Of a stretch of DNA of 64,000 nt, positions 1-64,000 are shown one piece after another. Every line of letters begins with the position of its first letter. Positions within the stretch are counted from its first letter, which is position 1. The notes beneath the pieces were generated by a model, which was not told the origin of the DNA, made no database searches, and worked only from the letters and a program-made list of their open reading frames with translations. The DNA is taken from the NCBI RefSeq assembly GCF_000956175.1, contig NZ_CP011070.1, positions 62,001 to 126,000 on the forward strand, read 5' to 3'. The DNA comes from Nitrosopumilus adriaticus (GTDB taxonomy: Archaea; Thermoproteota; Nitrososphaeria; Nitrososphaerales; Nitrosopumilaceae). A program made the translations under genes and the position numbers.

Positions 1-636
1 AATCAGGATAAAGAATTAGTTTGTCAAACTATTCAAGAGCAATTAAAAAAAGCAGAAGATTTGATTGATAAAATTCCAAAAAATGTAAAAATTATCATAA
101 TGCCGGGTAATCACGACCCTGGCAGAAGAGCACTTCCTCAGCCTGCTATTCCAAAAAAATACAATTCAGGGTTGTGGGAAAGAGAAAATGTAGTAATGGT
201 TGGAAATCCGGCCTTGGTGTCTTTGAATGGGGTCAAAATTATGATGTTTCATGGACAAAGTATCGATGATATTGTAAAGACCACCCCAGGCCTAAGTTAT
301 GATAAACCAACCAATGTGATGAGACATCTATTGCGAGCAAGACATCTTAGTCCCATTTATGGCAGTCAAACACCAATAGCTCCTGAAATGGAAGATCTTT
401 TAGTAATTGAGGATATTCCAGATATTTTTCATGTAGGTCATGTTCATAGAGCAGAATTAGACATGTACAAGGGAATTTTGTTAGTTAATTCTGGTTCATG
501 GCAAAAACAGACACCATTTCAAGCCAGTGTTGGTATGACTCCAAATCCAGGAATTGCCATAATGGTGAATTTGAAAACTTTTCAAGTCTTCCATGAAAAT
601 TATAGTTCAAACTCAAACAATATCTTGCAAAGTTAA
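1..636 (+). CDS. polB: DNA polymerase D small subunit DP1, 3' part
   Basis: This is the C-terminal 211 codons of the small, exonuclease-type subunit of archaeal family D DNA polymerase; the reading frame is open to the left window edge, so the 5' end is missing. The calcineurin-like phosphoesterase domain is visible: GNHDPGRR near the start, FHGQSID in the middle and a GHVH motif late in the protein, which are metal ligands in DP1 and in the inactive eukaryotic B subunits. The gene converges on cdc6, with the two 3' ends overlapping by 24 bp. The large subunit DP2 is encoded about 4.3 kb downstream, beyond the putative origin, so the two subunits are not in one operon. Identification is confident. 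Confidence 0.95.
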   Translation, partial: NQDKELVCQTIQEQLKKAEDLIDKIPKNVKIIIMPGNHDPGRRALPQPAIPKKYNSGLWERENVVMVGNPALVSLNGVKIMMFHGQSIDDIVKTTPGLSYDKPTNVMRHLLRARHLSPIYGSQTPIAPEMEDLLVIEDIPDIFHVGHVHRAELDMYKGILLVNSGSWQKQTPFQASVGMTPNPGIAIMVNLKTFQVFHENYSSNSNNILQS

Positions 637-1818
637 ATCATCTTTGAAAGTCTTTTTAATCATTTCAGATGCTATTGTAAGTTTGTATTTTTTTGTCCTT
701 CCATGAATTCCTTGATGAATTAATCTTCCAGAGATTAATCCAGATAATTCAATTTCACTTAGCATTTGCGTGATTCTTCTTTGAGTTAATTCGTCTTTTC
801 CAACCACTTTACAGAGATTTTTGTATGAAGAGTAAATCTCCCCAGTAGAAGAGCCATTTGCCTTCATTATTGCTATAAGAACCAATTTTTCGTGTAGTGG
901 GAATGATTTAAGAGATTTTTCTTCTTTATTTTCCTCAATTTTTTGGGAGGCTTCTCTAACATGCTCTATTGTAACTTTATCAGATTGTTGTCGCTCAGCA
1001 AGCTCACCGGCAACACGTAGTAAATCAATAGCTCTCCGTGCATCACCATGCTCTCCACCTGCCAGAGCAGCTATGAGGTTTAGGGCTGGTACATCTACAG
1101 AGTTTTCAATAAATGATTCATTGATTCTTTCTTGAAGAATTTTTTTTATTTGTTCAACATCATAGTTTGTAAAAACTACTTCCTCTTCTCCCAGACTGCT
1201 AATCACTCTAGGATCTAGTTTTTCTTTAAAAGTCAGGTCATTAGATATTCCAACCAAAGTTAGAGAACCCCCTTCTTCAAGTCGTTCGTTTGCTCTTGTA
1301 AGTTGATAGAGAATATCTTTTCCTGTTTTAGCCACTAATTGGGCTAGATAATCAATTTCATCAATTACAAAAATTGCATTAAGTTTCCCACTTCTTATTT
1401 TATTGAGTAGTCTTTTGAAGACCTCACTAATTGCAAGGCCTGTATTGGGTAATTCGTCCTCTTCTAAGCCTAATTGCCTACCTAAACTTACTAATAATCC
1501 ATATAATGTTGTCTCTTCTTTTGAATTAGTGTAAATTAATTTTATTGGAAAATCGGATTTTTCCACTCTTTCTTGAATTTTATCAATAACTCTTCTCACC
1601 ACAAGTGTCTTACCTGTTCCAGGTTTTCCATAAACTAATAGATTTGATGGTCTTGATTGTTTTAGGATTGGTAGTAATGATTGGGTTACTTGTTCTAATT
1701 CAGATTCTCTATGTAAGATAATTGGTGGTTTGTAAGAATAATGAAGACTTTCTCGATTTTTAATAATTGATTTTCCAGATTCGGCTGCATCTAACAATCT
1801 ATCTATAGGATCAGACAT
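613..1818 (-). CDS. cdc6: Orc1/Cdc6 replication initiator
   Basis: Archaeal initiator ATPase that binds origin recognition boxes and loads MCM. The AAA+ module has Walker A (GKPGTGKT, about residue 67), Walker B (FVIDEID), a sensor-1 stretch (LVGISND) and the ISS-type region after it; residues about 305-400 form the winged-helix DNA-binding domain. I start it at the ATG at 1818, two codons inside a GTG at 1824, giving 401 aa, a normal family length. It is transcribed away from the 1825-2305 gene-free region that carries ORB-like repeats, the usual archaeal arrangement of initiator beside its origin. The 3' end overlaps DP1 tail-to-tail. Confidence 0.97.
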   Translation of the reverse strand: MSDPIDRLLDAAESGKSIIKNRESLHYSYKPPIILHRESELEQVTQSLLPILKQSRPSNLLVYGKPGTGKTLVVRRVIDKIQERVEKSDFPIKLIYTNSKEETTLYGLLVSLGRQLGLEEDELPNTGLAISEVFKRLLNKIRSGKLNAIFVIDEIDYLAQLVAKTGKDILYQLTRANERLEEGGSLTLVGISNDLTFKEKLDPRVISSLGEEEVVFTNYDVEQIKKILQERINESFIENSVDVPALNLIAALAGGEHGDARRAIDLLRVAGELAERQQSDKVTIEHVREASQKIEENKEEKSLKSFPLHEKLVLIAIMKANGSSTGEIYSSYKNLCKVVGKDELTQRRITQMLSEIELSGLISGRLIHQGIHGRTKKYKLTIASEMIKKTFKDDLTLQDIV

Positions 1819-2062
1819 ACTCACACACCTTCATTTCCAATGTATCTATCATATCCATATCTAAATTAAGAGAGTATAGAATACAACAGTAATTGTAGTT
1901 TAGTTTGTAATTAATTATTTTTAGTTAGTTTTAGATTTTCTTAAAAAAAATAATTAAAAAAAGATAGAGTGGAAATATTGGTGTGTGGGTTTAGTCCAAA
2001 AAAATTAAAATTAACATTTTTGTTATTGGTATGTTAAGAAAATCCTAAAAAACCTCATTTTA

Positions 2063-2086
2063 CCCCCTTTATTTCCATTCCAGGCG
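2063..2086 (-). repeat. origin recognition box-like element 1
   Basis: On the minus strand the box reads CTGGAATGGAAATAAAGGGG, extended by another G. It closely resembles the archaeal ORB core, a TCCAnTGGAAAC-type half followed by an A-rich spacer and a G tract. It matches the second box at 2124-2147 in all but a few positions, with the same orientation and a 61-bp period, about six helical turns. Orc1/Cdc6 binding is inferred from the resemblance and the neighbouring cdc6 gene. Confidence 0.85.
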
Positions 2087-2123
2087 TTAAGGTGGATGTT
2101 AACACTGTGAATATCATCAAAAT

Positions 2124-2147
2124 ACCCCTTTATTTCCACTCCAGGCA
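2124..2147 (-). repeat. origin recognition box-like element 2
   Basis: Second copy of the ORB-like box, reading on the plus strand CCCCTTTATTTCCACTCCAG. It differs from the first copy mainly by C for T in the TTCCA(C/T)TCCA part and by one C fewer in the C run. Both copies have the G-tract pointing towards cdc6 and the AT-rich stretch, the polarity expected if initiator loading is directed to that side. Confidence 0.85.
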
Positions 2148-2305
2148 TGAAAATACCCTAAAAATTAACCATTTTGATTGTGTGGTTGTTAATAACAAAA
2201 TTATGGCTAGGCGTGGCCTAGGCAGTCAACGTTAACAAACTAATTAGTTAACAAAGATTCTGGGATCCATTGAACTGTTAACTACTGATCCATTAGATCT
2301 CTAAG

Positions 2306-2710
2306 ATGACAAACAAACGTATTCGAATAGGCATGGAAGATTCTGATGGAGCCAAATATGATATTAAACTAGAAGGAAATGTGACTAGAGAAAAAGTCCT
2401 TAAAATATTTGAAATGATGGATTTAATGAATATTGAAGAAGAACAACCTGAAACAACAAATATGGACTCAATAGGCTCAAAAATTTGGTTTATTGTAGAT
2501 AAATTCTTCCCAATGGGCAAATTTACCTCTACAAACATTCTTGAAAAATATGAAGATGAATTTAATGAGCCAATAAAACTTAGTATTATTTCCACATATT
2601 TGTCTAGATTCGCTTCAAAAGGTAGGGTGGATAGGTCAAGAACAGGCCGAGAATGGACATATCAAACAATTAAGATTAGACAAAAACAAGAGTTATCATC
2701 TAAGAAATAG
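2306..2710 (+). CDS. conserved-looking small protein beside the origin
   Basis: A 134-aa acidic-then-basic protein that I cannot assign to a named family. The N-terminal 45 residues look like a small beta/alpha segment with a helix (REKVLKIFEMMDLM). Residues about 55-120 look like a winged-helix fold: helices around KIWFIVDKFF, STNILEKYEDEF and KLSIISTYLSRFASKG, then a basic strand-rich RVDRSRTGREWTYQ. DNA binding is therefore plausible but inferred. The ATG lies 23 bp after the last GTTAAC box of the origin region, so its promoter overlaps the origin. The 3' end overlaps the convergent AbrB-like gene by 11 bp. Confidence 0.8.
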   Translation: MTNKRIRIGMEDSDGAKYDIKLEGNVTREKVLKIFEMMDLMNIEEEQPETTNMDSIGSKIWFIVDKFFPMGKFTSTNILEKYEDEFNEPIKLSIISTYLSRFASKGRVDRSRTGREWTYQTIKIRQKQELSSKK

Positions 2711-2861
2711 TGACTTTTCTAACCAATAATCTATCTTTTCCAAGAATTACTTTAACATATTCACCTTTTTGGATATCCATATACTTTCTAAATTGTTTAG
2801 GGATGGAAATTGTTCCTGCGGAAGTAATTTTTACTAAGACTTCATTTTCTTGGACTGACAT
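2700..2861 (-). CDS. AbrB/SpoVT-fold DNA-binding protein (53 aa)
   Basis: A short gene read from ATG at 2861 to TAG at 2700. The 53-aa product has the swapped-hairpin AbrB signature: a strand, then KITSAGTISIPKQFRKYM, then KGEYVKVILGKDRLLVRK. Proteins of this fold are dimeric transcription regulators or antitoxins; here there is no obvious toxin partner, as the next minus-strand gene is a membrane-bound winged-helix protein. Its tail overlaps the 2306 gene by 11 bp. An 18-bp perfect palindrome lies about 62 bp upstream of its start and could be an autoregulatory site. Confidence 0.85.
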   Translation of the reverse strand: MSVQENEVLVKITSAGTISIPKQFRKYMDIQKGEYVKVILGKDRLLVRKVTIS

Positions 2862-2922
2862 GATTGTATTATAATTTAATAATATATATAATTTATTAAA
2901 ATCTATAATTAATAATTCATAA

Positions 2923-2940
2923 TAAATTAGGCCTAATTTA
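2923..2940. promoter_or_regulatory. 18-bp perfect palindrome upstream of the AbrB-like gene
   Basis: The sequence TAAATTAGGCCTAATTTA reads identically on both strands. It stands in a 134-bp, otherwise extremely AT-rich spacer between the AbrB-like gene (start 2861, leftwards) and the stop of the membrane winged-helix gene at 2996. A dimeric regulator site is the natural reading; a transcription terminator for the upstream gene is the alternative. Binding partner unknown. Confidence 0.5.
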
Positions 2941-2995
2941 GTGTATTTTTTAAAAATTATTTCTAAACAAATAACAAAAATCGTCGATAATTATT

Positions 2996-3598
2996 TTATG
3001 CAATAGAAGGACTTGTTTGTACTTCTTCAACCTTTGCTAATCCTTTTTCTGTTATTGAATAAGTATATGGTTTTGATTCGGTATTTCTTTCAACATAACC
3101 ATCATCAAATAATTTTTTCATTAGTCTTGAAGTATGCTCTCTACTTCGCTTCAATGTGATTTGAATATCACGTGATGTCATAGCTTTGTTTGTGATTAAC
3201 TGCAACACATGATTTGTTGGGTTCGTATTATCAATATTTGAAATAATAGGCACGGAAATTGGTTTTTCCTGTTTAATTTCAGGATTGATGACTTTGTCAG
3301 TTGGTTTCTCTTCTACTTGATTTTTTGTTAATTTCTCTAAGAATTGTTTTAACTCTAAGTTTGGATCTTCTGTTTTTTGTTCAATTCCCTGTATTTCCAA
3401 TGCATCTAGGCGTATTTTCATATCAATTAATTGTCTTTCATAGTACTCTAAACGCTCTGATTGTGATGCATCAAACATTTCATTCTTAGTTTTAACAAAA
3501 GGACGAATTTTGTAATACAGATACAATCCTCCTAAACCAACAACAAATGCTAAAATCACACCTAAAATCACTTCAGGATCAGGAATCTCTACTAACAT
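2996..3598 (-). CDS. membrane-anchored winged-helix regulator
   Basis: A 200-aa protein with three parts: one transmembrane helix at about residues 10-28 (VILGVILAFVVGLGGLYLYY), a charged coiled-coil-like region with a DASQSERLEYYERQL helix at about 45-105, a Pro/Ile-rich linker, and a C-terminal winged helix at about 130-195 (LQLITNKAMTSRDIQ, then a recognition helix with SREHTSRLMKKLFDDGYVERN). It looks like a membrane-tethered MarR/ArsR-type regulator with a cytoplasmic DNA-binding domain. I use the ATG at 3598 rather than the TTG one codon upstream. Two TATCGTGATT repeats lie just upstream of the start. Confidence 0.8.
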   Translation of the reverse strand: MLVEIPDPEVILGVILAFVVGLGGLYLYYKIRPFVKTKNEMFDASQSERLEYYERQLIDMKIRLDALEIQGIEQKTEDPNLELKQFLEKLTKNQVEEKPTDKVINPEIKQEKPISVPIISNIDNTNPTNHVLQLITNKAMTSRDIQITLKRSREHTSRLMKKLFDDGYVERNTESKPYTYSITEKGLAKVEEVQTSPSIA

Positions 3599-3616
3599 CA
3601 CAACTTTTACGCCTAT

Positions 3617-3637
3617 ATCGTGATTTATCGTGATTGA
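3617..3637. repeat. tandem TATCGTGATT repeats before the membrane regulator gene
   Basis: Two exact copies of TATCGTGATT at 3617-3626 and 3628-3637, an 11-bp period, sit 19 to 39 bp upstream of the ATG at 3598 of the leftward membrane-anchored regulator. The position is around the expected TATA/start-site region, so a bound protein would block transcription. An autoregulatory operator is an inference from position. The flank up to about 3860 is also rich in TCACA-type words. Confidence 0.5.
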
Positions 3638-3725
3638 ACAATATTATTTCACACTTTAGATTAACTAACTCACACACTTTATCACAAAATACATGTTTGA
3701 GCATTAATGATTATCATCACATATA

Positions 3726-4088
3726 TCACATATTACATGCCTGTCGAATGAGCCTATCTATCACACTAATCACCTCATTTTCTCTTTCTGGAAATATATC
3801 ACTCTCATTAATCACACTAATCTGCTCTGAAAGCTTTGATATCACATCAATATCATCAGGCAAAAGTATGCCTAATCCTCGCAAAAGTATGATTGAATAG
3901 AATAACCCAATCAATTTGTCTCTAGATTGTCCAACTTGCCTGTAATACGCGCCTTTACTGATAGAAAAATTAGATTCAAGAAGATCTTTCTGATTTAAAA
4001 TAATTTCAATTTGTCGCTCTGTAAACAAAGATTTTTTGATAATTTTACGTATAATATTGTTAAAATTAGATCCTTCTAACTCCTTCAT
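3726..4088 (-). CDS. hypothetical helical protein
   Basis: A 120-aa protein that I do not recognise. It is mostly helical with a central RQIEIILNQKDLLESNFSIS and KGAYYRQVGQSRDKL segment followed by a hydrophobic helix (LIGLFYSIILLRGLGIL); no catalytic motif or cysteine pair is visible. The RQIE..L.....SK.AYYRQV pattern is reminiscent of a helix-turn-helix, but that is weak. I start at the ATG at 4088; a TTG at 4118 would add ten residues but sits too close to the shared CTTTAAAG promoter box. It is divergent from GGGP synthase. Confidence 0.65.
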   Translation of the reverse strand: MKELEGSNFNNIIRKIIKKSLFTERQIEIILNQKDLLESNFSISKGAYYRQVGQSRDKLIGLFYSIILLRGLGILLPDDIDVISKLSEQISVINESDIFPERENEVISVIDRLIRQACNM

Positions 4089-4123
4089 AGCTATACAAAT
4101 CTGTATACCGCATTCCAATTAAA

Positions 4124-4131
4124 CTTTAAAG
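4124..4131 (+). promoter_or_regulatory. TATA-like box of the GGGP synthase gene
   Basis: CTTTAAAG lies 22-29 bp before the ATG of GGGP synthase at 4153, the spacing of an archaeal TATA box for a nearly leaderless transcript. The box is a perfect palindrome and also lies 36-43 bp upstream of the divergent ATG at 4088, so it could serve both genes. Confidence 0.55.
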
Positions 4132-4152
4132 AGTCATCTACAAACCCATTTT

Positions 4153-4905
4153 ATGACTGAAAATAAAGTTGAAGAATTCCTAAAATTAGAATTAAAAAAG
4201 AAAAATGCATTACTATTTGTGTTAATTGATTCAGAAGTTTCTAATTTAGAAGCATCATCTAAACTTGCAAAAGATGTAGAAAAGATAGGCGCATCAGCAA
4301 TCCTAGTAGGCGGATCTTCTGCAACTGATCAAATAGAGATGGCTCAAGTTGTTAAAGGAATAAAACAAGGAATTAAGATTCCAATCATCTTATTTCCTGG
4401 TAATGTTACAGGTGTTGTGCCTGATGCAGATGCAATCCTATTTAGCTCCTTGATGAATTCAGAAAATCCTTATTTTATCACTCAAGCACAAGCCTTAGGA
4501 GCTCCAAATGTTCTCAAATTTGGTTTAGAACCTCTTCCAACTGCATATTTAGTGATAGGTGAAGGAACATCTGCCTGGTTTGTAGGAGCTGCTAGAGGAA
4601 TACCCTTTGAAAAACCAAAGATTGCAGCCGCATATGCCTTAGCTGCTCAATTTCTAGGTATGAGATTTGTTTACTTAGAGGCCGGCTCTGGAGCAAAATC
4701 TAACGTTACTCCTGAAATGGTTAAAACAGTAAGACATGCATTTAATGGATTTTTAATTGTTGGAGGTGGTATCAAAGATGTCAAAACCGCAGAAAGTTTG
4801 GTAAATGCAGGAGCAGATGCCTTAGTGATTGGAACATTCCTTGAAAAAGGAGGAAGTATTTCAAAGTTAGAAGAAATAGCAAAAGCAATTCAAAGAAGCA
4901 AGTAA
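4153..4905 (+). CDS. geranylgeranylglyceryl phosphate synthase
   Basis: Makes the first ether bond of archaeal membrane lipids by joining geranylgeranyl diphosphate to sn-glycerol-1-phosphate. The 250-aa TIM barrel shows the family features: an early ALLFVLIDSE strand, GGSSATD phosphate-site loop, the conserved YLEAGSGAKSNV motif near residue 175, the GGGIKD loop near 200 and the terminal ADALVIGTFLEK. Its substrate is made by glycerol-1-phosphate dehydrogenase, encoded in this window at 60803-61867. DP2 starts 13 bp after the stop, so the two genes are probably cotranscribed. That pairing of a lipid enzyme with a replicative polymerase looks like chance operon sharing. Confidence 0.95.
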   Translation: MTENKVEEFLKLELKKKNALLFVLIDSEVSNLEASSKLAKDVEKIGASAILVGGSSATDQIEMAQVVKGIKQGIKIPIILFPGNVTGVVPDADAILFSSLMNSENPYFITQAQALGAPNVLKFGLEPLPTAYLVIGEGTSAWFVGAARGIPFEKPKIAAAYALAAQFLGMRFVYLEAGSGAKSNVTPEMVKTVRHAFNGFLIVGGGIKDVKTAESLVNAGADALVIGTFLEKGGSISKLEEIAKAIQRSK

Positions 4906-4918
4906 TAGAGCACATATC

Positions 4919-7900
4919 ATGTCTGAAAACGACGCAATTTCTCGTATTAGTGGAATTAACATGCCAAATTATTATCTTGATTATTACACAAATCTTTCAA
5001 CTGATACATATTCAATTTTTCAACATGCTGCAAAGGCAAAATCTAGTTTGGTTGATTCTTCAGGAATTATAGAGCCAAAAATTGCATTTGATCTAGCTGA
5101 TCGAGTTGCAAAGATGCACGAAATTGATATTGCAGATCCTTTAAGAGACCTTCTAAAAATTAATGGAAAAGAACTATCTGCACTAATACTTTCAAAAGAA
5201 ATTGCTTTAGGAAAATATTCTCTTCCAGATGCAACATTAGAAGAAAAACTTGATCTAGCAGTACGTGTAGGTCTTGCAATTGTCACTGAAGGGGTTACTA
5301 TTGCACCATTACAAGGAATTAGCGAAGTTAAAATTAAGAAAAACAAAGATGGCACTGATTATCTTTCAGTTTCAATAGCTGGTCCAATGCGTTCAGCAGG
5401 AGGAACAGAATCTGCTGTAACAATGTTGATTGCAGATCATGTTAGAAAAGCAGCTGGATTATCTAAATATCAAGCCAATTCATTTGATGATGAAACAGGT
5501 AGATTTGTTGAAGAATTAAGAATTTATGAAAGAGAAGCTAGTAGTTTCCAATTTCATATCTTAGATGAAGATATTGAGCATGTAATTTCTAATCTTCCTG
5601 TTGAATTAGACGGGGTAGACACAGATCCTTATGAAGTTGTAAATCACAAATCTATGGCTCGAATCAAAACTGACAGAGTTAGAGGTGGAGCATTACGAGT
5701 TTTAAATGATGGATTAATTGGAAGATCAAAAAAACTTCTAAAAAGAATTGAATTATACAATTTAGATGGTTGGGAATGGCTCAATGATCTAAAAGGAGCA
5801 GTTCAGACTGGTGACAATCAAGAGGATGCAGCTGCTAAAAGAATGCGAGAGGTAATTACTGGAAGATCAGTATTATCTATGCCTAACAAACTAGGTGGAT
5901 TTCGATTAAGATACGGAAGAGCATGTAATACTGGGTTTGCAGCAGTTGGAATTCATCCTGTAATCGCTGAGATTCTAGATCATACAGTAGCAGTAGGAAC
6001 ACAAATTAAAATTGACATTCCTGGAAAAGGAGCTACCGTTGCCTTTGTTGATTCCATAGATACGCCAACTGTTCGTCTCAATAATGGGGATGTAGTAAAA
6101 ATTAGAGATGTAAAGCATGCTTTAGAAATAAAAAATGAAATTGAAAAAATTCTGCATTTAGGAGATATATTAATTTCATTTGGAGATTTTCTTGAAAACA
6201 ATGCACAATTAGTTCCATCTGGATATGTTGAAGAATTCTGGATTGAAGAATTAAAACAAAAAACACAAAATATTAAATCTGATTCTGAATATCTAAAACA
6301 ATTCTTAAGTAAAATTCCTTCAGTTGATGAAGCAATTAAAATTTCATATGATTTTAAAATTCCACTCCATCCTCATTATCTATATTTTTGGGACAAAATT
6401 TCATCTGAAGATCTTTCTATTCTCTTAGAACCTACAAATGTTAATGAAAAATTAATTGAATATCCAATAAAAGTTAAAAAAATCCTTGAAAATCTTGGCA
6501 CTCCTCATAAAATCGATAATCAAAAAATAATTTTAGAAAGTCAAGAAGCAAAAATATTCTTTAATTTATTATTTAGAGAAAAACCAACAATAAATGATTT
6601 TTCAGTTCCATTAATAATATCAAAATCATCTGGCATTAAAATCAAAAACAAATTTTCAACTTCAGTTGGTGTAAGAATAGGGAGACCTGAAAAAGCAGCT
6701 GCAAGACAAATGAAACCCCCAACCCATGTATTATTTCCAGTAAGCGATAAGGGAGGACCTACCAGAGATCTTCTAAAGGCATCTAGGAATGAACATTTTT
6801 TTGCAAATATCTATAACAGAATTTGCGACCAATGCAATGAGCCTTCAATTGGAATAAAATGTTCAAACTGTGGTGTTAAAACAACAATTACTTATCGATG
6901 TACTAATTGTAGAGATGTTCTTAATGAACCGTTTTGTGAAAAATGTAAACGTAAAGCTCCTGCACATTCTCATAAAGAATTTCCACTAAAAACAAGATTA
7001 CTTTTAGCACAGGAAAAAATGGGACTGCGTGCAAAAGAACCATTCAAAGGTGTTAAGGAACTAATTAATCAAGATAAAATTGCAGAACCACTAGAAAAAG
7101 GACTTACACGACAAAACTTTGGATTGACAACCTTCAAAGATGGAACTGTTAGATTTGACGCAACAAATTCACCATTAACTCAATTCAAACCATCTTGGAT
7201 TGGAACATCAATTGAGAAACTAAAACAACTTGGATATTATCATGATATTGATGGAAATCCACTTGAAAACTTAGATCAAATTATTGAACTTCGTATGCAA
7301 GATGTGATAATTCCTTATGAAAGTGGAAAATATCTTGTTTCAACTTGTAAATACATCGATGCACTTTTACAGAAATTTTATGGCACATCTGCATTTTATA
7401 ATGTAAATAATTCTAAAGAGCTAATTGGGCATCTGATAATTGGTTTAGCACCTCATACTTCTGTTGGAATTGTAGGACGAATTATTGGATACACTGAAAC
7501 CCATGTTTGTTTTGCAACTCCTAATTGGCATTCTGCTAAAAGAAGAGATGCTGATGGTGATGCTGATTCAATAATGCTTTTGATGGATAGCCTGCTAAAT
7601 TTTTCAAGACAATTTCTATCTGATAGAATAGGTGGATTAATGGATGCACCATTACTTGTTCAACCACTAGTTTTACCCCATGAATCGCAACCACAGGCAC
7701 ACAATCTTGAAGTTACAAAATTTCTTCCTTTGGAATTCTTTGAATCAACATTTAATGAAATTAAAGCATCTGACATTAATTCTGTTGATATAATTAAATC
7801 ACGACTTGAAACTGAAAGGCAATTTTATGATTATTTCTTTACACACCCAACCTCGTCATTAACTACATCAAAATCTCGAAGTGCATATTCGACACTTGGT

Positions 7901-8296
7901 TCAATGCTAGACAAATTTGATATGCAAGTTAAAAATGCGGATTTAATTGATGCTGTAAACACTTCAGAAATTGTTTCCAATGTAATCTCAACGCATTTAG
8001 TTCCAGACATTATGGGAAATCTTAGAGCATATGCTAGACAAAACTTTCGGTGTACTGCTTGTGGTAAATCTTATCGTAGAATGCCATTGATTCAGACATG
8101 TATTTGTGGTCATAAACTAATTGCTACAATCACAAGAGGTTCTGTAGAAAAATATCTAAAACTTGCAAAAAGATTAGTTGAAAAATATGATGTTAGTGAA
8201 TATCAACGTGGAAGAATACATGCACTATCAGATGAAATTGAATTAGTATTTGGTAAAAACAAAGGAGATCAATCACTACTTACAGATTATGCTTAA
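4919..8296 (+). CDS. polC: DNA polymerase D large subunit DP2
   Basis: Catalytic subunit of the archaeal replicative polymerase PolD; 1125 aa, a full-length and intein-free form. The double-psi barrel catalytic centre is visible as RRDADGDADS with acidic residues at about 877, 879, 881 and 883. A zinc ribbon cluster with several CxxC pairs lies at about 636-680 and a second, C-terminal CTACGKSYRR...CICG zinc site at about 1045-1065, the part that contacts DP1. N-terminal residues include the conserved GPMRSAGGTESAVTMLI and RIKTDRVRGGALRV. It sits on the far side of the putative origin from DP1. Confidence 0.97.
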   Translation: MSENDAISRISGINMPNYYLDYYTNLSTDTYSIFQHAAKAKSSLVDSSGIIEPKIAFDLADRVAKMHEIDIADPLRDLLKINGKELSALILSKEIALGKYSLPDATLEEKLDLAVRVGLAIVTEGVTIAPLQGISEVKIKKNKDGTDYLSVSIAGPMRSAGGTESAVTMLIADHVRKAAGLSKYQANSFDDETGRFVEELRIYEREASSFQFHILDEDIEHVISNLPVELDGVDTDPYEVVNHKSMARIKTDRVRGGALRVLNDGLIGRSKKLLKRIELYNLDGWEWLNDLKGAVQTGDNQEDAAAKRMREVITGRSVLSMPNKLGGFRLRYGRACNTGFAAVGIHPVIAEILDHTVAVGTQIKIDIPGKGATVAFVDSIDTPTVRLNNGDVVKIRDVKHALEIKNEIEKILHLGDILISFGDFLENNAQLVPSGYVEEFWIEELKQKTQNIKSDSEYLKQFLSKIPSVDEAIKISYDFKIPLHPHYLYFWDKISSEDLSILLEPTNVNEKLIEYPIKVKKILENLGTPHKIDNQKIILESQEAKIFFNLLFREKPTINDFSVPLIISKSSGIKIKNKFSTSVGVRIGRPEKAAARQMKPPTHVLFPVSDKGGPTRDLLKASRNEHFFANIYNRICDQCNEPSIGIKCSNCGVKTTITYRCTNCRDVLNEPFCEKCKRKAPAHSHKEFPLKTRLLLAQEKMGLRAKEPFKGVKELINQDKIAEPLEKGLTRQNFGLTTFKDGTVRFDATNSPLTQFKPSWIGTSIEKLKQLGYYHDIDGNPLENLDQIIELRMQDVIIPYESGKYLVSTCKYIDALLQKFYGTSAFYNVNNSKELIGHLIIGLAPHTSVGIVGRIIGYTETHVCFATPNWHSAKRRDADGDADSIMLLMDSLLNFSRQFLSDRIGGLMDAPLLVQPLVLPHESQPQAHNLEVTKFLPLEFFESTFNEIKASDINSVDIIKSRLETERQFYDYFFTHPTSSLTTSKSRSAYSTLGSMLDKFDMQVKNADLIDAVNTSEIVSNVISTHLVPDIMGNLRAYARQNFRCTACGKSYRRMPLIQTCICGHKLIATITRGSVEKYLKLAKRLVEKYDVSEYQRGRIHALSDEIELVFGKNKGDQSLLTDYA

Positions 8297-8299
8297 AGT

Positions 8300-9622
8300 T
8301 TATCTGAGTTTAACGTATTCGTAAGCACCCAACTTATTATCAAAACAGAATTTTACTTTCTGGAAATTCTTTCTAAAAGATTTAACCTTTGAAAGTATTT
8401 TCTTTGGATCTTTTTTCTCAATTACAATATTTTTGATTAAAGATGCAATCTCTTCCATCTCATTCTTTTTCATTCCCAATCGGGTGATTTCAGAAACTCC
8501 TAATCTAATTCCACCTGGATGGAAATAATTTCTTCCAGCCTTAATATCACCTGGAATTAGTTGTCTATTTACAATGATGTTTGCTTTTTCTAAATCAGCT
8601 TCAACTTTACCACCATCAGAATAATCTAAAACATTCACAGCTATTTGATGAGACTTTGTAAATCCTTTACTTTCACCCAAGACTTTGAAACCTGCATTAC
8701 TAAGAGCGTCTGCTAATGACTTTGCATTTTTAATTACCTCAGTAGCATAATCTTTTCCAAATTCTAAAGCTTCGGCAAAAGCAACTGCTTTTCCAGCCAT
8801 ATGATGAATATGATGACTGCTTGTAAGACCAGGAAATGTTGCTTTTTTAATTACTTCTTCATGTTCCTTTGAACCTAAAACAAGTCCCCCTTGAGGCCCA
8901 AACAAAGTCTTGTGAGTACTCATAGTCATTGTATCTGCTCCTTCACGCAGAGGATCTTGGAATTTTCCACCTGCGATTAACCCTGCAACATGAGCTGCAT
9001 CATAATTAATATGAATATCAAAACTCTTTAGAAAATCTGATAATTCTTTGACAGGATGAGGAAATAAGAATAATGAACCTCCAAACATTGCCATCTTTGG
9101 AAGACGATTTGCTTTTTCTAAATCCTTTACTTTTTGCTTAGTCTTGTCAACATCAATTGTCATTTCTTCTGCATCAAATGGATAGAATTCAATTTCTAAT
9201 CCATGAACTAAACCTGCAGTACCTGAATGCTCCTTTTTACCATGAGAAATATGTCCGCCAGCTGGAATGGAAGGTGCTAACATTATATCGCCAGGATTAG
9301 TAAAAGCAGAGTAAATCGCTAGATTTGCAACAACGCCTGAAATTGGTCTTACATCTGCAAATTTTGATTTAAATAATTTTTTTGCTAATTTCATACACTC
9401 AAACTCTACATCATCAATGTAGACACAACCTGCATAGACTCTCTCACCAGGCCATCCTTCGGCATATCGATTCCCAAAATCAGAAATTATTGCTTCACGA
9501 ACAGCAGGACTTGGAATATTTTCACTTGCAATTAATGGAATTGAATTTTCAAACCATTTATGATGTTCCTTTAATTTTCCAAAAATTTTATCATAAGATT
9601 GTCTATTCTGGGATTTTGCCAT
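8300..9622 (-). CDS. glyA: serine hydroxymethyltransferase
   Basis: PLP enzyme that interconverts serine and glycine with a one-carbon carrier, in archaea usually a tetrahydropterin. Family signs: the N-terminal IPLIASENIPSP, GNRYAEGWPGERVYAG, the NYDAAHVAGLIAGG cofactor stretch and the PLP-lysine motif MSTHKTLFGPQGG near residue 240, followed by TSSHHIHHMAGKA. Length 440 aa from the ATG at 9622; a TTG three codons upstream is possible. It converges on DP2 with only three bases between the stops. Confidence 0.96.
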   Translation of the reverse strand: MAKSQNRQSYDKIFGKLKEHHKWFENSIPLIASENIPSPAVREAIISDFGNRYAEGWPGERVYAGCVYIDDVEFECMKLAKKLFKSKFADVRPISGVVANLAIYSAFTNPGDIMLAPSIPAGGHISHGKKEHSGTAGLVHGLEIEFYPFDAEEMTIDVDKTKQKVKDLEKANRLPKMAMFGGSLFLFPHPVKELSDFLKSFDIHINYDAAHVAGLIAGGKFQDPLREGADTMTMSTHKTLFGPQGGLVLGSKEHEEVIKKATFPGLTSSHHIHHMAGKAVAFAEALEFGKDYATEVIKNAKSLADALSNAGFKVLGESKGFTKSHQIAVNVLDYSDGGKVEADLEKANIIVNRQLIPGDIKAGRNYFHPGGIRLGVSEITRLGMKKNEMEEIASLIKNIVIEKKDPKKILSKVKSFRKNFQKVKFCFDNKLGAYEYVKLR

Positions 9623-9694
9623 ATTTTGCAACTTTATTTTCCCAATTTAAAAACACCGATAATAATCTAATTTTTTAAATCTTGATCTGGAAGG

Positions 9695-9702
9695 TATAAA
9701 AG
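9695..9702 (+). promoter_or_regulatory. TATA box of the thermosome gene
   Basis: TATAAAAG lies 24-31 bp upstream of the ATG at 9726, with a purine-rich GGAAGG just before it as a possible BRE. This is one of the strongest TATA matches in the window, fitting a highly expressed chaperonin with a very short leader. Confidence 0.7.
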
Positions 9703-9725
9703 GGGAATTCGGAGTTTTAGCATCT

Positions 9726-11435
9726 ATGGGTATGCAAGCAACTTCAAAGGGAAATATGCCAGTAGTATTGTTAAAAGAAGGCGGTTCAGAAACTAAAGGC
9801 CGAGAAGCACAAAAGAACAACATTGCTGCATCTAAAATTATTGCTGAAATTGTACATACCAGCCTAGGTCCTAGAGGAATGGATAAAATGTTAGTTGATT
9901 CCTTAGGTGATGTTACTATTACAAATGATGGGGCAACCATCCTTAAAGAAATTGATGTTCAACATCCAGCAGCAAAAATGCTTGTTGAAATTTCCAAAAC
10001 TACAGATAATGAAGTTGGAGATGGTACAACATCTGCTGTTGTCTTAGCAGGTGCATTATTAGAACATGCAGAATCTTTGATAGATCAAGATGTTCATCCA
10101 ACAATTATTGTTGATGGCTATAGAAAAGCAGCAAAAAAGGCTAAAGAATATCTTGAAAGTATCGCAGACAAAATTTCTGCAAACGATAAATCAATTCTAA
10201 CTAAAATTGCAAAAACATCAATGCAAACTAAACTCGTTAGAAAAGATGCTGATCAACTTGCAGATATTATTGTAAAATCAGTACTAGCAGTAGCAGAGAA
10301 GAATGGAGAAAATTATGATGTTGATATTGATGATATTAAAGTAGAAAAGAAAGCAGGTGGATCTGTAAAAGATTCAATGATAATCCAAGGAATCGTACTT
10401 GATAAAGAAGTAGTTCATGGAGGAATGCCAAGAAAAATAACTGACGCTAAAATTGCATTAATTAACACTGCATTAGAGATTAGTAAAACTGAAACTGATG
10501 CTAAAATCAATATTTCAAATCCTCAACAACTAAAATCATTTCTAGATGAAGAAAACAGAATGCTAAAGACAATGGTTGACAAAGTTATTGGTTCTGGAGC
10601 AAACGTAGTATTATGTCAAAAAGGGTTAGATGATATGGCTCAACATTATTTTGCTAAGGCAGGAATTATTGCAGTAAGAAGAATAAAAGAAAGTGATCTT
10701 ACGAAACTTGCAAAAGCAACTGGTGCTAGAATAGTTACTAATCTTGATGACCTCTTTGAAAAAGATTTAGGAAGTGCAGAAATTGTTGAAGAAAGAAAAA
10801 TTGAAGAAGACAAGTGGGTCTTTATCGAAGGATGTAAACATCCAAAATCTGTAACCTTACTTCTTCGTGGAGGTTCACAAAGAGTAGTAGATGAAGTTGA
10901 ACGTTCTGTTCATGATGCCCTTATGGTAGTAAAAGATGTAATCCTAAAACCTGAAATTGTTGCAGGTGGTGGTGCTCCTGAAACATATGCTGCAACTAAA
11001 CTCAGAAGTTGGGCAAAATCCCTAGAAGGAAGGGAGCAATTAGCTGCAGAAAAATTTGCTGATGCTTTAGAATCAATCCCATTAGCCCTTTCAGAAAATG
11101 CTGGAATGGATCCAATTGATACACTTACACTTCTTCGTTCAAAACAACAGAAAGGTGAGAAATGGACTGGAATTGATGTAATGAAAGGAAAAGTAGGTAA
11201 TATGAAATCAAGTGATATCATTGAACCATTAGCAGTCAAACTTCAGATAGTCTCAGCAGCAGCAGAAGCTGCATGTATGATTCTTAGAATTGATGATGTA
11301 ATTGCTACTCAAAAATCTGCAGGAGGTCCACCTGGTGGAGAAGGAGGAATGCCACCTGGAATGGGAGGAATGCCACCTGGAATGGGAGGAATGGGCGGAA
11401 TGCCTGGAATGCCTGACATGGGCGGAATGATGTAA
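9726..11435 (+). CDS. thermosome (group II chaperonin) subunit
   Basis: ATP-driven cytosolic folding chamber subunit, 569 aa. Conserved motifs are clear: [31 protein letters not shown]-type N-terminus (about residues 40-75), the ATP-hydrolysis motif [12 protein letters not shown] near 98, and the late GGGAPE nucleotide-site motif. The last 40 residues are a Gly/Met-rich tail built of GGMPPGM repeats, as in other thermosomes and GroEL. A strong TATA box precedes it, and the ATG at 9726 gives an almost leaderless message; an in-frame ATG two codons later is an alternative. It stands alone between glyA and a small membrane gene. Confidence 0.97.
11343..11384 (+). repeat. 21-bp tandem repeat in the thermosome tail
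   Basis: Two identical 21-bp units at 11343-11363 and 11364-11384 encode the repeated GGMPPGM heptad of the C-terminal Gly/Met tail, followed by degenerate GGM units. The exact DNA identity suggests recent slippage or unequal crossing-over, so tail length may differ between strains. Confidence 0.75.
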
Positions 11436-11491
11436 ATTATTTTTAAAAAATTTTTCAAAAGTTTATTTGATTACCATATTTACAACCAGTA

Positions 11492-11770
11492 TTGAATAAG
11501 ACATCATCAAAAATTCTTGCTAGTTTTAAGTACATTTACCTTATTGCATTCTTTGCATTACTTTCTGGATTTTTTCATCCATTAATCACTAACACCAGTT
11601 TTGATAGTGTAGTTATTGGAGTTTTGATATTGTTTGTAGGGCTTGCAGGTGGAGTTTTACTCTATAAAGCAGCTACATCTGAAAAGAAACGAGAAATATT
11701 TCTTGGTGGAGGATTCACCTTAATGGCGATTTCATTATACTATATTGTTGCACTTACCGGAAGAATCTAA
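11492..11770 (+). CDS. small three-helix membrane protein
   Basis: A 92-aa protein starting with TTG, not assigned to a family. Three hydrophobic helices are visible: IYLIAFFALLSGFF (about 15-30), VVIGVLILFVGLAGGVLLY (about 40-58) and FLGGGFTLMAISLYYIVAL (about 70-90), with a short basic EKKRE loop between helices two and three. It lies 56 bp after the thermosome stop on the same strand and its last bases overlap the glnA stop by 4 bp. Function unknown. Confidence 0.7.
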   Translation: MNKTSSKILASFKYIYLIAFFALLSGFFHPLITNTSFDSVVIGVLILFVGLAGGVLLYKAATSEKKREIFLGGGFTLMAISLYYIVALTGRI

Positions 11771-13227
11771 ACATCAAAGTATAGATAAAATTCATGTGGA
11801 TGTGGTCTAATTGCTATTTCACGTTGGTCACGTCTTTCTAATTCTATAATTCTGTCAATTACATCATTTGTAAAAATCGTGTTTAGGAATTTTCTGTCAC
11901 TTTCCAATTCATCTAGTGCTTCTCCAAGACTTTTTGGAAGAACACCTATTCCTCTTCGAGCTCTATCTGATTTAGTCATCTTGAAAATATCGTCACGTAC
12001 TTCTTCTCCGGGATCCATTTTCTTTTTTAATCCATCCATTCCAGCTGCAGTTACCGCAGCAAATACAAGATACGGATTTGCTGAAGGATCAGGAGCTCTA
12101 AACTCTAGTCTTTTAAGATGTGCATAATTTCTTCCTGATAGATGTTTAGGAACTCTTACAATAGCAGAACGATTTCCTGAACTCCATGCAACATATGCTG
12201 GAGCTTCATAACCAGGTACTAATCTATGATATGAATTAGTTGTTGGATTACAAATTGCAGATAATGCTTTTGCGTGATTAACGATTCCACCACAGAAATA
12301 TCTTCCAGCCTGACTCAGTTCAATCTCATCATCTGGATCAAAAAATGCATTTTCTTTTCCCTTCCATAAACTAACATTAACATGCATACCAGATCCTGAA
12401 TCCATAGCAATTGGTTTTGGCATCATTGTTGCAACTTTTCCATATTTCTGTGCAACATTTCTAATTACATACTTGTAAGACTGGGCAGCATCTGCAGCAT
12501 TTGTCATGTAATCATATTTTATGTCAATTTCACACTGTCCTGCAGTTGCAACTTCATGATGATGATTATCACATAAGATCCCAAAATTATTTTTAAGAAT
12601 ATTCACACATTCATTTCTATATGGTGTAAGAGTATCTGATGGTGTACTAGGATAGTATCCTTCTTGTAATCCCATTGGATATCCATCTCCTTCTTGACTC
12701 CATGGAGCTTCTTTTGATTCAATTGAATATGACTGACCTTTGTATGGTGTTAGGACATCCCAATGAACTTTATCAAAAACAAAAAATTCTACTTCTGGAC
12801 CCCACGTACTAAAATCATATCCTTGAGATTTGATATACTCTTCTGCTTTTTGAGAAATTCCTCTGGGATCTCGTGATAATCGTCCTCTATTTTCTCCCCA
12901 GTAAATATCACAAAGAAGTCTGGCAGTTTTATTTTCAGTCATCCAAGGAATTATTGCAAAAGTATTTGGATCAGGTTTTAAAAGCAGATCTGAATCATTA
13001 ATGCTAGCAAAACCAACTATAGATGAACCATCTAATTTTGGTAATCCATCTCTCATCTGTTCCGGAGTAAAAGTATCCGCTGAAATTGTAGTATGATGGA
13101 AATGACCAGTTAAACCAGTAAATTGTAAATCGATAAATTGGATGCCTTCATGTTGAATTCTGGAGAAAACTTCGTCAGGAGAATATGTTACTTGTATTGC
13201 TTTACCATGACTTACTTTATAGGGCAA
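11767..13227 (-). CDS. glnA: glutamine synthetase
   Basis: Main ammonia-assimilating enzyme, 486 aa, making glutamine from glutamate, ammonia and ATP. Typical motifs: the N-terminal DLQFTGLTGHFHH and DGSSIVGF, the metal-site NHHHEVATAGQCEID, and the glutamate/ATP region HVNVSLWKG...GGIVNHAKALSAICNPTTNSYHRLVPGYEAP (given here in pieces), followed by NRSAIVRVP. The start is TTG at 13227, with a basic short N-terminus. The gene diverges from the GINS gene across 54 bp. Glutamine synthetase is the expected entry point of ammonium into biomass in ammonia oxidisers. Confidence 0.96.
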   Translation of the reverse strand: MPYKVSHGKAIQVTYSPDEVFSRIQHEGIQFIDLQFTGLTGHFHHTTISADTFTPEQMRDGLPKLDGSSIVGFASINDSDLLLKPDPNTFAIIPWMTENKTARLLCDIYWGENRGRLSRDPRGISQKAEEYIKSQGYDFSTWGPEVEFFVFDKVHWDVLTPYKGQSYSIESKEAPWSQEGDGYPMGLQEGYYPSTPSDTLTPYRNECVNILKNNFGILCDNHHHEVATAGQCEIDIKYDYMTNAADAAQSYKYVIRNVAQKYGKVATMMPKPIAMDSGSGMHVNVSLWKGKENAFFDPDDEIELSQAGRYFCGGIVNHAKALSAICNPTTNSYHRLVPGYEAPAYVAWSSGNRSAIVRVPKHLSGRNYAHLKRLEFRAPDPSANPYLVFAAVTAAGMDGLKKKMDPGEEVRDDIFKMTKSDRARRGIGVLPKSLGEALDELESDRKFLNTIFTNDVIDRIIELERRDQREIAIRPHPHEFYLYFDV

Positions 13228-13281
13228 TTTTTTACTTCAATCAAACACAAATACATCCAGCATTTAAGGATTAGGTAAGAA

Positions 13282-13839
13282 ATGTCTGAAACAAATCAAA
13301 TAGATATCAACTCATTACATCATACTGTTTTGCGAGAAATCGAAAATGATTCTCTTTTAGAAATCGATCCTAATTTTTATCGAGATCTTGCTGATTTTAT
13401 AGGAAATTTACGAAAACAAGAATTTGATGGTGTAGAAAGCAAAATTAAAGATACAATGATAGAAATGGCATCTGAATTATCATCATTATTAATAAATCTG
13501 AGATTAAATAAAATCTTAAACTCTTCTGAAATAGAAATTGGATTTCTTTTAGATGAAGAAAAATTCATTTTAGATTCAAAAGAAGAAGAAAAAGAAAGAA
13601 TTGAAATGATTATTTCTGCAACAATTCACGGAAAATCAAAATTTCTTGAATCATTAGCTCAAAATCATAAGACAAAAAAAATTGTCATTAGATTTCTAAA
13701 TGAAGTAGATGAAATAGTTGGAGCCGATCTTGAAAAATATGGTCCTTTCAAACCTGAAGATATAGCGACTATTCCCTATGAGAATGCTCAAGCCTTAATT
13801 TCCAAAAATATTGCGACCAAAGTACGTTGGGAAGATTAG
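13282..13839 (+). CDS. GINS complex subunit (Gins51/Sld5-Psf1-like)
   Basis: Replication fork protein that forms the archaeal CMG-like helicase with MCM and the RecJ-like Cdc45. The 185-aa protein has the alpha-helical A domain first (LHHTVLREIENDSLLEIDPNFYR, residues about 11-120) and the small beta B domain last (IVIRFLNEVDEIVGADLEKY, GPFKPEDIATIPYENAQALI), the order found in Gins51/Sld5-Psf1-type subunits. The short B domain with GPFxxxDIxxIPxxNA is the best diagnostic. It diverges from glnA. Another replication gene near the putative origin, with DP1, Cdc6 and DP2. Confidence 0.88.
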   Translation: MSETNQIDINSLHHTVLREIENDSLLEIDPNFYRDLADFIGNLRKQEFDGVESKIKDTMIEMASELSSLLINLRLNKILNSSEIEIGFLLDEEKFILDSKEEEKERIEMIISATIHGKSKFLESLAQNHKTKKIVIRFLNEVDEIVGADLEKYGPFKPEDIATIPYENAQALISKNIATKVRWED

Positions 13840-13871
13840 ATAGAAATTATACCTATTTCTTTTGATGTTAA

Positions 13872-14156
13872 ATGTCTCATACAGGTGTCGATGTAATAGA
13901 TTTTTTGTTCTATACAATATATCCTGTAATTGGAATTTTTGTAGTAGAAGCTATTAGTAGATTAATCAAAGCTCCAAAATGGATAAAATTATGGGTTCAA
14001 GCAATTGTATCAATTGGTTTTGGTGTATATTATTGGTTCATTTTACCTGCTCCACAGAACTTTCCGCTAACTGCAATGGTGATGTTTGCACTTGCTATTG
14101 CACTTATTTATCAAGGCAGACGTGCAAAAATATCTCCTGATAAAAGTCCATATTGA
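13872..14156 (+). CDS. small three-helix membrane protein
   Basis: A 94-aa protein of unknown function. Hydrophobic helices: FLFYTIYPVIGIFVVEAI (about 10-28), WVQAIVSIGFGVYYWFI (about 43-60) and LTAMVMFALAIALIY (about 68-84), ending with a basic RRAKISPDK tail. It starts 32 bp after the GINS stop on the same strand, so it may share that transcript. It converges on the AN1 zinc-finger gene with two bases between the stops. Confidence 0.7.
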   Translation: MSHTGVDVIDFLFYTIYPVIGIFVVEAISRLIKAPKWIKLWVQAIVSIGFGVYYWFILPAPQNFPLTAMVMFALAIALIYQGRRAKISPDKSPY

Positions 14157-14158
14157 TT

Positions 14159-14380
14159 TTAAAAACGTCCAAAAATCCGTTTGAAAATATTTGGTTTATT
14201 TGGACCTCCGTCCCGAATTACTTTTTTCTCCCCAAATCTCCTTGCTCTAATCTGACTAAGTTTTACACATCTATGTTCTTCAGGAAGTCTATGTTCTGAA
14301 CAAAAAGGATCCTTGCAATAATTACATTGAAAAGGTAAATCTGTCAAATCACCACAATATGCGCAATTTTCAGATTTCAT
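14159..14380 (-). CDS. AN1-type zinc finger protein
   Basis: A 73-aa protein whose first 38 residues are one AN1 zinc finger with the exact spacing C-x2-C-x9-C-x2-C-x4-C-x2-H-x5-H-x-C. The remainder is basic (KLSQIRARRFGEKK, FKRIFGRF). In eukaryotes AN1 fingers occur in ubiquitin- and stress-linked proteins; archaeal stand-alone versions have no settled role. Single gene, convergent with the small membrane gene before it. Confidence 0.88.
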   Translation of the reverse strand: MKSENCAYCGDLTDLPFQCNYCKDPFCSEHRLPEEHRCVKLSQIRARRFGEKKVIRDGGPNKPNIFKRIFGRF

Positions 14381-14489
14381 AAATTAATTAGATCTTTTCT
14401 TTTAATAAAGGTGCTATAACTTTGCATTTAATTTACAATTTTATAACGTCTAAACATTTTTACCATGATAATCTGTTTAAGAGATTTAG

Positions 14490-15230
14490 ATGATTAAAGA
14501 TAAAGTTGCTATAATTACCGGAGCAAGTAGTGGTATTGGTTTTGCTACTGCATTAACTCTATCAAAAGCAGGTGCTAAAGTTGCTATAGGAGCTAGAAGA
14601 ATTGACAGATTAGAAGAACTTGCAAAAAAAATTTCTGCCAATGGTGGAGAAGTATTTTTCCAAAAATTAGATGTAACTCAAAAAACTGAATGTGAAAATT
14701 TTGCTAATGCCGTTTTAGACAAATGGGGGTCTATTGATATTCTTGTGAATAATGCAGGTTTGATGCCCTTGAGCTTTTTCAAAAGTCTGAAGGTTGATGA
14801 ATGGGATAGAATGATTGATGTAAATATCAAAGGGGTGTTATATTCAACTGCCGCAGTAATTTCTCACATGAAAGACAAAAAATCAGGTCACATTGTAAAT
14901 CTCTCTTCTGTAGCTGGAAGAATTGTTTTTCCAGCAGGAAGTGTTTACTGTGCAACAAAACACGCTGTTGCTGCATTTACTGAGGGCTTAAGACAAGAAT
15001 TTAGTATACGATCTAAAATTAGAGTTACTAGTATAGAGCCTGGGGTTGTTGCAACAGAACTCAATGATACAATAACTGATGAATCATTGAAAGGGTTTGT
15101 TGAAAATACAAAGAAGATGGAAGCATTACAAGCAGAAGACATTGCAAATGCAATTTTGTATGCAGTTGAATCTCCACCGCATGTAAACGTAAATGAAATT
15201 TTGATAAGACCTACAACACAAGAACGTTAA
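14490..15230 (+). CDS. short-chain dehydrogenase/reductase
   Basis: NAD(P)-dependent oxidoreductase of the classical SDR family, 246 aa. Rossmann motif TGASSGIG near residue 9, the NNAG motif near 88, catalytic Ser in NLSSVAG near 140 and the YCATKHA active-site Tyr/Lys near 153-157. It is closest in style to YdfG/serine 3-dehydrogenase-like enzymes, but the substrate cannot be read from sequence. The next gene, a flavoprotein, starts one base after its stop, so they form an operon. Upstream, ACAATTTTATAACGTCTAAA is the likely promoter region. Confidence 0.92.
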   Translation: MIKDKVAIITGASSGIGFATALTLSKAGAKVAIGARRIDRLEELAKKISANGGEVFFQKLDVTQKTECENFANAVLDKWGSIDILVNNAGLMPLSFFKSLKVDEWDRMIDVNIKGVLYSTAAVISHMKDKKSGHIVNLSSVAGRIVFPAGSVYCATKHAVAAFTEGLRQEFSIRSKIRVTSIEPGVVATELNDTITDESLKGFVENTKKMEALQAEDIANAILYAVESPPHVNVNEILIRPTTQER

Positions 15231-15231
15231 G

Positions 15232-16380
15232 TTGACTGATATCCCACATGTTGTCATTTTAGGGGGAGGTTTTGGTGGACTATCTGCTGCAAATGAATTA
15301 AGAAATTCTCTATCTTCATCTCAAGTAAAAATTACCGTAATCGATAAAAAAGATTGGTTTATGGTAGGATTTGCAAAATTATGGATTATTAATGGAACAC
15401 GAACTTTTGAAAATTCTATTGGATCATTAAAAGAATTATCAAAAAAAGAAATTAATTTCATTAAAGATGAAATTGTAAAAATCGATCTAGAAAATAAAAA
15501 TGTAAAAACTATTTCTCAAAATATACAATATGATTATCTAATAATTTCTATGGGTGCTGTATTGGCTCCAGAAAAAATTCCCGGATTAGTTGAAAATGGA
15601 TTAAATCTATATGATCATAATGATCTATCAGAAATTCACGACAAACTACAAAATATAGAATCTGGAATTATCGCAATTTCAATAATGGGAATGCCTTACA
15701 AATGTCCACCTGCTCCCTTTGAGGCTAGTTTACTAATAGATTCTATGCTTAGAAAACGTGGAATACGTGATTCTGTAGAAATTAATTTTTACAGTCCTGC
15801 CCCTATAACTTTGCCTGCAGCAGGTGCTGAAGTAAGCAAACAAATTCTTGAACTTGTAAATTCTGAAAATATTATTTTTCATAATTCAAGCAAAATCAAA
15901 TCTGTGGAATCAAAAAAACTAATTTTTGAAAATGGTCAAGCTGATTTCGATTTACTTTTAGCTATTCCTCCACACACAGCTCCAAAAATTATTTATGATT
16001 CTGGATTAGCAAAAGAACCTGGATTTATTCCGATAGATAGAGATTGTAAAACATCTTTCGAAAATGTTTTTGCAATTGGTGATGTCACCAGCTTAACTGT
16101 TGCAGAAACAATGGCAGTACCAAAAGCAGGAGTATTTGCAGAGGGTGAAGGCATTACAGTTGCAAAAAATATCATATCAAAAATTCAATCAAAAGAAGAA
16201 TCTGTACTTTTTGATGGAAAAGGTGGTTGTTTTATTGAATCTGGTAGAAATACTGCTTCGGTTATTGAGGTGGATATGTTTTCAAAACCAAAACCATCAA
16301 CAAATCTTACAGAATCAACCACAGAAAATCTTTCCAAGAAAGTAGAATTTGAAAAAGAAAGATTAGAAAAATGGTTATAG
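15232..16380 (+). CDS. FAD-dependent oxidoreductase, sulfide:quinone reductase-like
   Basis: A 382-aa flavoprotein with an N-terminal dinucleotide-binding motif (LGGGFGGLSAANEL, about 9-23), a central MPYKCPPAPFEASL segment containing the Cys that is redox-active in the sulfide:quinone reductase/flavocytochrome c sulfide dehydrogenase group, and the C-terminal FAD motif FAIGDVTS near 283. TTG start immediately after the SDR stop. Only one of the usual SQR cysteines is obvious, so a quinone-linked or other disulfide-type role is as likely as true sulfide oxidation. No C-terminal membrane helix is evident. Confidence 0.85.
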   Translation: MTDIPHVVILGGGFGGLSAANELRNSLSSSQVKITVIDKKDWFMVGFAKLWIINGTRTFENSIGSLKELSKKEINFIKDEIVKIDLENKNVKTISQNIQYDYLIISMGAVLAPEKIPGLVENGLNLYDHNDLSEIHDKLQNIESGIIAISIMGMPYKCPPAPFEASLLIDSMLRKRGIRDSVEINFYSPAPITLPAAGAEVSKQILELVNSENIIFHNSSKIKSVESKKLIFENGQADFDLLLAIPPHTAPKIIYDSGLAKEPGFIPIDRDCKTSFENVFAIGDVTSLTVAETMAVPKAGVFAEGEGITVAKNIISKIQSKEESVLFDGKGGCFIESGRNTASVIEVDMFSKPKPSTNLTESTTENLSKKVEFEKERLEKWL

Positions 16381-16590
16381 ATTATCTTTATCATCTTTAG
16401 TTTTAGAGAGATGCTCTAAGATAGCTTTAACTTCAACACCTAAATCTTGAGTATTATTAGATAGATTCAGTTTTTCTGGAATATTATTTTTAAAATCTTC
16501 ATCTTGTGATTCGATGCTTCTTTTTTGAATACAATCTAGATGATCTTGATCAGTTGCTGAAATTTTGTGACAAATATTACAAATCTTCAT
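16375..16590 (-). CDS. small CxxC protein
   Basis: A 71-aa hydrophilic protein starting CNICHKIS and then DHLDC, which gives CxxC plus H/C spaced as a possible treble-clef-like zinc site (C4, C7, H18, C21 roughly). The C-terminal half is acidic and helical (LGVEVKAILEHLSKTKDDKD). Its 3' end overlaps the flavoprotein stop by 6 bp. Function unknown; short Cys-containing proteins of this kind recur in the window. Confidence 0.6.
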   Translation of the reverse strand: MKICNICHKISATDQDHLDCIQKRSIESQDEDFKNNIPEKLNLSNNTQDLGVEVKAILEHLSKTKDDKDNL

Positions 16591-16646
16591 CTATTTCCTT
16601 ATTCAATACGACGATTTAATAATTTCATTTTGTGCCTCTGAGACAA

Positions 16647-16720
16647 GGGATTGTAGTCTAGCTTGGTATGATACTAGTCTGGGGGACTAGTGGTCGCAGG
16701 TTCAAATCCTGCCAATCCCA
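16647..16720 (+). tRNA. tRNA-Pro(GGG)
   Basis: Folds as a full cloverleaf without intron. Acceptor GGGATTG pairs with CAATCCC; the anticodon stem CTAGT/ACTAG encloses the loop CTGGGGG, so the anticodon is GGG (proline). The T arm is GCAGG-TTCAAAT-CCTGC and the discriminator is A at 16720. CCA is not encoded. The stop codon of the convergent kinase gene begins at the very next base. The anticodon arm with its neighbours forms the DNA palindrome ACTAGT...ACTAGT. Confidence 0.95.
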
Positions 16721-17482
16721 TTATAATTTAAGAACTTTTAGTAATTCATCAAAATTCTCTCGTGTTTTTTCTTGTTTGTATTGTTTTAACGCTTTAATTA
16801 TTTTTTCTTTGGAAGAATTTTTGTATATTTTTTGAGTTTTTTTTGCAATTCCTGAGCCAATAAAAAATGCTTGAGTGATTGATGTTACATTTGATGGTTT
16901 TCTTTCAGTACTAGAGCTTTCAAAATCGATTAAAGTAGATTTTGTTTTTCCAACAATAACATGTTTAGAAATATTACTTAATTCACCATGATCAAAACCT
17001 ATTTGATCTAATCTATAACAATCCTCTAAAATTTTTTTAATTGTTAATTTTAATTTTTTTGCACTACCTACTCCTTTTAACTGATAAATCCATTCACTAA
17101 TTTTAATCCCATCTAAATATTCCATCACCAAAAAATTTTTACTAGCAACAATCATTTTTGGGCCTACATTCACAGAATTTACTAATTTCAGTAAAACTGA
17201 TTCTTTTTTCATTTCTTTTCTTTGTGAATCTGTTCTTCTAATTTTTAATGCAACTAGTTTGTTATTTTTTTTTGCAAGAACAACAACACCAACATATCCT
17301 TTTCCTAAAATTGCTAGATTACCAATTGTTGTAGGACCTGAAAATGAAATTGATTTAATTTTTAATTTATCTAATTCAGATATTCTTGATTTTATTTGAC
17401 GATTAGTAGCTTTTGGATATCCAAGAATTTTTGAATATGGCTCCTCAGATAATTTGTTAATTGAAATAAATGAGTGTGCCAT
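16721..17482 (-). CDS. predicted Ser/Thr protein kinase (COG2112 type)
   Basis: A 253-aa kinase-like protein. A glycine-rich loop (LGKGYVGVVVLAKK, about 58-72) and an invariant-type Lys in LVALKIRR precede a hinge FLVMEYLDGI; the catalytic loop appears as GFDHGELSNISKHV with D and N, and STLIDFES replaces the usual DFG region, a pattern of RIO/Bud32-like small kinases. Substrate unknown. It overlaps the cca gene by 26 bp at its start and is followed by tRNA-Pro, so kinase, CCA-adding enzyme and ThpR form a minus-strand operon linked to tRNA or RNA ends. Confidence 0.85.
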   Translation of the reverse strand: MAHSFISINKLSEEPYSKILGYPKATNRQIKSRISELDKLKIKSISFSGPTTIGNLAILGKGYVGVVVLAKKNNKLVALKIRRTDSQRKEMKKESVLLKLVNSVNVGPKMIVASKNFLVMEYLDGIKISEWIYQLKGVGSAKKLKLTIKKILEDCYRLDQIGFDHGELSNISKHVIVGKTKSTLIDFESSSTERKPSNVTSITQAFFIGSGIAKKTQKIYKNSSKEKIIKALKQYKQEKTRENFDELLKVLKL

Positions 17483-18788
17483 CCGTTGAAATCAACTCAT
17501 TTGCAACCTCTTTAATTGATTTGCTTAAATTTTTCTTTCCTATTGTAATCTTGTAACCTCGTTTAAAATCACTTTGAAGTCCTTTTGGTATGCCTGTTTG
17601 AAGATTCTTTTTCAAAAATTCTGACATAAACTTGACTGCGTCTGTATTCTTTCTTTTTTCAACTGAAATAATTTTTCCATTATTTCCAATCCACATCAGT
17701 TCGGTATTTTTAAGATTTTTAGAAATAAAGCTCTTCGAACTTTCTTCTCTGAAAAAATCAGGTCCATTCTTTGAATAAATTTGATTTATTTCAGTTGATT
17801 CCAAGAAGAAAAACAACCATGCATCTTTCTTTTGATCCGTGTAACAATTACTTCTTAATACGTGAAATCCACCTAATTCTAATTGTGTTGACAATGATGA
17901 AGTAGCTCTTTTAATCTGTCCCCATATTATATCTGGACTTCTTATTTTAAAACTAAATTTTATCACTAACAAATTTTCCCAATATTTTTTTGAAACCTTC
18001 AATTGTTTATTCTTAAAGAAATTCAACGTACTTTTGTTTTTAAAAGCTCTACAAATTAGAATAAATTTTCCAAGATTCTCATTTGATATTGCTGCAGCTA
18101 AGTTTCTATTATTGTCAATTGGATCAATTATAGCAATTAATGTTTCAAATTTCTTCGATGTTTTTCCAATTACCTGACATTCTTTAATTTCTGATATTGT
18201 ATTTACAATGTTTTCAAAACTTCCATAGTGTAATACTAAAACCTCGCATACATATCCACTAAACCCTTGTTTGGCAATTTCTGCACCGTAAATCCCATTT
18301 GATTTTAGAAATGTCTTAAGAATTCTAACATTGTTTTTCATTTTTAACGTCAATGATTTTTGCATAAATTTAGTATGAAATGTGGATCTATCAGCAGCAC
18401 TTTTCCATTCTCCAACTTTTACATCATAAAATGGTACTACATTGATCTTCGTGTTTTTAATTTTAGCCTCAACATATGGATGTTCAGAATATCTTACATA
18501 TGGTGAATACTTTTTTAATGATTCAAAACCTATCTTTTTAGAAATTTTTTCAAACTTATCTTCTGTTGTAGATTTTTTGAATCTTACAAAAATATCAATA
18601 TCTGCATCCTTTGCTAACCAAGTGCCTTTTGCAAATGATCCTCCAAATTCTAATCCAATGACTTCTGGATATTTTTTAATTTCTTTTTCTACTAATTTGA
18701 ACGCTAAATTAGATATTTCATTTTTTGATTTCTCAATTGTACTTGATGGAATTACATTTTTTGTTATTTTGGTAATAATTTGTTTCAT
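17457..18788 (-). CDS. cca: CCA-adding tRNA nucleotidyltransferase (archaeal class I)
   Basis: Adds and repairs the 3' CCA of tRNA; needed here because the tRNA genes in the window lack encoded CCA. The 443-aa protein has the nucleotidyltransferase signature GGSFAKGTWLAKDADIDIFVRF-type motif (GGSFAKGT then DADID, about residues 49-66), a third Asp/Glu region in KINVVPFYDV, and the central and tail domains of archaeal class I enzymes. Its start overlaps the stop of thpR by 4 bp and its end overlaps the kinase gene, indicating translational coupling. Confidence 0.95.
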   Translation of the reverse strand: MKQIITKITKNVIPSSTIEKSKNEISNLAFKLVEKEIKKYPEVIGLEFGGSFAKGTWLAKDADIDIFVRFKKSTTEDKFEKISKKIGFESLKKYSPYVRYSEHPYVEAKIKNTKINVVPFYDVKVGEWKSAADRSTFHTKFMQKSLTLKMKNNVRILKTFLKSNGIYGAEIAKQGFSGYVCEVLVLHYGSFENIVNTISEIKECQVIGKTSKKFETLIAIIDPIDNNRNLAAAISNENLGKFILICRAFKNKSTLNFFKNKQLKVSKKYWENLLVIKFSFKIRSPDIIWGQIKRATSSLSTQLELGGFHVLRSNCYTDQKKDAWLFFFLESTEINQIYSKNGPDFFREESSKSFISKNLKNTELMWIGNNGKIISVEKRKNTDAVKFMSEFLKKNLQTGIPKGLQSDFKRGYKITIGKKNLSKSIKEVANELISTDGTLIYFN

Positions 18789-19330
18789 TTTCTTAATTTA
18801 ATCTCCTCTAAATCAGAATAAATTGGTCCAGTAGAAGTTAGTTCACTTTTTTTCAATTTGAAACTAGTTATTTCTTGAATTCCAAAATCTACCATTTTTT
18901 GTTCATCCAATTCTTTTGTTATATCTCCTACCTTCTTTTTAATCCTAAATATCGTAATGTGAGGTTTGAATGGTTTATCAGGAGAGAACCCTAGTGGTTC
19001 TAATACCTTTTCAACTTTTTTTGCTAGTTGAATTAGCATATTGCCTCCATTTTCATCAACACCAATCCAAATCACTCTTGGAAATTTAGGTTTAGGAAAA
19101 ACACCTACTCCTTTTAGATTAATCTTAAAACTTGAAAATTCAACGGTGTTAAGAGCATCAATAACTTTCTTAGAAATTTCATCTGTTATTTCTCCTAAAA
19201 ACTGCAATGTAAAATGTAAATTTTCTAAATTAACTGGTTTTGCCTCGATATCAATTTCATTTTGAATTTTTTTTATTGAATCAAGAATATCATTATTTGA
19301 AATTTCTATTGCTACAAAAGTTCGCATCAC
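18785..19330 (-). CDS. thpR: RNA 2',3'-cyclic phosphodiesterase (2'-5' RNA ligase family)
   Basis: A 181-aa 2H phosphoesterase. The two catalytic HxT/S motifs are present: LHFTLQFLG near residue 42 and PHITIFRIKK near 130. Family members hydrolyse 2',3'-cyclic phosphate ends and can ligate tRNA halves. The ATGA overlap with cca ties it to tRNA end processing, and RtcA elsewhere in the window (57216-58256) acts on the same kind of RNA ends. Confidence 0.93.
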   Translation of the reverse strand: MMRTFVAIEISNNDILDSIKKIQNEIDIEAKPVNLENLHFTLQFLGEITDEISKKVIDALNTVEFSSFKINLKGVGVFPKPKFPRVIWIGVDENGGNMLIQLAKKVEKVLEPLGFSPDKPFKPHITIFRIKKKVGDITKELDEQKMVDFGIQEITSFKLKKSELTSTGPIYSDLEEIKLRK

Positions 19331-19399
19331 AACATTCTTTGGTGTATCTCTATAATAATTTCCGGTAAATTCATAGACGAGTCTTTTTTTTGTTATATA

Positions 19400-19948
19400 T
19401 TGACAAAACTAATTGTATGCCTAACAGGAATGCCCGGTGCTGGGAAATCTACAATCGCTGAAGGTTTAGAATCAAAAGGTTACAAAATTATCAATATGGG
19501 AAATGCTGTGAGGGAAGAAGCAAAAAAAAGAAATTTAGAATTGACAAGATCAAATCTAGGTAAATTAATGCTTGAACTTAGAGAACAAAATGGTCCAGGG
19601 GCTATAGCAGAATTAGTTAAACCACAAATCGAATCTTCTTCTGCTAATGTGATATTATTAGATGGAGTAAGATCAAATGATGAAATAAAAGTACTAAGAA
19701 AATATGGAACAGTAAAACTATTGGCAATTCATGCTTCAACAGACACAAGATTTGATTTTTTACAGAGAAGAGGAAGATCAGACGATCCACAAACAAAAGA
19801 ACACTTTGAAGAAAGAGATAATCGTGAATTAGGAGTTGGAATTAGTAATTCAATTGCGTTATCTGATTATGCAATCTCAAATATTGGCTTGACAAAAGAT
19901 GAATTAATCAAAAATGCATATGAAATTATACAAAGTTGGATAGAATGA
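19400..19948 (+). CDS. UPF0200-type P-loop nucleoside/nucleotide kinase-like protein
   Basis: A 182-aa P-loop protein with TTG start. Walker A is GMPGAGKST (about 9-17); downstream come INMGNAVREEAKKR, a LLDGVRSNDEI Walker B-like strand and a lid-type RRGRSDDPQTKEHF. The pattern is that of the archaeal UPF0200 family related to dephospho-CoA kinase and adenylate kinases; substrate unproven. Its stop overlaps the next gene's ATG by four bases (ATGA), so the two are coexpressed. Confidence 0.85.
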   Translation: MTKLIVCLTGMPGAGKSTIAEGLESKGYKIINMGNAVREEAKKRNLELTRSNLGKLMLELREQNGPGAIAELVKPQIESSSANVILLDGVRSNDEIKVLRKYGTVKLLAIHASTDTRFDFLQRRGRSDDPQTKEHFEERDNRELGVGISNSIALSDYAISNIGLTKDELIKNAYEIIQSWIE

Positions 19949-20343
19949 AAATTCCAAGCATTAACTGTGTACTTGAAATGAAAAGTGCATTACATCCTTC
20001 TGAAGATCCTGAAAAAGTTAGGAAATGCATCTCAAATATTTTTCCTTATTCATCAATAAAAACTGAAAATTTTTCAATTTCATCCCAATCAAAAGAATTA
20101 AGATCATTTGAAAAAATTTATGAAACAATTCATTTAAAAAAATCTCAAAACACATACCGCCATTATCTTGAAAAAAATTTAGATAATAATACAACTTGGT
20201 TTTATCTTAACAAACAAGCAGCATTTGCTGAAAAAATAGCAATTTGTGAAGAAGCAGAAGAATCTCCTTTGGGACCAATTAAAGTAATTATTACTTCATC
20301 AAATATTGATGGAATTATTGATTGGATTGTTTTAGGAAATTAG
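19945..20343 (+). CDS. UPF0201 family protein
   Basis: A 132-aa protein starting at the ATG that overlaps the UPF0200 stop; a TTG three codons upstream is less likely. The sequence matches the archaeal UPF0201 pattern: an INCVLEMKSALHPSEDPEKVRKCI opening in pieces, a central LRSFEKIYETI, and a late FAEKIAICEEAEESPLGPIKV followed by an IDWIV end. The related fold resembles RNA-binding L5-like domains and an exosome link has been suggested for the family; no motif proves a function. Confidence 0.8.
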   Translation: MKIPSINCVLEMKSALHPSEDPEKVRKCISNIFPYSSIKTENFSISSQSKELRSFEKIYETIHLKKSQNTYRHYLEKNLDNNTTWFYLNKQAAFAEKIAICEEAEESPLGPIKVIITSSNIDGIIDWIVLGN

Positions 20344-20412
20344 TAAAACTTAGTTAAGAAAATTCACTCTTTTTTGACTATTTTTTTTAGTATGAATCTA
20401 AAATGATTTTTT

Positions 20413-21171
20413 GTGAACTATAATCAAATGTTCATAAAATTAGGCATAATTGCTGGTATTTTGATATTAGGAGGCATGATATTTTCTACTGAGATTGATA
20501 CTTTATTTCCCTCAACTTCTGCAAGCGTAGTGGATTCCTTAAAAACTGACGTATCAGATTTTGGTTCTAAAGCTTCAGATTCAGTAGAAAAAAGAATTGA
20601 TAACTCCATTGAAAAAATTATAGATGAAACTGGAAATTCTATCTCTAATGAAATTACTCAAACTGGCAATAAAATCTCTAACGAAATCTCTGAAGTAAAA
20701 GAATCATCACAAAAAGTTATCTCTGATGGTATTTCTAATTTTAATCCAATAGAATCTGTTAAGAATATCTTTGAAACAAATTCAACATCACAAAATTCAA
20801 AATCAATTGGTTCATCCTCTATTTCATCATCACCAACTACACCATCTATAACTCAAACTACTCCAATTACATATGAAACACTCTCTTTATCCACCAAACA
20901 ACAATCTGATGATAATATTGTTCTTCAATATTCAGATACAAGTGGAAAAACAAATAGTGTTAATGTTGTAATTAGAACTGAAGATAAAGAAATTTTTTCT
21001 GGTACTTATTTCACTTCAATGTTTGAAACTACTGTAAATGATGCAACTGGAATTCCTTATTATGTGGATATGGTAATTGACCATGAAGATTATGGTACAG
21101 TTGCTTCATCTGTATTTAATCCTGGAGATTCTTCAGACTCGAACATAAATGGCATCTTTTCACAAAAATAA
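20413..21171 (+). CDS. membrane-anchored coiled-coil protein with C-terminal beta domain
   Basis: A 252-aa protein with GTG start. One N-terminal membrane helix (IKLGIIAGILILGGMIF, about 8-25) is followed by a heptad-like, amphipathic region about 40-115 with repeated SxxE/ISNEI words, a Ser/Thr-rich linker about 120-160, and a C-terminal segment of beta strands about 160-250 (NIVLQYSDTSGK, IFSGTYFTSMFE, YVDMVIDHEDYGTVASSVF). It is probably exported and held by the N-terminal helix. Family not recognised. It converges on the Sir2 gene with one base between stops. Confidence 0.75.
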   Translation: MNYNQMFIKLGIIAGILILGGMIFSTEIDTLFPSTSASVVDSLKTDVSDFGSKASDSVEKRIDNSIEKIIDETGNSISNEITQTGNKISNEISEVKESSQKVISDGISNFNPIESVKNIFETNSTSQNSKSIGSSSISSSPTTPSITQTTPITYETLSLSTKQQSDDNIVLQYSDTSGKTNSVNVVIRTEDKEIFSGTYFTSMFETTVNDATGIPYYVDMVIDHEDYGTVASSVFNPGDSSDSNINGIFSQK

Positions 21172-21172
21172 T

Positions 21173-21895
21173 TTAATTTTGTTTAAACAGAGATACTAAT
21201 TCAGGTAATGAATTTGCACCTGTATCTCTTACTACTAAATCCATCTCAGATGACATTTCAGTAATTTCTGGATTAATCTCAATTAATGTAGTATGACTTT
21301 GTTTGGCATAGATAGGCAATGTATTTGCAGGTGATACTACTAAAGATGTTCCAACAATTATCATTAAATCACACTGATTTGCAAGAATCATAGCTTTTTG
21401 CCAAACATCTTGAGGTAAAGATTCCCCAAACCATACAACGTCTGGCCGTAGAATATTCCCGCATTTACAAATAGGTGGAATTTCTGAAAATTCTGATGTT
21501 ATTTCTTCTTTATAATCACAAACTGAACATTTGATTTTAATGATACTTCCATGCAGCTCTAATACTTCGGTACTACCTGCCTTTTGATGAAGTCCGTCAA
21601 TATTTTGAGTTAAAACCGATACTTGAGCATATTTTTCTAGTTCTGCAATGGCTTTATGACCTGGATTTGGTTTGGCTGCAAAAATATTTGCTCTTCTTTC
21701 ATTATACCACGTCCAAACTAATTCTGGATTATCATAGAATGCATCAATTGTAGCTAATTTCATAGCATCATGATTTCTCCATAATCCATCTTTCCCTCTA
21801 AATGTTGGAATTCCACTTTCTTGAGAAATTCCAGCTCCTGTTACAACTACAATTTTTTTAATATTTTGAACTTGGTCTTTGATTATTTCAAACAT
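21173..21895 (-). CDS. cobB: Sir2 family NAD-dependent protein deacylase
   Basis: Removes acyl groups from lysines using NAD; in archaea a known target is the chromatin protein Alba. The 240-aa protein shows VVTGAGISQESGIPTFRG (NAD site, about 17-34), TQNIDGLHQKAG near 96, the catalytic His in ELHGS near 114, a four-Cys zinc module (CSVC and CKCG about 123-145) and the GTSLVVSPAN motif near 187. It begins one base after the RNase Z stop and so belongs to the minus-strand operon Prs-Trm11-Rnz-Sir2. Confidence 0.95.
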   Translation of the reverse strand: MFEIIKDQVQNIKKIVVVTGAGISQESGIPTFRGKDGLWRNHDAMKLATIDAFYDNPELVWTWYNERRANIFAAKPNPGHKAIAELEKYAQVSVLTQNIDGLHQKAGSTEVLELHGSIIKIKCSVCDYKEEITSEFSEIPPICKCGNILRPDVVWFGESLPQDVWQKAMILANQCDLMIIVGTSLVVSPANTLPIYAKQSHTTLIEINPEITEMSSEMDLVVRDTGANSLPELVSLFKQN

Positions 21896-21896
21896 T

Positions 21897-22796
21897 TTAT
21901 TTTATTTCTATTTCTAAAAGATCTCTTGCAGTTATCACTGAATCATGAATTTTTTTTGCTTCTTCAAAATGCCCAACTTCATCTTTATATCTTGCTGAAA
22001 AATGTGTTAAAATTAAATTTTTTACATTTGCATTTTTAGCAATTGTTGCAGCTTGCTTTGCTGTAGAATGACATGTTTCTTGTGCTCTTTGTTTTTCTTC
22101 ATCTAAAAATGTAGAATCAAATACAAGATAATCACAACCTTCAAAAAATTTTTCTAATTCTTGAGTAGGCATTGTATCTCCTGAAATACCAATCTTTTTT
22201 CCAGAGCGTTTTTCTCCTAATACTTGATTTGGTTGTATCAATTTCCCATCAATTTCGATTTCACTTCCATTTTGCAATTTATTCCACAACTCACCTTCTG
22301 GTATTCCTAATTTTTTGGCTTCATCAATATTGAATCTTCCTGGTTTATCTTTTTCTACAAACAAATATGAAAATGCAGTGACTGAATGATTTGCTTTACA
22401 AACATAAATTGAATATTTTTTATCTTCATAGATTTTTCCTTCTTTAATAATATTGATCAAAACAGGAAATGATAATCCAAAATTTAATACTTTGATATTA
22501 GCAGCTATGAATTCTTCAATCCCATTTGGACCAAAAATTTCCAAAGTTTCTGTTCTATTTTGCATAGACATTGTTTGTAACAATCCCAAAATTCCTACAC
22601 AGTGATCACCATGTAGATGTGTTACGAACAACTTCATTTTTTTATTCCATCCTAAACCTGATTTCATATACGATATTTGTGCTGCTTCACCTGCATCAAA
22701 CATTATAATTTCACCTTCTTTTTCTAAACAAATACAAGACAGCCCTCTTTTTTCAGTAGGCTGCGCTGCTGATGTACCTAAAAACACAAGCTTCAT
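21897..22796 (-). CDS. rnz: ribonuclease Z
   Basis: Endonuclease that removes 3' trailers from tRNA precursors before CCA addition. The 299-aa metallo-beta-lactamase protein has [14 protein letters not shown] at the N-terminus, the metal motif [10 protein letters not shown] near residue 60, an HS..AFSYLF region, GDTMPT near 210 and a final LTHFSARY. Its ATG overlaps the stop of the upstream methyltransferase by four bases. With cca and thpR in this window, the local theme is tRNA end maturation. Confidence 0.95.
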
Positions 22797-23740
22797 TTTA
22801 TCAAAATTGTCCTTGTCAAGCTTTTATGCCTATAGATTTCATATTTTTTAATTCCCTTTAATTTCAATTTACTATCCAATTCTTTTTTGTACATAATTGC
22901 ACCTCTTTTACGTTTAGGTAGAATTGAAAAAAATTCCTTTAGAATTTCTTCTGGTTTTTCTGATGTTTTTGATGATTTTCCATATGGTAAATCAGTAACA
23001 ATACCATCGATCTCATCAGAAATCTTTGATAATTCATGATAATCAGAGTTGAAGACTTTTGATTTGTAGCCATTTACCTTAAGATTTTCATCAGAAATCC
23101 TACACATTTTTTCATCAAAATCAAATCCAATTGCATGAATTCCCATTGACTCAGCTTCTAAGAGAGTTGTACCAGTACCACAAAATGGATCACAAACGGT
23201 CTCACCCTCTTTTATTCCTAGTAAATTTATCATAACTCTAGTTAATTTCCAATCTAATTCATGAGGATATTTTGTAATTTTTTTTGGTCTTTTATCATCT
23301 TTCATTCTTTTTGAAAAACCAAAAAAGTTTTCTTTATCTGTAAATATTAGATATACAGTAATATCAGGATCTTCTAACTTTACCTTTGCATGAGAAAATT
23401 TGGATATCATATCCCCCATAGAACTTTCTAATTCGGGAACATTGAATTGATTAGATGATAAATTAATTATTCTACACACAAAAGTTTTAGCATTTTTTAA
23501 TACTCCAAAGTTTTCTTCATCTAAAAATAACCCTGACATTTTTCTTAAAATCTGACCAGAAATTTTTACAAATGATGCACGTTTTGTAATTTTCTCCCAA
23601 TTTGTTTTTGATTGAATTATTACTAAATTAGAAATAATTTTAATCTTAGAAAATCTATCATACATTTTTGATAATGCAATTATTTCATCAGTTGCAAGCT
23701 CAAGATAATCTTTAGATAAAATAAAAAAACTTTCTGGCAT
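22793..23740 (-). CDS. Trm11-like tRNA guanine-N2 methyltransferase
   Basis: A 315-aa SAM-dependent methyltransferase of the COG1041 group, whose archaeal member makes N2-(di)methylguanosine at tRNA position 10. The Rossmann motif is [17 protein letters not shown] (about 188-204), and the catalytic motif IV is DLPYGKS (about 253-259). The N-terminal 150 residues are lower in similarity to what I know but sit where the THUMP-type domain should be. ATGA-type overlap with rnz and one-base overlap with the prs stop put it in a tRNA/nucleotide operon. Confidence 0.85.
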
Positions 23741-24618
23741 TAGACTATTGCCTTTGCTATTGTACTTGAAACATCTACTACTGATGTTTTACCTGGTATT
23801 GTATTTGCACTAACAATTTTTGTGACTCCTGCTTTCTTAATTTTCTTTTCTGCATCATTCATTAAAAGAGCATGAGTACATGCAACATACACTCTACCAC
23901 ATTTTTGTTTTTTAAGAAATTGTGTAGCCTTAACAATGCTACCGCCAGTACTTATCATATCATCTACTAAAATCAGATCCCTACCACCAACTTCTACATT
24001 TTTTGTTTGAATCTGTACTTTGCCTGTTTTTCTATCCCTCTTCTTTTCTAATGCAATATACTCTGTTCCAAATTTACTTGCAAATTCTTGTGCTCTTTCT
24101 TTACCTCCCTGATCAGGTGATACAATTAGAGGATTTTTTAGCCTCAATTTCTTAAAATATTGAACAAGATCTGGAATTGCAGTTACATTTTTTGTCGTTA
24201 TAGTAAAATGGTTAAACCCAATCAGGCTGTGAATATCTACAGCAATAACTTTTGATGCACCTGCACCTTTGAATAATTTTCCAAGAACTTTCATTGTAAC
24301 AACCTCTCCGGGCAAGAACTCCCTGTCCTGTCTTGCATATCCCATATATGGAATTACAGCAATAACTTGTGATGAAATTTCTTTAGCTTTTGATATCAAT
24401 GATAATACTTGTATCAAATTAGTATCAACTGGTGGATAAATTGACTGCACGACAACTGATTTTTTTTTGGAGATTTTACCTTTAAGCGTAATTTTACTTT
24501 CTCCATCAGCAAAAATTCTAATTTCGGATTTCACTAAGTTTGCCTTTATTTTCTTAGATAGTCTTCTTGCTAAATCTTCAGATGATTTTCCTGAGATTAC
24601 TGATAAACTACTCAACAA
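23740..24618 (-). CDS. prs: ribose-phosphate pyrophosphokinase
   Basis: Makes PRPP from ribose 5-phosphate and ATP for nucleotide, histidine and tryptophan synthesis. The 292-aa protein has the N-terminal LSVISGKSSEDLARRL, GYARQDREFLPGE flexible-loop type motif near residue 95, the DIHS motif and the PRPP-binding signature DLILVDDMISTGGSIVKA near 210-227. Length is typical of archaeal class III-like enzymes. First gene of the minus-strand run that continues into Trm11, RNase Z and Sir2. Confidence 0.95.
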   Translation of the reverse strand: MLSSLSVISGKSSEDLARRLSKKIKANLVKSEIRIFADGESKITLKGKISKKKSVVVQSIYPPVDTNLIQVLSLISKAKEISSQVIAVIPYMGYARQDREFLPGEVVTMKVLGKLFKGAGASKVIAVDIHSLIGFNHFTITTKNVTAIPDLVQYFKKLRLKNPLIVSPDQGGKERAQEFASKFGTEYIALEKKRDRKTGKVQIQTKNVEVGGRDLILVDDMISTGGSIVKATQFLKKQKCGRVYVACTHALLMNDAEKKIKKAGVTKIVSANTIPGKTSVVDVSSTIAKAIV

Positions 24619-24657
24619 AGAATTGTGATTCGATGGGATTCTTAAGTTTTGAGAAGA

Positions 24658-26403
24658 TCAATCTTCTCCACCTCCACGACCTAAGTCACCAGTACCATAT
24701 TCATCTAAGACCTGATTTCTTTCTTCATCAAGCTTACTGATTTCTTCATCCTCACGTTTTTCATCACCCTGATACACTGTTCTAATTGGCCATGGAATTC
24801 TAATATCATATTTTTTAAATTCTTCATACATAATTATCCTGATGTCTGTTTTAGTTTTGAATTGTGCACCATAATCCCTAACATACACCCATAATGAAAA
24901 ATCTAATGATGAATCATTAAATTTGTTAAATCTAACAACTGGTTGATTTATGTCAACATGAATATCTTTGTCACATCCACAACTGGGTTTATTTTCATCC
25001 AAGTAAGGACACCTTTGCTGTCGAATTAGATGTCTTCCCCTTTCATCAATAACCTCTTTCATAGCACGTTTACCGATTTTTACTAGAATTGAGGCTACTT
25101 GTTTTGGATTATTTAGATAAGAAACACCTACTTCAACAATTGCAGGCACCATTTTGATTTCTTTTGAATAATTAATGATTTGAGAATTAACAAGCTGCCT
25201 AGTTGGAATTACTGCATATGATTCATTTAATGCATCACGAATGAAAGTCACTCTGGGAGTAATTTTATGCACGTATCCATTATAGCCAGTATCTAACTGT
25301 ACACGCTCACCTTCTGCAAAAATCTTATCCTTTCTAATCAATATGTAAGCAAAATAATTTTGCATAGTTTCTTGTAATGCTAATCCAATTCCAATGGCCA
25401 ATCCTCCTGTAGCCGTTGCAAGAATTATCAAATCTATTCCCCACCAACTAATCACTCCAAGTATTACTGCAATAAATATTCCAAGTGGTAAAATTTGAGA
25501 AATTGATTTTGGAAGATCTTTTCTTTTTCTTTTTGCATAACCTGGTGGCTTTGATCCTGAAATTATTGGATCGAATCCATTAAACCTCTTTTCTTCTCTC
25601 CATGTATCTATAGGGAAAATCTCTTCAACATCTTGTCCAGGCTTTAGTTTTTTCCCAGACTCATTATTTCCAGAAACACAATCATCAAAATATTGTTCAT
25701 ATTTTTTTCTTTCAGATATTTTCCATTCTTCAAATGGATCTTTAACTAATTGTTCGAAACTTCCAATAGGTAACCCTTTTGTTGTTCTAAATTCTTCCAG
25801 GAATTTTCTTCCTTCTTCTGTCTTTAACTTTTCTTCAAACTCTTCATCTGTCAACTCATCTGGTGTATGTTTTGGAGGAACCCATTTGTAGAATTTATGG
25901 AAAAGATCACCATCATCATCAGGAAATCCACGTAATTCTTTCCATGATTCAAAATCTTCTTTCTCCAAATTTGATTTTTCTTTTTTACGAAGTATTATTG
26001 GAATTAAATGAGCAACAGAATATCCGATTACGAGAATGTTTATTGTGTTTAGAATCTTTGCAAACGTTTCACTAGGGGATATTTTTCCTTCTGGATTTAC
26101 AAAGGTATCATCTTCAAACAAAGCAAATGATTGTATGTAAAAATTCACTGATGTAATTAGTATGATGGCAAAAACTGGTAAAACTACTACCCTAACAAAT
26201 CTTGAAAGATGCGGTCGTACATAATTCAATTTTTGTTTCTTGACCCATTTTGAAAATGTGCGATAAATTACTGTAATTCCAATAATGCCTACAATTAATA
26301 CAATAAATGCTGCCTGAAGAGATTCTGATGAGGCTAGAAGCTGAGATATACCTTGAAACTGGTCTACTTGGCCTGATACAGCCTCGATTATTTCTTCAGC
26401 CAT
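24658..26403 (-). CDS. MscS family mechanosensitive channel with extra domains
   Basis: A 581-aa membrane protein. Three predicted helices at about 30-48, 68-90 and 118-140 are followed by an unusually long, highly charged segment at about 145-295, then the MscS core at about 298-360 (two helices, the second being the pore helix ATATGGLAIGIGLALQE) and the cytoplasmic beta domain. Around residues 465-480 is a Cys cluster, CPYLDENKPSCGC, unusual for MscS proteins and possibly a metal site. The tail is acidic. It should release solutes on hypo-osmotic shock; gating by ligand through the added parts is speculation. Confidence 0.9.
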   Translation of the reverse strand: MAEEIIEAVSGQVDQFQGISQLLASSESLQAAFIVLIVGIIGITVIYRTFSKWVKKQKLNYVRPHLSRFVRVVVLPVFAIILITSVNFYIQSFALFEDDTFVNPEGKISPSETFAKILNTINILVIGYSVAHLIPIILRKKEKSNLEKEDFESWKELRGFPDDDGDLFHKFYKWVPPKHTPDELTDEEFEEKLKTEEGRKFLEEFRTTKGLPIGSFEQLVKDPFEEWKISERKKYEQYFDDCVSGNNESGKKLKPGQDVEEIFPIDTWREEKRFNGFDPIISGSKPPGYAKRKRKDLPKSISQILPLGIFIAVILGVISWWGIDLIILATATGGLAIGIGLALQETMQNYFAYILIRKDKIFAEGERVQLDTGYNGYVHKITPRVTFIRDALNESYAVIPTRQLVNSQIINYSKEIKMVPAIVEVGVSYLNNPKQVASILVKIGKRAMKEVIDERGRHLIRQQRCPYLDENKPSCGCDKDIHVDINQPVVRFNKFNDSSLDFSLWVYVRDYGAQFKTKTDIRIIMYEEFKKYDIRIPWPIRTVYQGDEKREDEEISKLDEERNQVLDEYGTGDLGRGGGED

Positions 26404-26548
26404 TTAGATCTCTTTTTCTCCTTTTTCCTATCATACAAAGGTTAACTCCGTTTCTGATAGAATTTTTAATTTAACTATTATAAAATTTAAAATTTTTAGG
26501 CATAAAAAACGTGTAACCTTTAACAATGGTATTTGTACTAATAACTAA

Positions 26549-27913
26549 GTGACCTATCAAGAAACAGTTTGGGATTCTTCGCCCTCGCTAAAATCCTATA
26601 CCCTATCGAATTTTAGAACTCTTCCACAAATTCAGAAACTTGGAGAGGATATTCAATTTGAAATGGAAGTTGTTGGAAATGTATTACCATTTAAAGCAAA
26701 TAACTATGTTGTTGAGCAATTAATTGATTGGAATGATATTCCAAATGATCCTATGTATGTTCTAACTTTTCCCCAAAAAGGAATGCTAAAACCTGAGCAC
26801 TATGAAAAAATGGAAACTGCATTAAAAAATAATTTAGATAAAAAAGAAATAACAGCCATTGCAAACGAAATTCGTTTACAATTAAATCCACATCCTGCAG
26901 GACAAATGGAACTCAATGTTCCAACATTAAAAGACGGAACAAAACTATATGGAATGCAGCATAAATACAACGAAACCTGTCTTTTCTTTCCTAGTCAAAG
27001 TCAAACATGTCATGCATATTGTAGCTTTTGTTTTAGATGGCCACAATTTGTGGGGATGGATGAAATGAAGTTTGCAATGCAGGAAGGAGAACAGCTAGTA
27101 CAATATGTTCGAGAACATCCCGAAATCAGCGATGTACTATTCACTGGTGGAGATCCAATGATTATGAAAGCAAAAATTTTCTCCAAATATGTTGATTCTT
27201 TACTTGATGCGAAGCTACCAAATCTTAAAACAATTAGAATTGGAACAAAAGCTTTGTCATATTGGCCTTACAAATTTTTAACTGATTCTGATTCTCAAGA
27301 AATGTTAGATGTGTTTAGAAAAATTGTTGATAGCGGTATACATCTAGCAATTATGGGTCACTTTAATCACTTAAATGAATTAAAAACTGATGCTGTAAAA
27401 AACGCAATTAAAGAAATTAGATCTACTGGTGCAGTTATTAGAACACAATCTCCTATTTTAGCTCACATCAATGATGATGCTGAAATGTGGGCAAAAATGT
27501 GGACCAAACAAGTCCAATTAGGATGTATTCCATATTACATGTTCGTTGTAAGAGACACTGGTGCTCAGCATTACTTTGGTGTTCCTTTAGTAAGGGCTTA
27601 TCAAATTTTCAAAAAAGCATATTCATCAGTTAGTGGCTTGGCAAGAACTGTTCGTGGACCTAGCATGTCTGCAACACCAGGAAAAGTACATGTTATTGGT
27701 ACTGCAGATCTCCACGATCAAAAAGTTATTGTTTTACGATTCTTACAAGGTAGAAATCCTGATTGGGTTCAAGTTCCATTTTTTGCAAAATACGATGAAA
27801 ATGCAATTTGGTTAGATGATTTGAAGCCTGCATTGACTGAAAAATTCTTTTTTGATGAAGAGATGAAAAATTTCAAAAAATCAAACCCACTTGATGACTA
27901 TCCTGAATCCTAA
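26549..27913 (+). CDS. KamA-like radical SAM protein (lysine 2,3-aminomutase family)
   Basis: A 454-aa protein with GTG start. The radical SAM cluster motif is CHAYCSFCFRWP (C-x3-C-x2-C, about residues 154-165), next to DVLFTGGDPMIMK, as in KamA/EpmB enzymes. Family enzymes shift an amino group using PLP. The usual glycine-rich PLP-lysine motif (PGGGGK) is not present; a TPGKVHVIG segment lies in the expected region. The substrate is therefore open; lysine to beta-lysine, a precursor of the osmolyte N-acetyl-beta-lysine, is one possibility. It stands between an MscS channel and a secreted protein. Confidence 0.85.
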   Translation: MTYQETVWDSSPSLKSYTLSNFRTLPQIQKLGEDIQFEMEVVGNVLPFKANNYVVEQLIDWNDIPNDPMYVLTFPQKGMLKPEHYEKMETALKNNLDKKEITAIANEIRLQLNPHPAGQMELNVPTLKDGTKLYGMQHKYNETCLFFPSQSQTCHAYCSFCFRWPQFVGMDEMKFAMQEGEQLVQYVREHPEISDVLFTGGDPMIMKAKIFSKYVDSLLDAKLPNLKTIRIGTKALSYWPYKFLTDSDSQEMLDVFRKIVDSGIHLAIMGHFNHLNELKTDAVKNAIKEIRSTGAVIRTQSPILAHINDDAEMWAKMWTKQVQLGCIPYYMFVVRDTGAQHYFGVPLVRAYQIFKKAYSSVSGLARTVRGPSMSATPGKVHVIGTADLHDQKVIVLRFLQGRNPDWVQVPFFAKYDENAIWLDDLKPALTEKFFFDEEMKNFKKSNPLDDYPES

Positions 27914-27921
27914 AATTATTT

Positions 27922-28608
27922 ATGAAAATCAGTCAAAGGTTTTTAAAATCAATTAAAGTTTTTTTAGTGTTGAAAACAAAACTCTTGTTTTTATTTTTAT
28001 TATTTGCTTCAGGTTTAGCAGGTATTGCATATGGGCATACAGTTGATTCTGTTGGAGAATATAGAGTAGAAATTGGTTGGATGAATGAACCAGTTGTTTC
28101 TGGTGAAACTAACGCAATTGAATTTTTTGTTAGTCCACTTGAGCCTGGATTAGAACTTGAAGACCAAGTTTTTAAAAATGGAATTAAAGATTTAAAAAAA
28201 ACAGTTCAGATAAAATTAATCTACAAAGATGAAAGCATAACACTTCCTTTATCACCAGATCATAATATTCCAGGAAAATATTATGCATTTGTTAATCCAA
28301 CTATCTCTGGATTTTATCAAGCAAATATTTTGGGGACAATCAAAGATACTCCAATTAGTTTATCAATGCATCCACCAAAAGTTGAAGAACGTTCTTACAT
28401 TGAATTCCCTGAACCCTCTGATCTTACATTGAATCAAATTATTGATGGACATACTGCACTAATTAGTGATGTAAATGATTTGAAAGAATCTGTTATTTCT
28501 CTTGAAGAATCTAAACAGCAGATGGATATAGGATATATTGGAATTGGAGTTGGTATTGCTGGAATTGTTATTGCAGTAATTGCACTTGTAAAATCTAAAA
28601 AGAACTAA
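27922..28608 (+). CDS. secreted, C-terminally anchored beta-domain protein
   Basis: A 228-aa protein with an N-terminal signal helix (LLFLFLLFASGLAGIAYG, about 22-40; mature start probably at HTVDSVG), a beta-sandwich-like body (YRVEIGWMNEPVVSGETNAIEFFV, in parts; IKLIYKDESITLPLSP; YYAFVNPTISGFYQANILG) and a C-terminal membrane helix (GYIGIGVGIAGIVIAVIALV) with a KSKKN tail. The G-[YW] opening after HT resembles CopC/YcnI-like extracytoplasmic domains but I see no copper motif. Gene starts 8 bp after KamA, so they are probably cotranscribed. Confidence 0.75.
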   Translation: MKISQRFLKSIKVFLVLKTKLLFLFLLFASGLAGIAYGHTVDSVGEYRVEIGWMNEPVVSGETNAIEFFVSPLEPGLELEDQVFKNGIKDLKKTVQIKLIYKDESITLPLSPDHNIPGKYYAFVNPTISGFYQANILGTIKDTPISLSMHPPKVEERSYIEFPEPSDLTLNQIIDGHTALISDVNDLKESVISLEESKQQMDIGYIGIGVGIAGIVIAVIALVKSKKN

Positions 28609-29900
28609 GTAGAATTCATAAAATCTTTTCTTCTTTTCAAAATTATATACAAAACAACTCCAATCCCAATTATTGCTAATCCTGCAAGAACTACTTCGAT
28701 CTCAAACTGTAATGCCATGTAAACAGTTGTTCCAAATCCAAACAATGGCAAAATTGGAAATTTACCAATATTTACCGGAACTCTAAATGGTCTTTCTAAA
28801 ACTGGTTCAGTATATCTTAGAACAATTACTGCCAAATTTATTGCTGCAAATGTAATAACTACAGCAAAAACAACAATATTTGCAACAATTACAATATCTC
28901 CGACAAAAGCAAATCCTATTGAAGTCACCAAAATTCCAATTACTGCAATCCATGGTGTCTTTGTTTTAGGATGGATTCTCCCTAAAAATTCAGGAAGAGA
29001 CTTACTTTTTGCCATTCCATATAGAATTCTGGAACCTGCAACTAATGTGATTAGAACAGTACTTGCAGTAGCAAATAATGCAATTAATGATAAGGTAACA
29101 CTTCCATTAATGCCTAAAACTGCATGTGCAACATCGGCTAATGGAGCTGATGAACCTGCTAACACTTGCCAATCTAAAATTCGTACTACTGATAATGAAA
29201 CAAGAATGTAAATTACTCCAGTAATCACAACTGATAAAATTATAGCCCTAGGAATTGTCTTATGAGGTCGTCTAACTTCTTCAGCAACATTTGCCATGTC
29301 CTCAAATCCAATAAATGCAAAGAAAATCAATACAAATGCTAAAATTATTCCAGTCATTCCGCTTGGTGCCTCAAAGTAATCAACTGATTCAACAGGTTCA
29401 ATCGTAAATCCGAGAAAAATAATCAGTGCTAATCCTCCAGCAGTAATTATTGCAAAAATGGTATTTGCCCATGCTGATTCTTTAATTCCAATAAAATTTA
29501 CGATAGATAAAATTACAATTAGAATAATAGCACCAATTGTTATTGGTAAATCAATAAACTGAGTTAGATATCCGCCAAATCCTAAGGAAACTGTAGCTGC
29601 AACTATGATAGATGTAATTGCTGTTAGCCATCCTATAATAAAACCAAAAAAATTATTCTTGAAAGCATTTTTTACAAAAGTATATTCTGCAGCTGCTTTT
29701 GGATACAAAGCTGATAGTTCAGCATAACTTAATCCAGCAAAAACTGCAACTATGGCACCCAACAAAAAAGATATCCACATTGAATTTCCAGCAAATCCTG
29801 CAGCTTCTCCAATTAAGACATAGATTCCAGCACCTAAAATCAAACCCACTCCATACATGGTAAGATGAAAAAGTCCCATGTGGCGCTTTAATTCAGACAT
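28605..29900 (-). CDS. APC family amino acid permease
   Basis: A 431-aa polytopic membrane protein with about 12 helices. The first helix carries the signature YGVGLILGAGIYVLIGEAAGFAG, whose GAGIY glycines bind the substrate backbone in the amino acid-polyamine-cation superfamily. IFFAFIGFEDMANVAEEVRRP in helix 6 is also typical. Substrate cannot be told from sequence. It overlaps the preceding plus-strand stop by 4 bp and lies 12 bp downstream of the VIT1-like gene, so both minus-strand transporters may be coexpressed. Confidence 0.92.
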   Translation of the reverse strand: MSELKRHMGLFHLTMYGVGLILGAGIYVLIGEAAGFAGNSMWISFLLGAIVAVFAGLSYAELSALYPKAAAEYTFVKNAFKNNFFGFIIGWLTAITSIIVAATVSLGFGGYLTQFIDLPITIGAIILIVILSIVNFIGIKESAWANTIFAIITAGGLALIIFLGFTIEPVESVDYFEAPSGMTGIILAFVLIFFAFIGFEDMANVAEEVRRPHKTIPRAIILSVVITGVIYILVSLSVVRILDWQVLAGSSAPLADVAHAVLGINGSVTLSLIALFATASTVLITLVAGSRILYGMAKSKSLPEFLGRIHPKTKTPWIAVIGILVTSIGFAFVGDIVIVANIVVFAVVITFAAINLAVIVLRYTEPVLERPFRVPVNIGKFPILPLFGFGTTVYMALQFEIEVVLAGLAIIGIGVVLYIILKRRKDFMNST

Positions 29901-29912
29901 TTATCATTAATC

Positions 29913-30596
29913 CTAAGACACCAGAAAATTTAATCCGTATCCTACAATGTAAGCAACCATTGCTGCCACACCCCCAATGATTAGTGTAATTATCCCAGCA
30001 CGAATCATGGAACTTTTAACAATTTTTCCTTTTATCATTCCTACCAAAAAAAATGCTGCAAGAACAGAAACTGTAGAATAGATAAATGCATTTGAATTTG
30101 ATTCAAACCCCAACATCATGAAAACCATGAATGGAACTAAAGGAATAACTCCAATCAAATTAAAACCAACAAAAGTACTAACAGAACTATCTATTGGTTT
30201 CTTTTCGTCTTCAATTAATCCTAATTCCTCTTTCATCATTGTATCTATCCAAACTTTTCTTCTAGATGTGATAATTCGTACAACATCTTCTAGTAATTCA
30301 TCCTTGAATCCTTTCTCTCTGTAAATTTCTCTGATCTCATCTATTTCTTGTTCTTCTAAATTGTCAATCTCCCACTCTTCTTGCCTTCTCTTCATTTGAA
30401 CAAATTCATTTCGTGCTTTTGATGCTTGATAATTAGCAGCTGCCATTGAAAATCCATCTGCAAATAAATTTGCAAATCCCAAAATCAAAATAATGCTAGG
30501 CGATAATGATGCTCCAACTACTCCAGCTACTATAGCAAAAGTTGTTACAGCACCATCAATTGAACCATAAATGAAATCATCAAAATATATTCTCAT
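29913..30596 (-). CDS. VIT1/CCC1 family transporter
   Basis: A 227-aa membrane protein of the vacuolar iron transporter family. Helix one reads YGSIDGAVTTFAIVAGVVGASLSP and helix two FANLFADGFSMAAANY, the conserved metal-path helices. A central cytoplasmic charged part (QMKRRQEEWEIDNLEEQEIDEI in pieces, about 90-140) with many Glu matches the metal-binding domain of VIT1, and three further helices follow. Known relatives export Fe(II) or Mn(II). It heads a probable two-gene unit with the APC permease. Confidence 0.87.
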   Translation of the reverse strand: MRIYFDDFIYGSIDGAVTTFAIVAGVVGASLSPSIILILGFANLFADGFSMAAANYQASKARNEFVQMKRRQEEWEIDNLEEQEIDEIREIYREKGFKDELLEDVVRIITSRRKVWIDTMMKEELGLIEDEKKPIDSSVSTFVGFNLIGVIPLVPFMVFMMLGFESNSNAFIYSTVSVLAAFFLVGMIKGKIVKSSMIRAGIITLIIGGVAAMVAYIVGYGLNFLVS

Positions 30597-30670
30597 TATT
30601 TAATTCATATAATTTAGAATATTTGAATAAATCCAACTAACAATTTCAAACTTGGAAATCATCACTGTTT

Positions 30671-30678
30671 CTTATATT
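30671..30678 (+). promoter_or_regulatory. TATA box of the uspA-like gene
   Basis: CTTATATT lies 23-30 bp upstream of the ATG at 30701. This spacing supports translation from that ATG on an almost leaderless transcript, and argues against the in-frame TTG at 30692. Confidence 0.6.
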
Positions 30679-30700
30679 GAAATAGAAAGTATTGTTTCAT

Positions 30701-31123
30701 ATGGCTAAATTCAATAAAATTCTAGTTCCTCTTGATGGATCTGCAAACTCTATGAGAGGATTAGATAGAGCAATTGAAATTGCAAAAGGCGGAAATGCTG
30801 AAATAACTGGATTTTATGTATTTCATTTACCATTGGCAGCAGGAATAAAGTATACTGCAAAAATGAAAGATGAAGCACAGAAAAAAGCTGTTAAAGCAAT
30901 TGGTCCTGCAATGAATAAAACTCAAAAGGCTGGTGCCACATTCAAATACAAAACCGGTGGTGGTCATACTGGATCTGAAATTGTCAAAGCCGCAGAAAAA
31001 GGAAAATTTGACATGATAGTTATTGGAGCAAGAGGTGTAGGCGGGGCCAAGGAAACATTCCTTGGAAGTACCTCAAATTATGTAATGCACAAAACAAAGC
31101 TTCCTGTATTAATTGTGAAATAA
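30701..31123 (+). CDS. universal stress protein UspA family
   Basis: A 140-aa single-domain Usp. The N-terminal strand KILVPLDGSANSMRGLDRAIEIA and the C-terminal ATP-binding motif GARGVGGAKETFLGSTSNYVMHKTKLPVLIV (in parts, G-x2-G-x9-GS-type spacing) are clear, so it is probably an ATP-binding Usp. These are common, multi-copy stress proteins in ammonia-oxidising archaea. Start chosen at the ATG because a TATA box lies 23-30 bp before it. Single gene, divergent from the VIT1-like gene. Confidence 0.93.
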   Translation: MAKFNKILVPLDGSANSMRGLDRAIEIAKGGNAEITGFYVFHLPLAAGIKYTAKMKDEAQKKAVKAIGPAMNKTQKAGATFKYKTGGGHTGSEIVKAAEKGKFDMIVIGARGVGGAKETFLGSTSNYVMHKTKLPVLIVK

Positions 31124-31223
31124 TTCATTTCCATTTTTCCCATTTTTTCACATCCTTGATATTCTGTAAGTAAAAACCTACAAGTATAAGGAATATGAAA
31201 ATTTAATTTTGATGGTGTAAAAA

Positions 31224-32369
31224 ATGGTGGAAAGTAATTATGATATCTTAGGAATTGTGGAAGGCTCAACAGAGAAGGAAATTAGAGATGCATTTAGAAG
31301 ATTGGCACTTCAATATCACTCAGATCGTGGGGGAGAAAACGACCAATTTATCAAAATTAAACAAGCATACGAAGACATCAAAATTGGTAAAAAATATCCT
31401 GATACTGATATTGAAAAACTAAAAAATTCTAAAGTATATTCTAGTGATTCAGAAGCTGACATTAGACGAAAAAATCAGATCCTAGGTCAAGAATTATCAA
31501 AAGAAATGAAAACTGCTGAAGAATGGGCAGGAGCTTTGAATAGATCAGGTGCCACTGGAACAAGACTATTTGGTTCTAAAACTCTTGGAGAAATTGAACT
31601 AGAAAGGAAAGCAAATGGGGCTCTCTCGATTAAAGGAAATTTTATGGCAGGAAATCTAACTTATGATGGGCCAATAATTATGCAAGGAAGTATTTCAAGT
31701 CCATCGTGGACTGAGGAATTTAAAACTAACATTCATCTGACTACAGGAGATTTCAAATTTATTGATCCTATTGAAAATAAATACAAAATTGAGAATGGTG
31801 CTACAATTATTGCAGATAATGGAAACATTGTAGTTGGAAATGTTTTTGGAAGAAAATTCAAAGTTGAAGATCCACAAGGAAGAGTTGGCATTTTTCAAAT
31901 CATTGAACATAGAACACATCTATCTGCACCTAACGGAAAAATTATAGCTGAAAATCTTGTAAATTCAGTATCAATAGAAGCAGATACTGCTATTATTCTA
32001 AATGTAGAAGATGATGTAACAGTAACTGCACGTGAAATTTTATTTTACGGTGGCAAGTTTACTTATGATTCAACTATTGAATTAAAAAAAGGCGGATCAA
32101 TTAGATTCTTTGAAAATTTTTCAATTCAAGGACTAAGTGGTGATGCAATTATTAAACTTGAAAATGGAAAAAAAATTCGTCTATTTGATGTAAAAACTAA
32201 AAAAATCAGAGATTTGTCAGATGAATTTGTTACCAATAAAGAAAATTACGGTAAAGATGATACAATGGTTGGGCACGGATTTACAATTACTTATGATATG
32301 CTAGATAACCTTTCAAAGAAACCATCTAAAAAACAAAAAAGCAGTTGGAAATCTAAATTTGGATTATAA
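31224..32369 (+). CDS. J-domain protein with atypical HSD motif fused to a beta-repeat domain
   Basis: A 381-aa protein. Residues 5-52 are a J domain (YDILGI, then EIRDAFRRLALQY, then FIKIKQAYEDI) but the invariant HPD of DnaJ is H32-S33-D34. A helical linker follows to about 105. Residues about 115-320 are strand after strand with repeated short motifs (LSIKGNFMAGNLTYDGPIIM in parts, ATIIADNGNIVVGNVFG, GKIIAENLVNSVSIEADTAI), like a right-handed beta helix of the bactofilin/polymer type. The tail is Lys-rich. A GGTG ribosome-binding-like box lies 9 bp before the ATG. Role unknown. Confidence 0.8.
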   Translation: MVESNYDILGIVEGSTEKEIRDAFRRLALQYHSDRGGENDQFIKIKQAYEDIKIGKKYPDTDIEKLKNSKVYSSDSEADIRRKNQILGQELSKEMKTAEEWAGALNRSGATGTRLFGSKTLGEIELERKANGALSIKGNFMAGNLTYDGPIIMQGSISSPSWTEEFKTNIHLTTGDFKFIDPIENKYKIENGATIIADNGNIVVGNVFGRKFKVEDPQGRVGIFQIIEHRTHLSAPNGKIIAENLVNSVSIEADTAIILNVEDDVTVTAREILFYGGKFTYDSTIELKKGGSIRFFENFSIQGLSGDAIIKLENGKKIRLFDVKTKKIRDLSDEFVTNKENYGKDDTMVGHGFTITYDMLDNLSKKPSKKQKSSWKSKFGL

Positions 32370-32407
32370 ACAATTTATTGTTTTGATTCTATAATTTAGC
32401 AAAAAGG

Positions 32408-34174
32408 CTATTTTCTTTCTGTTCTATCTAATTTCCTTCTTACTTCATATACCCTATAATCATATTTTTGCTTCAATTCAGCCACAACTAATTCATCAAA
32501 ACTGTATTCTGAAAAACTCTTTGAAATTTTATTCATGTTCTCTCCAATCACTATACTGTTTCTTGGACACAATGAATTAATCTTAAAACATCGATTTACT
32601 GTTGGCCCAAAGATGTCACTGATATTTGAAGTTGTACTCTCAGCAACTTTAACAGCGCCATATGTCAAACTAATTTTATAATCAATTTGAGGCATATTTT
32701 CAGCTTTGAGTTTCTCTTGTAACTTTTCATGTGATTCAATCATTGATAAACAACATTCAAAAATATTTTTCAAAACTTTTTGATCTGCAATGTCCACATT
32801 TGGAAATCTAAACATCAATGCATCACCAATATTTTTTACCACTTCGCCATTATACTCTCGAATAATCTTTGCCATAAAATTCAGAAAAATTTCATATAGC
32901 TTTGTAACATCTTGATCAGATAATTTAGATGAAATTCTTGTCGAGTCTGACATATCAATCACCCCAACACAATCATTTTGCTCATGCTGAGAAAATTTTA
33001 ACAACATATCTCCTTCAAGTTGCTTGATTACCTTTTCTTTGCGTTTAATCTCAATTATTGATTCTTGAAGCTTTTCTGCCATTGAATCAAATGCATGAGA
33101 CAATTCACCAATCTCATCACCAGTATTGATCTTAGTTCTTACATCAAAGTCTCCACTTGAAATTTTATTTGCAGCATTTTTTAATTTAGTTAGTGGCCTT
33201 GATAGTGATTTAGAAATACCAAAAGCTACAATTCCCATTACTAATGTAATTACTATGCCTGTTTCAAGTATTCTCTCTTGTAGAATTATTATTGGTTTTT
33301 CAACTTCTGACTGATCAATTTCTGCAAGTAAAGTAATTCCTAAATCATTTGCACAATACGATGAACCAAATATTGGAATTCCTCTATAATCTTTGTAAAA
33401 CCCAATGTACTCTTCGCCCTCATTGAAGCATTTTTGAACTGGCAAAGTATCCACTTTTTGCTCAAACACAGCATTTTCAAAAAATCTAGATTCAGATAAC
33501 ATCATAAACTTGTCATTTACTATGTACACTTCCCCTGTTTCGCCTAATCCACTTCTACTAATCAAAACATTATCTATTGATGCTGTCCTCATTCTTGAAA
33601 TGATTACACCAATTGGTTCATCTCCTTTTTTACTATCACTTGCAACAATTGGTGAAACAACAATCATTTTTTTACCTGACTCGGCTGGTTCAAATTCTAT
33701 AAAAGATTCTTTTTGACCTCTTTTAAAAAATGGGTCATTAGTGAAATCTTCATCAGTATTTGCTCCAAGAGAAAAGAAAACTTTTCCATTAGCACCGATA
33801 ATTTTTACATCTTCAAACCCTATCGAAAACCCAATAAGCCTCTGGTAAGCTTGAATCTGGATTAAAAAATCTCTACGATTATTTTCTTTTAATTCTTGAA
33901 ATTCATTTTCAGAAGATTGATTCATTTGTGAAACTAAAAGTTGAATCATTGGATCCTTTGCAAGAATGTTATTTTGTTCAATTCTTGATTCAAAAAGAAT
34001 CCTAAGTGAATCTCCACGAACACTTGATTCTCCTAATAATTGATCTCCTGCTCTTTGTTTTAGTATTTGATCTGCGTAATTGAAACTAAGAAACCCTGTA
34101 ATTGAAAGAGCAACAACTGATACGATCATTACTAAAAAAATTAGTTTCTTGCCAAGATTGATTGAAATTGCCAT
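32408..34174 (-). CDS. membrane class III nucleotide cyclase with extracellular sensor and HAMP
   Basis: A 588-aa receptor. Signal-anchor helix at about 10-32, an extracellular Cache-like sensor at about 35-285 (FEDVKIIGANGKVFFSLG, SPIVASDSKKGDEPIGVIISR as fragments), a second helix near 295-320, a HAMP domain (SRPLTKLKNAANKISSGDF..GDEIGELSHAFDSMAEKL) and a class III cyclase domain at about 400-575. Both metal aspartates are seen, in VIDMSDST and KNIGDALMF. The conserved N of the late VNxxxR motif is present but the Arg is Lys (VNRCFK). It probably makes cAMP or cGMP on sensing an external ligand. Confidence 0.88.
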   Translation of the reverse strand: MAISINLGKKLIFLVMIVSVVALSITGFLSFNYADQILKQRAGDQLLGESSVRGDSLRILFESRIEQNNILAKDPMIQLLVSQMNQSSENEFQELKENNRRDFLIQIQAYQRLIGFSIGFEDVKIIGANGKVFFSLGANTDEDFTNDPFFKRGQKESFIEFEPAESGKKMIVVSPIVASDSKKGDEPIGVIISRMRTASIDNVLISRSGLGETGEVYIVNDKFMMLSESRFFENAVFEQKVDTLPVQKCFNEGEEYIGFYKDYRGIPIFGSSYCANDLGITLLAEIDQSEVEKPIIILQERILETGIVITLVMGIVAFGISKSLSRPLTKLKNAANKISSGDFDVRTKINTGDEIGELSHAFDSMAEKLQESIIEIKRKEKVIKQLEGDMLLKFSQHEQNDCVGVIDMSDSTRISSKLSDQDVTKLYEIFLNFMAKIIREYNGEVVKNIGDALMFRFPNVDIADQKVLKNIFECCLSMIESHEKLQEKLKAENMPQIDYKISLTYGAVKVAESTTSNISDIFGPTVNRCFKINSLCPRNSIVIGENMNKISKSFSEYSFDELVVAELKQKYDYRVYEVRRKLDRTERK

Positions 34175-34320
34175 TTTACTCTACGTTCATTTTATGTTAA
34201 TATGAAACCTTCTACAAATCTTGAGTTAATATATTTGGGTTAATTCTTTGATTTGATAATTACTTCTCATCGATGAAAATTAAATCATGTATTTATTTAA
34301 TGAACTAATAATTTTAAAAT

Positions 34321-35313
34321 GTGAAGTTTTTAATATTTTCAATAATTTTTACGATTTTAGCCTCAATTCCAGTTGTTTATGCAAATGAATACATCATTGA
34401 TATTCCACTAGGAGCATATAATCCAGAATTAAATACTCCTGCTGAAGTGTGGTATGATCCCCCACAACTATACGCTACAGTAGGTGATACAATTACTTGG
34501 TATAATGATGACAAAGAAGGTCACACAGTTACAAGTGGAGAGGGATCTGGAAGATTTGGATGGATGAGTGATAATTTTGGAACTCCGAATGGAATTTTTG
34601 ATAGTGGTAGATTTATGCCAGGAGAATCATGGTCTTACAAATTTGAAGAATCTGGTACTTTTTCATATTATTGCACTATTCATCCATGGATGGAAGGTGT
34701 ACTAATAATTGAAAAATTAATTCCAGACTATCCACATGATGCAACTGGTGCAAAAATAGAATTTCCATTATTACAATACACTCCAGACTTGGCCTTAGAA
34801 GTCAATCTAGCATGGGATCCACCTGTGATTAAAACTCATGAAAAAATACAATTTGTATATCAATTCTATGATCCTCAAACAAATTCAAATCTTGCAGAAA
34901 TGAAATACAATTTTGTTATATTTCAAAACGGAAAAGAGATTTTCCGAGATGAAGGACTAAGCCAGATTGGAGGCGATTACAGAAATTTTGTCTTTAGCGA
35001 TTCTGGTTCAATCATAATAAGAATAGAAGGAATTCATACCCCCTCTATATTTGCAGAAGAAAGTGTAACTGTATTTGGTGATGTACAAAGTAAAGAACAA
35101 AGATCAGTTGATTTTACTACAGCAGTTTATGATAATCCTGAGCGAACATCTCATGAGACCTATCACATTAAACCTGCTCAAAGACTTACCACTTATTACG
35201 AATTAATGCTGTTCATCATTCTAATCCCAGGTATTTTGTTTATTGGAGCAATGCTCTGGTTAAAGAAAAAACCAAATATTCCACAAGAAAAGCCTGGTGC
35301 TGTTAAAGTCTAA
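34321..35313 (+). CDS. membrane-anchored plastocyanin-like cupredoxin
   Basis: A 330-aa exported protein with GTG start and signal peptide (LIFSIIFTILASIPVVYA, cleavage likely before NEYIID). The blue-copper domain covers about 25-140: EGHTVTSG supplies the first His, and YYCTIHPWMEG the Cys, second His and Met ligands of a type 1 copper site. A second beta domain (about 145-260) has no copper motif. A C-terminal helix LMLFIILIPGILFIGAMLWL anchors it. Such cupredoxins are thought to replace cytochrome c as electron carriers in ammonia-oxidising archaea. Confidence 0.92.
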   Translation: MKFLIFSIIFTILASIPVVYANEYIIDIPLGAYNPELNTPAEVWYDPPQLYATVGDTITWYNDDKEGHTVTSGEGSGRFGWMSDNFGTPNGIFDSGRFMPGESWSYKFEESGTFSYYCTIHPWMEGVLIIEKLIPDYPHDATGAKIEFPLLQYTPDLALEVNLAWDPPVIKTHEKIQFVYQFYDPQTNSNLAEMKYNFVIFQNGKEIFRDEGLSQIGGDYRNFVFSDSGSIIIRIEGIHTPSIFAEESVTVFGDVQSKEQRSVDFTTAVYDNPERTSHETYHIKPAQRLTTYYELMLFIILIPGILFIGAMLWLKKKPNIPQEKPGAVKV

Positions 35314-35348
35314 AATAATAAAAAGAAATTAAAAATTGATGAATTAAT

Positions 35349-35648
35349 CTAATCGATTAATTCAGTCCAACCTTTGACGAAGACTGAGTTCTTGTAGAGT
35401 GGAACTGGTTGTCCAACAGTAAAGTCCATTGGTCTCATCCAAAAGATTGCTTTTGTTGGGCATACACCGATGCATGCACCATCAGAAATACATCTTTCTG
35501 GGTAGAAAACAAATGCTTTACCTCTCTTCCAGCCTTCAACTGGTTTTACTCTAAGGACATCTGGACCTAATGTTGTACAGATTTCTACACATAGTGCACA
35601 TCCGATACACATTTGTTCGCTGATGTCTGGAATAATTCCTACTGGCAT
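35349..35648 (-). CDS. two-cluster ferredoxin with one CxxDxxC site
   Basis: A 99-aa ferredoxin. Cluster motif one is C-IG-C-AL-C-VEI-C; motif two is C-IS-D-GA-C-IGV-CP, so the second Cys of motif two is Asp, the same replacement known from Pyrococcus ferredoxin, where Asp ligates iron. Between the motifs is a 20-residue insert and the C-terminal 30 residues extend past the usual fold. I choose the ATG at 35648 because a TATA-like TTATATTA on the minus strand is 27-34 bp upstream. Two operator-like repeats lie behind that box. Confidence 0.9.
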   Translation of the reverse strand: MPVGIIPDISEQMCIGCALCVEICTTLGPDVLRVKPVEGWKRGKAFVFYPERCISDGACIGVCPTKAIFWMRPMDFTVGQPVPLYKNSVFVKGWTELID

Positions 35649-35701
35649 AACAGAATTCAATCTTGATTTCTTCTTAATATAATTTACCTAAGAATTTCGT
35701 C

Positions 35702-35735
35702 TTATAACGGCGTTTCAAATTTTATAACGGCGTTT
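35702..35735. repeat. doubled TTATAACGGCGTTT element upstream of the ferredoxin gene
   Basis: Two exact 14-bp copies at 35702-35715 and 35722-35735, period 20 bp, contain the imperfect dyad AACG-G-CGTT. On the minus strand, the sense of the ferredoxin gene, they read AAACGCCGTTATAA and lie about 20-53 bp upstream of the TATA-like box at 35675-35682. Position and two-turn spacing suggest an activator or repressor site. They also directly follow the stop of the frameshifted gene at 35756. Confidence 0.6.
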
Positions 35736-35755
35736 AAAATCTGATCGCTATTGTT

Positions 35756-36374
35756 TCATAAATTTTGATGCTCTATTTTGAATGATCTGTGATCATTTTC
35801 TTCCAAACTAGTAAAAATCAGATTGTTCTGATTTTTTTTAATAAAGTAGACACCTGTTTTTTCAGATTTTATGATCTGTTTTCCTCCTGGTGATATTATC
35901 CACCCAACATTTTCTTTCTTTCTTGCCATTCCAGTAACAACAACTTGTGAACTTGTTTGATTTGCCAGAGATGATAGAAGCATTATACATGAATTAACAA
36001 ATCTTGCAGATTCTAGATCATCAAACATGTTGTAAACTCCATTAAACGAATCAATTACAACTAGAAATTTCTCCTTTGAAACTTTGGAGATAATTTCAGT
36101 TAATTTTTCTTCTCCAGTTTTCTTTTTCAGGGTGAAAAATTATTACATTTTTATTTTTTGGAATCATGCCAGATTCAACATATCCAGTATAAAGTAAATC
36201 CAAGTCCACAAAAATTATCTTGTTTTCTATAGAACTGATTAATCTATAAAGAAATTCTATCTTGTGAAAAGGTTCAGAGCACAAAACTAAACTTGGAATA
36301 TTTAGCTCAAACTCATTTTTAATGTGTACCAAATTATTATCTAAAATTAACTCAGGACTTTTATCCAACACCAC
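35756..36374 (-). pseudogene. RecA/KaiC-like ATPase-fold gene split by a frameshift
   Basis: Two consecutive minus-strand frames read as one protein of about 205 aa. The first part (from 36374) runs to HPEKENWRRKIN and stops at 36096; the second frame continues from about 36127 as KTGEEKLTEIISKVSKEKF and runs to 35756. A +1 shift, or one base too many, in the run GAAAAAGAAAAC on the minus strand joins them. FLVVIDSFNGV looks like a Walker B strand of a RecA-type fold, and VVVTGMARKK follows; the Walker A loop is degenerate (LCSEPFHKIEF). Either a decayed gene, a sequencing error in an A run, or programmed shifting. Confidence 0.75.
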
Positions 36375-36397
36375 TTTAGCATTTTACAGATATAATA

Positions 36398-37549
36398 ATG
36401 AATTTAACTTCAAAAGATATTTCTGGTGATTTTCCAGATTCAAATAAAATCTATCTAAATAATGCATCAGTTTCTTTGATGCCTACTCAAAGCATAGAGG
36501 ATATGAAAGAATTTCTAATTTCATACAATTCAATTGGTCCGGATTCAAAGGATTCAGAACCATTTGTAACTGAAAAACTACAAAATGTCAGAAAAATAAT
36601 TTCAAAAATCATATCATGTCAACCTGATGAGGTAGTTCTTACTCAAAGCACAACAGATGGAATAAATTTTGTAGCAAATGGTCTATCTTTTGATGATAAA
36701 TCAAATATCATCATTCGTGGGATGGGACATGAACATCATGCTAACTATTATCCTTGGATTCAACTCAAAGACAAAATTTCAATAAAAAATCTCAACATTG
36801 ACAAAAATGGTCTTTTCAAATTAGATGATCTAGAATCTCTAGTTGATCAAAACACAAAACTAGTTGCTTTGAGTCATGCATTATACAATACTGGTTCAAT
36901 TTTACCTATAGAAGAGATTGTAAAAATTCTTGATGATAAAATTCCATTCTTTATTGATAGTGCGCAAACTGTAGGATGCATAGGTGAAATGGATGTATCA
37001 AAAATTAAATGTAATTTTATGTCATTTAATGGCTCAAAATGGCTTTGCGGACCAATGGGTACTGGATTATTTTACTGCAATAGAAAATCAAGTGAATTAC
37101 TAAAACCTATGACTATTGGAGGTGAGTCTGCAATAATTTATGATGAAACTAATCTTGCTTTCAAAGAACTTCCCGACAAATTCCAAACTGGTTTTAGAAA
37201 TTATGTTGGAATAGTAGGCTTGGAATCATCTGCAAGGTATTTGATGAATTTTGGTTTGAATAATATCCGACAAAAAAATCAGTACCTGTCAAATCTATTC
37301 AGAGAAGAACTATCAAAAATTCCTGATATTATTTTGTATGGACCTGATGACCCAAATCAAAGAACAAGTATCGTATCTTTTAATCTAAAAGGACATGATT
37401 CTCAAGAAATAGTAGATAGACTTGAAAAGCAAAATATCATTTTAGCAGTAAGAGAAATTATGGAGCAAAAAATTATCCGAGCATCTCCCCATTTTTTCAA
37501 TACTGAATCTGAAATGCTTCAGGTAATTGATGAAATAAAGAAACTATAG
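36398..37549 (+). CDS. class V aminotransferase (cysteine desulfurase/epimerase-like)
   Basis: A 383-aa PLP enzyme. IYLNNASVSLMP opening, TQSTTDGINFVANGLSF, FFIDSAQTVGCIGEMDV with the PLP-binding Asp and Gln, and the Schiff-base motif FNGSKWLCGPMGTGLFYC near residue 210 assign it to the aminotransferase class V fold. It resembles SufS/CsdA and isopenicillin-N-epimerase-like members. The loop with the catalytic Cys of desulfurases is not obvious, so the substrate is open. It diverges from the frameshifted RecA-like gene and converges on the Lrp-domain gene, overlapping its stop by 6 bp. Confidence 0.88.
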   Translation: MNLTSKDISGDFPDSNKIYLNNASVSLMPTQSIEDMKEFLISYNSIGPDSKDSEPFVTEKLQNVRKIISKIISCQPDEVVLTQSTTDGINFVANGLSFDDKSNIIIRGMGHEHHANYYPWIQLKDKISIKNLNIDKNGLFKLDDLESLVDQNTKLVALSHALYNTGSILPIEEIVKILDDKIPFFIDSAQTVGCIGEMDVSKIKCNFMSFNGSKWLCGPMGTGLFYCNRKSSELLKPMTIGGESAIIYDETNLAFKELPDKFQTGFRNYVGIVGLESSARYLMNFGLNNIRQKNQYLSNLFREELSKIPDIILYGPDDPNQRTSIVSFNLKGHDSQEIVDRLEKQNIILAVREIMEQKIIRASPHFFNTESEMLQVIDEIKKL

Positions 37550-37801
37550 ATTTTCTTGTTCTTCAATGACCATCATGGTCAATGTTGATTGAACTTTACT
37601 GATTTTTCTAACTTTATTGGTGATAATTGCACGTAGTTTTTCTGCATCATTAGATGTCAATTTTAATACAATATCGTATACTCCGTAGACACCCTGAATT
37701 TCGTATTTGATGTCCTCATCAGCTAGAATCTGTTTTACTTCATTGATTATTGATTCATCTGATCCCAAATCAGAATTTAATAGAACATATGCAGTAGGCA
37801 C
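37544..37801 (-). CDS. stand-alone Lrp/AsnC ligand-binding (RAM) domain protein
   Basis: An 85-aa protein consisting only of the alpha-beta RAM domain of Lrp-type regulators: AYVLLNSDLGSDESIINEV, then IKYEIQGVYGVYDIVLKL, then KVRKISKVQSTLTMMVI. The GVYDIVLK strand forms the effector-binding dimer interface in the family. There is no helix-turn-helix, so it would act by pairing with full-length Lrp proteins or as an amino acid sensor. GTG start. Confidence 0.88.
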   Translation of the reverse strand: MPTAYVLLNSDLGSDESIINEVKQILADEDIKYEIQGVYGVYDIVLKLTSNDAEKLRAIITNKVRKISKVQSTLTMMVIEEQENL

Positions 37802-37876
37802 AGGATGATTTTCATCAAACAGTATTTAACTTTTCATAGTTCATAAATTGATTAATTACTAGTAGATTCTATTGAT

Positions 37877-38518
37877 ATGAAACCAATAGATCTTACACTT
37901 ACAATATCAAAATCCATTCCAAGTTTTCCAGATTCCCCAAAACCTCAATTCATTTTATGGTCTGATATCAAAGATGATGGATATAATCTTGAATTATTAT
38001 TTCTAAGTTCTCACACTGGGACCCATATTGATGCACCATACCATTTTGTTAAAGATGGGATAAAGATTCATCAAATTCCCCTTGATAGACTGATTGGAAA
38101 AGCCATTCTAATTAAACTCAAAAAAACTAGAAATTCCCCAATAACAAAGGAAGATATTATTTTATTTGAAAAAAACAATGGAATTATCCCAAATGATTCA
38201 TCAATCTTCTTTTTTACTGAATGGCAAAAAAATCTAAAAAACGATAATTATTTTTCAGAAAATCCAGGACTGGACAAATCATCTGCTGACTATCTTGTAT
38301 CAAAAAAGATCAATCTTGTTGGAATAGATTCCCCAAGTATTGATCTAGGCATAGATGATTCATTTACTGTTCACCATATTTTCTCAAAAAACAATATCTT
38401 GATTGTAGAAAATCTTGCAAATTTGAATAAAATTCCTTCTAGAGAATTTACTTTTACAATTCTACCATTAAAACTCAAAGATGCAACAGGCTCACCTGTA
38501 AGAGCAGTAGCATCATAA
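37877..38518 (+). CDS. cyclase family protein (kynurenine formamidase-like metal hydrolase)
   Basis: A 213-aa protein with the signature SSHTGTHIDAPYHF (HxGTHxDxxxH, metal ligands) near residue 50, DLTLTISKSIPSFP-type N-terminus and a late VGIDSPSIDLG, all typical of the PF04199 cyclase family. Members hydrolyse formamides or cyclic amides; arylformamidase is the best-known. No tryptophan catabolism genes are nearby, so the substrate is unknown. It is 52 bp upstream of the phosphatase gene. Confidence 0.88.
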   Translation: MKPIDLTLTISKSIPSFPDSPKPQFILWSDIKDDGYNLELLFLSSHTGTHIDAPYHFVKDGIKIHQIPLDRLIGKAILIKLKKTRNSPITKEDIILFEKNNGIIPNDSSIFFFTEWQKNLKNDNYFSENPGLDKSSADYLVSKKINLVGIDSPSIDLGIDDSFTVHHIFSKNNILIVENLANLNKIPSREFTFTILPLKLKDATGSPVRAVAS

Positions 38519-38570
38519 TTTTGTTCATTATTTCGCAATGCTAAAAATATAGCAAATTCCTATTACGCAT

Positions 38571-39065
38571 ATGAGTAAACCTGGAAATTTATGGAGAAAA
38601 GTTCATGGAAAAATTACAAAAAAACCAACAAACTTTTCTTGGTTAATCGATGAACAATTAGCTGGTTCTGGATTCCCAACGACTTTTGATGAATTTAATT
38701 GGCTTTTAGATCAAGGTGTAAAATCAATTGTTACTATGACTGAGAATGCATTACCTGATGATTGGATAGAAAACATTGGTTATCTTCATGTTCCCACACC
38801 TGATCTAACTGCACCAGATATGGATAAGATAGATTTAGCAGTGGATTTTATTCATGAACGAATTAACAACAATCAATCTGTTATGGTTCATTGTGCAGCT
38901 GGAATGGGAAGAGCAGGAACAATTCTTGCATGTTATTTTGTAAAATATAAAAAATATGCAGCAAAAGATGCAATTAAAAAAATTCGAGATGAAAGACCAG
39001 GCTCTATTCAGTCTGAAGTGCAAGAACTAGCTATTGGTTTTTATGAAAAACATGTGAGAAATTAG
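38571..39065 (+). CDS. dual-specificity protein phosphatase
   Basis: A 164-aa phosphatase of the DSP/cyclin-dependent kinase inhibitor-3-like type. The P-loop is VHCAAGMGRAGT (C-x5-R, Cys near residue 105), a general-acid Asp probably sits in PTPDLTAPD, and the N-terminal LIDEQLAGSGFPTT resembles other archaeal tyrosine/dual-specificity phosphatases. It could reverse Ser/Thr/Tyr or phosphoinositide-like phosphorylation; with the COG2112 kinase in the same window it shows that phosphoprotein signalling is present. Confidence 0.92.
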   Translation: MSKPGNLWRKVHGKITKKPTNFSWLIDEQLAGSGFPTTFDEFNWLLDQGVKSIVTMTENALPDDWIENIGYLHVPTPDLTAPDMDKIDLAVDFIHERINNNQSVMVHCAAGMGRAGTILACYFVKYKKYAAKDAIKKIRDERPGSIQSEVQELAIGFYEKHVRN

Positions 39066-39067
39066 TT

Positions 39068-39214
39068 TTAAACAAATTCAGAAACTAATTTTCCATCTAC
39101 AACTTTAATTTTCAAAGTTTTATTTTCTTGGAAAATCATAGTTAATCCACCGTCTGAATCAGGATCTTCAACTTTTACAAGTTCTAACATTTTGATTGCA
39201 TCAAATTTTTCCAT
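39068..39214 (-). CDS. small protein, paralogue A (48 aa)
   Basis: Short gene from ATG at 39214 to TAA at 39068. The product has the pattern LVKVEDPDSDGGLTMIFQEN followed by KTLKIKVVDGKLV. It is clearly related to the neighbouring 50-aa protein at 39224-39376: both have E-x-P-D-[SK]-x-[DE]-G-[LI]-T-[MF]-IF and then [FL]-x-IK-[AV]-[VI]-DGK. The fold should be a small beta hairpin sheet. Start lies 10 bp after the stop of its paralogue, so they are one transcript. Function unknown. Confidence 0.75.
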   Translation of the reverse strand: MEKFDAIKMLELVKVEDPDSDGGLTMIFQENKTLKIKVVDGKLVSEFV

Positions 39215-39223
39215 TCATATCAC

Positions 39224-39376
39224 CTATTCTGGAATTGATACGGTCTCAATCTTTCCATCAATTGCTTTGATGAACAAAAACCTGTTGTCCTTAAAGATAA
39301 AGGTAATTCCGTCTTCTTTATCAGGTTCTTCAACTTCAAGAATTGGTTGTCCTAACAGACCATCGTATTTTGCCAT
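39224..39376 (-). CDS. small protein, paralogue B (50 aa)
   Basis: Short gene from ATG at 39376 to TAG at 39224. Key segment ILEVEEPDKEDGITFIFKDN then FLFIKAIDGKIETVSIPE. It is the first of a tandem pair with the 48-aa gene downstream and lies 30 bp after the stop of the 178-aa gene at 39407-39943. Both copies keep the acidic PDxxDG turn, which could be a metal or ligand loop. I do not recognise a family. Confidence 0.75.
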   Translation of the reverse strand: MAKYDGLLGQPILEVEEPDKEDGITFIFKDNRFLFIKAIDGKIETVSIPE

Positions 39377-39406
39377 ATTGATTCTCTCAAAAAGTTCCTT
39401 ATATCC

Positions 39407-39943
39407 CTAATTGATTGTTATCTCAATTTCACTAGAATTATTCTTGATACTTCCAGTTTCTGTATAGTCATGTTTTTGCCATGATGCAAATGCTTCAGCA
39501 CTAATCTTGTGTTTACCTTTTCCCAAATCTGATGCCTTGAATACAAATTTCTCATCAAAGTCAAAAAGCTCTTGCCTTACTTCTTCTTCAGATAGTCTGA
39601 TAAATGGCTCAAAATTTTTGGCTACCTGAACCCAAATCCTTCTATCTTTCATTGGATTGACTAGTTTAGGATTTCTAGTCCAAAAGATTGATGCCTTTCT
39701 ATAGGTATCAATGGTTCTGCCCAATTCCTTCTTTCTGAATCCGCCTGATGTCAATTTAATCCCGTATTTCATTTTGAATGAAACATCGTTGTTATTGTAG
39801 GCCTTAGTCCAATTTGCCTCATTAAACGCATTTCTAAGGTCTCCCTCGACTGAAAATTGCACATTTATCTCTACATTTTCATCAGATGAGTACTCATCCT
39901 TTGAATTTGCTAGTTTTATCTCTGAAATCTTACTTTCTGCCAT
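39407..39943 (-). CDS. hypothetical beta-rich cytoplasmic protein
   Basis: A 178-aa hydrophilic protein without signal peptide. It reads as an immunoglobulin- or arrestin-like beta sandwich: KISEIKLANSKDEYSSDENVEINVQF (in parts), VSFKMKYGIKLTSGGF, IWVQVAKNFEPFIRL, KFVFKASDLGKGKHKISAEAF, SSEIEITIN. The SxxEYSSDENVEINV start resembles domains that bind other proteins. No catalytic motif seen. It diverges from rpo11 across 51 bp and is the first gene of a minus-strand group with the two 50-aa paralogues. Confidence 0.75.
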   Translation of the reverse strand: MAESKISEIKLANSKDEYSSDENVEINVQFSVEGDLRNAFNEANWTKAYNNNDVSFKMKYGIKLTSGGFRKKELGRTIDTYRKASIFWTRNPKLVNPMKDRRIWVQVAKNFEPFIRLSEEEVRQELFDFDEKFVFKASDLGKGKHKISAEAFASWQKHDYTETGSIKNNSSEIEITIN

Positions 39944-39994
39944 TCCTACCGCTCATAATGATTTATATCCGCAATAAGTGCTTTTTCTGAATAC

Positions 39995-40273
39995 ATGAAC
40001 GCACAAGTGATCAGTTCTGAACCAAAAGAAATCAGCCTTTCCATCACTGAGACTGATATAGGAATTTTATACATTATTCAACATGAACTCCTAAAAGGAT
40101 CAAATATTGATTTTGCAGGAGTTATAGTAAAACATCCCCTTACCAATGAATGCTGGATGAGAATTAACTCCAGCACAAAACCTCTGGGAGAAATTAAAAA
40201 AGCAACAGATTCCGCAATAAAAATGGCAGAAGAGTTCAAACAACTGTTTAATTCTAAAATTAAGGTAAATTAG
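39995..40273 (+). CDS. rpo11: RNA polymerase subunit Rpo11 (RpoL)
   Basis: A 92-aa homologue of archaeal subunit L/eukaryotic Rpb11, which with Rpo3 starts polymerase assembly. Typical stretch: GILYIIQHELLKGSNIDFAGVIVKHPLTNECWMRI in parts, that is the YxxxHPL core, followed by a C-terminal helix (AIKMAEEFKQLFNSKI). Its stop is one base before the TTG of TFS, giving a transcription-factor operon that continues into PCNA. Confidence 0.93.
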   Translation: MNAQVISSEPKEISLSITETDIGILYIIQHELLKGSNIDFAGVIVKHPLTNECWMRINSSTKPLGEIKKATDSAIKMAEEFKQLFNSKIKVN

Positions 40274-40274
40274 A

Positions 40275-40592
40275 TTGAAATTTTGCCCCAAATGTGAGGT
40301 CAAATTAAAGAAGGGTGCTTCTGGTCTTGAATGCTCAAAATGTGGCTATGTAGAAGGACAAAAAGTAAAAGAGACAAAAAAAATTATTGAGGAAGAGAAA
40401 GAAGATTTTTCACTTTTAGCTTTTGAAGGAGATGAAGGAGAAGATACTCATCCAACAATCAAATTAGATTGTGAGAAATGCGGTCATGATGAGGCAGTTT
40501 GGTGGATGTTTCAAACTAGAAGTGCAGACGAACCTACAACCAGATTTTATCGTTGTCAGAAATGTAAATACACCTGGCGAGATTACACATAA
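40275..40592 (+). CDS. tfs: transcription elongation factor TFS
   Basis: A 105-aa protein with two zinc ribbons, the archaeal relative of TFIIS and Rpb9. N-terminal ribbon: FCPKCEVKLK...LECSKCGYVEG. C-terminal ribbon: LDCEKCGHDEAVWWMFQTRSADEPTTRFYRCQKCKYTWRDY in parts, including the acidic RSADE tip that stimulates transcript cleavage by RNA polymerase, so it should be an active cleavage factor. TTG start. Lies between rpo11 (1 bp) and pcn (34 bp). Confidence 0.96.
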   Translation: MKFCPKCEVKLKKGASGLECSKCGYVEGQKVKETKKIIEEEKEDFSLLAFEGDEGEDTHPTIKLDCEKCGHDEAVWWMFQTRSADEPTTRFYRCQKCKYTWRDYT

Positions 40593-40626
40593 CGTTTAAC
40601 TGGAACTTTAAGTCAAGAAAATTGAT

Positions 40627-41373
40627 TTGACTTTTGGAGCAAAAACAAGTGGTTCTGATGATCTAAAGGCAATCATATCTGCAATATCTACACTTGTTGA
40701 AGAAGCTACTTTTGTTGCAACAGCAGAAGGAATTACCTTTAGAGGAATGGATCCATCACATGTCGCTTTAATTGATATATCGTGGCCTAATTCTGCATTT
40801 GAAAAATATGAATGTGATAGTGATATTAAATTTGGAGTTAGAATTGATGAATTTTCAAAACTTATCAAAAGAGCTGACAAAAAAGATAGCATAGAGATTA
40901 GCATCTCTGAACAAAACATGTTACTAGTTACTGTTGGAAAAAATAAAAAATACAAAATGCGTTTAATTGAAAGTTCTGCTACAGATACCCCGTTACCAAA
41001 AATTCCATATGATTCTAAAATTGTCTTGTCATCATCAAAATTTGATAAAATTCTCGGCGATGTGCAAGTAGTATCAGATTATCTGACAATCCATACATCT
41101 GATTCTAAGGGTGACTTTTCAGGCAAAGGTGATTCTGGAGAGGTAGTTATTGATTTGGATAAAGAAGATGAAGAGATTGAAGAAATCTCTTCAAAAGAAG
41201 ACAGTGTTGGAACTTATAGTCTTGAGTATCTAAATCCAGTAGTAAAGGCAGTAGGTACAACTGCAGGCTTTATCACATGTGAGTTTTCAAGCGCAAAACC
41301 TCTTAGAATTGAATTTAAAGTAGCAAATATTGGCAGAATTCACTTTTACCTAGCCCCACGCGTGGAAAGTTAA
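40627..41373 (+). CDS. pcn: DNA polymerase sliding clamp PCNA
   Basis: A 248-aa clamp with TTG start. Two PCNA folds are visible: N-terminal part with EATFVATAEGITFRGMDPSHVALIDISWP, the interdomain connecting loop region around GDSGEVVIDLDKEDEEI, and the C-terminal SLEYLNPVVKAVGTTAGFITCEF with the terminal IHFYLAPRVES. It forms a trimeric ring that tethers PolD and other enzymes. Only one copy appears in the window, consistent with a homotrimer. It follows rpo11 and tfs and precedes aspartate kinase. Confidence 0.96.
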   Translation: MTFGAKTSGSDDLKAIISAISTLVEEATFVATAEGITFRGMDPSHVALIDISWPNSAFEKYECDSDIKFGVRIDEFSKLIKRADKKDSIEISISEQNMLLVTVGKNKKYKMRLIESSATDTPLPKIPYDSKIVLSSSKFDKILGDVQVVSDYLTIHTSDSKGDFSGKGDSGEVVIDLDKEDEEIEEISSKEDSVGTYSLEYLNPVVKAVGTTAGFITCEFSSAKPLRIEFKVANIGRIHFYLAPRVES

Positions 41374-41408
41374 AGCATTTAAAGATTAACTAATTCAGGT
41401 ACTTTGAA

Positions 41409-42812
41409 TTGAGACTCGTAATAAAATATGGTGGAACATCAATTTCTGCTACAAAAGATATCCAAGCAATAGCTAAACAGATTAACTCACTATCAAAGAA
41501 ACATCAAATTGTAGTTGTTTGTTCTGCAACAAGTGGTACAACTGATGATCTAATAGAAATATCAGAATCAATCAAAAAAGAAAATAAATCAAAAGCTGAA
41601 CAACTTGCATCAAAGATTACAAATCGACATAAACAGTTAGCAAAACAATCAATCAAAAAATCTGATTTACAAAAAAAATTATTAAGAAAACTAGATGAAG
41701 ATTTTTCAGAACTTCTTGCTTTAATTGATGGAATGGTTCTACTTGGTGAAGTTACAGCCAGATCAATGGATTATCTGATTTCATTTGGTGAAAGATTATC
41801 CATAAAGTTAATCTCAGCAGCAATTAATGATTCAGGAAAGAAATCAATTCCTCTTACTGGAAAAGAAGTGGGAATAATCACTGATTCTAATTTTGGTGAA
41901 TCAAAACCACTAATGGATACTACAAGACTTCGAGTATCAAAGACTGTAGATGATTTATTCTCAAAGAAGACTGTTCCTGTAGTGGGAGGATTTGCAGGTG
42001 CAGATCAACATGGACATGTAACTACGTTTGGCAGAGGTGGTTCTGATTATTCTGCAACAACTATTGGCTCTTGTATGAAAGCAGATGAAATTTGGTTGAT
42101 GAGTGATGTTGATGGACTAATGACTGCAGATCCAAAAATTGTAAAGAATGCAAAATTACTCAAAGAAGTTTCATACATTGAAGCAGTAGAGATGGCCATG
42201 TTTGGTGCCAAGCAAATTCATCCAAGAACCTTTGAGCCCCTACTATCAAAGAAAATTCCCATGAAGATCAGAAATTCCTTTAATGTCAAGAATGAAGGAA
42301 CATTGGTAACTGTATCTCCATCAGCTTCTGTAAAAAATACTGTCAAATGTGTAAGTAATGTTCAAAATAATGGGCTAATTGATATTCGAGGCGGTAGTAT
42401 GGTTGGAACTCCTGGAACTGCAGCAAAAATATTTGAAACATTAGCAAAATCTGGCATAAATGTAATGATGATCTCACAAAATCCATCAGAATCAAGCATC
42501 ACAATTGTGGTAAAAAATACTGATCTTGATAAAGCAGTAAGTGCACTAGAGATGGAATTATTAGGAAAAATCATCAAAAAACTGGAAATTACTACTAATG
42601 TAGCAATTATTGCATTGATTGGTTCTGGAATGAGAGGAACAGTTGGGGTAGCATCAAGAGTATTTGGAGCAATTGAGAAAAATAAAATCAATGTATCCAT
42701 GATAACCCAAGGTTCATCAGAACTAAACCTTGCATTTGTTGTCAAAAATTCTGATACATCAGCAGCAGTACGGGCATTGCATGATGCATTTGAACTAGAT
42801 AAAATCAATTAA
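41409..42812 (+). CDS. lysC: aspartate kinase
   Basis: First step of the aspartate pathway to threonine, methionine and lysine. The 467-aa protein starts with LVIKYGGTSI (a TTG start), has the GGFAGADQHGHVTTFGRGGSDYSAT substrate loop in parts near residue 195-215, a DVDGLMTADPKIV motif, and two C-terminal ACT domains (about 315-390 and 395-465; NVMMISQNPSESS and INVSMITQGSSELN) that normally give feedback inhibition. It lies 35 bp downstream of pcn. Confidence 0.95.
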   Translation: MRLVIKYGGTSISATKDIQAIAKQINSLSKKHQIVVVCSATSGTTDDLIEISESIKKENKSKAEQLASKITNRHKQLAKQSIKKSDLQKKLLRKLDEDFSELLALIDGMVLLGEVTARSMDYLISFGERLSIKLISAAINDSGKKSIPLTGKEVGIITDSNFGESKPLMDTTRLRVSKTVDDLFSKKTVPVVGGFAGADQHGHVTTFGRGGSDYSATTIGSCMKADEIWLMSDVDGLMTADPKIVKNAKLLKEVSYIEAVEMAMFGAKQIHPRTFEPLLSKKIPMKIRNSFNVKNEGTLVTVSPSASVKNTVKCVSNVQNNGLIDIRGGSMVGTPGTAAKIFETLAKSGINVMMISQNPSESSITIVVKNTDLDKAVSALEMELLGKIIKKLEITTNVAIIALIGSGMRGTVGVASRVFGAIEKNKINVSMITQGSSELNLAFVVKNSDTSAAVRALHDAFELDKIN

Positions 42813-42850
42813 GATAAAATCATTTAAGGGCATAAACCAAATTAGATTTA

Positions 42851-44314
42851 TTGAAAAAACTAATTACTATTTTATTAATTGGATTTTTGGCTATTGGCCT
42901 CATTTCACTTTCTTCGATATCTGATCAGTTTGCAGATGCAGGTTCAAGAAAAAAAATTCATTTCACTCAAACTATTACATCTTCTCAAGATCCTGGACAA
43001 GGACATGAGAATCATCAATTAGCACTAATTCTTTCTCCAAATGAGGGAACCTTGTATGATGGTTCAATGACATTTACCTCAAGTTCACCTGTTCAGATAG
43101 TTGTTTTACATGAAATTAATCCTCAAGATTCCAAAGGACAGCCAACTTGGACTGTTGATGGAAAAACAGTTTATGGATTATCCCTAATTGATTCACAGGA
43201 AAAATCTGGATCTTTTGAGTTTACAGGAGCTGCACTTGCATTACATTCTCCTACCTCAAAAGAATTTACTTCTACTGTAAGTGTCGATGGTTGGATAAGA
43301 GGGCAACCTACCGAAGTTATTATGCAAAAAATTGAATTAGAAAAAGAAGAACCGACATCATTACTTTCAAGAACTAATGTACCTGCAACTATTCCAATGC
43401 ATAAAGGAATCTACAACGGAAATCAAGTTTTATACATCATTACTGATGGCAGTGATAAAGAATATGCAAAAAAAATATCTGAAAAGCAAGAATGGAATGT
43501 AGAAGTAGCACCCGGAATAGGAAATGTTCCAAAAGATGCACTACAAAAAATTTTCGTTTTTAAAAATGGAGTCAAAGCTGATGGAATTTATGGATTCCAG
43601 AACGAAGTATTTTCTAGTACTCCTTCACAAGAATCTGATTATAGTGCATTAAATTCTGTAATTGAAGTGACATGGAAAAAGGGCCAAAAAGAAATAGTTT
43701 TTGAATCTGCCACTGATATTATTGCTGCTCAAGAAAAAGGTAGAATAGAATTCAATGAAACCGGAATTGTACTAAATACTCCTCAAATTACTTGGCCTGA
43801 TGGACAGATGAAGATACGTTCTGACAAAGAAATCACTGATGATATGCCATATGGTGGGGGACAAATAATAGAAATTAATGAAGAAGAATTGACTGTAACT
43901 TTTGTTGCTCATAGAGGTTGGGGACCTGATGGAAGAACAATTTACTATATTGTAACTGATGCTACTCCATCAGGACCTGCAGAGACGATGGGTGTTGTTT
44001 CGTCTCCAAGTTCTGCAAATCTAATTGCACATTCTGGAGCAGTAGATCTTTTCCAATTTAAAAACGGAATTAAAGGATCTGGTCCATTAGGATTCCAAGC
44101 AGGAATTGCAGGTGCATCACTTGATGACGAAAATTATAGCCCAATGTGGCGAATTTATCTAGTTGAATGGAATAATTCAGAACAAGCAAAAATTTTGGAG
44201 ACAAAATCAGATATTGATTCATTTCGTGCAGATGGTTTGCTTTCAGTTAGTATTGCTAGACCACTAAACAGTGATCATATAGTGAATTGCCCATTCATAG
44301 ATCCTTTTCAATAA
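42851..44314 (+). CDS. secreted protein with duplicated beta domain
   Basis: A 487-aa exported protein: TTG start, signal peptide LITILLIGFLAIGLISLSS and mature part from about QFADAGS. After an N-terminal beta domain (about 35-165) two related domains follow. Each has a strand with yIITDg/yIVTDA, a long insert, then IFVFKNGVKADGIYGFQNEVF or LFQFKNGIKGSGPLGFQAGIAG, and then an EVTWKKG or LVEWNNS strand and an AKILETKSDI-type end. The FKNG-x-GxxGFQ repeat is the clear internal duplication. No anchor at the C terminus, which ends with an NCPFIDPF motif. Function unknown. Confidence 0.8.
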   Translation: MKKLITILLIGFLAIGLISLSSISDQFADAGSRKKIHFTQTITSSQDPGQGHENHQLALILSPNEGTLYDGSMTFTSSSPVQIVVLHEINPQDSKGQPTWTVDGKTVYGLSLIDSQEKSGSFEFTGAALALHSPTSKEFTSTVSVDGWIRGQPTEVIMQKIELEKEEPTSLLSRTNVPATIPMHKGIYNGNQVLYIITDGSDKEYAKKISEKQEWNVEVAPGIGNVPKDALQKIFVFKNGVKADGIYGFQNEVFSSTPSQESDYSALNSVIEVTWKKGQKEIVFESATDIIAAQEKGRIEFNETGIVLNTPQITWPDGQMKIRSDKEITDDMPYGGGQIIEINEEELTVTFVAHRGWGPDGRTIYYIVTDATPSGPAETMGVVSSPSSANLIAHSGAVDLFQFKNGIKGSGPLGFQAGIAGASLDDENYSPMWRIYLVEWNNSEQAKILETKSDIDSFRADGLLSVSIARPLNSDHIVNCPFIDPFQ

Positions 44315-44360
44315 CTACCCGCTAAACGGATAAATTACTTGGCAGAAAAATTATTCTAAA

Positions 44361-45155
44361 TTGACAGGTAAGCTCTACATTGTTGGTGTTGGCCCAGGAC
44401 ATCACGATCACATGACATTTCGAGCCAAAGAAGTAATTGAAGAAAGTGATACTATTGTTGGCTATGAAACATATGTGAATTTAGTTCAGGATCTGATTGA
44501 AGGTAAAACAGTATATCGTTATGCAATGACACAAGAAGTTGAAAGAGCTCATCAATGCATTGATCTTGCAAAATCTGGAAAAATTGTTTCACTTGTATCA
44601 AGTGGAGATCCTGGCATTTATGGGATGGCTGGATTAATTTATGAAACACTTGCTGAATCAAACTGGAATCCTAAAGATGGTCTACAAGTAGAGATTGTAC
44701 CTGGTGTATCTGCACTAAATTCATGCGCTTCAATAATTGGCTCACCTCTTATGACAGATTTTGCAGTAGTTAGTATGAGTGATTTGCTAGTTCCATGGGA
44801 AATAATTGAAAAAAGAGTTGAAGCTGCAGCTCAAGGTGATTTTGTAATTGTTATTTACAATCCCGCAAGCAAGAAAAGAATTCATCAATTACAAGATACA
44901 AGAAAAGTTCTTTTAAAATATAGAAAACCTACAACCCCTGTTGCAATAATTAAAGGAGCATTCAGAGAGTCTGAAGCTATAGAAATGACTGATTTGGAAA
45001 ATCTACCAAATCATTCTGACAAATTAGGAATGATCAGTACTGTGATCATTGGTAATTCATCAACATATACTTACAAAGATTTGATGATTAATCCAAGAGG
45101 ATACAAATCAAAATATAATTTAGAAGAGCAAACTAATCCTGATCTTAAAGTCTAA
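44361..45155 (+). CDS. cobJ: precorrin-3B C17-methyltransferase (CobJ/CbiH)
   Basis: Ring-contraction methyltransferase of cobalamin synthesis, 264 aa, TTG start. SAM-dependent tetrapyrrole methylase fold: LYIVGVGPGHHDHMTFRA at the N-terminus, YETYVNLVQ, LVSSGDPGIYGMAGL near 80 and VEIVPGVSALNSCASIIGSPLMTDFA in parts near 110-135, which are the CobJ-specific substrate loops. No other cobalamin genes are adjacent, but BluB for the lower ligand lies at 55323. Converges on tyrS with a 4-bp overlap. Confidence 0.95.
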   Translation: MTGKLYIVGVGPGHHDHMTFRAKEVIEESDTIVGYETYVNLVQDLIEGKTVYRYAMTQEVERAHQCIDLAKSGKIVSLVSSGDPGIYGMAGLIYETLAESNWNPKDGLQVEIVPGVSALNSCASIIGSPLMTDFAVVSMSDLLVPWEIIEKRVEAAAQGDFVIVIYNPASKKRIHQLQDTRKVLLKYRKPTTPVAIIKGAFRESEAIEMTDLENLPNHSDKLGMISTVIIGNSSTYTYKDLMINPRGYKSKYNLEEQTNPDLKV

Positions 45156-46240
45156 TAGCTTTTCTTTATTGCCTCATTAACTTCTTCACTTAGATTTAGC
45201 TTTTCTCTTATTGGAGAAATCACTTTAACCAAATAATTCCCAACAGTTTGTTTCAAATCTCCTGGATGTAATTTCTTTTGCTCAAAATCTGATTGCAGTT
45301 GTTCATACTCAAAATATGATACATTTCCACCAAATTTTTCTGGCCTTTCAACTTTCATCTCATCAAAATCATGAAAGATTACAGTTCTAGCAATTTCTAG
45401 CAATGGATTATTTTCAATATTTGCCTCCTCACACCATGCTTTGCTAATTTTTTTCTTTATTTCGTCATCTGTATTATGAATAAAAACACCTGAGTTAGGA
45501 TCAGATTTACTCATTTTACCTAATATTTTTGAATCACTAATATCTGCAGGTTTTAAAAGTCCGGGTAATAGTTTGTGATGAACTGCGACAGGAACCTTCC
45601 ATTTCATTTTGGGAAAAATTTCTCTAACTAACATGTGGATTTTTCTCTGATCCATTCCAGCGTGTGCGATATCAACATCCAATGAATGAATATCTACTGC
45701 TTGCATTGCAGGATAGAGTAATTTAGCCAAGTCTATTTTCTTATCATCCTCAGAGCGACCCATTATTGTAAGAGTTCTCATAGTTCTTGCAATTGACATA
45801 TGTTTTGTAAATTTTACAAGTTCAGACCAATATTCAGCTTTTTCCTCATACAATTTTGATCCTAAGATGATTTGTGCATCGGGACAAACTAACTTGAATG
45901 CATCTTGATAATATTTTGAGACTTTGGATATTGTTTCCCAATCCCCCCCTAGCTTATCATTAATTAGCGTGTGCCAATCTGCAAGAAATATTGTACAGTT
46001 TACTCCAGCTTTCACAAAATCATTAATTTTGAAACCTGTACTGATTAAACTTCCAAGATGTAAAAATCCAGAAATTTCTAAACCAATGTAATGTTTTGGT
46101 GATGAATTTGATTTGAATAACTCAATTAACTCATCATGAGTGACAACCTCTTCAGTTGGTGGTCTTTCTATCAGATCTACTTTTTCTGTAATATCCAAAT
46201 CAAAACAAGTTTTATGATCTAAACGTATAAAGTTATTCAA
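45152..46240 (-). CDS. tyrS: tyrosyl-tRNA synthetase
   Basis: Class I aminoacyl-tRNA synthetase, 362 aa, archaeal/eukaryotic type. The HIGH equivalent is GFLHLGS near residue 58 and KMSKS appears as LGKMSKSDPNSG near 240. The HAGMDQRKIHMLVREIFP motif and the LLADWHT-like FLADWHTLIND strand fix it as TyrRS rather than TrpRS. Single gene on the minus strand between cobJ and a small unknown. Confidence 0.95.
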   Translation of the reverse strand: MNNFIRLDHKTCFDLDITEKVDLIERPPTEEVVTHDELIELFKSNSSPKHYIGLEISGFLHLGSLISTGFKINDFVKAGVNCTIFLADWHTLINDKLGGDWETISKVSKYYQDAFKLVCPDAQIILGSKLYEEKAEYWSELVKFTKHMSIARTMRTLTIMGRSEDDKKIDLAKLLYPAMQAVDIHSLDVDIAHAGMDQRKIHMLVREIFPKMKWKVPVAVHHKLLPGLLKPADISDSKILGKMSKSDPNSGVFIHNTDDEIKKKISKAWCEEANIENNPLLEIARTVIFHDFDEMKVERPEKFGGNVSYFEYEQLQSDFEQKKLHPGDLKQTVGNYLVKVISPIREKLNLSEEVNEAIKKSY

Positions 46241-46292
46241 AAAATTTACATGATTTTAGAAACTATGAATATAGGATATCTTTGTCTTATGT

Positions 46293-46502
46293 ATGACTCT
46301 TGAAGATGGATTGAATTTAATTGAAAATTACAAAAAAGCACTTCAAAAATTTCTAGATACATTACCTGAGCAATCAGTACAATTAGGCTCAGAAATGGTA
46401 AAAACTCTTACAATGAATTCTAAAAATGAAATTGCAAACTTAGATGCAATTGAAAAAGCACTCAAAAAACCTGCAAAATATGAATCTGGTTTATCAGAAT
46501 AA
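46293..46502 (+). CDS. small helical protein
   Basis: A 69-aa protein of two probable long helices (LEDGLNLIENYKKALQKFLD and SVQLGSEMVKTLTMNSKNEI), acidic and Lys-rich without Cys or hydrophobic membrane segments. No family recognised. It diverges from tyrS across 52 bp and its stop is 11 bp from the stop of the convergent zinc-finger gene. Confidence 0.6.
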   Translation: MTLEDGLNLIENYKKALQKFLDTLPEQSVQLGSEMVKTLTMNSKNEIANLDAIEKALKKPAKYESGLSE

Positions 46503-46513
46503 TTTTCTAAATC

Positions 46514-46717
46514 CTACTTACAATTCTTTTTGTGTTTTCTCAATTCATCTTGAGTATCAAATTCAGTTCCACATACTCGACATTTTTCTTTTTTCTTATT
46601 GTGTGCTTTTTCTTGATGTTTCTTTAATCTTTCAGAATCAGAAAGAACTGTTCCACATTTTTTACATTTTAAATCATTACTACTAGAACCAAATAACCCC
46701 ATACTGAAAATGCTCAT
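46514..46717 (-). CDS. two-finger C2H2-type zinc finger protein
   Basis: A 67-aa protein with two adjacent fingers: LKCKKCGTVLSDSERLKKHQEKAH (C-x2-C-x12-H-x4-H spacing) and EKCRVCGTEFDTQDELRKHKKNC, where the last ligand is Cys (C2HC). Finger sequence and the basic linker are as in nucleic-acid-binding C2H2 proteins. A GCATAAAA box lies 20-27 bp upstream of the ATG at 46717, supporting that start; a second ATG at 46702 is possible. Confidence 0.85.
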   Translation of the reverse strand: MSIFSMGLFGSSSNDLKCKKCGTVLSDSERLKKHQEKAHNKKKEKCRVCGTEFDTQDELRKHKKNCK

Positions 46718-46759
46718 TCATACTAGAAATAGTTTTTATGCAAAATAATCTTAAACTAG

Positions 46760-47350
46760 CTATTCTATACCTGTTTCATCTAGACTTTTTCGGGGTTTTA
46801 TGCTAAGATAAAATGCATGAGTGCTGATAATAAATGCGGCAAGAAATACCTTGGTTGCAAAAACCAAATTCCATGGTCTATCAGGATCTGGATATGCTAC
46901 TGATAATCTATCTATATCTGGAACCATTCCATCTATAACTCCTGCAGTAATTTGTGCATTTAATACTGTAAAATTGTATATCACTTCATAAAGTGTAATG
47001 ATTGAAAATCCTAGTAACATTAACTGAAGTAATGCCATCTTTGTTCCAACAATTTTATTTCCTGCAGTTCTTCTCCATCCAATCCTTGAAACACTATACC
47101 ATCCAATTATTGTAGAAAAAAATATCCATGTAGATACTCTTGCAAAATTTTCAAATGGAATTGTAGTGTTGTGAATTGCTTCTCCCATCACATATGTTCC
47201 ATTTTCAATCCATTCAATCATTGTAACATAGACTCCAAATACTAGAGTTGATAACATAATGGCTCCACAAATATAGAAAATGTACAAATAGACTTTGTAG
47301 CCTGAATCTGTTTTTTCAAGATGACGTGGTTTCATAATGCCGTTTGCCAA
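46760..47350 (-). CDS. four-helix membrane protein
   Basis: A 196-aa integral membrane protein. Helices at about 20-45 (VYLYIFYICGAIMLSTLVFGVYV in parts), 70-90 (VSTWIFFSTIIGWYSVS), 105-125 (MALLQLMLLGFSIITLYEVIY) and 165-185 (LVFATKVFLAAFIISTHAFYLSI). Between helices one and two is an outside loop with EWIENGTYVMGEAIHN and an aromatic/Asp-rich loop precedes helix four. No redox or transport motif is recognised, so the function remains open; it stands alone. Confidence 0.75.
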   Translation of the reverse strand: MANGIMKPRHLEKTDSGYKVYLYIFYICGAIMLSTLVFGVYVTMIEWIENGTYVMGEAIHNTTIPFENFARVSTWIFFSTIIGWYSVSRIGWRRTAGNKIVGTKMALLQLMLLGFSIITLYEVIYNFTVLNAQITAGVIDGMVPDIDRLSVAYPDPDRPWNLVFATKVFLAAFIISTHAFYLSIKPRKSLDETGIE

Positions 47351-47418
47351 TTTTTGAAATATAAAAATTCATGTTTCATCGATGAGATTTATAGACTAGT
47401 TATAAACAGCAAATACTG

Positions 47419-48501
47419 TTGAAGATTGCAATTAATATCCCAATTGTAGGTAAAGAAGAGATATCTGCAGTCACCAATGTTCTCAAAAATGGTGTTTTAA
47501 CATCATCTGCTAGTCAAGGTGGGAAACACGTTCAAGACTTTGAAAAAGTCGCTGCTTCTTTTGTAAAATCTAAATACGCAATTGCTGTAAATTCGGGTAC
47601 TGCTGCTCTGCAAGCTGCACTACACGCATTAGATATCAAAAAAGGAGATGAAGTCTTAGTTCCATCGTTTACATTTGTTGCAACTGCAAATGCTGTTGTC
47701 TCAACTGGAGCTAAACCAATTTTTGTTGATATTCTAAAAGAAAATTATACAATTGATCCTACTGATTTAGAAAAAAAAATTAATAAAAAAACTCGTGCCA
47801 TTATACCTGTTCATCTATATGGAAATGTAGCACATATAGAAAGACTTTCTGAAATCTCAAAAAAATATAATATTCCAATAATTGAAGATTCTGCACAATC
47901 ACTAGGTTCAACTTACAAAGGTAAACACACGGGAACTTTCTTTGATATGGGTTGTTATAGTATGTATCCTGCAAAAGTAATGACTGCTGGTGAAGGTGGT
48001 TTTATTGTAACTAATAATAAAAAACTTCGGGATAAATTATTGATGATTAGGAATCATGGAATGGTTCATGGATATGACACTAAGATTTTTGGCCTAAACT
48101 TACGATTACCTGAAATAAATGCTGCAATTGCAACTGTTCAAATGAAAAAACTTTCAAACTTTTTAAAATCGAGAAAGAAAAATGCACTACTACTATCAAA
48201 ACTCTTATCTGATCTTAATGTTACACTTCCAACACAACGAAAGAATGAAAATGTGAATTGGTATCTCTATACAATTGCAACAAAAAATCGTGATCAAGTT
48301 TTAAAAAAACTCAATGAAAATGGAATTGGAGCTGCGTCCTATTATCCTATTCCAGTTCACAAAACACCATTTTACAAATTAAAAACAAAACTTCTTATTA
48401 CTGACTGGGCAGCTTCTCATGTAATTTCTTTACCAATTCATCCGGGTGTAACCAAAACAAACATTGAATTTATTGCAAAAACCCTGCATGAAATACTATG
48501 A
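47419..48501 (+). CDS. DegT/DnrJ/EryC1 family aminotransferase
   Basis: A 360-aa PLP enzyme of the sugar aminotransferase family, TTG start. IPIVGKEEISAVTNVLKNG opening, AVNSGTAALQAALHAL, DEVLVPSFTFVATANAV, IIEDSAQSLGSTYKGK near 155 and the SMYPAKVMTAGEGGFIVT Schiff-base lysine region near 180 are all diagnostic. Such enzymes aminate keto-sugars for surface polysaccharides and glycoproteins. Its stop overlaps the start of the MtrA-like gene by four bases, so the two are translationally coupled. Confidence 0.93.
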   Translation: MKIAINIPIVGKEEISAVTNVLKNGVLTSSASQGGKHVQDFEKVAASFVKSKYAIAVNSGTAALQAALHALDIKKGDEVLVPSFTFVATANAVVSTGAKPIFVDILKENYTIDPTDLEKKINKKTRAIIPVHLYGNVAHIERLSEISKKYNIPIIEDSAQSLGSTYKGKHTGTFFDMGCYSMYPAKVMTAGEGGFIVTNNKKLRDKLLMIRNHGMVHGYDTKIFGLNLRLPEINAAIATVQMKKLSNFLKSRKKNALLLSKLLSDLNVTLPTQRKNENVNWYLYTIATKNRDQVLKKLNENGIGAASYYPIPVHKTPFYKLKTKLLITDWAASHVISLPIHPGVTKTNIEFIAKTLHEIL

Positions 48502-48974
48502 ATATAATAGCGGAGGCTATAGGAGAACTATGTAAAGTTGTTTTACCCATACCTGAAGAGTACTTTAAAGGAAATCCCAAATCATCCGTAGCAATTTGTA
48601 CTCTTTCAAGCATGGATTTACTCAAAAAATTCTCCAATTCTGATATTCTAAAAGATATTTCTATAGTTGGCAGACTATTATCTGAAAATAAAGGAATTGA
48701 TTCTATTGTTGAATATGTAAATAATTACCAAAAAATTAACATCATTGTAGTTTGTGGAAAAGAAGTTTGGGGACATAAAGCTGGTCACTCTTTATTTGAA
48801 TTACACAAAAATGGGGTTGATAAAAATTATAGAATTATAAATTCATCCAGTCCAGATCCTTATCTTACAGTTTCTAAATTAAAGATCAAACATTTTCAAA
48901 ATAATGTACATCTTGTAAATTTGATTAATGAAACTAATTATGAAAAGATCTTATCTAAAATTAAATTTCCTTAA
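48498..48974 (+). CDS. MtrA-like (methyltransferase subunit A family) soluble protein
   Basis: A 158-aa protein resembling the cytoplasmic domain of MtrA, the corrinoid subunit of methanogen tetrahydromethanopterin:CoM methyltransferase. Seen: VVLPIPEEYFKG, SSVAICTLSS, a GRLLSENKGIDSIVEYVNN segment and IIVVCGKEVWGHKAGHSLFELHKNGVD, where the GHKAG His matches the region of the cobalt-ligating His of MtrA. The C-terminal membrane anchor of MtrA is missing. No other mtr genes are present and ammonia oxidisers do not make methane, so the role must differ. Coupled to the DegT aminotransferase. Confidence 0.75.
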   Translation: MNIIAEAIGELCKVVLPIPEEYFKGNPKSSVAICTLSSMDLLKKFSNSDILKDISIVGRLLSENKGIDSIVEYVNNYQKINIIVVCGKEVWGHKAGHSLFELHKNGVDKNYRIINSSSPDPYLTVSKLKIKHFQNNVHLVNLINETNYEKILSKIKFP

Positions 48975-49318
48975 TACCCATTTCGCTGTCTTTCTCTATT
49001 GATTTCATTTTTCTTTTTGTATTCATCTACAATATCATCAGGTGTAAGATTAAGCTCAAGTGATGCTTGAACAACGAAATGCCAAATATCAATTAATTCT
49101 TCTCTTGCTTCTGCCTCATTAAATTTAGTTGGTGTTTTCCACCATTTCCAATTTGTAGTTCTTTGTAATTCAACTGCTTCATGCATAATTGCAGTACACA
49201 ATGCAGAAACTCGTCCCTCTGAATCTTTTGGATATCTATCTAAATTCATCATTTCAGATAGACCTTTTTGAAGTTTGAATATTGTATCTAGTCTATCTTC
49301 AGACATTTCTTGTGTCAA
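48971..49318 (-). CDS. all-alpha NTP pyrophosphatase (dUTPase/MazG superfamily)
   Basis: A 115-aa protein with the metal-binding pattern of all-alpha NTP pyrophosphatases: HEAVELQRTTNWKWWK (ExxE type) and EAREELIDIWHFVVQASLELNL (ExxD type). The NWKWWK segment is that of the dUTPase-like PF08761 group, so dUTP or dCTP hydrolysis is likely, as housecleaning before replication. Overlaps the MtrA-like gene's stop by 4 bp in convergent orientation. Confidence 0.88.
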   Translation of the reverse strand: MTQEMSEDRLDTIFKLQKGLSEMMNLDRYPKDSEGRVSALCTAIMHEAVELQRTTNWKWWKTPTKFNEAEAREELIDIWHFVVQASLELNLTPDDIVDEYKKKNEINRERQRNGY

Positions 49319-49357
49319 GGATGAATTAATTTGAGAAATTATTGAACTTAAGTCTTT

Positions 49358-50251
49358 TTAGAAGCGAATCATTTTTTCATAAATTTTAATTCGTTTTGAA
49401 ATATCACCATTTTTGATCCCAAGTAATCCATCCAAACCATATTTTTCAACTGCAAAAGATCCTAATACATTTCCATACACTACTGCTTTTTTTATTTCAG
49501 AAATACTAGTAGATTTTTTGCTTGCAAGATATCCAATCATTGCTCCTGCAAAAGAGTCTCCTGCACCTGTAGGATCTACTACATCCTCTAACGAAAAACC
49601 TGCTGTAGGAAAGATCACATCATCATAAAACATTAGCGAACCATGCTCTCCTTTTTTAATTATCACATATTTTGCTCCCCATTTCATCATTTTTTTAGCA
49701 CATTTTATCAGGTTGAATTCTTTTGTAAGGAGTTTAGCCTCTTCATCATTAATTACAACTGCATCAACAGCTTTAATCATTTTAATTACTGAATCTCTTT
49801 TTGTAGAAATCCAAAAGTCTATCGTATCACACATAGAAAATTTAACATTATCAAATTCTTTGATTAATGACGTATTTTGATCAGGATCATTATTTGCTAG
49901 ATACACAAATTGAGATTTTCTGTAATCATCTGGTACACTTGGTTTAAAATCTGCTAATACATTTAATTCTGTCTTTAAAGTTGCTCTAGTACTTAGTGTA
50001 TCATCATATTTTCCGTCATAGCGAAATGTTTTACCATTTTTAATTGTCAATCCCTGTAAATCCAAATGCTTTGATAATATCTTGTGATGCTCTTTAGGAA
50101 AATCTTTACCAACTACAGCAATTAATCCTGTGTTCACAAAATTGCTTGCTGATATTGCAGCAAAAGTTGCAGCTCCTCCTAAAACATTTTTTAATGTTTT
50201 TTTTGGTGTTCTAATTGTATCAAGTGCTGTAGAACCAAAAACAGTAAGCAT
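49358..50251 (-). CDS. PfkB family sugar/nucleoside kinase
   Basis: A 297-aa ribokinase-fold kinase. The N-terminal VLGGAATFAAISASNF motif and the C-terminal DPTGAGDSFAGAMIGYL signature with the catalytic Asp are both complete. The middle KYVIIKKGEHGSLMFY strand is typical. Lid residues do not tell the substrate; adenosine, 5'-methylthioadenosine-derived sugars or ribose are possible. It follows the NTP pyrophosphatase gene's start by 39 bp, upstream of it in transcription, so the two could form one unit. Confidence 0.9.
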   Translation of the reverse strand: MLTVFGSTALDTIRTPKKTLKNVLGGAATFAAISASNFVNTGLIAVVGKDFPKEHHKILSKHLDLQGLTIKNGKTFRYDGKYDDTLSTRATLKTELNVLADFKPSVPDDYRKSQFVYLANNDPDQNTSLIKEFDNVKFSMCDTIDFWISTKRDSVIKMIKAVDAVVINDEEAKLLTKEFNLIKCAKKMMKWGAKYVIIKKGEHGSLMFYDDVIFPTAGFSLEDVVDPTGAGDSFAGAMIGYLASKKSTSISEIKKAVVYGNVLGSFAVEKYGLDGLLGIKNGDISKRIKIYEKMIRF

Positions 50252-50262
50252 TTACAAAGAAA

Positions 50263-50727
50263 TTAATTTTGATGTATAAATTCTCTTGCCTGCTCTTCTG
50301 TTGGATAATAAACAAATGGAACATCAATAGAAGTAATTATCAAATCATATTTTGTTATACCTGTAATTTTTACTGATCCAGATTCTTCATTATTGGAATC
50401 TGTATGAAAAGTTCCTTTTACAAAACTACTATCTAATGGGTGTAAAGTAAAAGGTTCTAACTTACCTTTTCCAATCAGTTCATCATTTGAAATCACAAAA
50501 AATTCTGTCTCACCTGCAGTCATTAATAATAATGATGGATTCTCAAATTTTAATTCGATATTATAGTTTGAACTATTTTCATTTTCATCTAATAACTCAC
50601 TTTGTGCAACACTGACTCCAATTTGTGATGCAGAAGCATACTGTGAATACCCAAAAATACTCATGGCTAAGACAAAGAGAACTAAAAGACCACCTTTTTT
50701 TGATGATTTCATGACTAATTTCAACAA
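50263..50727 (-). CDS. secreted or N-anchored beta-sandwich protein
   Basis: A 154-aa protein with a signal-like helix (GGLLVLFVLAMSIFGYSQYASA, about 12-33). The body is made of strands (NYNIELKFENPSLLLMTAG, TEFFVISNDELIGKGKLEPF, SSFVKGTFHTD, SGSVKITGITKYDLIITSIDVPFVYYP as fragments), which resembles the LEA14/WHy-type sandwich also suggested for the 56178 gene. Function unknown. Confidence 0.7.
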   Translation of the reverse strand: MLKLVMKSSKKGGLLVLFVLAMSIFGYSQYASASQIGVSVAQSELLDENENSSNYNIELKFENPSLLLMTAGETEFFVISNDELIGKGKLEPFTLHPLDSSFVKGTFHTDSNNEESGSVKITGITKYDLIITSIDVPFVYYPTEEQAREFIHQN

Positions 50728-50791
50728 AATCCCATTTTAACTCAAAAGGGAAAAAATACCGATAAATTGTGTAAAAGTTTTGATCTAATCT

Positions 50792-50808
50792 CTAAGCTCC
50801 TTAGAGCT
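50792..50808. promoter_or_regulatory. overlapping inverted repeats upstream of the 50841 gene
   Basis: CTAAG-CTC-CTTAG (50792-50804) and AGCTC-CTTA-GAGCT (50795-50808) overlap each other 33-49 bp before the TTG start at 50841. They sit just upstream of where the TATA box should be. A regulator-binding site is plausible; a chance dyad cannot be excluded. Confidence 0.35.
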
Positions 50809-50840
50809 AACAGAATAAATCAAAATTAAATGATTATTTT

Positions 50841-51329
50841 TTGTTGGCTAGAATTAAAGTAAAGTTAGGAGAGAACGAAATTGAAGTTGATTCTAGAGAT
50901 TTCTATGTTGATAATCATACACTAGGTGAAATTATTGATAATATTTCAAATCATTTGCCAGAAAATCAAGCAAAAATTGTATACGAAACAGAATCTACCC
51001 CAAAACCATCTGAAACTGAGCAAGTGGCTCAATACGGTTTAGATTATTTAGATAATGCTGAAGCAAACGAGCCAGAATTTGATGAACCAATATCTATCAC
51101 ATCCAATGAAATTAAATCAAAATTAAGAATTCTAGAAACAAGCAGATTTTTTGATTCCCCAAGAACAGTAACTGAAACAGTTCAACAACTTAGAGAATAT
51201 GGCTGGTCTGCAAGCCCATTAGATGTATCAACTGCATTAGCGAAGATGGCATCAAATAAAGAAATAATGAAAAATTCATATCAAAATAGAACTCGCTATT
51301 TTAATGAAGAAGCATTAGTTGCTAACTAG
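50841..51329 (+). CDS. protein with C-terminal winged-helix-like domain
   Basis: A 162-aa protein with TTG start. Residues 1-75 form a small alpha/beta unit (ARIKVKLGENEIEVDSRDFYV, LGEIIDNISNHL), an acidic linker follows, and residues about 90-155 look like a winged helix (ILETSRFFDSPRTVTETVQQL, WSASPLDVSTALAKMA, then NRTRYFNEEA). The SPRTVTETVQQLREYGW-type segment resembles domains in conserved archaeal regulators. Function unknown. It overlaps the convergent Cys-rich gene by 8 bp. Confidence 0.7.
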   Translation: MLARIKVKLGENEIEVDSRDFYVDNHTLGEIIDNISNHLPENQAKIVYETESTPKPSETEQVAQYGLDYLDNAEANEPEFDEPISITSNEIKSKLRILETSRFFDSPRTVTETVQQLREYGWSASPLDVSTALAKMASNKEIMKNSYQNRTRYFNEEALVAN

Positions 51330-51510
51330 AAAAATTACATTTCTCACAATTAGAAAAAGTTTCGCCATCTAAATGATCAAAATGTGTGTTGCATTCATTA
51401 CATGTATGGTGCATATCAAAATATCCATCCTTCTCAATTTCACCTATCTGGTTAGATTCAAGATTTGTACTCTTACACTTTATGCAATGACATCCACATT
51501 CAATTTTCAT
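51322..51510 (-). CDS. small zinc-ribbon-like protein
   Basis: A 62-aa protein, from the ATG at 51510, with four Cys pairs: CGCHC, CIKC (these overlap in ECGCHCIKCKS), HTCNECNTHFDHLDG and SNCEKCNFSS. The spacing suggests two zinc sites. An ATG at 51558 would add 16 residues, but no TATA box fits that start. It diverges from a 51-aa Cys-containing gene at 51558, with the two promoters overlapping. Confidence 0.65.
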   Translation of the reverse strand: MKIECGCHCIKCKSTNLESNQIGEIEKDGYFDMHHTCNECNTHFDHLDGETFSNCEKCNFSS

Positions 51511-51557
51511 GATTTGTATCCGATATTCATGTATAGCTGGAATACCTATACAAATCA

Positions 51558-51713
51558 TTGGAAAAGAAACGAGAAATTCCTATAGAAATTGATGATCATT
51601 TCAAGCTTTTTGGAAAAGAGCCATGGGAGGTAGATTATGGTGAAAAATGCCCTGTTTGTGATGTTAGGATTGATGAATATGGTTTTTGTTCGTGTGGTTC
51701 TAGTGGAGATTAA
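51558..51713 (+). CDS. small CxxC zinc-binding protein (51 aa)
   Basis: Short gene from TTG at 51558 to TAA at 51711-51713. The product has a charged N-terminal half (KKREIPIEIDDHFKLFGKEP) and a C-terminal YGEKCPVCDVRIDEYGFCSCGSSGD with CPVC and CSC, a minimal zinc knuckle or ribbon. A TGTATAGC box at about 51530-51537 is 21-28 bp upstream, supporting a leaderless TTG start. Its 3' end overlaps the stop of the convergent PEF-CTERM-like gene by 14 bp. Confidence 0.65.
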   Translation: MEKKREIPIEIDDHFKLFGKEPWEVDYGEKCPVCDVRIDEYGFCSCGSSGD

Positions 51714-52596
51714 CTTTTCTAATTAAAGGAGCAATTACAATTACTAAAAACCCAATTGCCAATGGCGCTAAAATTGAAAATTCCGGCACTACAGTAGTAC
51801 CAATGATTGTAACTTCTCCGGTTGTTTCAGGTCTTATGTTAAGCCATACATGAGTTCCATTGTTGATGTATTCATGAAAGTAAATTTTTTCATCATCAAG
51901 AAATACAGCGTATGGTCCCCATAACAATTCTAAAGGAATTATTGTTGTAACAAATCTATTTTTTTCAGATACATCAAATGTAATACTTTTTGTTGGTTGA
52001 TCAAATGTAAAATCGTTTATTTTTGTATAAGTTCTAATTTCGACTAGAAATTCTTTATCTTCCCATTTTATGTTTTGATAAATTTTTGGTTCATCAAGAG
52101 AATATTCTAGAATCATTTGACAACCATGACATGTAATTCCTTTCTTTTCATCCAAATACACTGGCCTTTCATTTGCAAAGATCAAATCTGCTTCTTCAGG
52201 TAAAATAAAAGAAGTTGTCTCAAGATATCTGAAACTCCAAGTCCATACATTATCTATTTGAGTAATTGCATGCTCTAGATCATACTCTACAATGGATCTG
52301 TTTTGAGAAGGAAAAATTAGCAATCCTGTATTATCTCCAATTACTGAGAATTGCTTTTCTTCTCCTTCTTCATCTGTTACTGTGATATTTGAAGCAGTTC
52401 CATAAATTAACTCAATTTGCTTTGGCAAATTTGCTGGATTAACCACATGTTTGACATGAACATCTCCAAATGAATTTATGACTATTTCAACTGATTTTTG
52501 TGAAGCCTTTTCACCAAATGAAATCTGTGCATCAACTGTGGGAATTACTGATATTATTAGAAGAATTACTAAAAATCCACAAATCTTACTATTCAT
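51700..52596 (-). CDS. exported protein with PEF-CTERM-like C-terminal signal
   Basis: A 298-aa surface protein with signal peptide (FLVILLIISVIPTVDA; mature from about QISFGEK), a beta-rich body with a CHGC pair near residue 155, and a C-terminal VVPEFSILAPLAIGFLVIV, then a basic APLIRKVNLH. The PEF motif, hydrophobic helix and basic end form the tripartite sorting signal that archaeosortases recognise; the thaumarchaeal form is usually PEFG, here PEFS. It starts one base after the cyclophilin stop and is probably cotranscribed with it. Confidence 0.8.
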   Translation of the reverse strand: MNSKICGFLVILLIISVIPTVDAQISFGEKASQKSVEIVINSFGDVHVKHVVNPANLPKQIELIYGTASNITVTDEEGEEKQFSVIGDNTGLLIFPSQNRSIVEYDLEHAITQIDNVWTWSFRYLETTSFILPEEADLIFANERPVYLDEKKGITCHGCQMILEYSLDEPKIYQNIKWEDKEFLVEIRTYTKINDFTFDQPTKSITFDVSEKNRFVTTIIPLELLWGPYAVFLDDEKIYFHEYINNGTHVWLNIRPETTGEVTIIGTTVVPEFSILAPLAIGFLVIVIAPLIRKVNLH

Positions 52597-53073
52597 TTAT
52601 CCCACTGTTACATGAAGCATTTGTGCTTTTTCCAAAGGACAATCATTGCCATCTCTTTGTAGATTAACAATTTTATCTGCAACATCCATGCCTTCAGTTA
52701 CTTCACCAAACACAGTATATTGTTTATCTAAAAATGCACTATCTGAAGTAACTATGAAAAATTGTGAACCTGCACTATCTGGATCCTGTGATCTAGCCAT
52801 AGAAACTATGCCTCTTAAATGGGATCTTGAATTAAATTCAGCCTTGATATTGTATCCAGGCCCTCCCATTCCCCAGGAACCTTTGTTGTCCGTTTTTGTA
52901 TTTGGATCTCCTCCCTGAATCATAAAACCAGGGATAACTCTATGAAATAAAGTACCATCATAAAATCCATCTTTGGCCAATTTTTCAAAATTTCTAACTG
53001 TTTCCGGAGCTAACTCAGGCAGAAGTTTAAATGTAATATTCCCAAAATTGGTTTCAATATTCACATTGCTCAA
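52597..53073 (-). CDS. cyclophilin-type peptidyl-prolyl isomerase
   Basis: A 158-aa cytosolic cyclophilin. Active-site stretches: FHRVIPGFMIQGGDP near residue 40 with the catalytic Arg, GIVSMARSQDPDSAGSQFFIV with the Q-F pair in parts, and YTVFGEVTEGMDVADKI. No signal peptide. A 29-bp dyad lies immediately before the ATG. A second foldase, an FKBP, lies at 60045. Confidence 0.95.
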   Translation of the reverse strand: MSNVNIETNFGNITFKLLPELAPETVRNFEKLAKDGFYDGTLFHRVIPGFMIQGGDPNTKTDNKGSWGMGGPGYNIKAEFNSRSHLRGIVSMARSQDPDSAGSQFFIVTSDSAFLDKQYTVFGEVTEGMDVADKIVNLQRDGNDCPLEKAQMLHVTVG

Positions 53074-53076
53074 TAG

Positions 53077-53105
53077 GACTCTTTTATCGTCTTATCATAA
53101 GAGTC
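53077..53105. promoter_or_regulatory. 7-bp inverted repeat at the cyclophilin start
   Basis: GACTCTT (53077-53083) and AAGAGTC (53099-53105) are separated by 15 bases directly upstream of the cyclophilin ATG at 53073. The dyad would overlap the transcription start of a leaderless gene, so repressor binding or a 5' RNA hairpin is possible. Confidence 0.4.
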
Positions 53106-53287
53106 TTTTGTGAAATTTATTTTAAAAATTATAATTGTTATTTTAACTATGTTGAAAATTTCATATCTATCTGTACGTTTTTCGTTGATGAATTAATTTT
53201 GTTGAGGACTTTGAAAAAATAATAATTTGTTGAAAACCAAATCCAAATTTTTTATAAGATGTTTTTTAGATTTCAAAAAGTTATAGT

Positions 53288-53295
53288 CTTATATA
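53288..53295 (+). promoter_or_regulatory. TATA box of the 76-aa HTH gene
   Basis: CTTATATA lies 24-31 bp upstream of the TTG at 53319, which supports that non-ATG start for the small helix-turn-helix protein. The 180 bp between this box and the cyclophilin start are AT-rich and show no gene. Confidence 0.6.
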
Positions 53296-53318
53296 GAACA
53301 ATTAAAGTTTAGAATCTG

Positions 53319-53549
53319 TTGAATCGTACAAACCAAAGCACGATAATTAAAGAAGCAATTAATTCTTATCTTGACAAAGGGGTAACGGACAAACAGGATA
53401 TCTACACCAAAGTAGTTGATGAACTTGGTGTTCCAAGACCAACTGTAAGAAGAGTTGCAAGAGATCTGAGAACTGAACTATTGCAAAAAATCCAAATCTT
53501 ACAATCAGATATGCCTAAAGTATCTAGTACCACTGAAGAAGACGAATAA
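53319..53549 (+). CDS. small helix-turn-helix protein
   Basis: A 76-aa protein with TTG start. Helices IIKEAINSYLDKGVTD, KQDIYTKVVDELGV and PRPTVRRVARDLRTELLQKI look like a winged-helix or HTH DNA-binding domain, in which PRPTVRRVARDL is the recognition helix; the tail is acidic. Its strong TATA box and conserved-looking compact form suggest an abundant regulator or chromatin-associated protein, but this is inference. Confidence 0.78.
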   Translation: MNRTNQSTIIKEAINSYLDKGVTDKQDIYTKVVDELGVPRPTVRRVARDLRTELLQKIQILQSDMPKVSSTTEEDE

Positions 53550-53634
53550 ATTCGGCTCCTTTTTCTTTTTAATTCTTATATTATTTTCTGGAATTCATCA
53601 TTACTGTTATAAATAATGAATTTTTTAAATTATT

Positions 53635-54102
53635 ATGGGATATTTGGGAAACCATTTGGCCACTGTTTGCACAGGAATATTTGCAGCCGTACTAACAGGA
53701 CTCTGGGCATTTTGGGATTTATCACCAGTACTAGATTTTGTATTTCTCATGGCAGTTCCAATAACATGGTTCATGACTTTTACATGTTGGATTTCTCAAA
53801 AAAGTACTGATTACGCCCACAATCATGGTTCATCTCATGCTCAAATAGAAAAAAAAAGCTTGAGTAGTACACAAACCATTCAAACAACAACTAGTGGTAA
53901 TCAAATTGGTCTTTCAGAAATAAAACAAGTACAATCTGAATTATCTGCAGAACTAAACACTCTCAAGGAGTCTGTTAAACTCAAAGATGGTGAAATTGAA
54001 AGATTGAATCAAGAAATTTCAAATTTACAAACACTTGTTCAAATTGAATCATTAAAAACAGAATTAGCTAATCTAAAAATGCTAGCCTCAAAAAGAAAAT
54101 AA
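53635..54102 (+). CDS. membrane protein with C-terminal coiled coil
   Basis: A 155-aa protein. Two short membrane helices at about 5-22 (LATVCTGIFAAVLTGLWAF) and 27-48 (VLDFVFLMAVPITWFMTFTCW), then a polar linker, then a long coiled coil at about 95-155 (IKQVQSELSAELNTLKESVK, EIERLNQEISNLQTLV) in the cytoplasm. It could be a scaffold that organises partners at the membrane. No family recognised. Confidence 0.75.
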   Translation: MGYLGNHLATVCTGIFAAVLTGLWAFWDLSPVLDFVFLMAVPITWFMTFTCWISQKSTDYAHNHGSSHAQIEKKSLSSTQTIQTTTSGNQIGLSEIKQVQSELSAELNTLKESVKLKDGEIERLNQEISNLQTLVQIESLKTELANLKMLASKRK

Positions 54103-54113
54103 TTCGTTTTAAT

Positions 54114-54233
54114 CTAATTTTTGCAATGAGAGCACTCTATCCCGTGATTTTCCTTACAACCAGGACAACTAACTGCACCACCAAAATGACATTTACAAGA
54201 ACATAATTCAGTTGGATCTTTATTTGCAGTCAA
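54114..54233 (-). CDS. very small Cys-rich protein (39 aa)
   Basis: Possible gene from TTG at 54233 to TAG at 54114. The product has CSCKCHFGG, CPGCKEN and ECSHC, seven cysteines in 30 residues, fitting one or two metal sites. Codon use and the in-frame Cys pairs argue for a real gene; against it stand the TTG start, the lack of a clear TATA box and the length. It resembles the other small Cys proteins of the window only in style. Confidence 0.5.
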   Translation of the reverse strand: MTANKDPTELCSCKCHFGGAVSCPGCKENHGIECSHCKN

Positions 54234-54622
54234 TAATTATGAAAAGTAACATTACTATTTGATTCTTACAATTTTAAGCAAATTAACTAAATAAATCATA
54301 ATAATCTACTATCATAAATTTTAGAATAATAGATCTTATTCCTTGGAATTTGTCAAGATTTAATTTTTTTAACCAACTGATTACTATTGAAAATATAATT
54401 AATTTCTAATTTAAAACAATCTTTTATTCGATTTAATTACTAAATTTTTTCCAAAAGAGATCAATTAAAGAATAATTAATTTGCCATAATTCAAATTACA
54501 ATAATACTTAATTTAGAATCTAAGCCATTTTTTAGAAATCTATTCTAAAAAAATCTAAATTATTATGTTCATATGATAATTCAACACTGTTATCTTTTGG
54601 AAAAAACTGCTCTGTAAAAAAT
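54234..54622. other. AT-rich gene-free stretch
   Basis: About 390 bp with no reading frame I would defend. It is dominated by A/T runs such as TTAATTTTTT and AATAATTAATTT. Near its right end is a 10-bp perfect inverted repeat (54528-54552). It may hold the 3' flank of the FMN reductase gene and the promoter for the 39-aa gene; an unannotated small RNA cannot be excluded, but I see no C/D or H/ACA box pair. Confidence 0.6.
54528..54552. repeat. 10-bp inverted repeat, possible terminator
   Basis: TTTTTTAGAA and TTCTAAAAAA flank the 5-base spacer ATCTA. It lies 70-95 bp beyond the stop of the leftward FMN reductase gene. The stem would be almost all A-U, followed by T-rich sequence, so it could act as a weak terminator; function is inferred from place only. 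Confidence 0.4.
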
Positions 54623-55153
54623 TTAACCTTGATGTAATTTAGAAGCAATTTCTAAAGTTTCATCTACCATTTCTTTTAGTCTATTTTGTGCATCTACATC
54701 TGATATAATATTGTCATTTATCGATTCTGTGGTCAAAAATACTGCCTTTGGATTTGTTATTACTCTAAAATAGGATAATAACTGAGTGATTAATGTCTGC
54801 ACATTAACAAAACCAATATTTCCAGAAGCCAAAATTGTAATCCCTGCAACCTTTCCAACAGTTTTTTTATAATTAATGTACTCAAACAAATTTTTCAATG
54901 ATGAACTAAAAAATGAATTATAGATTGGTGAACCAATCAACCACACATCTGCATCCATTATATCATTTGCTGCAGTCTTTGTAGGTTCATTATACTGTTC
55001 ATCTGGTCCTCTATAGCATTCTATTTGGCCTTCTGATAGATTAATTAATTTTGTATCTTGATTTTTTGATTTTGCATACTCGTAAACATATTTCATAATA
55101 ATTTGCGTATTGGCATTTTTTCTTGGGCTACCTGATATTACTACAACTTTCAT
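54623..55153 (-). CDS. NADPH-dependent FMN reductase/flavodoxin-fold oxidoreductase
   Basis: A 176-aa flavodoxin-like protein. The phosphate-binding loop is VISGSPRKNANTQ near residue 5-17, followed by a GPDEQYNEPTKTAANDI segment and the IGSPIYNSFFSSSLKNLFEYI flavin-site motif near 75, typical of the NADPH-dependent FMN reductase and iron-sulfur flavoprotein superfamily. There is no Cys cluster, so it is not an iron-sulfur flavoprotein. Quinone, azo or chromate-type reductions are possible. Confidence 0.9.
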   Translation of the reverse strand: MKVVVISGSPRKNANTQIIMKYVYEYAKSKNQDTKLINLSEGQIECYRGPDEQYNEPTKTAANDIMDADVWLIGSPIYNSFFSSSLKNLFEYINYKKTVGKVAGITILASGNIGFVNVQTLITQLLSYFRVITNPKAVFLTTESINDNIISDVDAQNRLKEMVDETLEIASKLHQG

Positions 55154-55205
55154 GTATCAAGCAATTTGTTTTTCTATTTAAGTTTCAAAGAATTTTTGAA
55201 ATTAA

Positions 55206-55298
55206 CGGGCTTGGAGGGCTTCGATCCCTCGACCTGTAACTTAGGAGGCTACTGCGCTATCCATGTTGCGCGTCAAAATGACTCTGCGCCACAAGCCC
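55206..55298 (-). tRNA. tRNA-Arg(CCT) with a D-loop intron
   Basis: The minus strand gives acceptor GGGCTTG/CAAGCCC, anticodon stem GTAGC/GTTAC with loop CTCCTAA (anticodon CCT, arginine), and T arm GAGGG-ATCGAAG-CCCTC, discriminator G. D-stem halves GCGC/GCGC (55286-55289 and 55254-55257) are separated by 28 bases instead of about 10, so about 18 bases are extra. Within them, GTCA-TTT-TGAC forms a hairpin next to a third GCGC, so a bulge-helix-bulge-like fold is possible. Intron ends are not fixed. T-loop position 54 is A. CCA is not encoded. Confidence 0.9.
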
Positions 55299-55322
55299 AG
55301 CAAAAAAAATACTCTTAATTAT

Positions 55323-56033
55323 TTAAGCGTAATCGAGATTTTCATTGATCATTTTCTGAATACTCAACCAGTCTTTGTTTTCTTTATCTTCCCATTTTTC
55401 AAAATATACAACATCTTTCAATTCAAGTCTTGGTAGCCATCCAGCAGTTTCAAGATCTGGTTTTTCAGCAAATTCATCAACATATCCTAAACACAAGTAT
55501 GCAACAGGAATTACATGTTCAGGCAATTCTAGAACTTCTTTTAATGCTTCATTTGATAGTATACTCACCCATCCAAGACCTACTCCTTCTGTTCTTGCTG
55601 ATAACCATAAATTTTGAATTGCACAACACACACTGTAAAGACCTGCTTCAGGAATACTTGATCTACCTATTACAAATGGACCAAATTTTGTAGGATCATA
55701 CGTCACACATACATTTACAGGCGATTCTGAAATCCCTTCCAACTTGAATGAAAGATACTTTGATCTTTTTGGTTCTTCAATTAATTGTGATGAGCGTTTT
55801 TTCTCTTCCTGAAAAGATTCTTTAATCTTCTTTTTTGTTTGATCATTTTTAATTAAAATAAAATTCCATGGCTGAGAAAATCCAACAGATGGTGCATGAT
55901 GTGCAGCATGAAGAATTTTTGATAAAATCTCATCTTCAATGGGCTTGGAGGTAAAGTGAGATCTAACATCTCTTCTTGAATAAATTGCCTTATAGAAGCC
56001 TAGTTTTTCCTCTTCAGTAAAATCATCTGTCAA
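55323..56033 (-). CDS. bluB: 5,6-dimethylbenzimidazole synthase BluB
   Basis: Flavin-destroying enzyme that turns FMNH2 and oxygen into the lower ligand of cobalamin. The 236-aa nitroreductase-fold protein has YSRRDVRSHF, APSVGFSQPWNFILI near 55-70 and RTEGVGLGWVSIL near 155-167, the combination typical of BluB rather than other nitroreductases; its central lid KRSKYLSFKLEGISESPVNV (in part) is also of that type. It lies next to tRNA genes on both sides. With CobJ it fits cobamide production by ammonia-oxidising archaea. Confidence 0.92.
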   Translation of the reverse strand: MTDDFTEEEKLGFYKAIYSRRDVRSHFTSKPIEDEILSKILHAAHHAPSVGFSQPWNFILIKNDQTKKKIKESFQEEKKRSSQLIEEPKRSKYLSFKLEGISESPVNVCVTYDPTKFGPFVIGRSSIPEAGLYSVCCAIQNLWLSARTEGVGLGWVSILSNEALKEVLELPEHVIPVAYLCLGYVDEFAEKPDLETAGWLPRLELKDVVYFEKWEDKENKDWLSIQKMINENLDYA

Positions 56034-56100
56034 TGTATTTCTCCTTCATTCTTCTTTTGTTAAACGTTAATAATGTCAATCTTTAGTTTTGTACTTCAAT

Positions 56101-56174
56101 GGGCCGGTAGTCTAGCTGGTTAGGATACCGCCTCGACACGGCGGTGATCGTGAGTTCGAATCTCACTCGGCCCA
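56101..56174 (+). tRNA. tRNA-Val(GAC) with C at position 33
   Basis: Cloverleaf: acceptor GGGCCGG/TCGGCCC, D arm with GGTTAGGAT, anticodon stem CCGCC/GGCGG, T arm GTGAG-TTCGAAT-CTCAC, discriminator A. The anticodon loop is TCGACAC, so positions 34-36 are GAC (valine), but position 33 is C where nearly all elongator tRNAs have U; the usual CT at 32-33 appears swapped. No intron, no encoded CCA. The short variable region excludes serine. Confidence 0.93.
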
Positions 56175-56177
56175 CTT

Positions 56178-56672
56178 TTAATAACCAGTTTTAAATTCAT
56201 TTTCTGCTTCACTCCATGAAGATTGTGTAATGATGGTACCTTCAGCACTAAAACTTGTTATTTTATTATCTATCATTGCTTGATAGATTTCAGAATTAAC
56301 ATCTCCATTACTTAAAAGAAATATGTTTTTCAAAGGAATTTCAGCACCAGAACTAAACAAAGCCCTTCCAGGTAATGTAATATCTGCTGTTGAATATAAT
56401 CCTGAACCCAACAAAGTTCCATCTCCATAAAGCTTGTAGTCTATTACTGAAACAGTGAAAGTCTTATCACTAGGATTTTTTACTAGAAAAGTGACATTAA
56501 ATTTTGCTTGATTATTAATTTCATTTACATCTATTAATTCCACATTTGTTAATTCTATCTCAACTTGATTAAGTTCATCATTATCAAGGCTAGCATAGAA
56601 AACAATTCCACCCATTAATGCAAAAACACCAGCTATTGCTGCATAAACTGTCATCTTGCTTTGAAGATCCAT
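56178..56672 (-). CDS. membrane-anchored LEA14/WHy-like protein
   Basis: A 164-aa protein with an N-terminal helix (TVYAAIAGVFALMGGIVFYASL, about 8-30) and an extracytoplasmic sandwich: QVEIELTNVELIDVNEINNQAKFNVTFLVKNPSDKTFTV (as fragments), then VIDYKLYGDGTLLGSGLY and ALFSSGAEIPL. The NVTFLVKNPSDKTFTV-type strand pair is the mark of LEA type-2/WHy domains. Role unknown, perhaps stress-linked. Its stop is 4 bp from the tRNA-Val end. Confidence 0.78.
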   Translation of the reverse strand: MDLQSKMTVYAAIAGVFALMGGIVFYASLDNDELNQVEIELTNVELIDVNEINNQAKFNVTFLVKNPSDKTFTVSVIDYKLYGDGTLLGSGLYSTADITLPGRALFSSGAEIPLKNIFLLSNGDVNSEIYQAMIDNKITSFSAEGTIITQSSWSEAENEFKTGY

Positions 56673-56753
56673 TCCAACGTATCAGATTATGTACAACTAA
56701 AAAACGTTGTCAAGATCCAAATACATAATATTTAATCTAAAATATCATTATCT

Positions 56754-57251
56754 ATGACAGCACTTGAACAAGCAATTCTAACATGGATTCATCTTGTTTC
56801 AGCTGCAATATGGGTGGGAGGATCTCTTTTCATTGGAATTGTTTTCTCTCCACTTTTAAAAACAATGACAAATTCAATTGAAGAGCGAATGCAAATTATG
56901 ATTCGTGTTGGAAGACGTTTCAACAAAGTAGCTGTTCCATCACTAATCATTTTGATGGCAACGGGGTTATACAGCTCACATATGTTGCTTGGTAAACCTG
57001 AACTACTTGTAGCCACAAGCTATGGAACTTTCCTTATAATCAAAATTATTCTTGTCATTGGATTAATTATTACATATGCAATACATGTAAGGGTAATTCG
57101 TAAAGATATTGAAGAAAAAATTATGTCAAACCAATTATCAGAACCTCAAATTCAAAAATTAAGAAAAAAGATCATTATTCTCGGAGAAATTACAGTAGTT
57201 TTGTCAATTGCAATTTTATTTTTTGCATCTTTGCTTGATGCCGGAGTCTGA
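56754..57251 (+). CDS. CopD-like membrane protein
   Basis: A 165-aa protein with four membrane helices. LTWIHLVSAAIWVGGSLFIGIVF in helix one (HLxxAxxWxGG) and FNKVAVPSLIILMATGLYSS in helix two match the copper-resistance CopD/DUF2269-like family; the His of helix one and others such as AIHVRVI near 108 could bind heme or copper. Copper handling would suit an organism depending on copper proteins. The 3' end overlaps the rtcA stop by 36 bp in convergent orientation. Confidence 0.83.
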   Translation: MTALEQAILTWIHLVSAAIWVGGSLFIGIVFSPLLKTMTNSIEERMQIMIRVGRRFNKVAVPSLIILMATGLYSSHMLLGKPELLVATSYGTFLIIKIILVIGLIITYAIHVRVIRKDIEEKIMSNQLSEPQIQKLRKKIIILGEITVVLSIAILFFASLLDAGV

Positions 57252-58256
57252 AATTCCCTCAATTATCACTTCAAATCCATCAGTCAATTTACCTATTCCA
57301 TATTTACAGCCTGTAATTTTAGATGTAACAAACAAATTTGTTTCTAGATGTTTTGTTATTTCTTTTACCAAAAATGTTGTTCTTCCAGGGGATAAACTTG
57401 CAGGAACTACAAGCATATCAGCCAAATTCACATCTACTCCTTGTGCTTTTTCAATAAATTTTTCAAAATTCAAATCAAAACTTTGTGTTTTTTTATCAAA
57501 TAAAGAATCTACTCCAATTATAGAATTCTCATCAATGCTGTAAATTAATAAAGATGCTCCAGAATCAATTGCTTCTTGATTTTTAATTTCTACTTCAACC
57601 TTATAATCCTCATTAGTTAATTTCTTTTTTATTTGTTGAATTTCTCTTTCGATTATCTCAATTGCAATTTTTGAAAATGTACAAATTATTTTTAGGTCTT
57701 TTGATTTTCTATTTGAAAATAAAATTGATTTTAATTTAGAAGGAAAAACTTGTAATTTTATTTCTCCACCTCCCTTTGGATAGTAACCACGTTTAATTAA
57801 TTCAAGAGAAAATTTTATTCCCATTCTAGAGTATGCTTCTTTTAGTACATGTTGTGTATAATCAATGCAAGGACTCCAAAGAACATCTGTGCCACCCTTT
57901 ATTGTTAAACTTAATTTTTTTTGAGAAATTGCAACCACAGGAATTAAAACCTGTAAAATTAAAGATATACTTCCAGCAGTTCCAACATCTTCACTTAATT
58001 CTAAACTATCAATATCTCCTGGAATAAATTTTAATTCTGTAGAACCAACTTCTGCACCAATCACTTTTGCATTTGAAATTTTTTGAAGAATTCTTATGGA
58101 TGTCACATGTTGTGGCCTTAATCCGGAAACTTTTCTGTTCTTTCTTATGTTTTCTATATGGATTGATTGTTTTGTGATACATGCAAGTGCAATTGCTGAA
58201 CGAATGATTTGACCTCCACCTTCACCATATCCACCATTAATTTTTAAAAATTCCAC
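57216..58256 (-). CDS. rtcA: RNA 3'-terminal phosphate cyclase
   Basis: Converts RNA 3'-phosphate ends to 2',3'-cyclic phosphates using ATP. The 346-aa protein starts INGGYGEGGGQIIRSAIALA, has RPQHVTSIRIL, LKRGYYPKGGGEI in the middle and the signature of the adenylated His in FLVKEITKHLETNLFVT near residue 305-320. The organism thus has both RtcA and ThpR (18785-19330), enzymes with opposite actions at RNA 3' ends. Confidence 0.95.
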   Translation of the reverse strand: MEFLKINGGYGEGGGQIIRSAIALACITKQSIHIENIRKNRKVSGLRPQHVTSIRILQKISNAKVIGAEVGSTELKFIPGDIDSLELSEDVGTAGSISLILQVLIPVVAISQKKLSLTIKGGTDVLWSPCIDYTQHVLKEAYSRMGIKFSLELIKRGYYPKGGGEIKLQVFPSKLKSILFSNRKSKDLKIICTFSKIAIEIIEREIQQIKKKLTNEDYKVEVEIKNQEAIDSGASLLIYSIDENSIIGVDSLFDKKTQSFDLNFEKFIEKAQGVDVNLADMLVVPASLSPGRTTFLVKEITKHLETNLFVTSKITGCKYGIGKLTDGFEVIIEGISDSGIKQRCKK

Positions 58257-58319
58257 AGTATTTTCTATTTGCTACTCTTTATGATACTTTTTTTACACTG
58301 GTATTTTCTATATTTTTGT

Positions 58320-58814
58320 ATGAATGGATTGTTAATAGGGAGATTTCAACCATTTCATTTGGGTCATCTTGAAGCATTGCAGTTTGCATTATCCAAAGTT
58401 GATAAATTGTGGTTAGGATTGGGAAGTTCTAACAAATCTCCAGAAAAAAATAATCCATTTTCTGCTGAGGAACGTAAAGAAATGATCTTATCCTCAATTG
58501 ATGACTCTATGAAAAACAGAATTGAAATTTATTTTATTCCAGATTTGGATAATCATGTTAAATGGATTGAAAAAATAGATACTATTGTACCTAAATTTGA
58601 TATAATTTTCTCAAATGATGAATTAACAAAACATCTGTATTCAAAAAGGACCGTTCAAGTAATTTCTATTCCATTTTTGAAGAGGGATGAATTATCTGGT
58701 ACTCATATAAGAGATCTAATTATTAGCGATCAAAAATGGCAGCATCTTGTACCTTTAGGAACTAGAAATTTTTTAGAAAACAATCATGGAAAAGATCGAT
58801 TAAAAATTCTTTAA
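58320..58814 (+). CDS. nadM: nicotinamide-nucleotide adenylyltransferase
   Basis: Makes NAD from NMN and ATP. The 164-aa protein begins NGLLIGRFQPFHLGHLEAL, which includes the HxGH nucleotidyl-transfer motif, and ends with the archaeal ISGTxxR-type LSGTHIRDLI. I use the ATG at 58320, since an upstream in-frame start at 58269 would add a hydrophobic stretch foreign to the family. Divergent from rtcA. Confidence 0.94.
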   Translation: MNGLLIGRFQPFHLGHLEALQFALSKVDKLWLGLGSSNKSPEKNNPFSAEERKEMILSSIDDSMKNRIEIYFIPDLDNHVKWIEKIDTIVPKFDIIFSNDELTKHLYSKRTVQVISIPFLKRDELSGTHIRDLIISDQKWQHLVPLGTRNFLENNHGKDRLKIL

Positions 58815-58855
58815 TTATAAATAACACCCAACAAAACCCACTTCGGAGATAATAA

Positions 58856-60013
58856 TTGGAATATTTAGTAATGTTACCGGGACCCACAAACGTTCCTGAA
58901 CGTGTAACTAGATCAATGTTTACGCCATCAATTAATCACAGAAGCGATGATTTTGTTGAACTTTATGAAGAATGTGTAAACAACACAAAGAAAATTTTTG
59001 ACACCCAAGGGGATGCAGTTTGTTTATCTGCTTCTGGTACTGGTGCAGTCGAATGTTCTGTTGTAAATTTAATTAAAAAAGGTGATAAAGTTATCATCCC
59101 AGTTAATGGAGAATTTAGTACTCGTTTAGCCCAACAAATAGAATGGGCAGGTGGTGAAACAATCAGAATAGAAACTGAACCTGGTATTACTCCTACATAT
59201 GATCAAGTCAAAGAGGCTTTTGATAATAATAAAGATGTTAAAGCATTCTATTGTGTTTGGAATGAAACTTCTACTGGAACGATGATTAATTATCTTGATA
59301 GAATTAAAGACCTCACTTCAAGAAATGATTCGTACTATGTTTTAGATGGTGTTTCTATTGTTGGTGGCGAAGAACTTCATATGGATAAATGGGGAATTGA
59401 TATTGCAATGACTGGTGCACAAAAAACATTTGCATGTCCACCAGGTATTTCACCAATTTGTGTTAATCAAAGAACTAGGAAATACATGGAAGCCAATCCT
59501 CCAAATACAATGTATTTCAATTTACCAAGATATTTCAAATATTATGATGAATCAAAACACACTCCATTTACTCCTGCATTACCTGTTCTTTATGCATATA
59601 GAGAAGCAATGAGAATTATGCTTGAAGAAGGAATAGAACAAAGAATTCAGCGTCATAGAATCTGTTCTGAAGCACTATATTCAGGATTATCTGCAATTGG
59701 ATTAACTCCATTTGCAAAAGAAGATTCACGCTCAACTGTAGTTATTGCATTAAATTATCTAGATGGATTAGAAGATAAAATATTCCGTGATACTTTAGCT
59801 AAAAAATTCAGAATTTTAGTTGCAGGCGGATTTGGAAATCTAAAAGGTAAAGTTTTCCGAGTTGGATGCATGGGTGAAGTCAATGGATATCATGTTATGA
59901 GATGCATTTCTGGAATCGCATCAACACTATCTATGATGGGCTATGACACTGATGCACAAGCAGGTCTAAAGATAGCAGAAGACAAACTAAAAGCTCTTCC
60001 TAAATCTTGTTAA
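58856..60013 (+). CDS. class V aminotransferase (alanine/serine-glyoxylate type)
   Basis: A 385-aa PLP enzyme with TTG start. LPGPTNVPERVTRSM opening, LSASGTGAVECSVVNLI, VWNETSTGTMINYL, VLDGVSIVGGEELHMD and AMTGAQKTFACPPGISPI, whose Lys near residue 190 binds PLP, place it with alanine-glyoxylate and serine-pyruvate aminotransferases. It may interconvert glyoxylate and glycine or serine and hydroxypyruvate, linking to glyA at 8300. FKBP follows after 31 bp. Confidence 0.9.
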   Translation: MEYLVMLPGPTNVPERVTRSMFTPSINHRSDDFVELYEECVNNTKKIFDTQGDAVCLSASGTGAVECSVVNLIKKGDKVIIPVNGEFSTRLAQQIEWAGGETIRIETEPGITPTYDQVKEAFDNNKDVKAFYCVWNETSTGTMINYLDRIKDLTSRNDSYYVLDGVSIVGGEELHMDKWGIDIAMTGAQKTFACPPGISPICVNQRTRKYMEANPPNTMYFNLPRYFKYYDESKHTPFTPALPVLYAYREAMRIMLEEGIEQRIQRHRICSEALYSGLSAIGLTPFAKEDSRSTVVIALNYLDGLEDKIFRDTLAKKFRILVAGGFGNLKGKVFRVGCMGEVNGYHVMRCISGIASTLSMMGYDTDAQAGLKIAEDKLKALPKSC

Positions 60014-60044
60014 CTTAATATAAGGAAATTCGAGAACGATCCCA

Positions 60045-60806
60045 TTGACTTTCGATAAAGGTTCATTAATTCTAGTCGATTATACTGCTAAAGTAAAAGA
60101 TACTGAAGAGATTTTTGATACCACTATCGAGGAAGATGCAAAAAAACATTCTATTCATGAACAAAATGTAAAGTATCAACCAAAACTAGTTTCGATTGGT
60201 GAAGTTTCTTATCCAGTTCTAAAAGGATTGGATGAAGCACTTGCAAAAACTTCCGTTGGAGATAAACTCACAGTTGAAGTAACACCCGACAAAGGTTTTG
60301 GTGAAAGAGATTCTGGGAAGGTGAGAATGATTCCACTTAGAAAACTAGGCGAAGATGCAGAGAAAGTTTCTGTTGGAGATACAATTGAAGTTGATAATAA
60401 AAGAGGAATAATTCGTTTTATTGGTTCTGGTAGAGTCCAAATAGATTACAATCATCGGTATGCCGGAAAAACTATCTTGTTTGATGTTAATGTAATTAAA
60501 TCTCTTGATTCTCCAAATGACAAAATTGATGGAATTCTAAAAAATAGATTACCAGTAGAGGATACAAAAATTTCATTTGAATTAAAAGATAAAGAAGCAA
60601 GTATTACAATTCCTGAAGAAATTTTACGTGCTGATGGTTTACAAATAATGAAACATTTTATACAATTGGATGTTTTTAAATTTGTTCCAACATTAGAAAA
60701 AGTGAATTTCATTGAAACACATGTTAACAAACAAACTCAAGAAAAGAAAGTAGAAAAAACACCTGAAAAAACCACTGAAAAAACACCCGAACAAAAAACC
60801 GCTTAA
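60045..60806 (+). CDS. FKBP-type peptidyl-prolyl isomerase, long archaeal form
   Basis: A 253-aa protein with TTG start. FKBP parts: GSLILVDYTAKVKDTEEIFDTT, VGDKLTVEVTPDKGFGERD with the inserted IF/flap domain of SlyD-type proteins, and an IDYNHRYAGKTILFDV strand. A C-terminal domain (about 160-230) follows, and the tail is a Lys/Thr/Pro-rich KTPEKTTEKTPEQK repeat. It should act as foldase with chaperone activity. Overlaps the convergent G1P dehydrogenase by 4 bp. Confidence 0.93.
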   Translation: MTFDKGSLILVDYTAKVKDTEEIFDTTIEEDAKKHSIHEQNVKYQPKLVSIGEVSYPVLKGLDEALAKTSVGDKLTVEVTPDKGFGERDSGKVRMIPLRKLGEDAEKVSVGDTIEVDNKRGIIRFIGSGRVQIDYNHRYAGKTILFDVNVIKSLDSPNDKIDGILKNRLPVEDTKISFELKDKEASITIPEEILRADGLQIMKHFIQLDVFKFVPTLEKVNFIETHVNKQTQEKKVEKTPEKTTEKTPEQKTA

Positions 60807-61867
60807 ATTACTTTAGTACTCTTTGCAAGATTCATTGCTTTTCGTTCTGTCATTTCTACCTCTTTAAGAATAGTGTATCTCTCAGGTCTCAAGTCTTGTG
60901 CGATTACAAGTGCATCTATAATTTGATCTTCTGTTAAACCAATCTGTTTTGCAGTAGTTGGGGCACCAAGGTCTTTGAGAGTCTTTACAATTTTTTTCCA
61001 ATCTTGACCTTGAAGTTTTGAAATCAAAATAGATCCTAATCCACATTTTTCACCATGCAATCCTTTTCCTGGGGCAATCTTATCTAGTGCATGAGAAAAA
61101 AGATGTTCTGCTCCAGAACATGGTCTACTACTTCCTGCAATACATGATGCAACTCCTGCACTAATTAGAGCCTCTACAATCACTCTTGCATCAAGTCCTT
61201 TTTTGGCATATTTACTTGAATTCTCCATTACAATATTTGCACTCATTAGAGCCAGATCTGCTGAATATCTACCATAATACTCTCCCGTTTTTTCATGACC
61301 TAATTGCCAATCTTTTACAGCAATAATATTTGCAATTAAATCTCCACATCCACTTGAAAGTAATCTGGTAGGGGCTTTTTTTATAATATCAATATCTACA
61401 AAAACTCCCAAGGGAGCACTTGCTACAATTGAATGTGGCTTGTCTGTTTTAACTGAAACAAATGGACTTGCCATTCCATCATGTGATGCTGCAGTTGGCA
61501 CACTTACAAATGGTATATCCAAATTAAAAGAAACCATTTTAGCAGTATCAACTGAACGACCTCCTCCAATTCCTGCTACGATATCACTATGATCTTTTTT
61601 GACGTCTTTTTCAATTTTATTTAGGCTAGTAATCAGATTATCTTTTGATAAATGCCAAACGAACTGAATTTTTTTTGATTTTAATGATTTTTCAATTTTT
61701 TCTTTAAGAATTTTTTTTACATGAATTCCTGAAATCAGAGATACTTTCTTAGGTTTCGTAAGATTATGAAGAAAATCACCGAATTCCGAGATGTTTTTTT
61801 CACCTACTACAATTTGTCTAGGCAATTCCATGGTATGTGATTTCATGCGATCCTGACTTTTTGTCAT
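60803..61867 (-). CDS. egsA: sn-glycerol-1-phosphate dehydrogenase
   Basis: Sets the archaeal lipid stereochemistry by reducing dihydroxyacetone phosphate to G1P, the substrate of GGGP synthase. The 354-aa protein has the nucleotide-site GIGGGRSVDTAKM near 100, VPTAASHDGMASP near 125, and metal ligands in SGCGDLIANI, HLFSHALDK and GLHGEKCGLG. The ATG at 61867 gives a slightly long N-terminus; an ATG seven codons later is possible. Back-to-back with the proteasome gene. Confidence 0.96.
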   Translation of the reverse strand: MTKSQDRMKSHTMELPRQIVVGEKNISEFGDFLHNLTKPKKVSLISGIHVKKILKEKIEKSLKSKKIQFVWHLSKDNLITSLNKIEKDVKKDHSDIVAGIGGGRSVDTAKMVSFNLDIPFVSVPTAASHDGMASPFVSVKTDKPHSIVASAPLGVFVDIDIIKKAPTRLLSSGCGDLIANIIAVKDWQLGHEKTGEYYGRYSADLALMSANIVMENSSKYAKKGLDARVIVEALISAGVASCIAGSSRPCSGAEHLFSHALDKIAPGKGLHGEKCGLGSILISKLQGQDWKKIVKTLKDLGAPTTAKQIGLTEDQIIDALVIAQDLRPERYTILKEVEMTERKAMNLAKSTKVI

Positions 61868-61943
61868 TATTTATGATTTCAAGTGATCAAAAAGTTATTT
61901 AAAAGGGTCAGATGCCATTCACTTTATCTTAAAAGGTGTATTT

Positions 61944-62576
61944 TTGTCAAACAATGTTGAAGAAAAAATTCTGCACGGGACTACCACTGTAGGTATCAAG
62001 GCTAAAGATGGTGTTGTCTTATGTGCAGATATGAGGGCCAGTGCAGGCTATTTTATCGCAAATAACAACACTATGAAAATCCAGAAAATTGATTTACACG
62101 CAGGATTGACTTTGGCTGGTGGTGTTGCAGACGCCCAAAATATTGTTGATATTTTACGTTATCATTCAAATCTTCATAGAGTTGAAAAACAAGGACCAAT
62201 TTCTATTCATTCACTTTCAAGACTTTGCTCATTGATATTCCATCAAAACCGAGGTTATCCGTTCATGGCTGATATTCTAGTTGGTGGTTATGATGCAAAT
62301 GGTCCTGCTTTATTTAATATTGATATGTTTGGCTCAGTTGAAGAAAAATCATATGTTACCACTGGTAGTGGCTCACCAGTAGCTTATGGTTTACTTGAAG
62401 AAGAATATAGAGAAGATCTTACCATAGAAGATGCAAAAAAAATAGCTCTCAGAGCTGTAAAAGCTGCAATTGTTAGAAACATTGGAACAGGCGATGGAAT
62501 TAACATCGCAATAATGGATAAAGATGGATTCCGTCTTTTGACAGATGAACAAAAGAAAGCAGTTATCGAACTTTAG
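61944..62576 (+). CDS. psmB: proteasome beta subunit
   Basis: Catalytic subunit of the 20S proteasome, 210 aa, TTG start. The propeptide is short (about 12 residues, ending HG) so that processing before TTTVGIKAKDGVVLCADM exposes the catalytic Thr. Lys in DMRASAGYF and the GTGDGINIAIMDKDG end are typical. A TTATTTAAA promoter box is at about 61895. aCPSF1 starts 8 bp after the stop, so the protein- and RNA-degradation genes share a transcript. Confidence 0.95.
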   Translation: MSNNVEEKILHGTTTVGIKAKDGVVLCADMRASAGYFIANNNTMKIQKIDLHAGLTLAGGVADAQNIVDILRYHSNLHRVEKQGPISIHSLSRLCSLIFHQNRGYPFMADILVGGYDANGPALFNIDMFGSVEEKSYVTTGSGSPVAYGLLEEEYREDLTIEDAKKIALRAVKAAIVRNIGTGDGINIAIMDKDGFRLLTDEQKKAVIEL

Positions 62577-62583
62577 TGATTTA

Positions 62584-64000
62584 ATGCAAAGAAAACAACA
62601 ACAAAAAGAATTACCTCCTAGTAGCCAGAATATAATGGCAACCATACTGCAAAGTATTCCAAAAGAGGCAAGCGTTACAAAAATAGAATACGAAGGCCCA
62701 AGAATTGCACTTTATACAAACTCTCCTAGATATCTTATGGAAAACAATGAAACAATTTCAAATCTAGTAAATATTATCAAAAAAAGAATTGTTGTAAGAA
62801 CTGATGAATCAATTAGAAAACCCGAAGATGAAGCTAGAAGAATTATTGCAGAATGTGTTCCAGAAGAAGCAAAGCTACAAGGAACAATATTTGATACAGC
62901 TACTGGCGAAGTTTCAGTTGAAGCAAAAAGGCCATGGTTGTTACAAAGAAATGCAAAAGAGTTCAATCATGCTGAAGTAACAGAAAAAATGGGCTGGAAA
63001 TTGCGTATTAGAAAAGCTACCACCATACCCTCAAGAACTATTCAAACCATCAATGCAACCCTCAAACAATCATCTGCTGAGAGAAGCAAACAACTCAAAC
63101 AAGTAGGTGATGAAATATTTCGACCTCGATTAACCCAAAGAACTGAAGTTTCTCTTTATACCCTTGGTGGCTTTGGTCAAGTTGGAAGATCTTCATTATT
63201 ACTATCTACGCCTGAAAGCAAGATCTTAATTGATTGTGGAATTAATCCTGGCGCCCGTTCTCCAATGGATGCATATCCTAGATTAGATTCTCTAGATATC
63301 ACACTAGATGAACTTGATGCAATAGTCATTGGCCATGCACACTTGGATCATACAGGATTTTTGCCGGCTTTGTGCAAATATGGTTACAAAGGTCCAATCT
63401 ATTGTACTGAACCAACTCTCCCTATGATGAATCTGATTCAATTAGATGCAATCAAAGTGGCTGCTGCTCAAGGTAGAACTCCAATTTATTCTGAAAGAGA
63501 TGTAAAACAAATCATGAGACAGACTATTACGTTACCATATGGTACTGTAACTGATATTTCCCCTGACATTAAACTGGTTCTTGCAAATGCAGGTCACATA
63601 CTTGGTTCTGCATTATGTCATTTTCATATTGGAAATGGAGATCACAATTTTGTTTATTCAGGAGATATCAAATTTGGAAAAAGTATTTTGTTTGAAGCAG
63701 CAAGCTGGAATTTCCCTAGAGTAGAAACATTGTTGATAGAAAGTACATACGGCCTAAAAGAAGATATTCAGCCAACAAGACAAGAGGTAGAATCTGCTTT
63801 CATTAATGCAGTAAACAATACTTTAGCAGATGGAGGTAAAGTTTTGATTCCAATTCCCGCAGTTGGTCGTGCACAAGAAATTATGATGGTAATTGATCAC
63901 TATATGAAATCAGGAGAAATGATTGAAGCTCCGGTATTTACAGAAGGAATGATATCTGAGGCATCTGCAATTCATGAATCATATCCTGAATATCTTGCAA
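62584..64000 (+). CDS. aCPSF1 beta-CASP ribonuclease, 5' part
   Basis: Archaeal homologue of CPSF73 (FttA), the transcription termination and 3'-end nuclease. The first 472 codons are in the window and the frame is open to the right edge. Two KH-type domains come first (about 1-145, with an EYEGPRIALY and ECVPEEAKLQGTIFD type sequence), then the metallo-beta-lactamase domain with GGFGQVGRSS near 198 and the metal motif GHAHLDHTG at about 250-258, then NAGHILGSALCHF and a SGDIKFG stretch. The beta-CASP and C-terminal parts are partly outside. Confidence 0.96.
   Translation, partial: MQRKQQQKELPPSSQNIMATILQSIPKEASVTKIEYEGPRIALYTNSPRYLMENNETISNLVNIIKKRIVVRTDESIRKPEDEARRIIAECVPEEAKLQGTIFDTATGEVSVEAKRPWLLQRNAKEFNHAEVTEKMGWKLRIRKATTIPSRTIQTINATLKQSSAERSKQLKQVGDEIFRPRLTQRTEVSLYTLGGFGQVGRSSLLLSTPESKILIDCGINPGARSPMDAYPRLDSLDITLDELDAIVIGHAHLDHTGFLPALCKYGYKGPIYCTEPTLPMMNLIQLDAIKVAAAQGRTPIYSERDVKQIMRQTITLPYGTVTDISPDIKLVLANAGHILGSALCHFHIGNGDHNFVYSGDIKFGKSILFEAASWNFPRVETLLIESTYGLKEDIQPTRQEVESAFINAVNNTLADGGKVLIPIPAVGRAQEIMMVIDHYMKSGEMIEAPVFTEGMISEASAIHESYPEYLA

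Follow-up and report, generated by a model that had tools for sequence, protein, structure and literature searches.

The window analysed here, a stretch of 64,000 nucleotides covering positions 62,001–126,000 of the single-contig 1,803,090-bp Nitrosopumilus adriaticus genome, contains a 481-bp intergenic gap (1825–2305) situated at ~64 kb on the chromosome, with its antipode at 965.5 kb. The gap corresponds exactly to the space between orc1/cdc6 on the minus strand (613–1824) and a divergent plus-strand gene for a 134-residue winged-helix protein (2306–2710). The initiator gene encodes a protein of 403 residues (TIGR02928 at 361 bits, Cdc6_lid and Cdc6_C), which probably starts at the ATG at 1816–1818, two codons inside the listed GTG. 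The gap abuts this gene directly, and the adjacency is kept in related loci.

Two strong derived origin recognition boxes (ORBs) lie in tandem within the gap, box C (2063–2087, minus strand; plus-strand sequence CCCCCTTTATTTCCATTCCAGGCGT) and box D (2124–2148, minus strand; plus-strand sequence ACCCCTTTATTTCCACTCCAGGCAT). On the plus strand both fit CCCCTTTATTTCCA(T/C)TCCAG, at 2064–2083 and 2125–2144, where shuffled sequences give an expectation of zero. The preliminary description of this DNA had reported two boxes in direct orientation 61 bp apart, and both are present exactly so, start to start. It had also proposed looking for the box elsewhere in the genome; C and D are the sole matches with up to three mismatches in all 1,803,090 bp, so the box is not scattered, and no further box cluster was found anywhere in the genome.

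Read on the minus strand, the two boxes give CCTGGARTGGAAATAAAGGGG: the TGGAAA core is preserved together with the G-string, and the alteration is confined to the distal dyad half. Ori-Finder 2 was published with a common ORB motif, TCCA[CG]T[TG]GAAA[TC][GA]AAGGGGT (PMC4164010); the boxes agree with it from T[TG]GAAA through GGGGT, whereas the first half differs, with TGGA for TCCA. The core followed by the G-string is found as TGGAAATAAAGGGG in C and D and as TGGAAATATTGGTG in box B, described below. The full dyad TCCAnTGGA is replaced by TCCAnTCCA or TCCAnTCT in C, D and B, both here and family-wide. An altered dyad had been noticed before; one half is indeed altered, but the comparison had been made on the wrong strand.

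A 15-position matrix was built from the C and D boxes of all loci and scanned over 1.03 Mb of the same genome, where C and D score 24–27 bits. The hits ranking third and sixth in this sample also fall in the gap, at 1825 (minus strand) and 1970 (plus strand, inverted), bringing the ORB repeats at this locus to two strong and two weaker boxes. The earlier view of a simple layout with only two boxes in one orientation therefore does not hold. Box A (1825–1841, minus strand; TTGGAAATGAAGGTGTGTG), the third-ranking hit, is a degenerate ORB that abuts the cdc6 start and exceeds the matrix threshold in only ~40% of family loci. It contains AAGGTG, which may also serve as the cdc6 ribosome-binding site. 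Near-canonical ORBs occur close to cdc6 in families f6, f8 and f10 of our class-wide sample, making an ancestral box at that place likely. Box B (1967–1990, plus strand; GAGTGGAAATATTGGTGTGTGGGT), the sixth-ranking hit, is an inverted ORB that lies in conserved columns. A simple pattern finds it in most of 80 Nitrosopumilaceae loci, and the matrix finds it in 84 of the 100 family loci that have a C/D pair, 75–96 bp from C. The order A(−), B(+), C(−), D(−) is seen again class-wide, complete or in part.

The inverted pair formed by A (1825–1841), itself weak, and B (1967–1990) surrounds a stretch of 75–90% AT (1850–1966), with values of 0.75–0.90 in 40-bp windows and a peak of 0.90 at 1920–1959. 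An AT-rich stretch beside the boxes, directly upstream of orc1/cdc6, had been described earlier and is borne out. Within it, TAGTTTAGTTTgTaATTAATTATTTTTAGTTAG is strongly conserved. The segment 1895–1940, TAGTTTAGTTTGTAATTAATTATTTTTAGTTAGTTTTAG, is likewise highly conserved and carries repeated TAGTT units. In Haloarcula oriC1 (PMC3936714), an AT-rich region lies between two inverted G-string ORBs, both of which are required, and in Sulfolobus two ORBs, each essential, flank the duplex-unwinding element (DUE; PMC12141716). Because of this analogy, its AT content of up to 90% and its strong conservation, 1850–1966 is the best candidate for the unwinding element, and the interval between B and C (1991–2062) would be the alternative. 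The stretch is also the likely home of the cdc6 promoter.

The position of the gap was compared with the compositional axis of the chromosome. Plain GC skew, over the whole window and in 20-kb blocks, was uninformative, and GC skew is weak even at third codon positions (R2 0.06), which made it necessary to correct third-position skew for gene strand. Third-position skew was fitted against gene direction with two breakpoints, using 726 open reading frames from sampled stretches that make up 55.6% of the chromosome. The free fit of A–T skew places the breakpoints at 50 and 970 kb (R2 0.383), and a finer grid gives 45/965 kb. R2 is 0.375 when the axis is imposed at 64 kb and its antipode, whereas the median axis reaches 0.107, and none of 500 permutations of block order attained the observed fit. 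By block bootstrap, the 95% interval for one breakpoint runs from −72 to +31 kb relative to 64 kb and includes the site, and both third-position A–T and keto skew have their extreme at the locus. The skew inflection anticipated by the preliminary description is thus present, through third-position rather than GC skew, and together with the confinement of the box to this locus it upholds the claim of a chromosomal origin. The axis appears to fit the gap, with the qualification that composition by itself fails to separate origin from terminus. In several related complete genomes, cdc6 lies at most a few hundred bases from the contig start, which suggests that depositors had already set the origin here.

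The boxes could in principle be operators, through which Orc1 or another factor controls cdc6 and the divergent gene while replication starts elsewhere, given that two divergent promoters border them and that box A adjoins the cdc6 start. We consider this very improbable, since the skew axis passes through the site, ORB arrays of the same layout occur class-wide and the genome has no second box cluster; moreover, autoregulatory and origin roles are compatible. Thus, the gap is very likely the single chromosomal replication origin, of a known kind. A second Orc1/Cdc6 paralogue, 29% identical and found in only part of the family, is encoded outside the window (G000:C1:166168-167289; locus L084). 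Near its start is TTTCTAGTGGAAC, an ORB-like dyad without a G-string. A second origin at this paralogue was considered and rejected, as no ORB cluster is found there.

The altered half-site extends to the entire family. Every one of the 100 scored Nitrosopumilaceae loci has TCC or TCT as the three bases after TTTCCAn in both C and D, whereas families f3, f6 and f10 have TGG there (one TGA). TG also occupies this place in the clearest boxes of f2, f4, f5, f7, f8 and f9 loci, and outside the family the sequence is nearly always TGGA. Locus L159, which belongs to f10, was left out of the counts from the 100-locus box scoring. Across the class, a neutral pattern that permits either half, CCCCNNNNTTTCCANTSSA, was scanned in 120 genomes and matches almost only beside cdc6. 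The Nitrosopumilaceae matches have TCCA and those in other families mostly TGGA; a reversed control is almost without matches. The C–D spacing is 61–62 bp in 100 of 100 scored Nitrosopumilaceae loci; outside the family it is 60–62 bp in f3 and f6 and 59 bp in f10. The Nitrososphaeraceae-like f3 loci (L156-L158, L161, L163, L164, L166 and L169) have the same gene neighbourhood and a tandem C/D pair 60–62 bp apart, with a plus-strand B box in some, but their C and D boxes keep TCCAnTGGA (one TGAA).

In addition, the family boxes carry a conserved AGGCRT extension at positions 20–25, with 1.3–1.9 bits in Nitrosopumilaceae against 0.04–0.64 bits at positions 21–25 outside, although part of this contrast comes from closer kinship within the family, which inflates apparent conservation. 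As judged from the boxes, TGGA has given way to TCCA or TCTA in the distal dyad half, and AGGCRT has been added, family-wide. The 'derived ORB' suggested for this lineage is accordingly seen in every Nitrosopumilaceae locus examined, while other families keep the canonical half-site.

The change might represent decay, in which an unneeded distal half drifted and the wing arginine described below was lost as well. Each ORB binds one Orc1 monomer with polarity (PMC12141716), so dyad symmetry is not strictly required, and a change on a single branch cannot alone show adaptation. On the other hand, each position of TCCAGGC in C and D is 90–100% conserved across 100 loci from a family that extends down to ~60% Orc1 identity, and this conservation reaches past the old box, while positions 6, 16 and 26 vary, indicating that sites in the box are free to change. 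For the half-site, we therefore regard decay as unlikely.

The initiator has changed along with its boxes. The closest solved structures to Orc1 are 2v1u and 2qby, both of which were solved with origin DNA bound (PMC9738581); the same paper reports ORB contacts by four arginines of the winged-helix (wH) domain of Orc1 initiators. Residue 373 aligns with Aeropyrum R357 (2v1u) and Sulfolobus R354 (2qby), and R357 is presumably among the ORB-contacting arginines. In 121 Orc1 sequences, residue 373 is arginine in all 20 outsiders, as in both crystal-structure proteins, but isoleucine, methionine, serine or threonine in 101 of 101 family members, all of which group together as one clade in the Orc1 tree. 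The f3 proteins, whose boxes keep the canonical half-site, retain the arginine. The adjacent residue 374 is histidine in every family member (101/101) and mostly tyrosine elsewhere. Four positions are invariant outside the family yet lost within it, and 373 is the only one in the wing. Other Orc1 changes on the same branch are F11, P220, L358 and a three-residue insertion at 160–162.

We lean slightly towards the wing change compensating the box change. Since each occurred on one branch, their link rests on a single coincidence and is suggestive.

Besides the boxes, the gap holds an array of GTTAAC sequences (2086–2282), with exact copies at 2098, 2231, 2247 and 2277 and half-copies at 2086, 2165 and 2188. 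The 481 bp hold four exact GTTAAC copies, against an expectation of 0.05, and 13 half-cores (GTTAA/TTAAC), against 0.90; no other 300 bp of the sampled genome is as dense in them. GTTAAC columns are conserved, among them an inverted repeat, gTTAACA-n-TGTTAA, midway between B and C (2008–2038), defined by columns of a 73-locus footprint. Upstream of cdc6, GTTAAC exceeds expectation in f1, f2, f3, f5, f6, f8 and f10, and it is absent near cdc6 in the f4, f7 and f9 loci sampled. A genome-wide GTTAAC regulon was rejected, as the sampled 56% of the genome has 17 intergenic copies that, bar one pair, cluster only at the origin. A further conserved segment, GCTAGGCGTGGCCTAGGCAGTCAA, lies at 2204–2230 between the boxes and the divergent gene.

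The winged-helix gene itself is a neighbour of cdc6 in 114 of 120 loci and is single copy in 10 of 10 class genomes checked. Its product shows weak MecI/BlaI-like matches, and no Pfam or NCBIfam family scores above its cut-off. The predicted structure has a pLDDT of 77.6, with the winged helix-turn-helix part at ~92 and the N-terminal part less certain; its structural relatives are generic winged helices, none at E ≤ 0.001. The protein is a candidate second origin-binding factor, which may or may not read the GTTAAC array. Co-occurrence does not support it as the sole reader, as f4, f7 and f9 have the gene and no GTTAAC near cdc6.

A protein other than Orc1, for example this one, which is divergently encoded from cdc6 and origin-linked class-wide, might instead read the TCCAGGCRT half beside an Orc1 bound to the ancestral core. 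As an account of the box change we find this distinctly unlikely, because families with canonical boxes have the winged-helix gene too, so that its presence fails to explain a family-specific change, for which the Orc1 wing could account.

The arrangement can be compared with characterized origins. In N. maritimus, a single origin was found by marker frequency (Pelve 2013, as cited in PMC4010727 and PMC5333045) and has been described next to ORB repeats and a cdc gene (PMC5797428); strain SCM1 is Ori-Finder 2 entry NC_010085 (PMC4164010). The present locus resembles this origin, which belongs to the same genus and is likewise single and adjoins ORB repeats and cdc6. A cdc6-adjacent origin in Nitrosopumilus is thus already known. 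The texts examined on the N. maritimus origin give no thaumarchaeal box motif, and neither an altered dyad nor an inverted box B nor a GTTAAC array is mentioned in them; no description of the box/initiator switch or of the array was found in the literature searched. Sulfolobus oriC1 (ORB3-DUE-ORB2, ucm; PMC12141716) similarly has an adjacent Orc1-1-type initiator and inverted ORBs around an AT-rich stretch, as well as one more ORB and an extra conserved element between boxes. However, the Sulfolobaceae motif keeps the dyad (PMC4164010), and ucm with its binding protein UBP is a different element from the GTTAAC array. Haloarcula hispanica oriC1 has a G-rich inner inverted repeat as an enhancer, whereas the extra repeats here are GTTAAC, and the parts of PMC3936714 on that origin describe no tandem pair resembling C and D.

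Taken together, the best explanation, to which we assign a probability of roughly 0.9, is an oriC1-type origin in which the neighbouring Orc1 acts on four ORB-type boxes and both half-site and wing were changed in the family ancestor. By analogy with Sulfolobus and haloarchaeal work, Orc1 binding, unwinding and MCM loading would all take place at the gap. Orc1 from the adjacent gene would bind the four boxes as polar monomers, the inverted A and B flanking the AT-rich stretch at 1850–1966 and the tandem C and D lying beyond B, 61 bp or about six helical turns apart. Once bound, Orc1 would bring in MCM at the AT-rich stretch; there the duplex would open and two forks depart. In the Nitrosopumilaceae ancestor, the distal dyad half would have passed from TGGA to TCCA or TCTA and been extended by the conserved AGGCRT, while in the Orc1 wing an arginine invariant elsewhere was lost and a fixed histidine gained. 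The wing would most likely read the new distal half-site, with the recognition helix and ISM still reading TGGAAA and the G-string. A bolder reading, which we offer tentatively and think improbable, is that one family rewrote its origin code, wing and all main boxes together, from palindromic to asymmetric and extended, and that a second, uncharacterised origin factor, possibly the winged-helix protein, binds the GTTAAC array, which would be class-wide.

In archaea, recognition of ORBs by Orc1 serves as the model for the way an initiator locates its origin. A natural specificity switch tied to one half-site and one wing position would make the recognition code testable by swaps, and the GTTAAC array and winged-helix gene, both conserved and origin-linked, are candidates for a new origin factor. 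For the Nitrosopumilaceae, abundant marine ammonia oxidisers with little genetics, a defined 481-bp origin would offer a practical start for plasmids.
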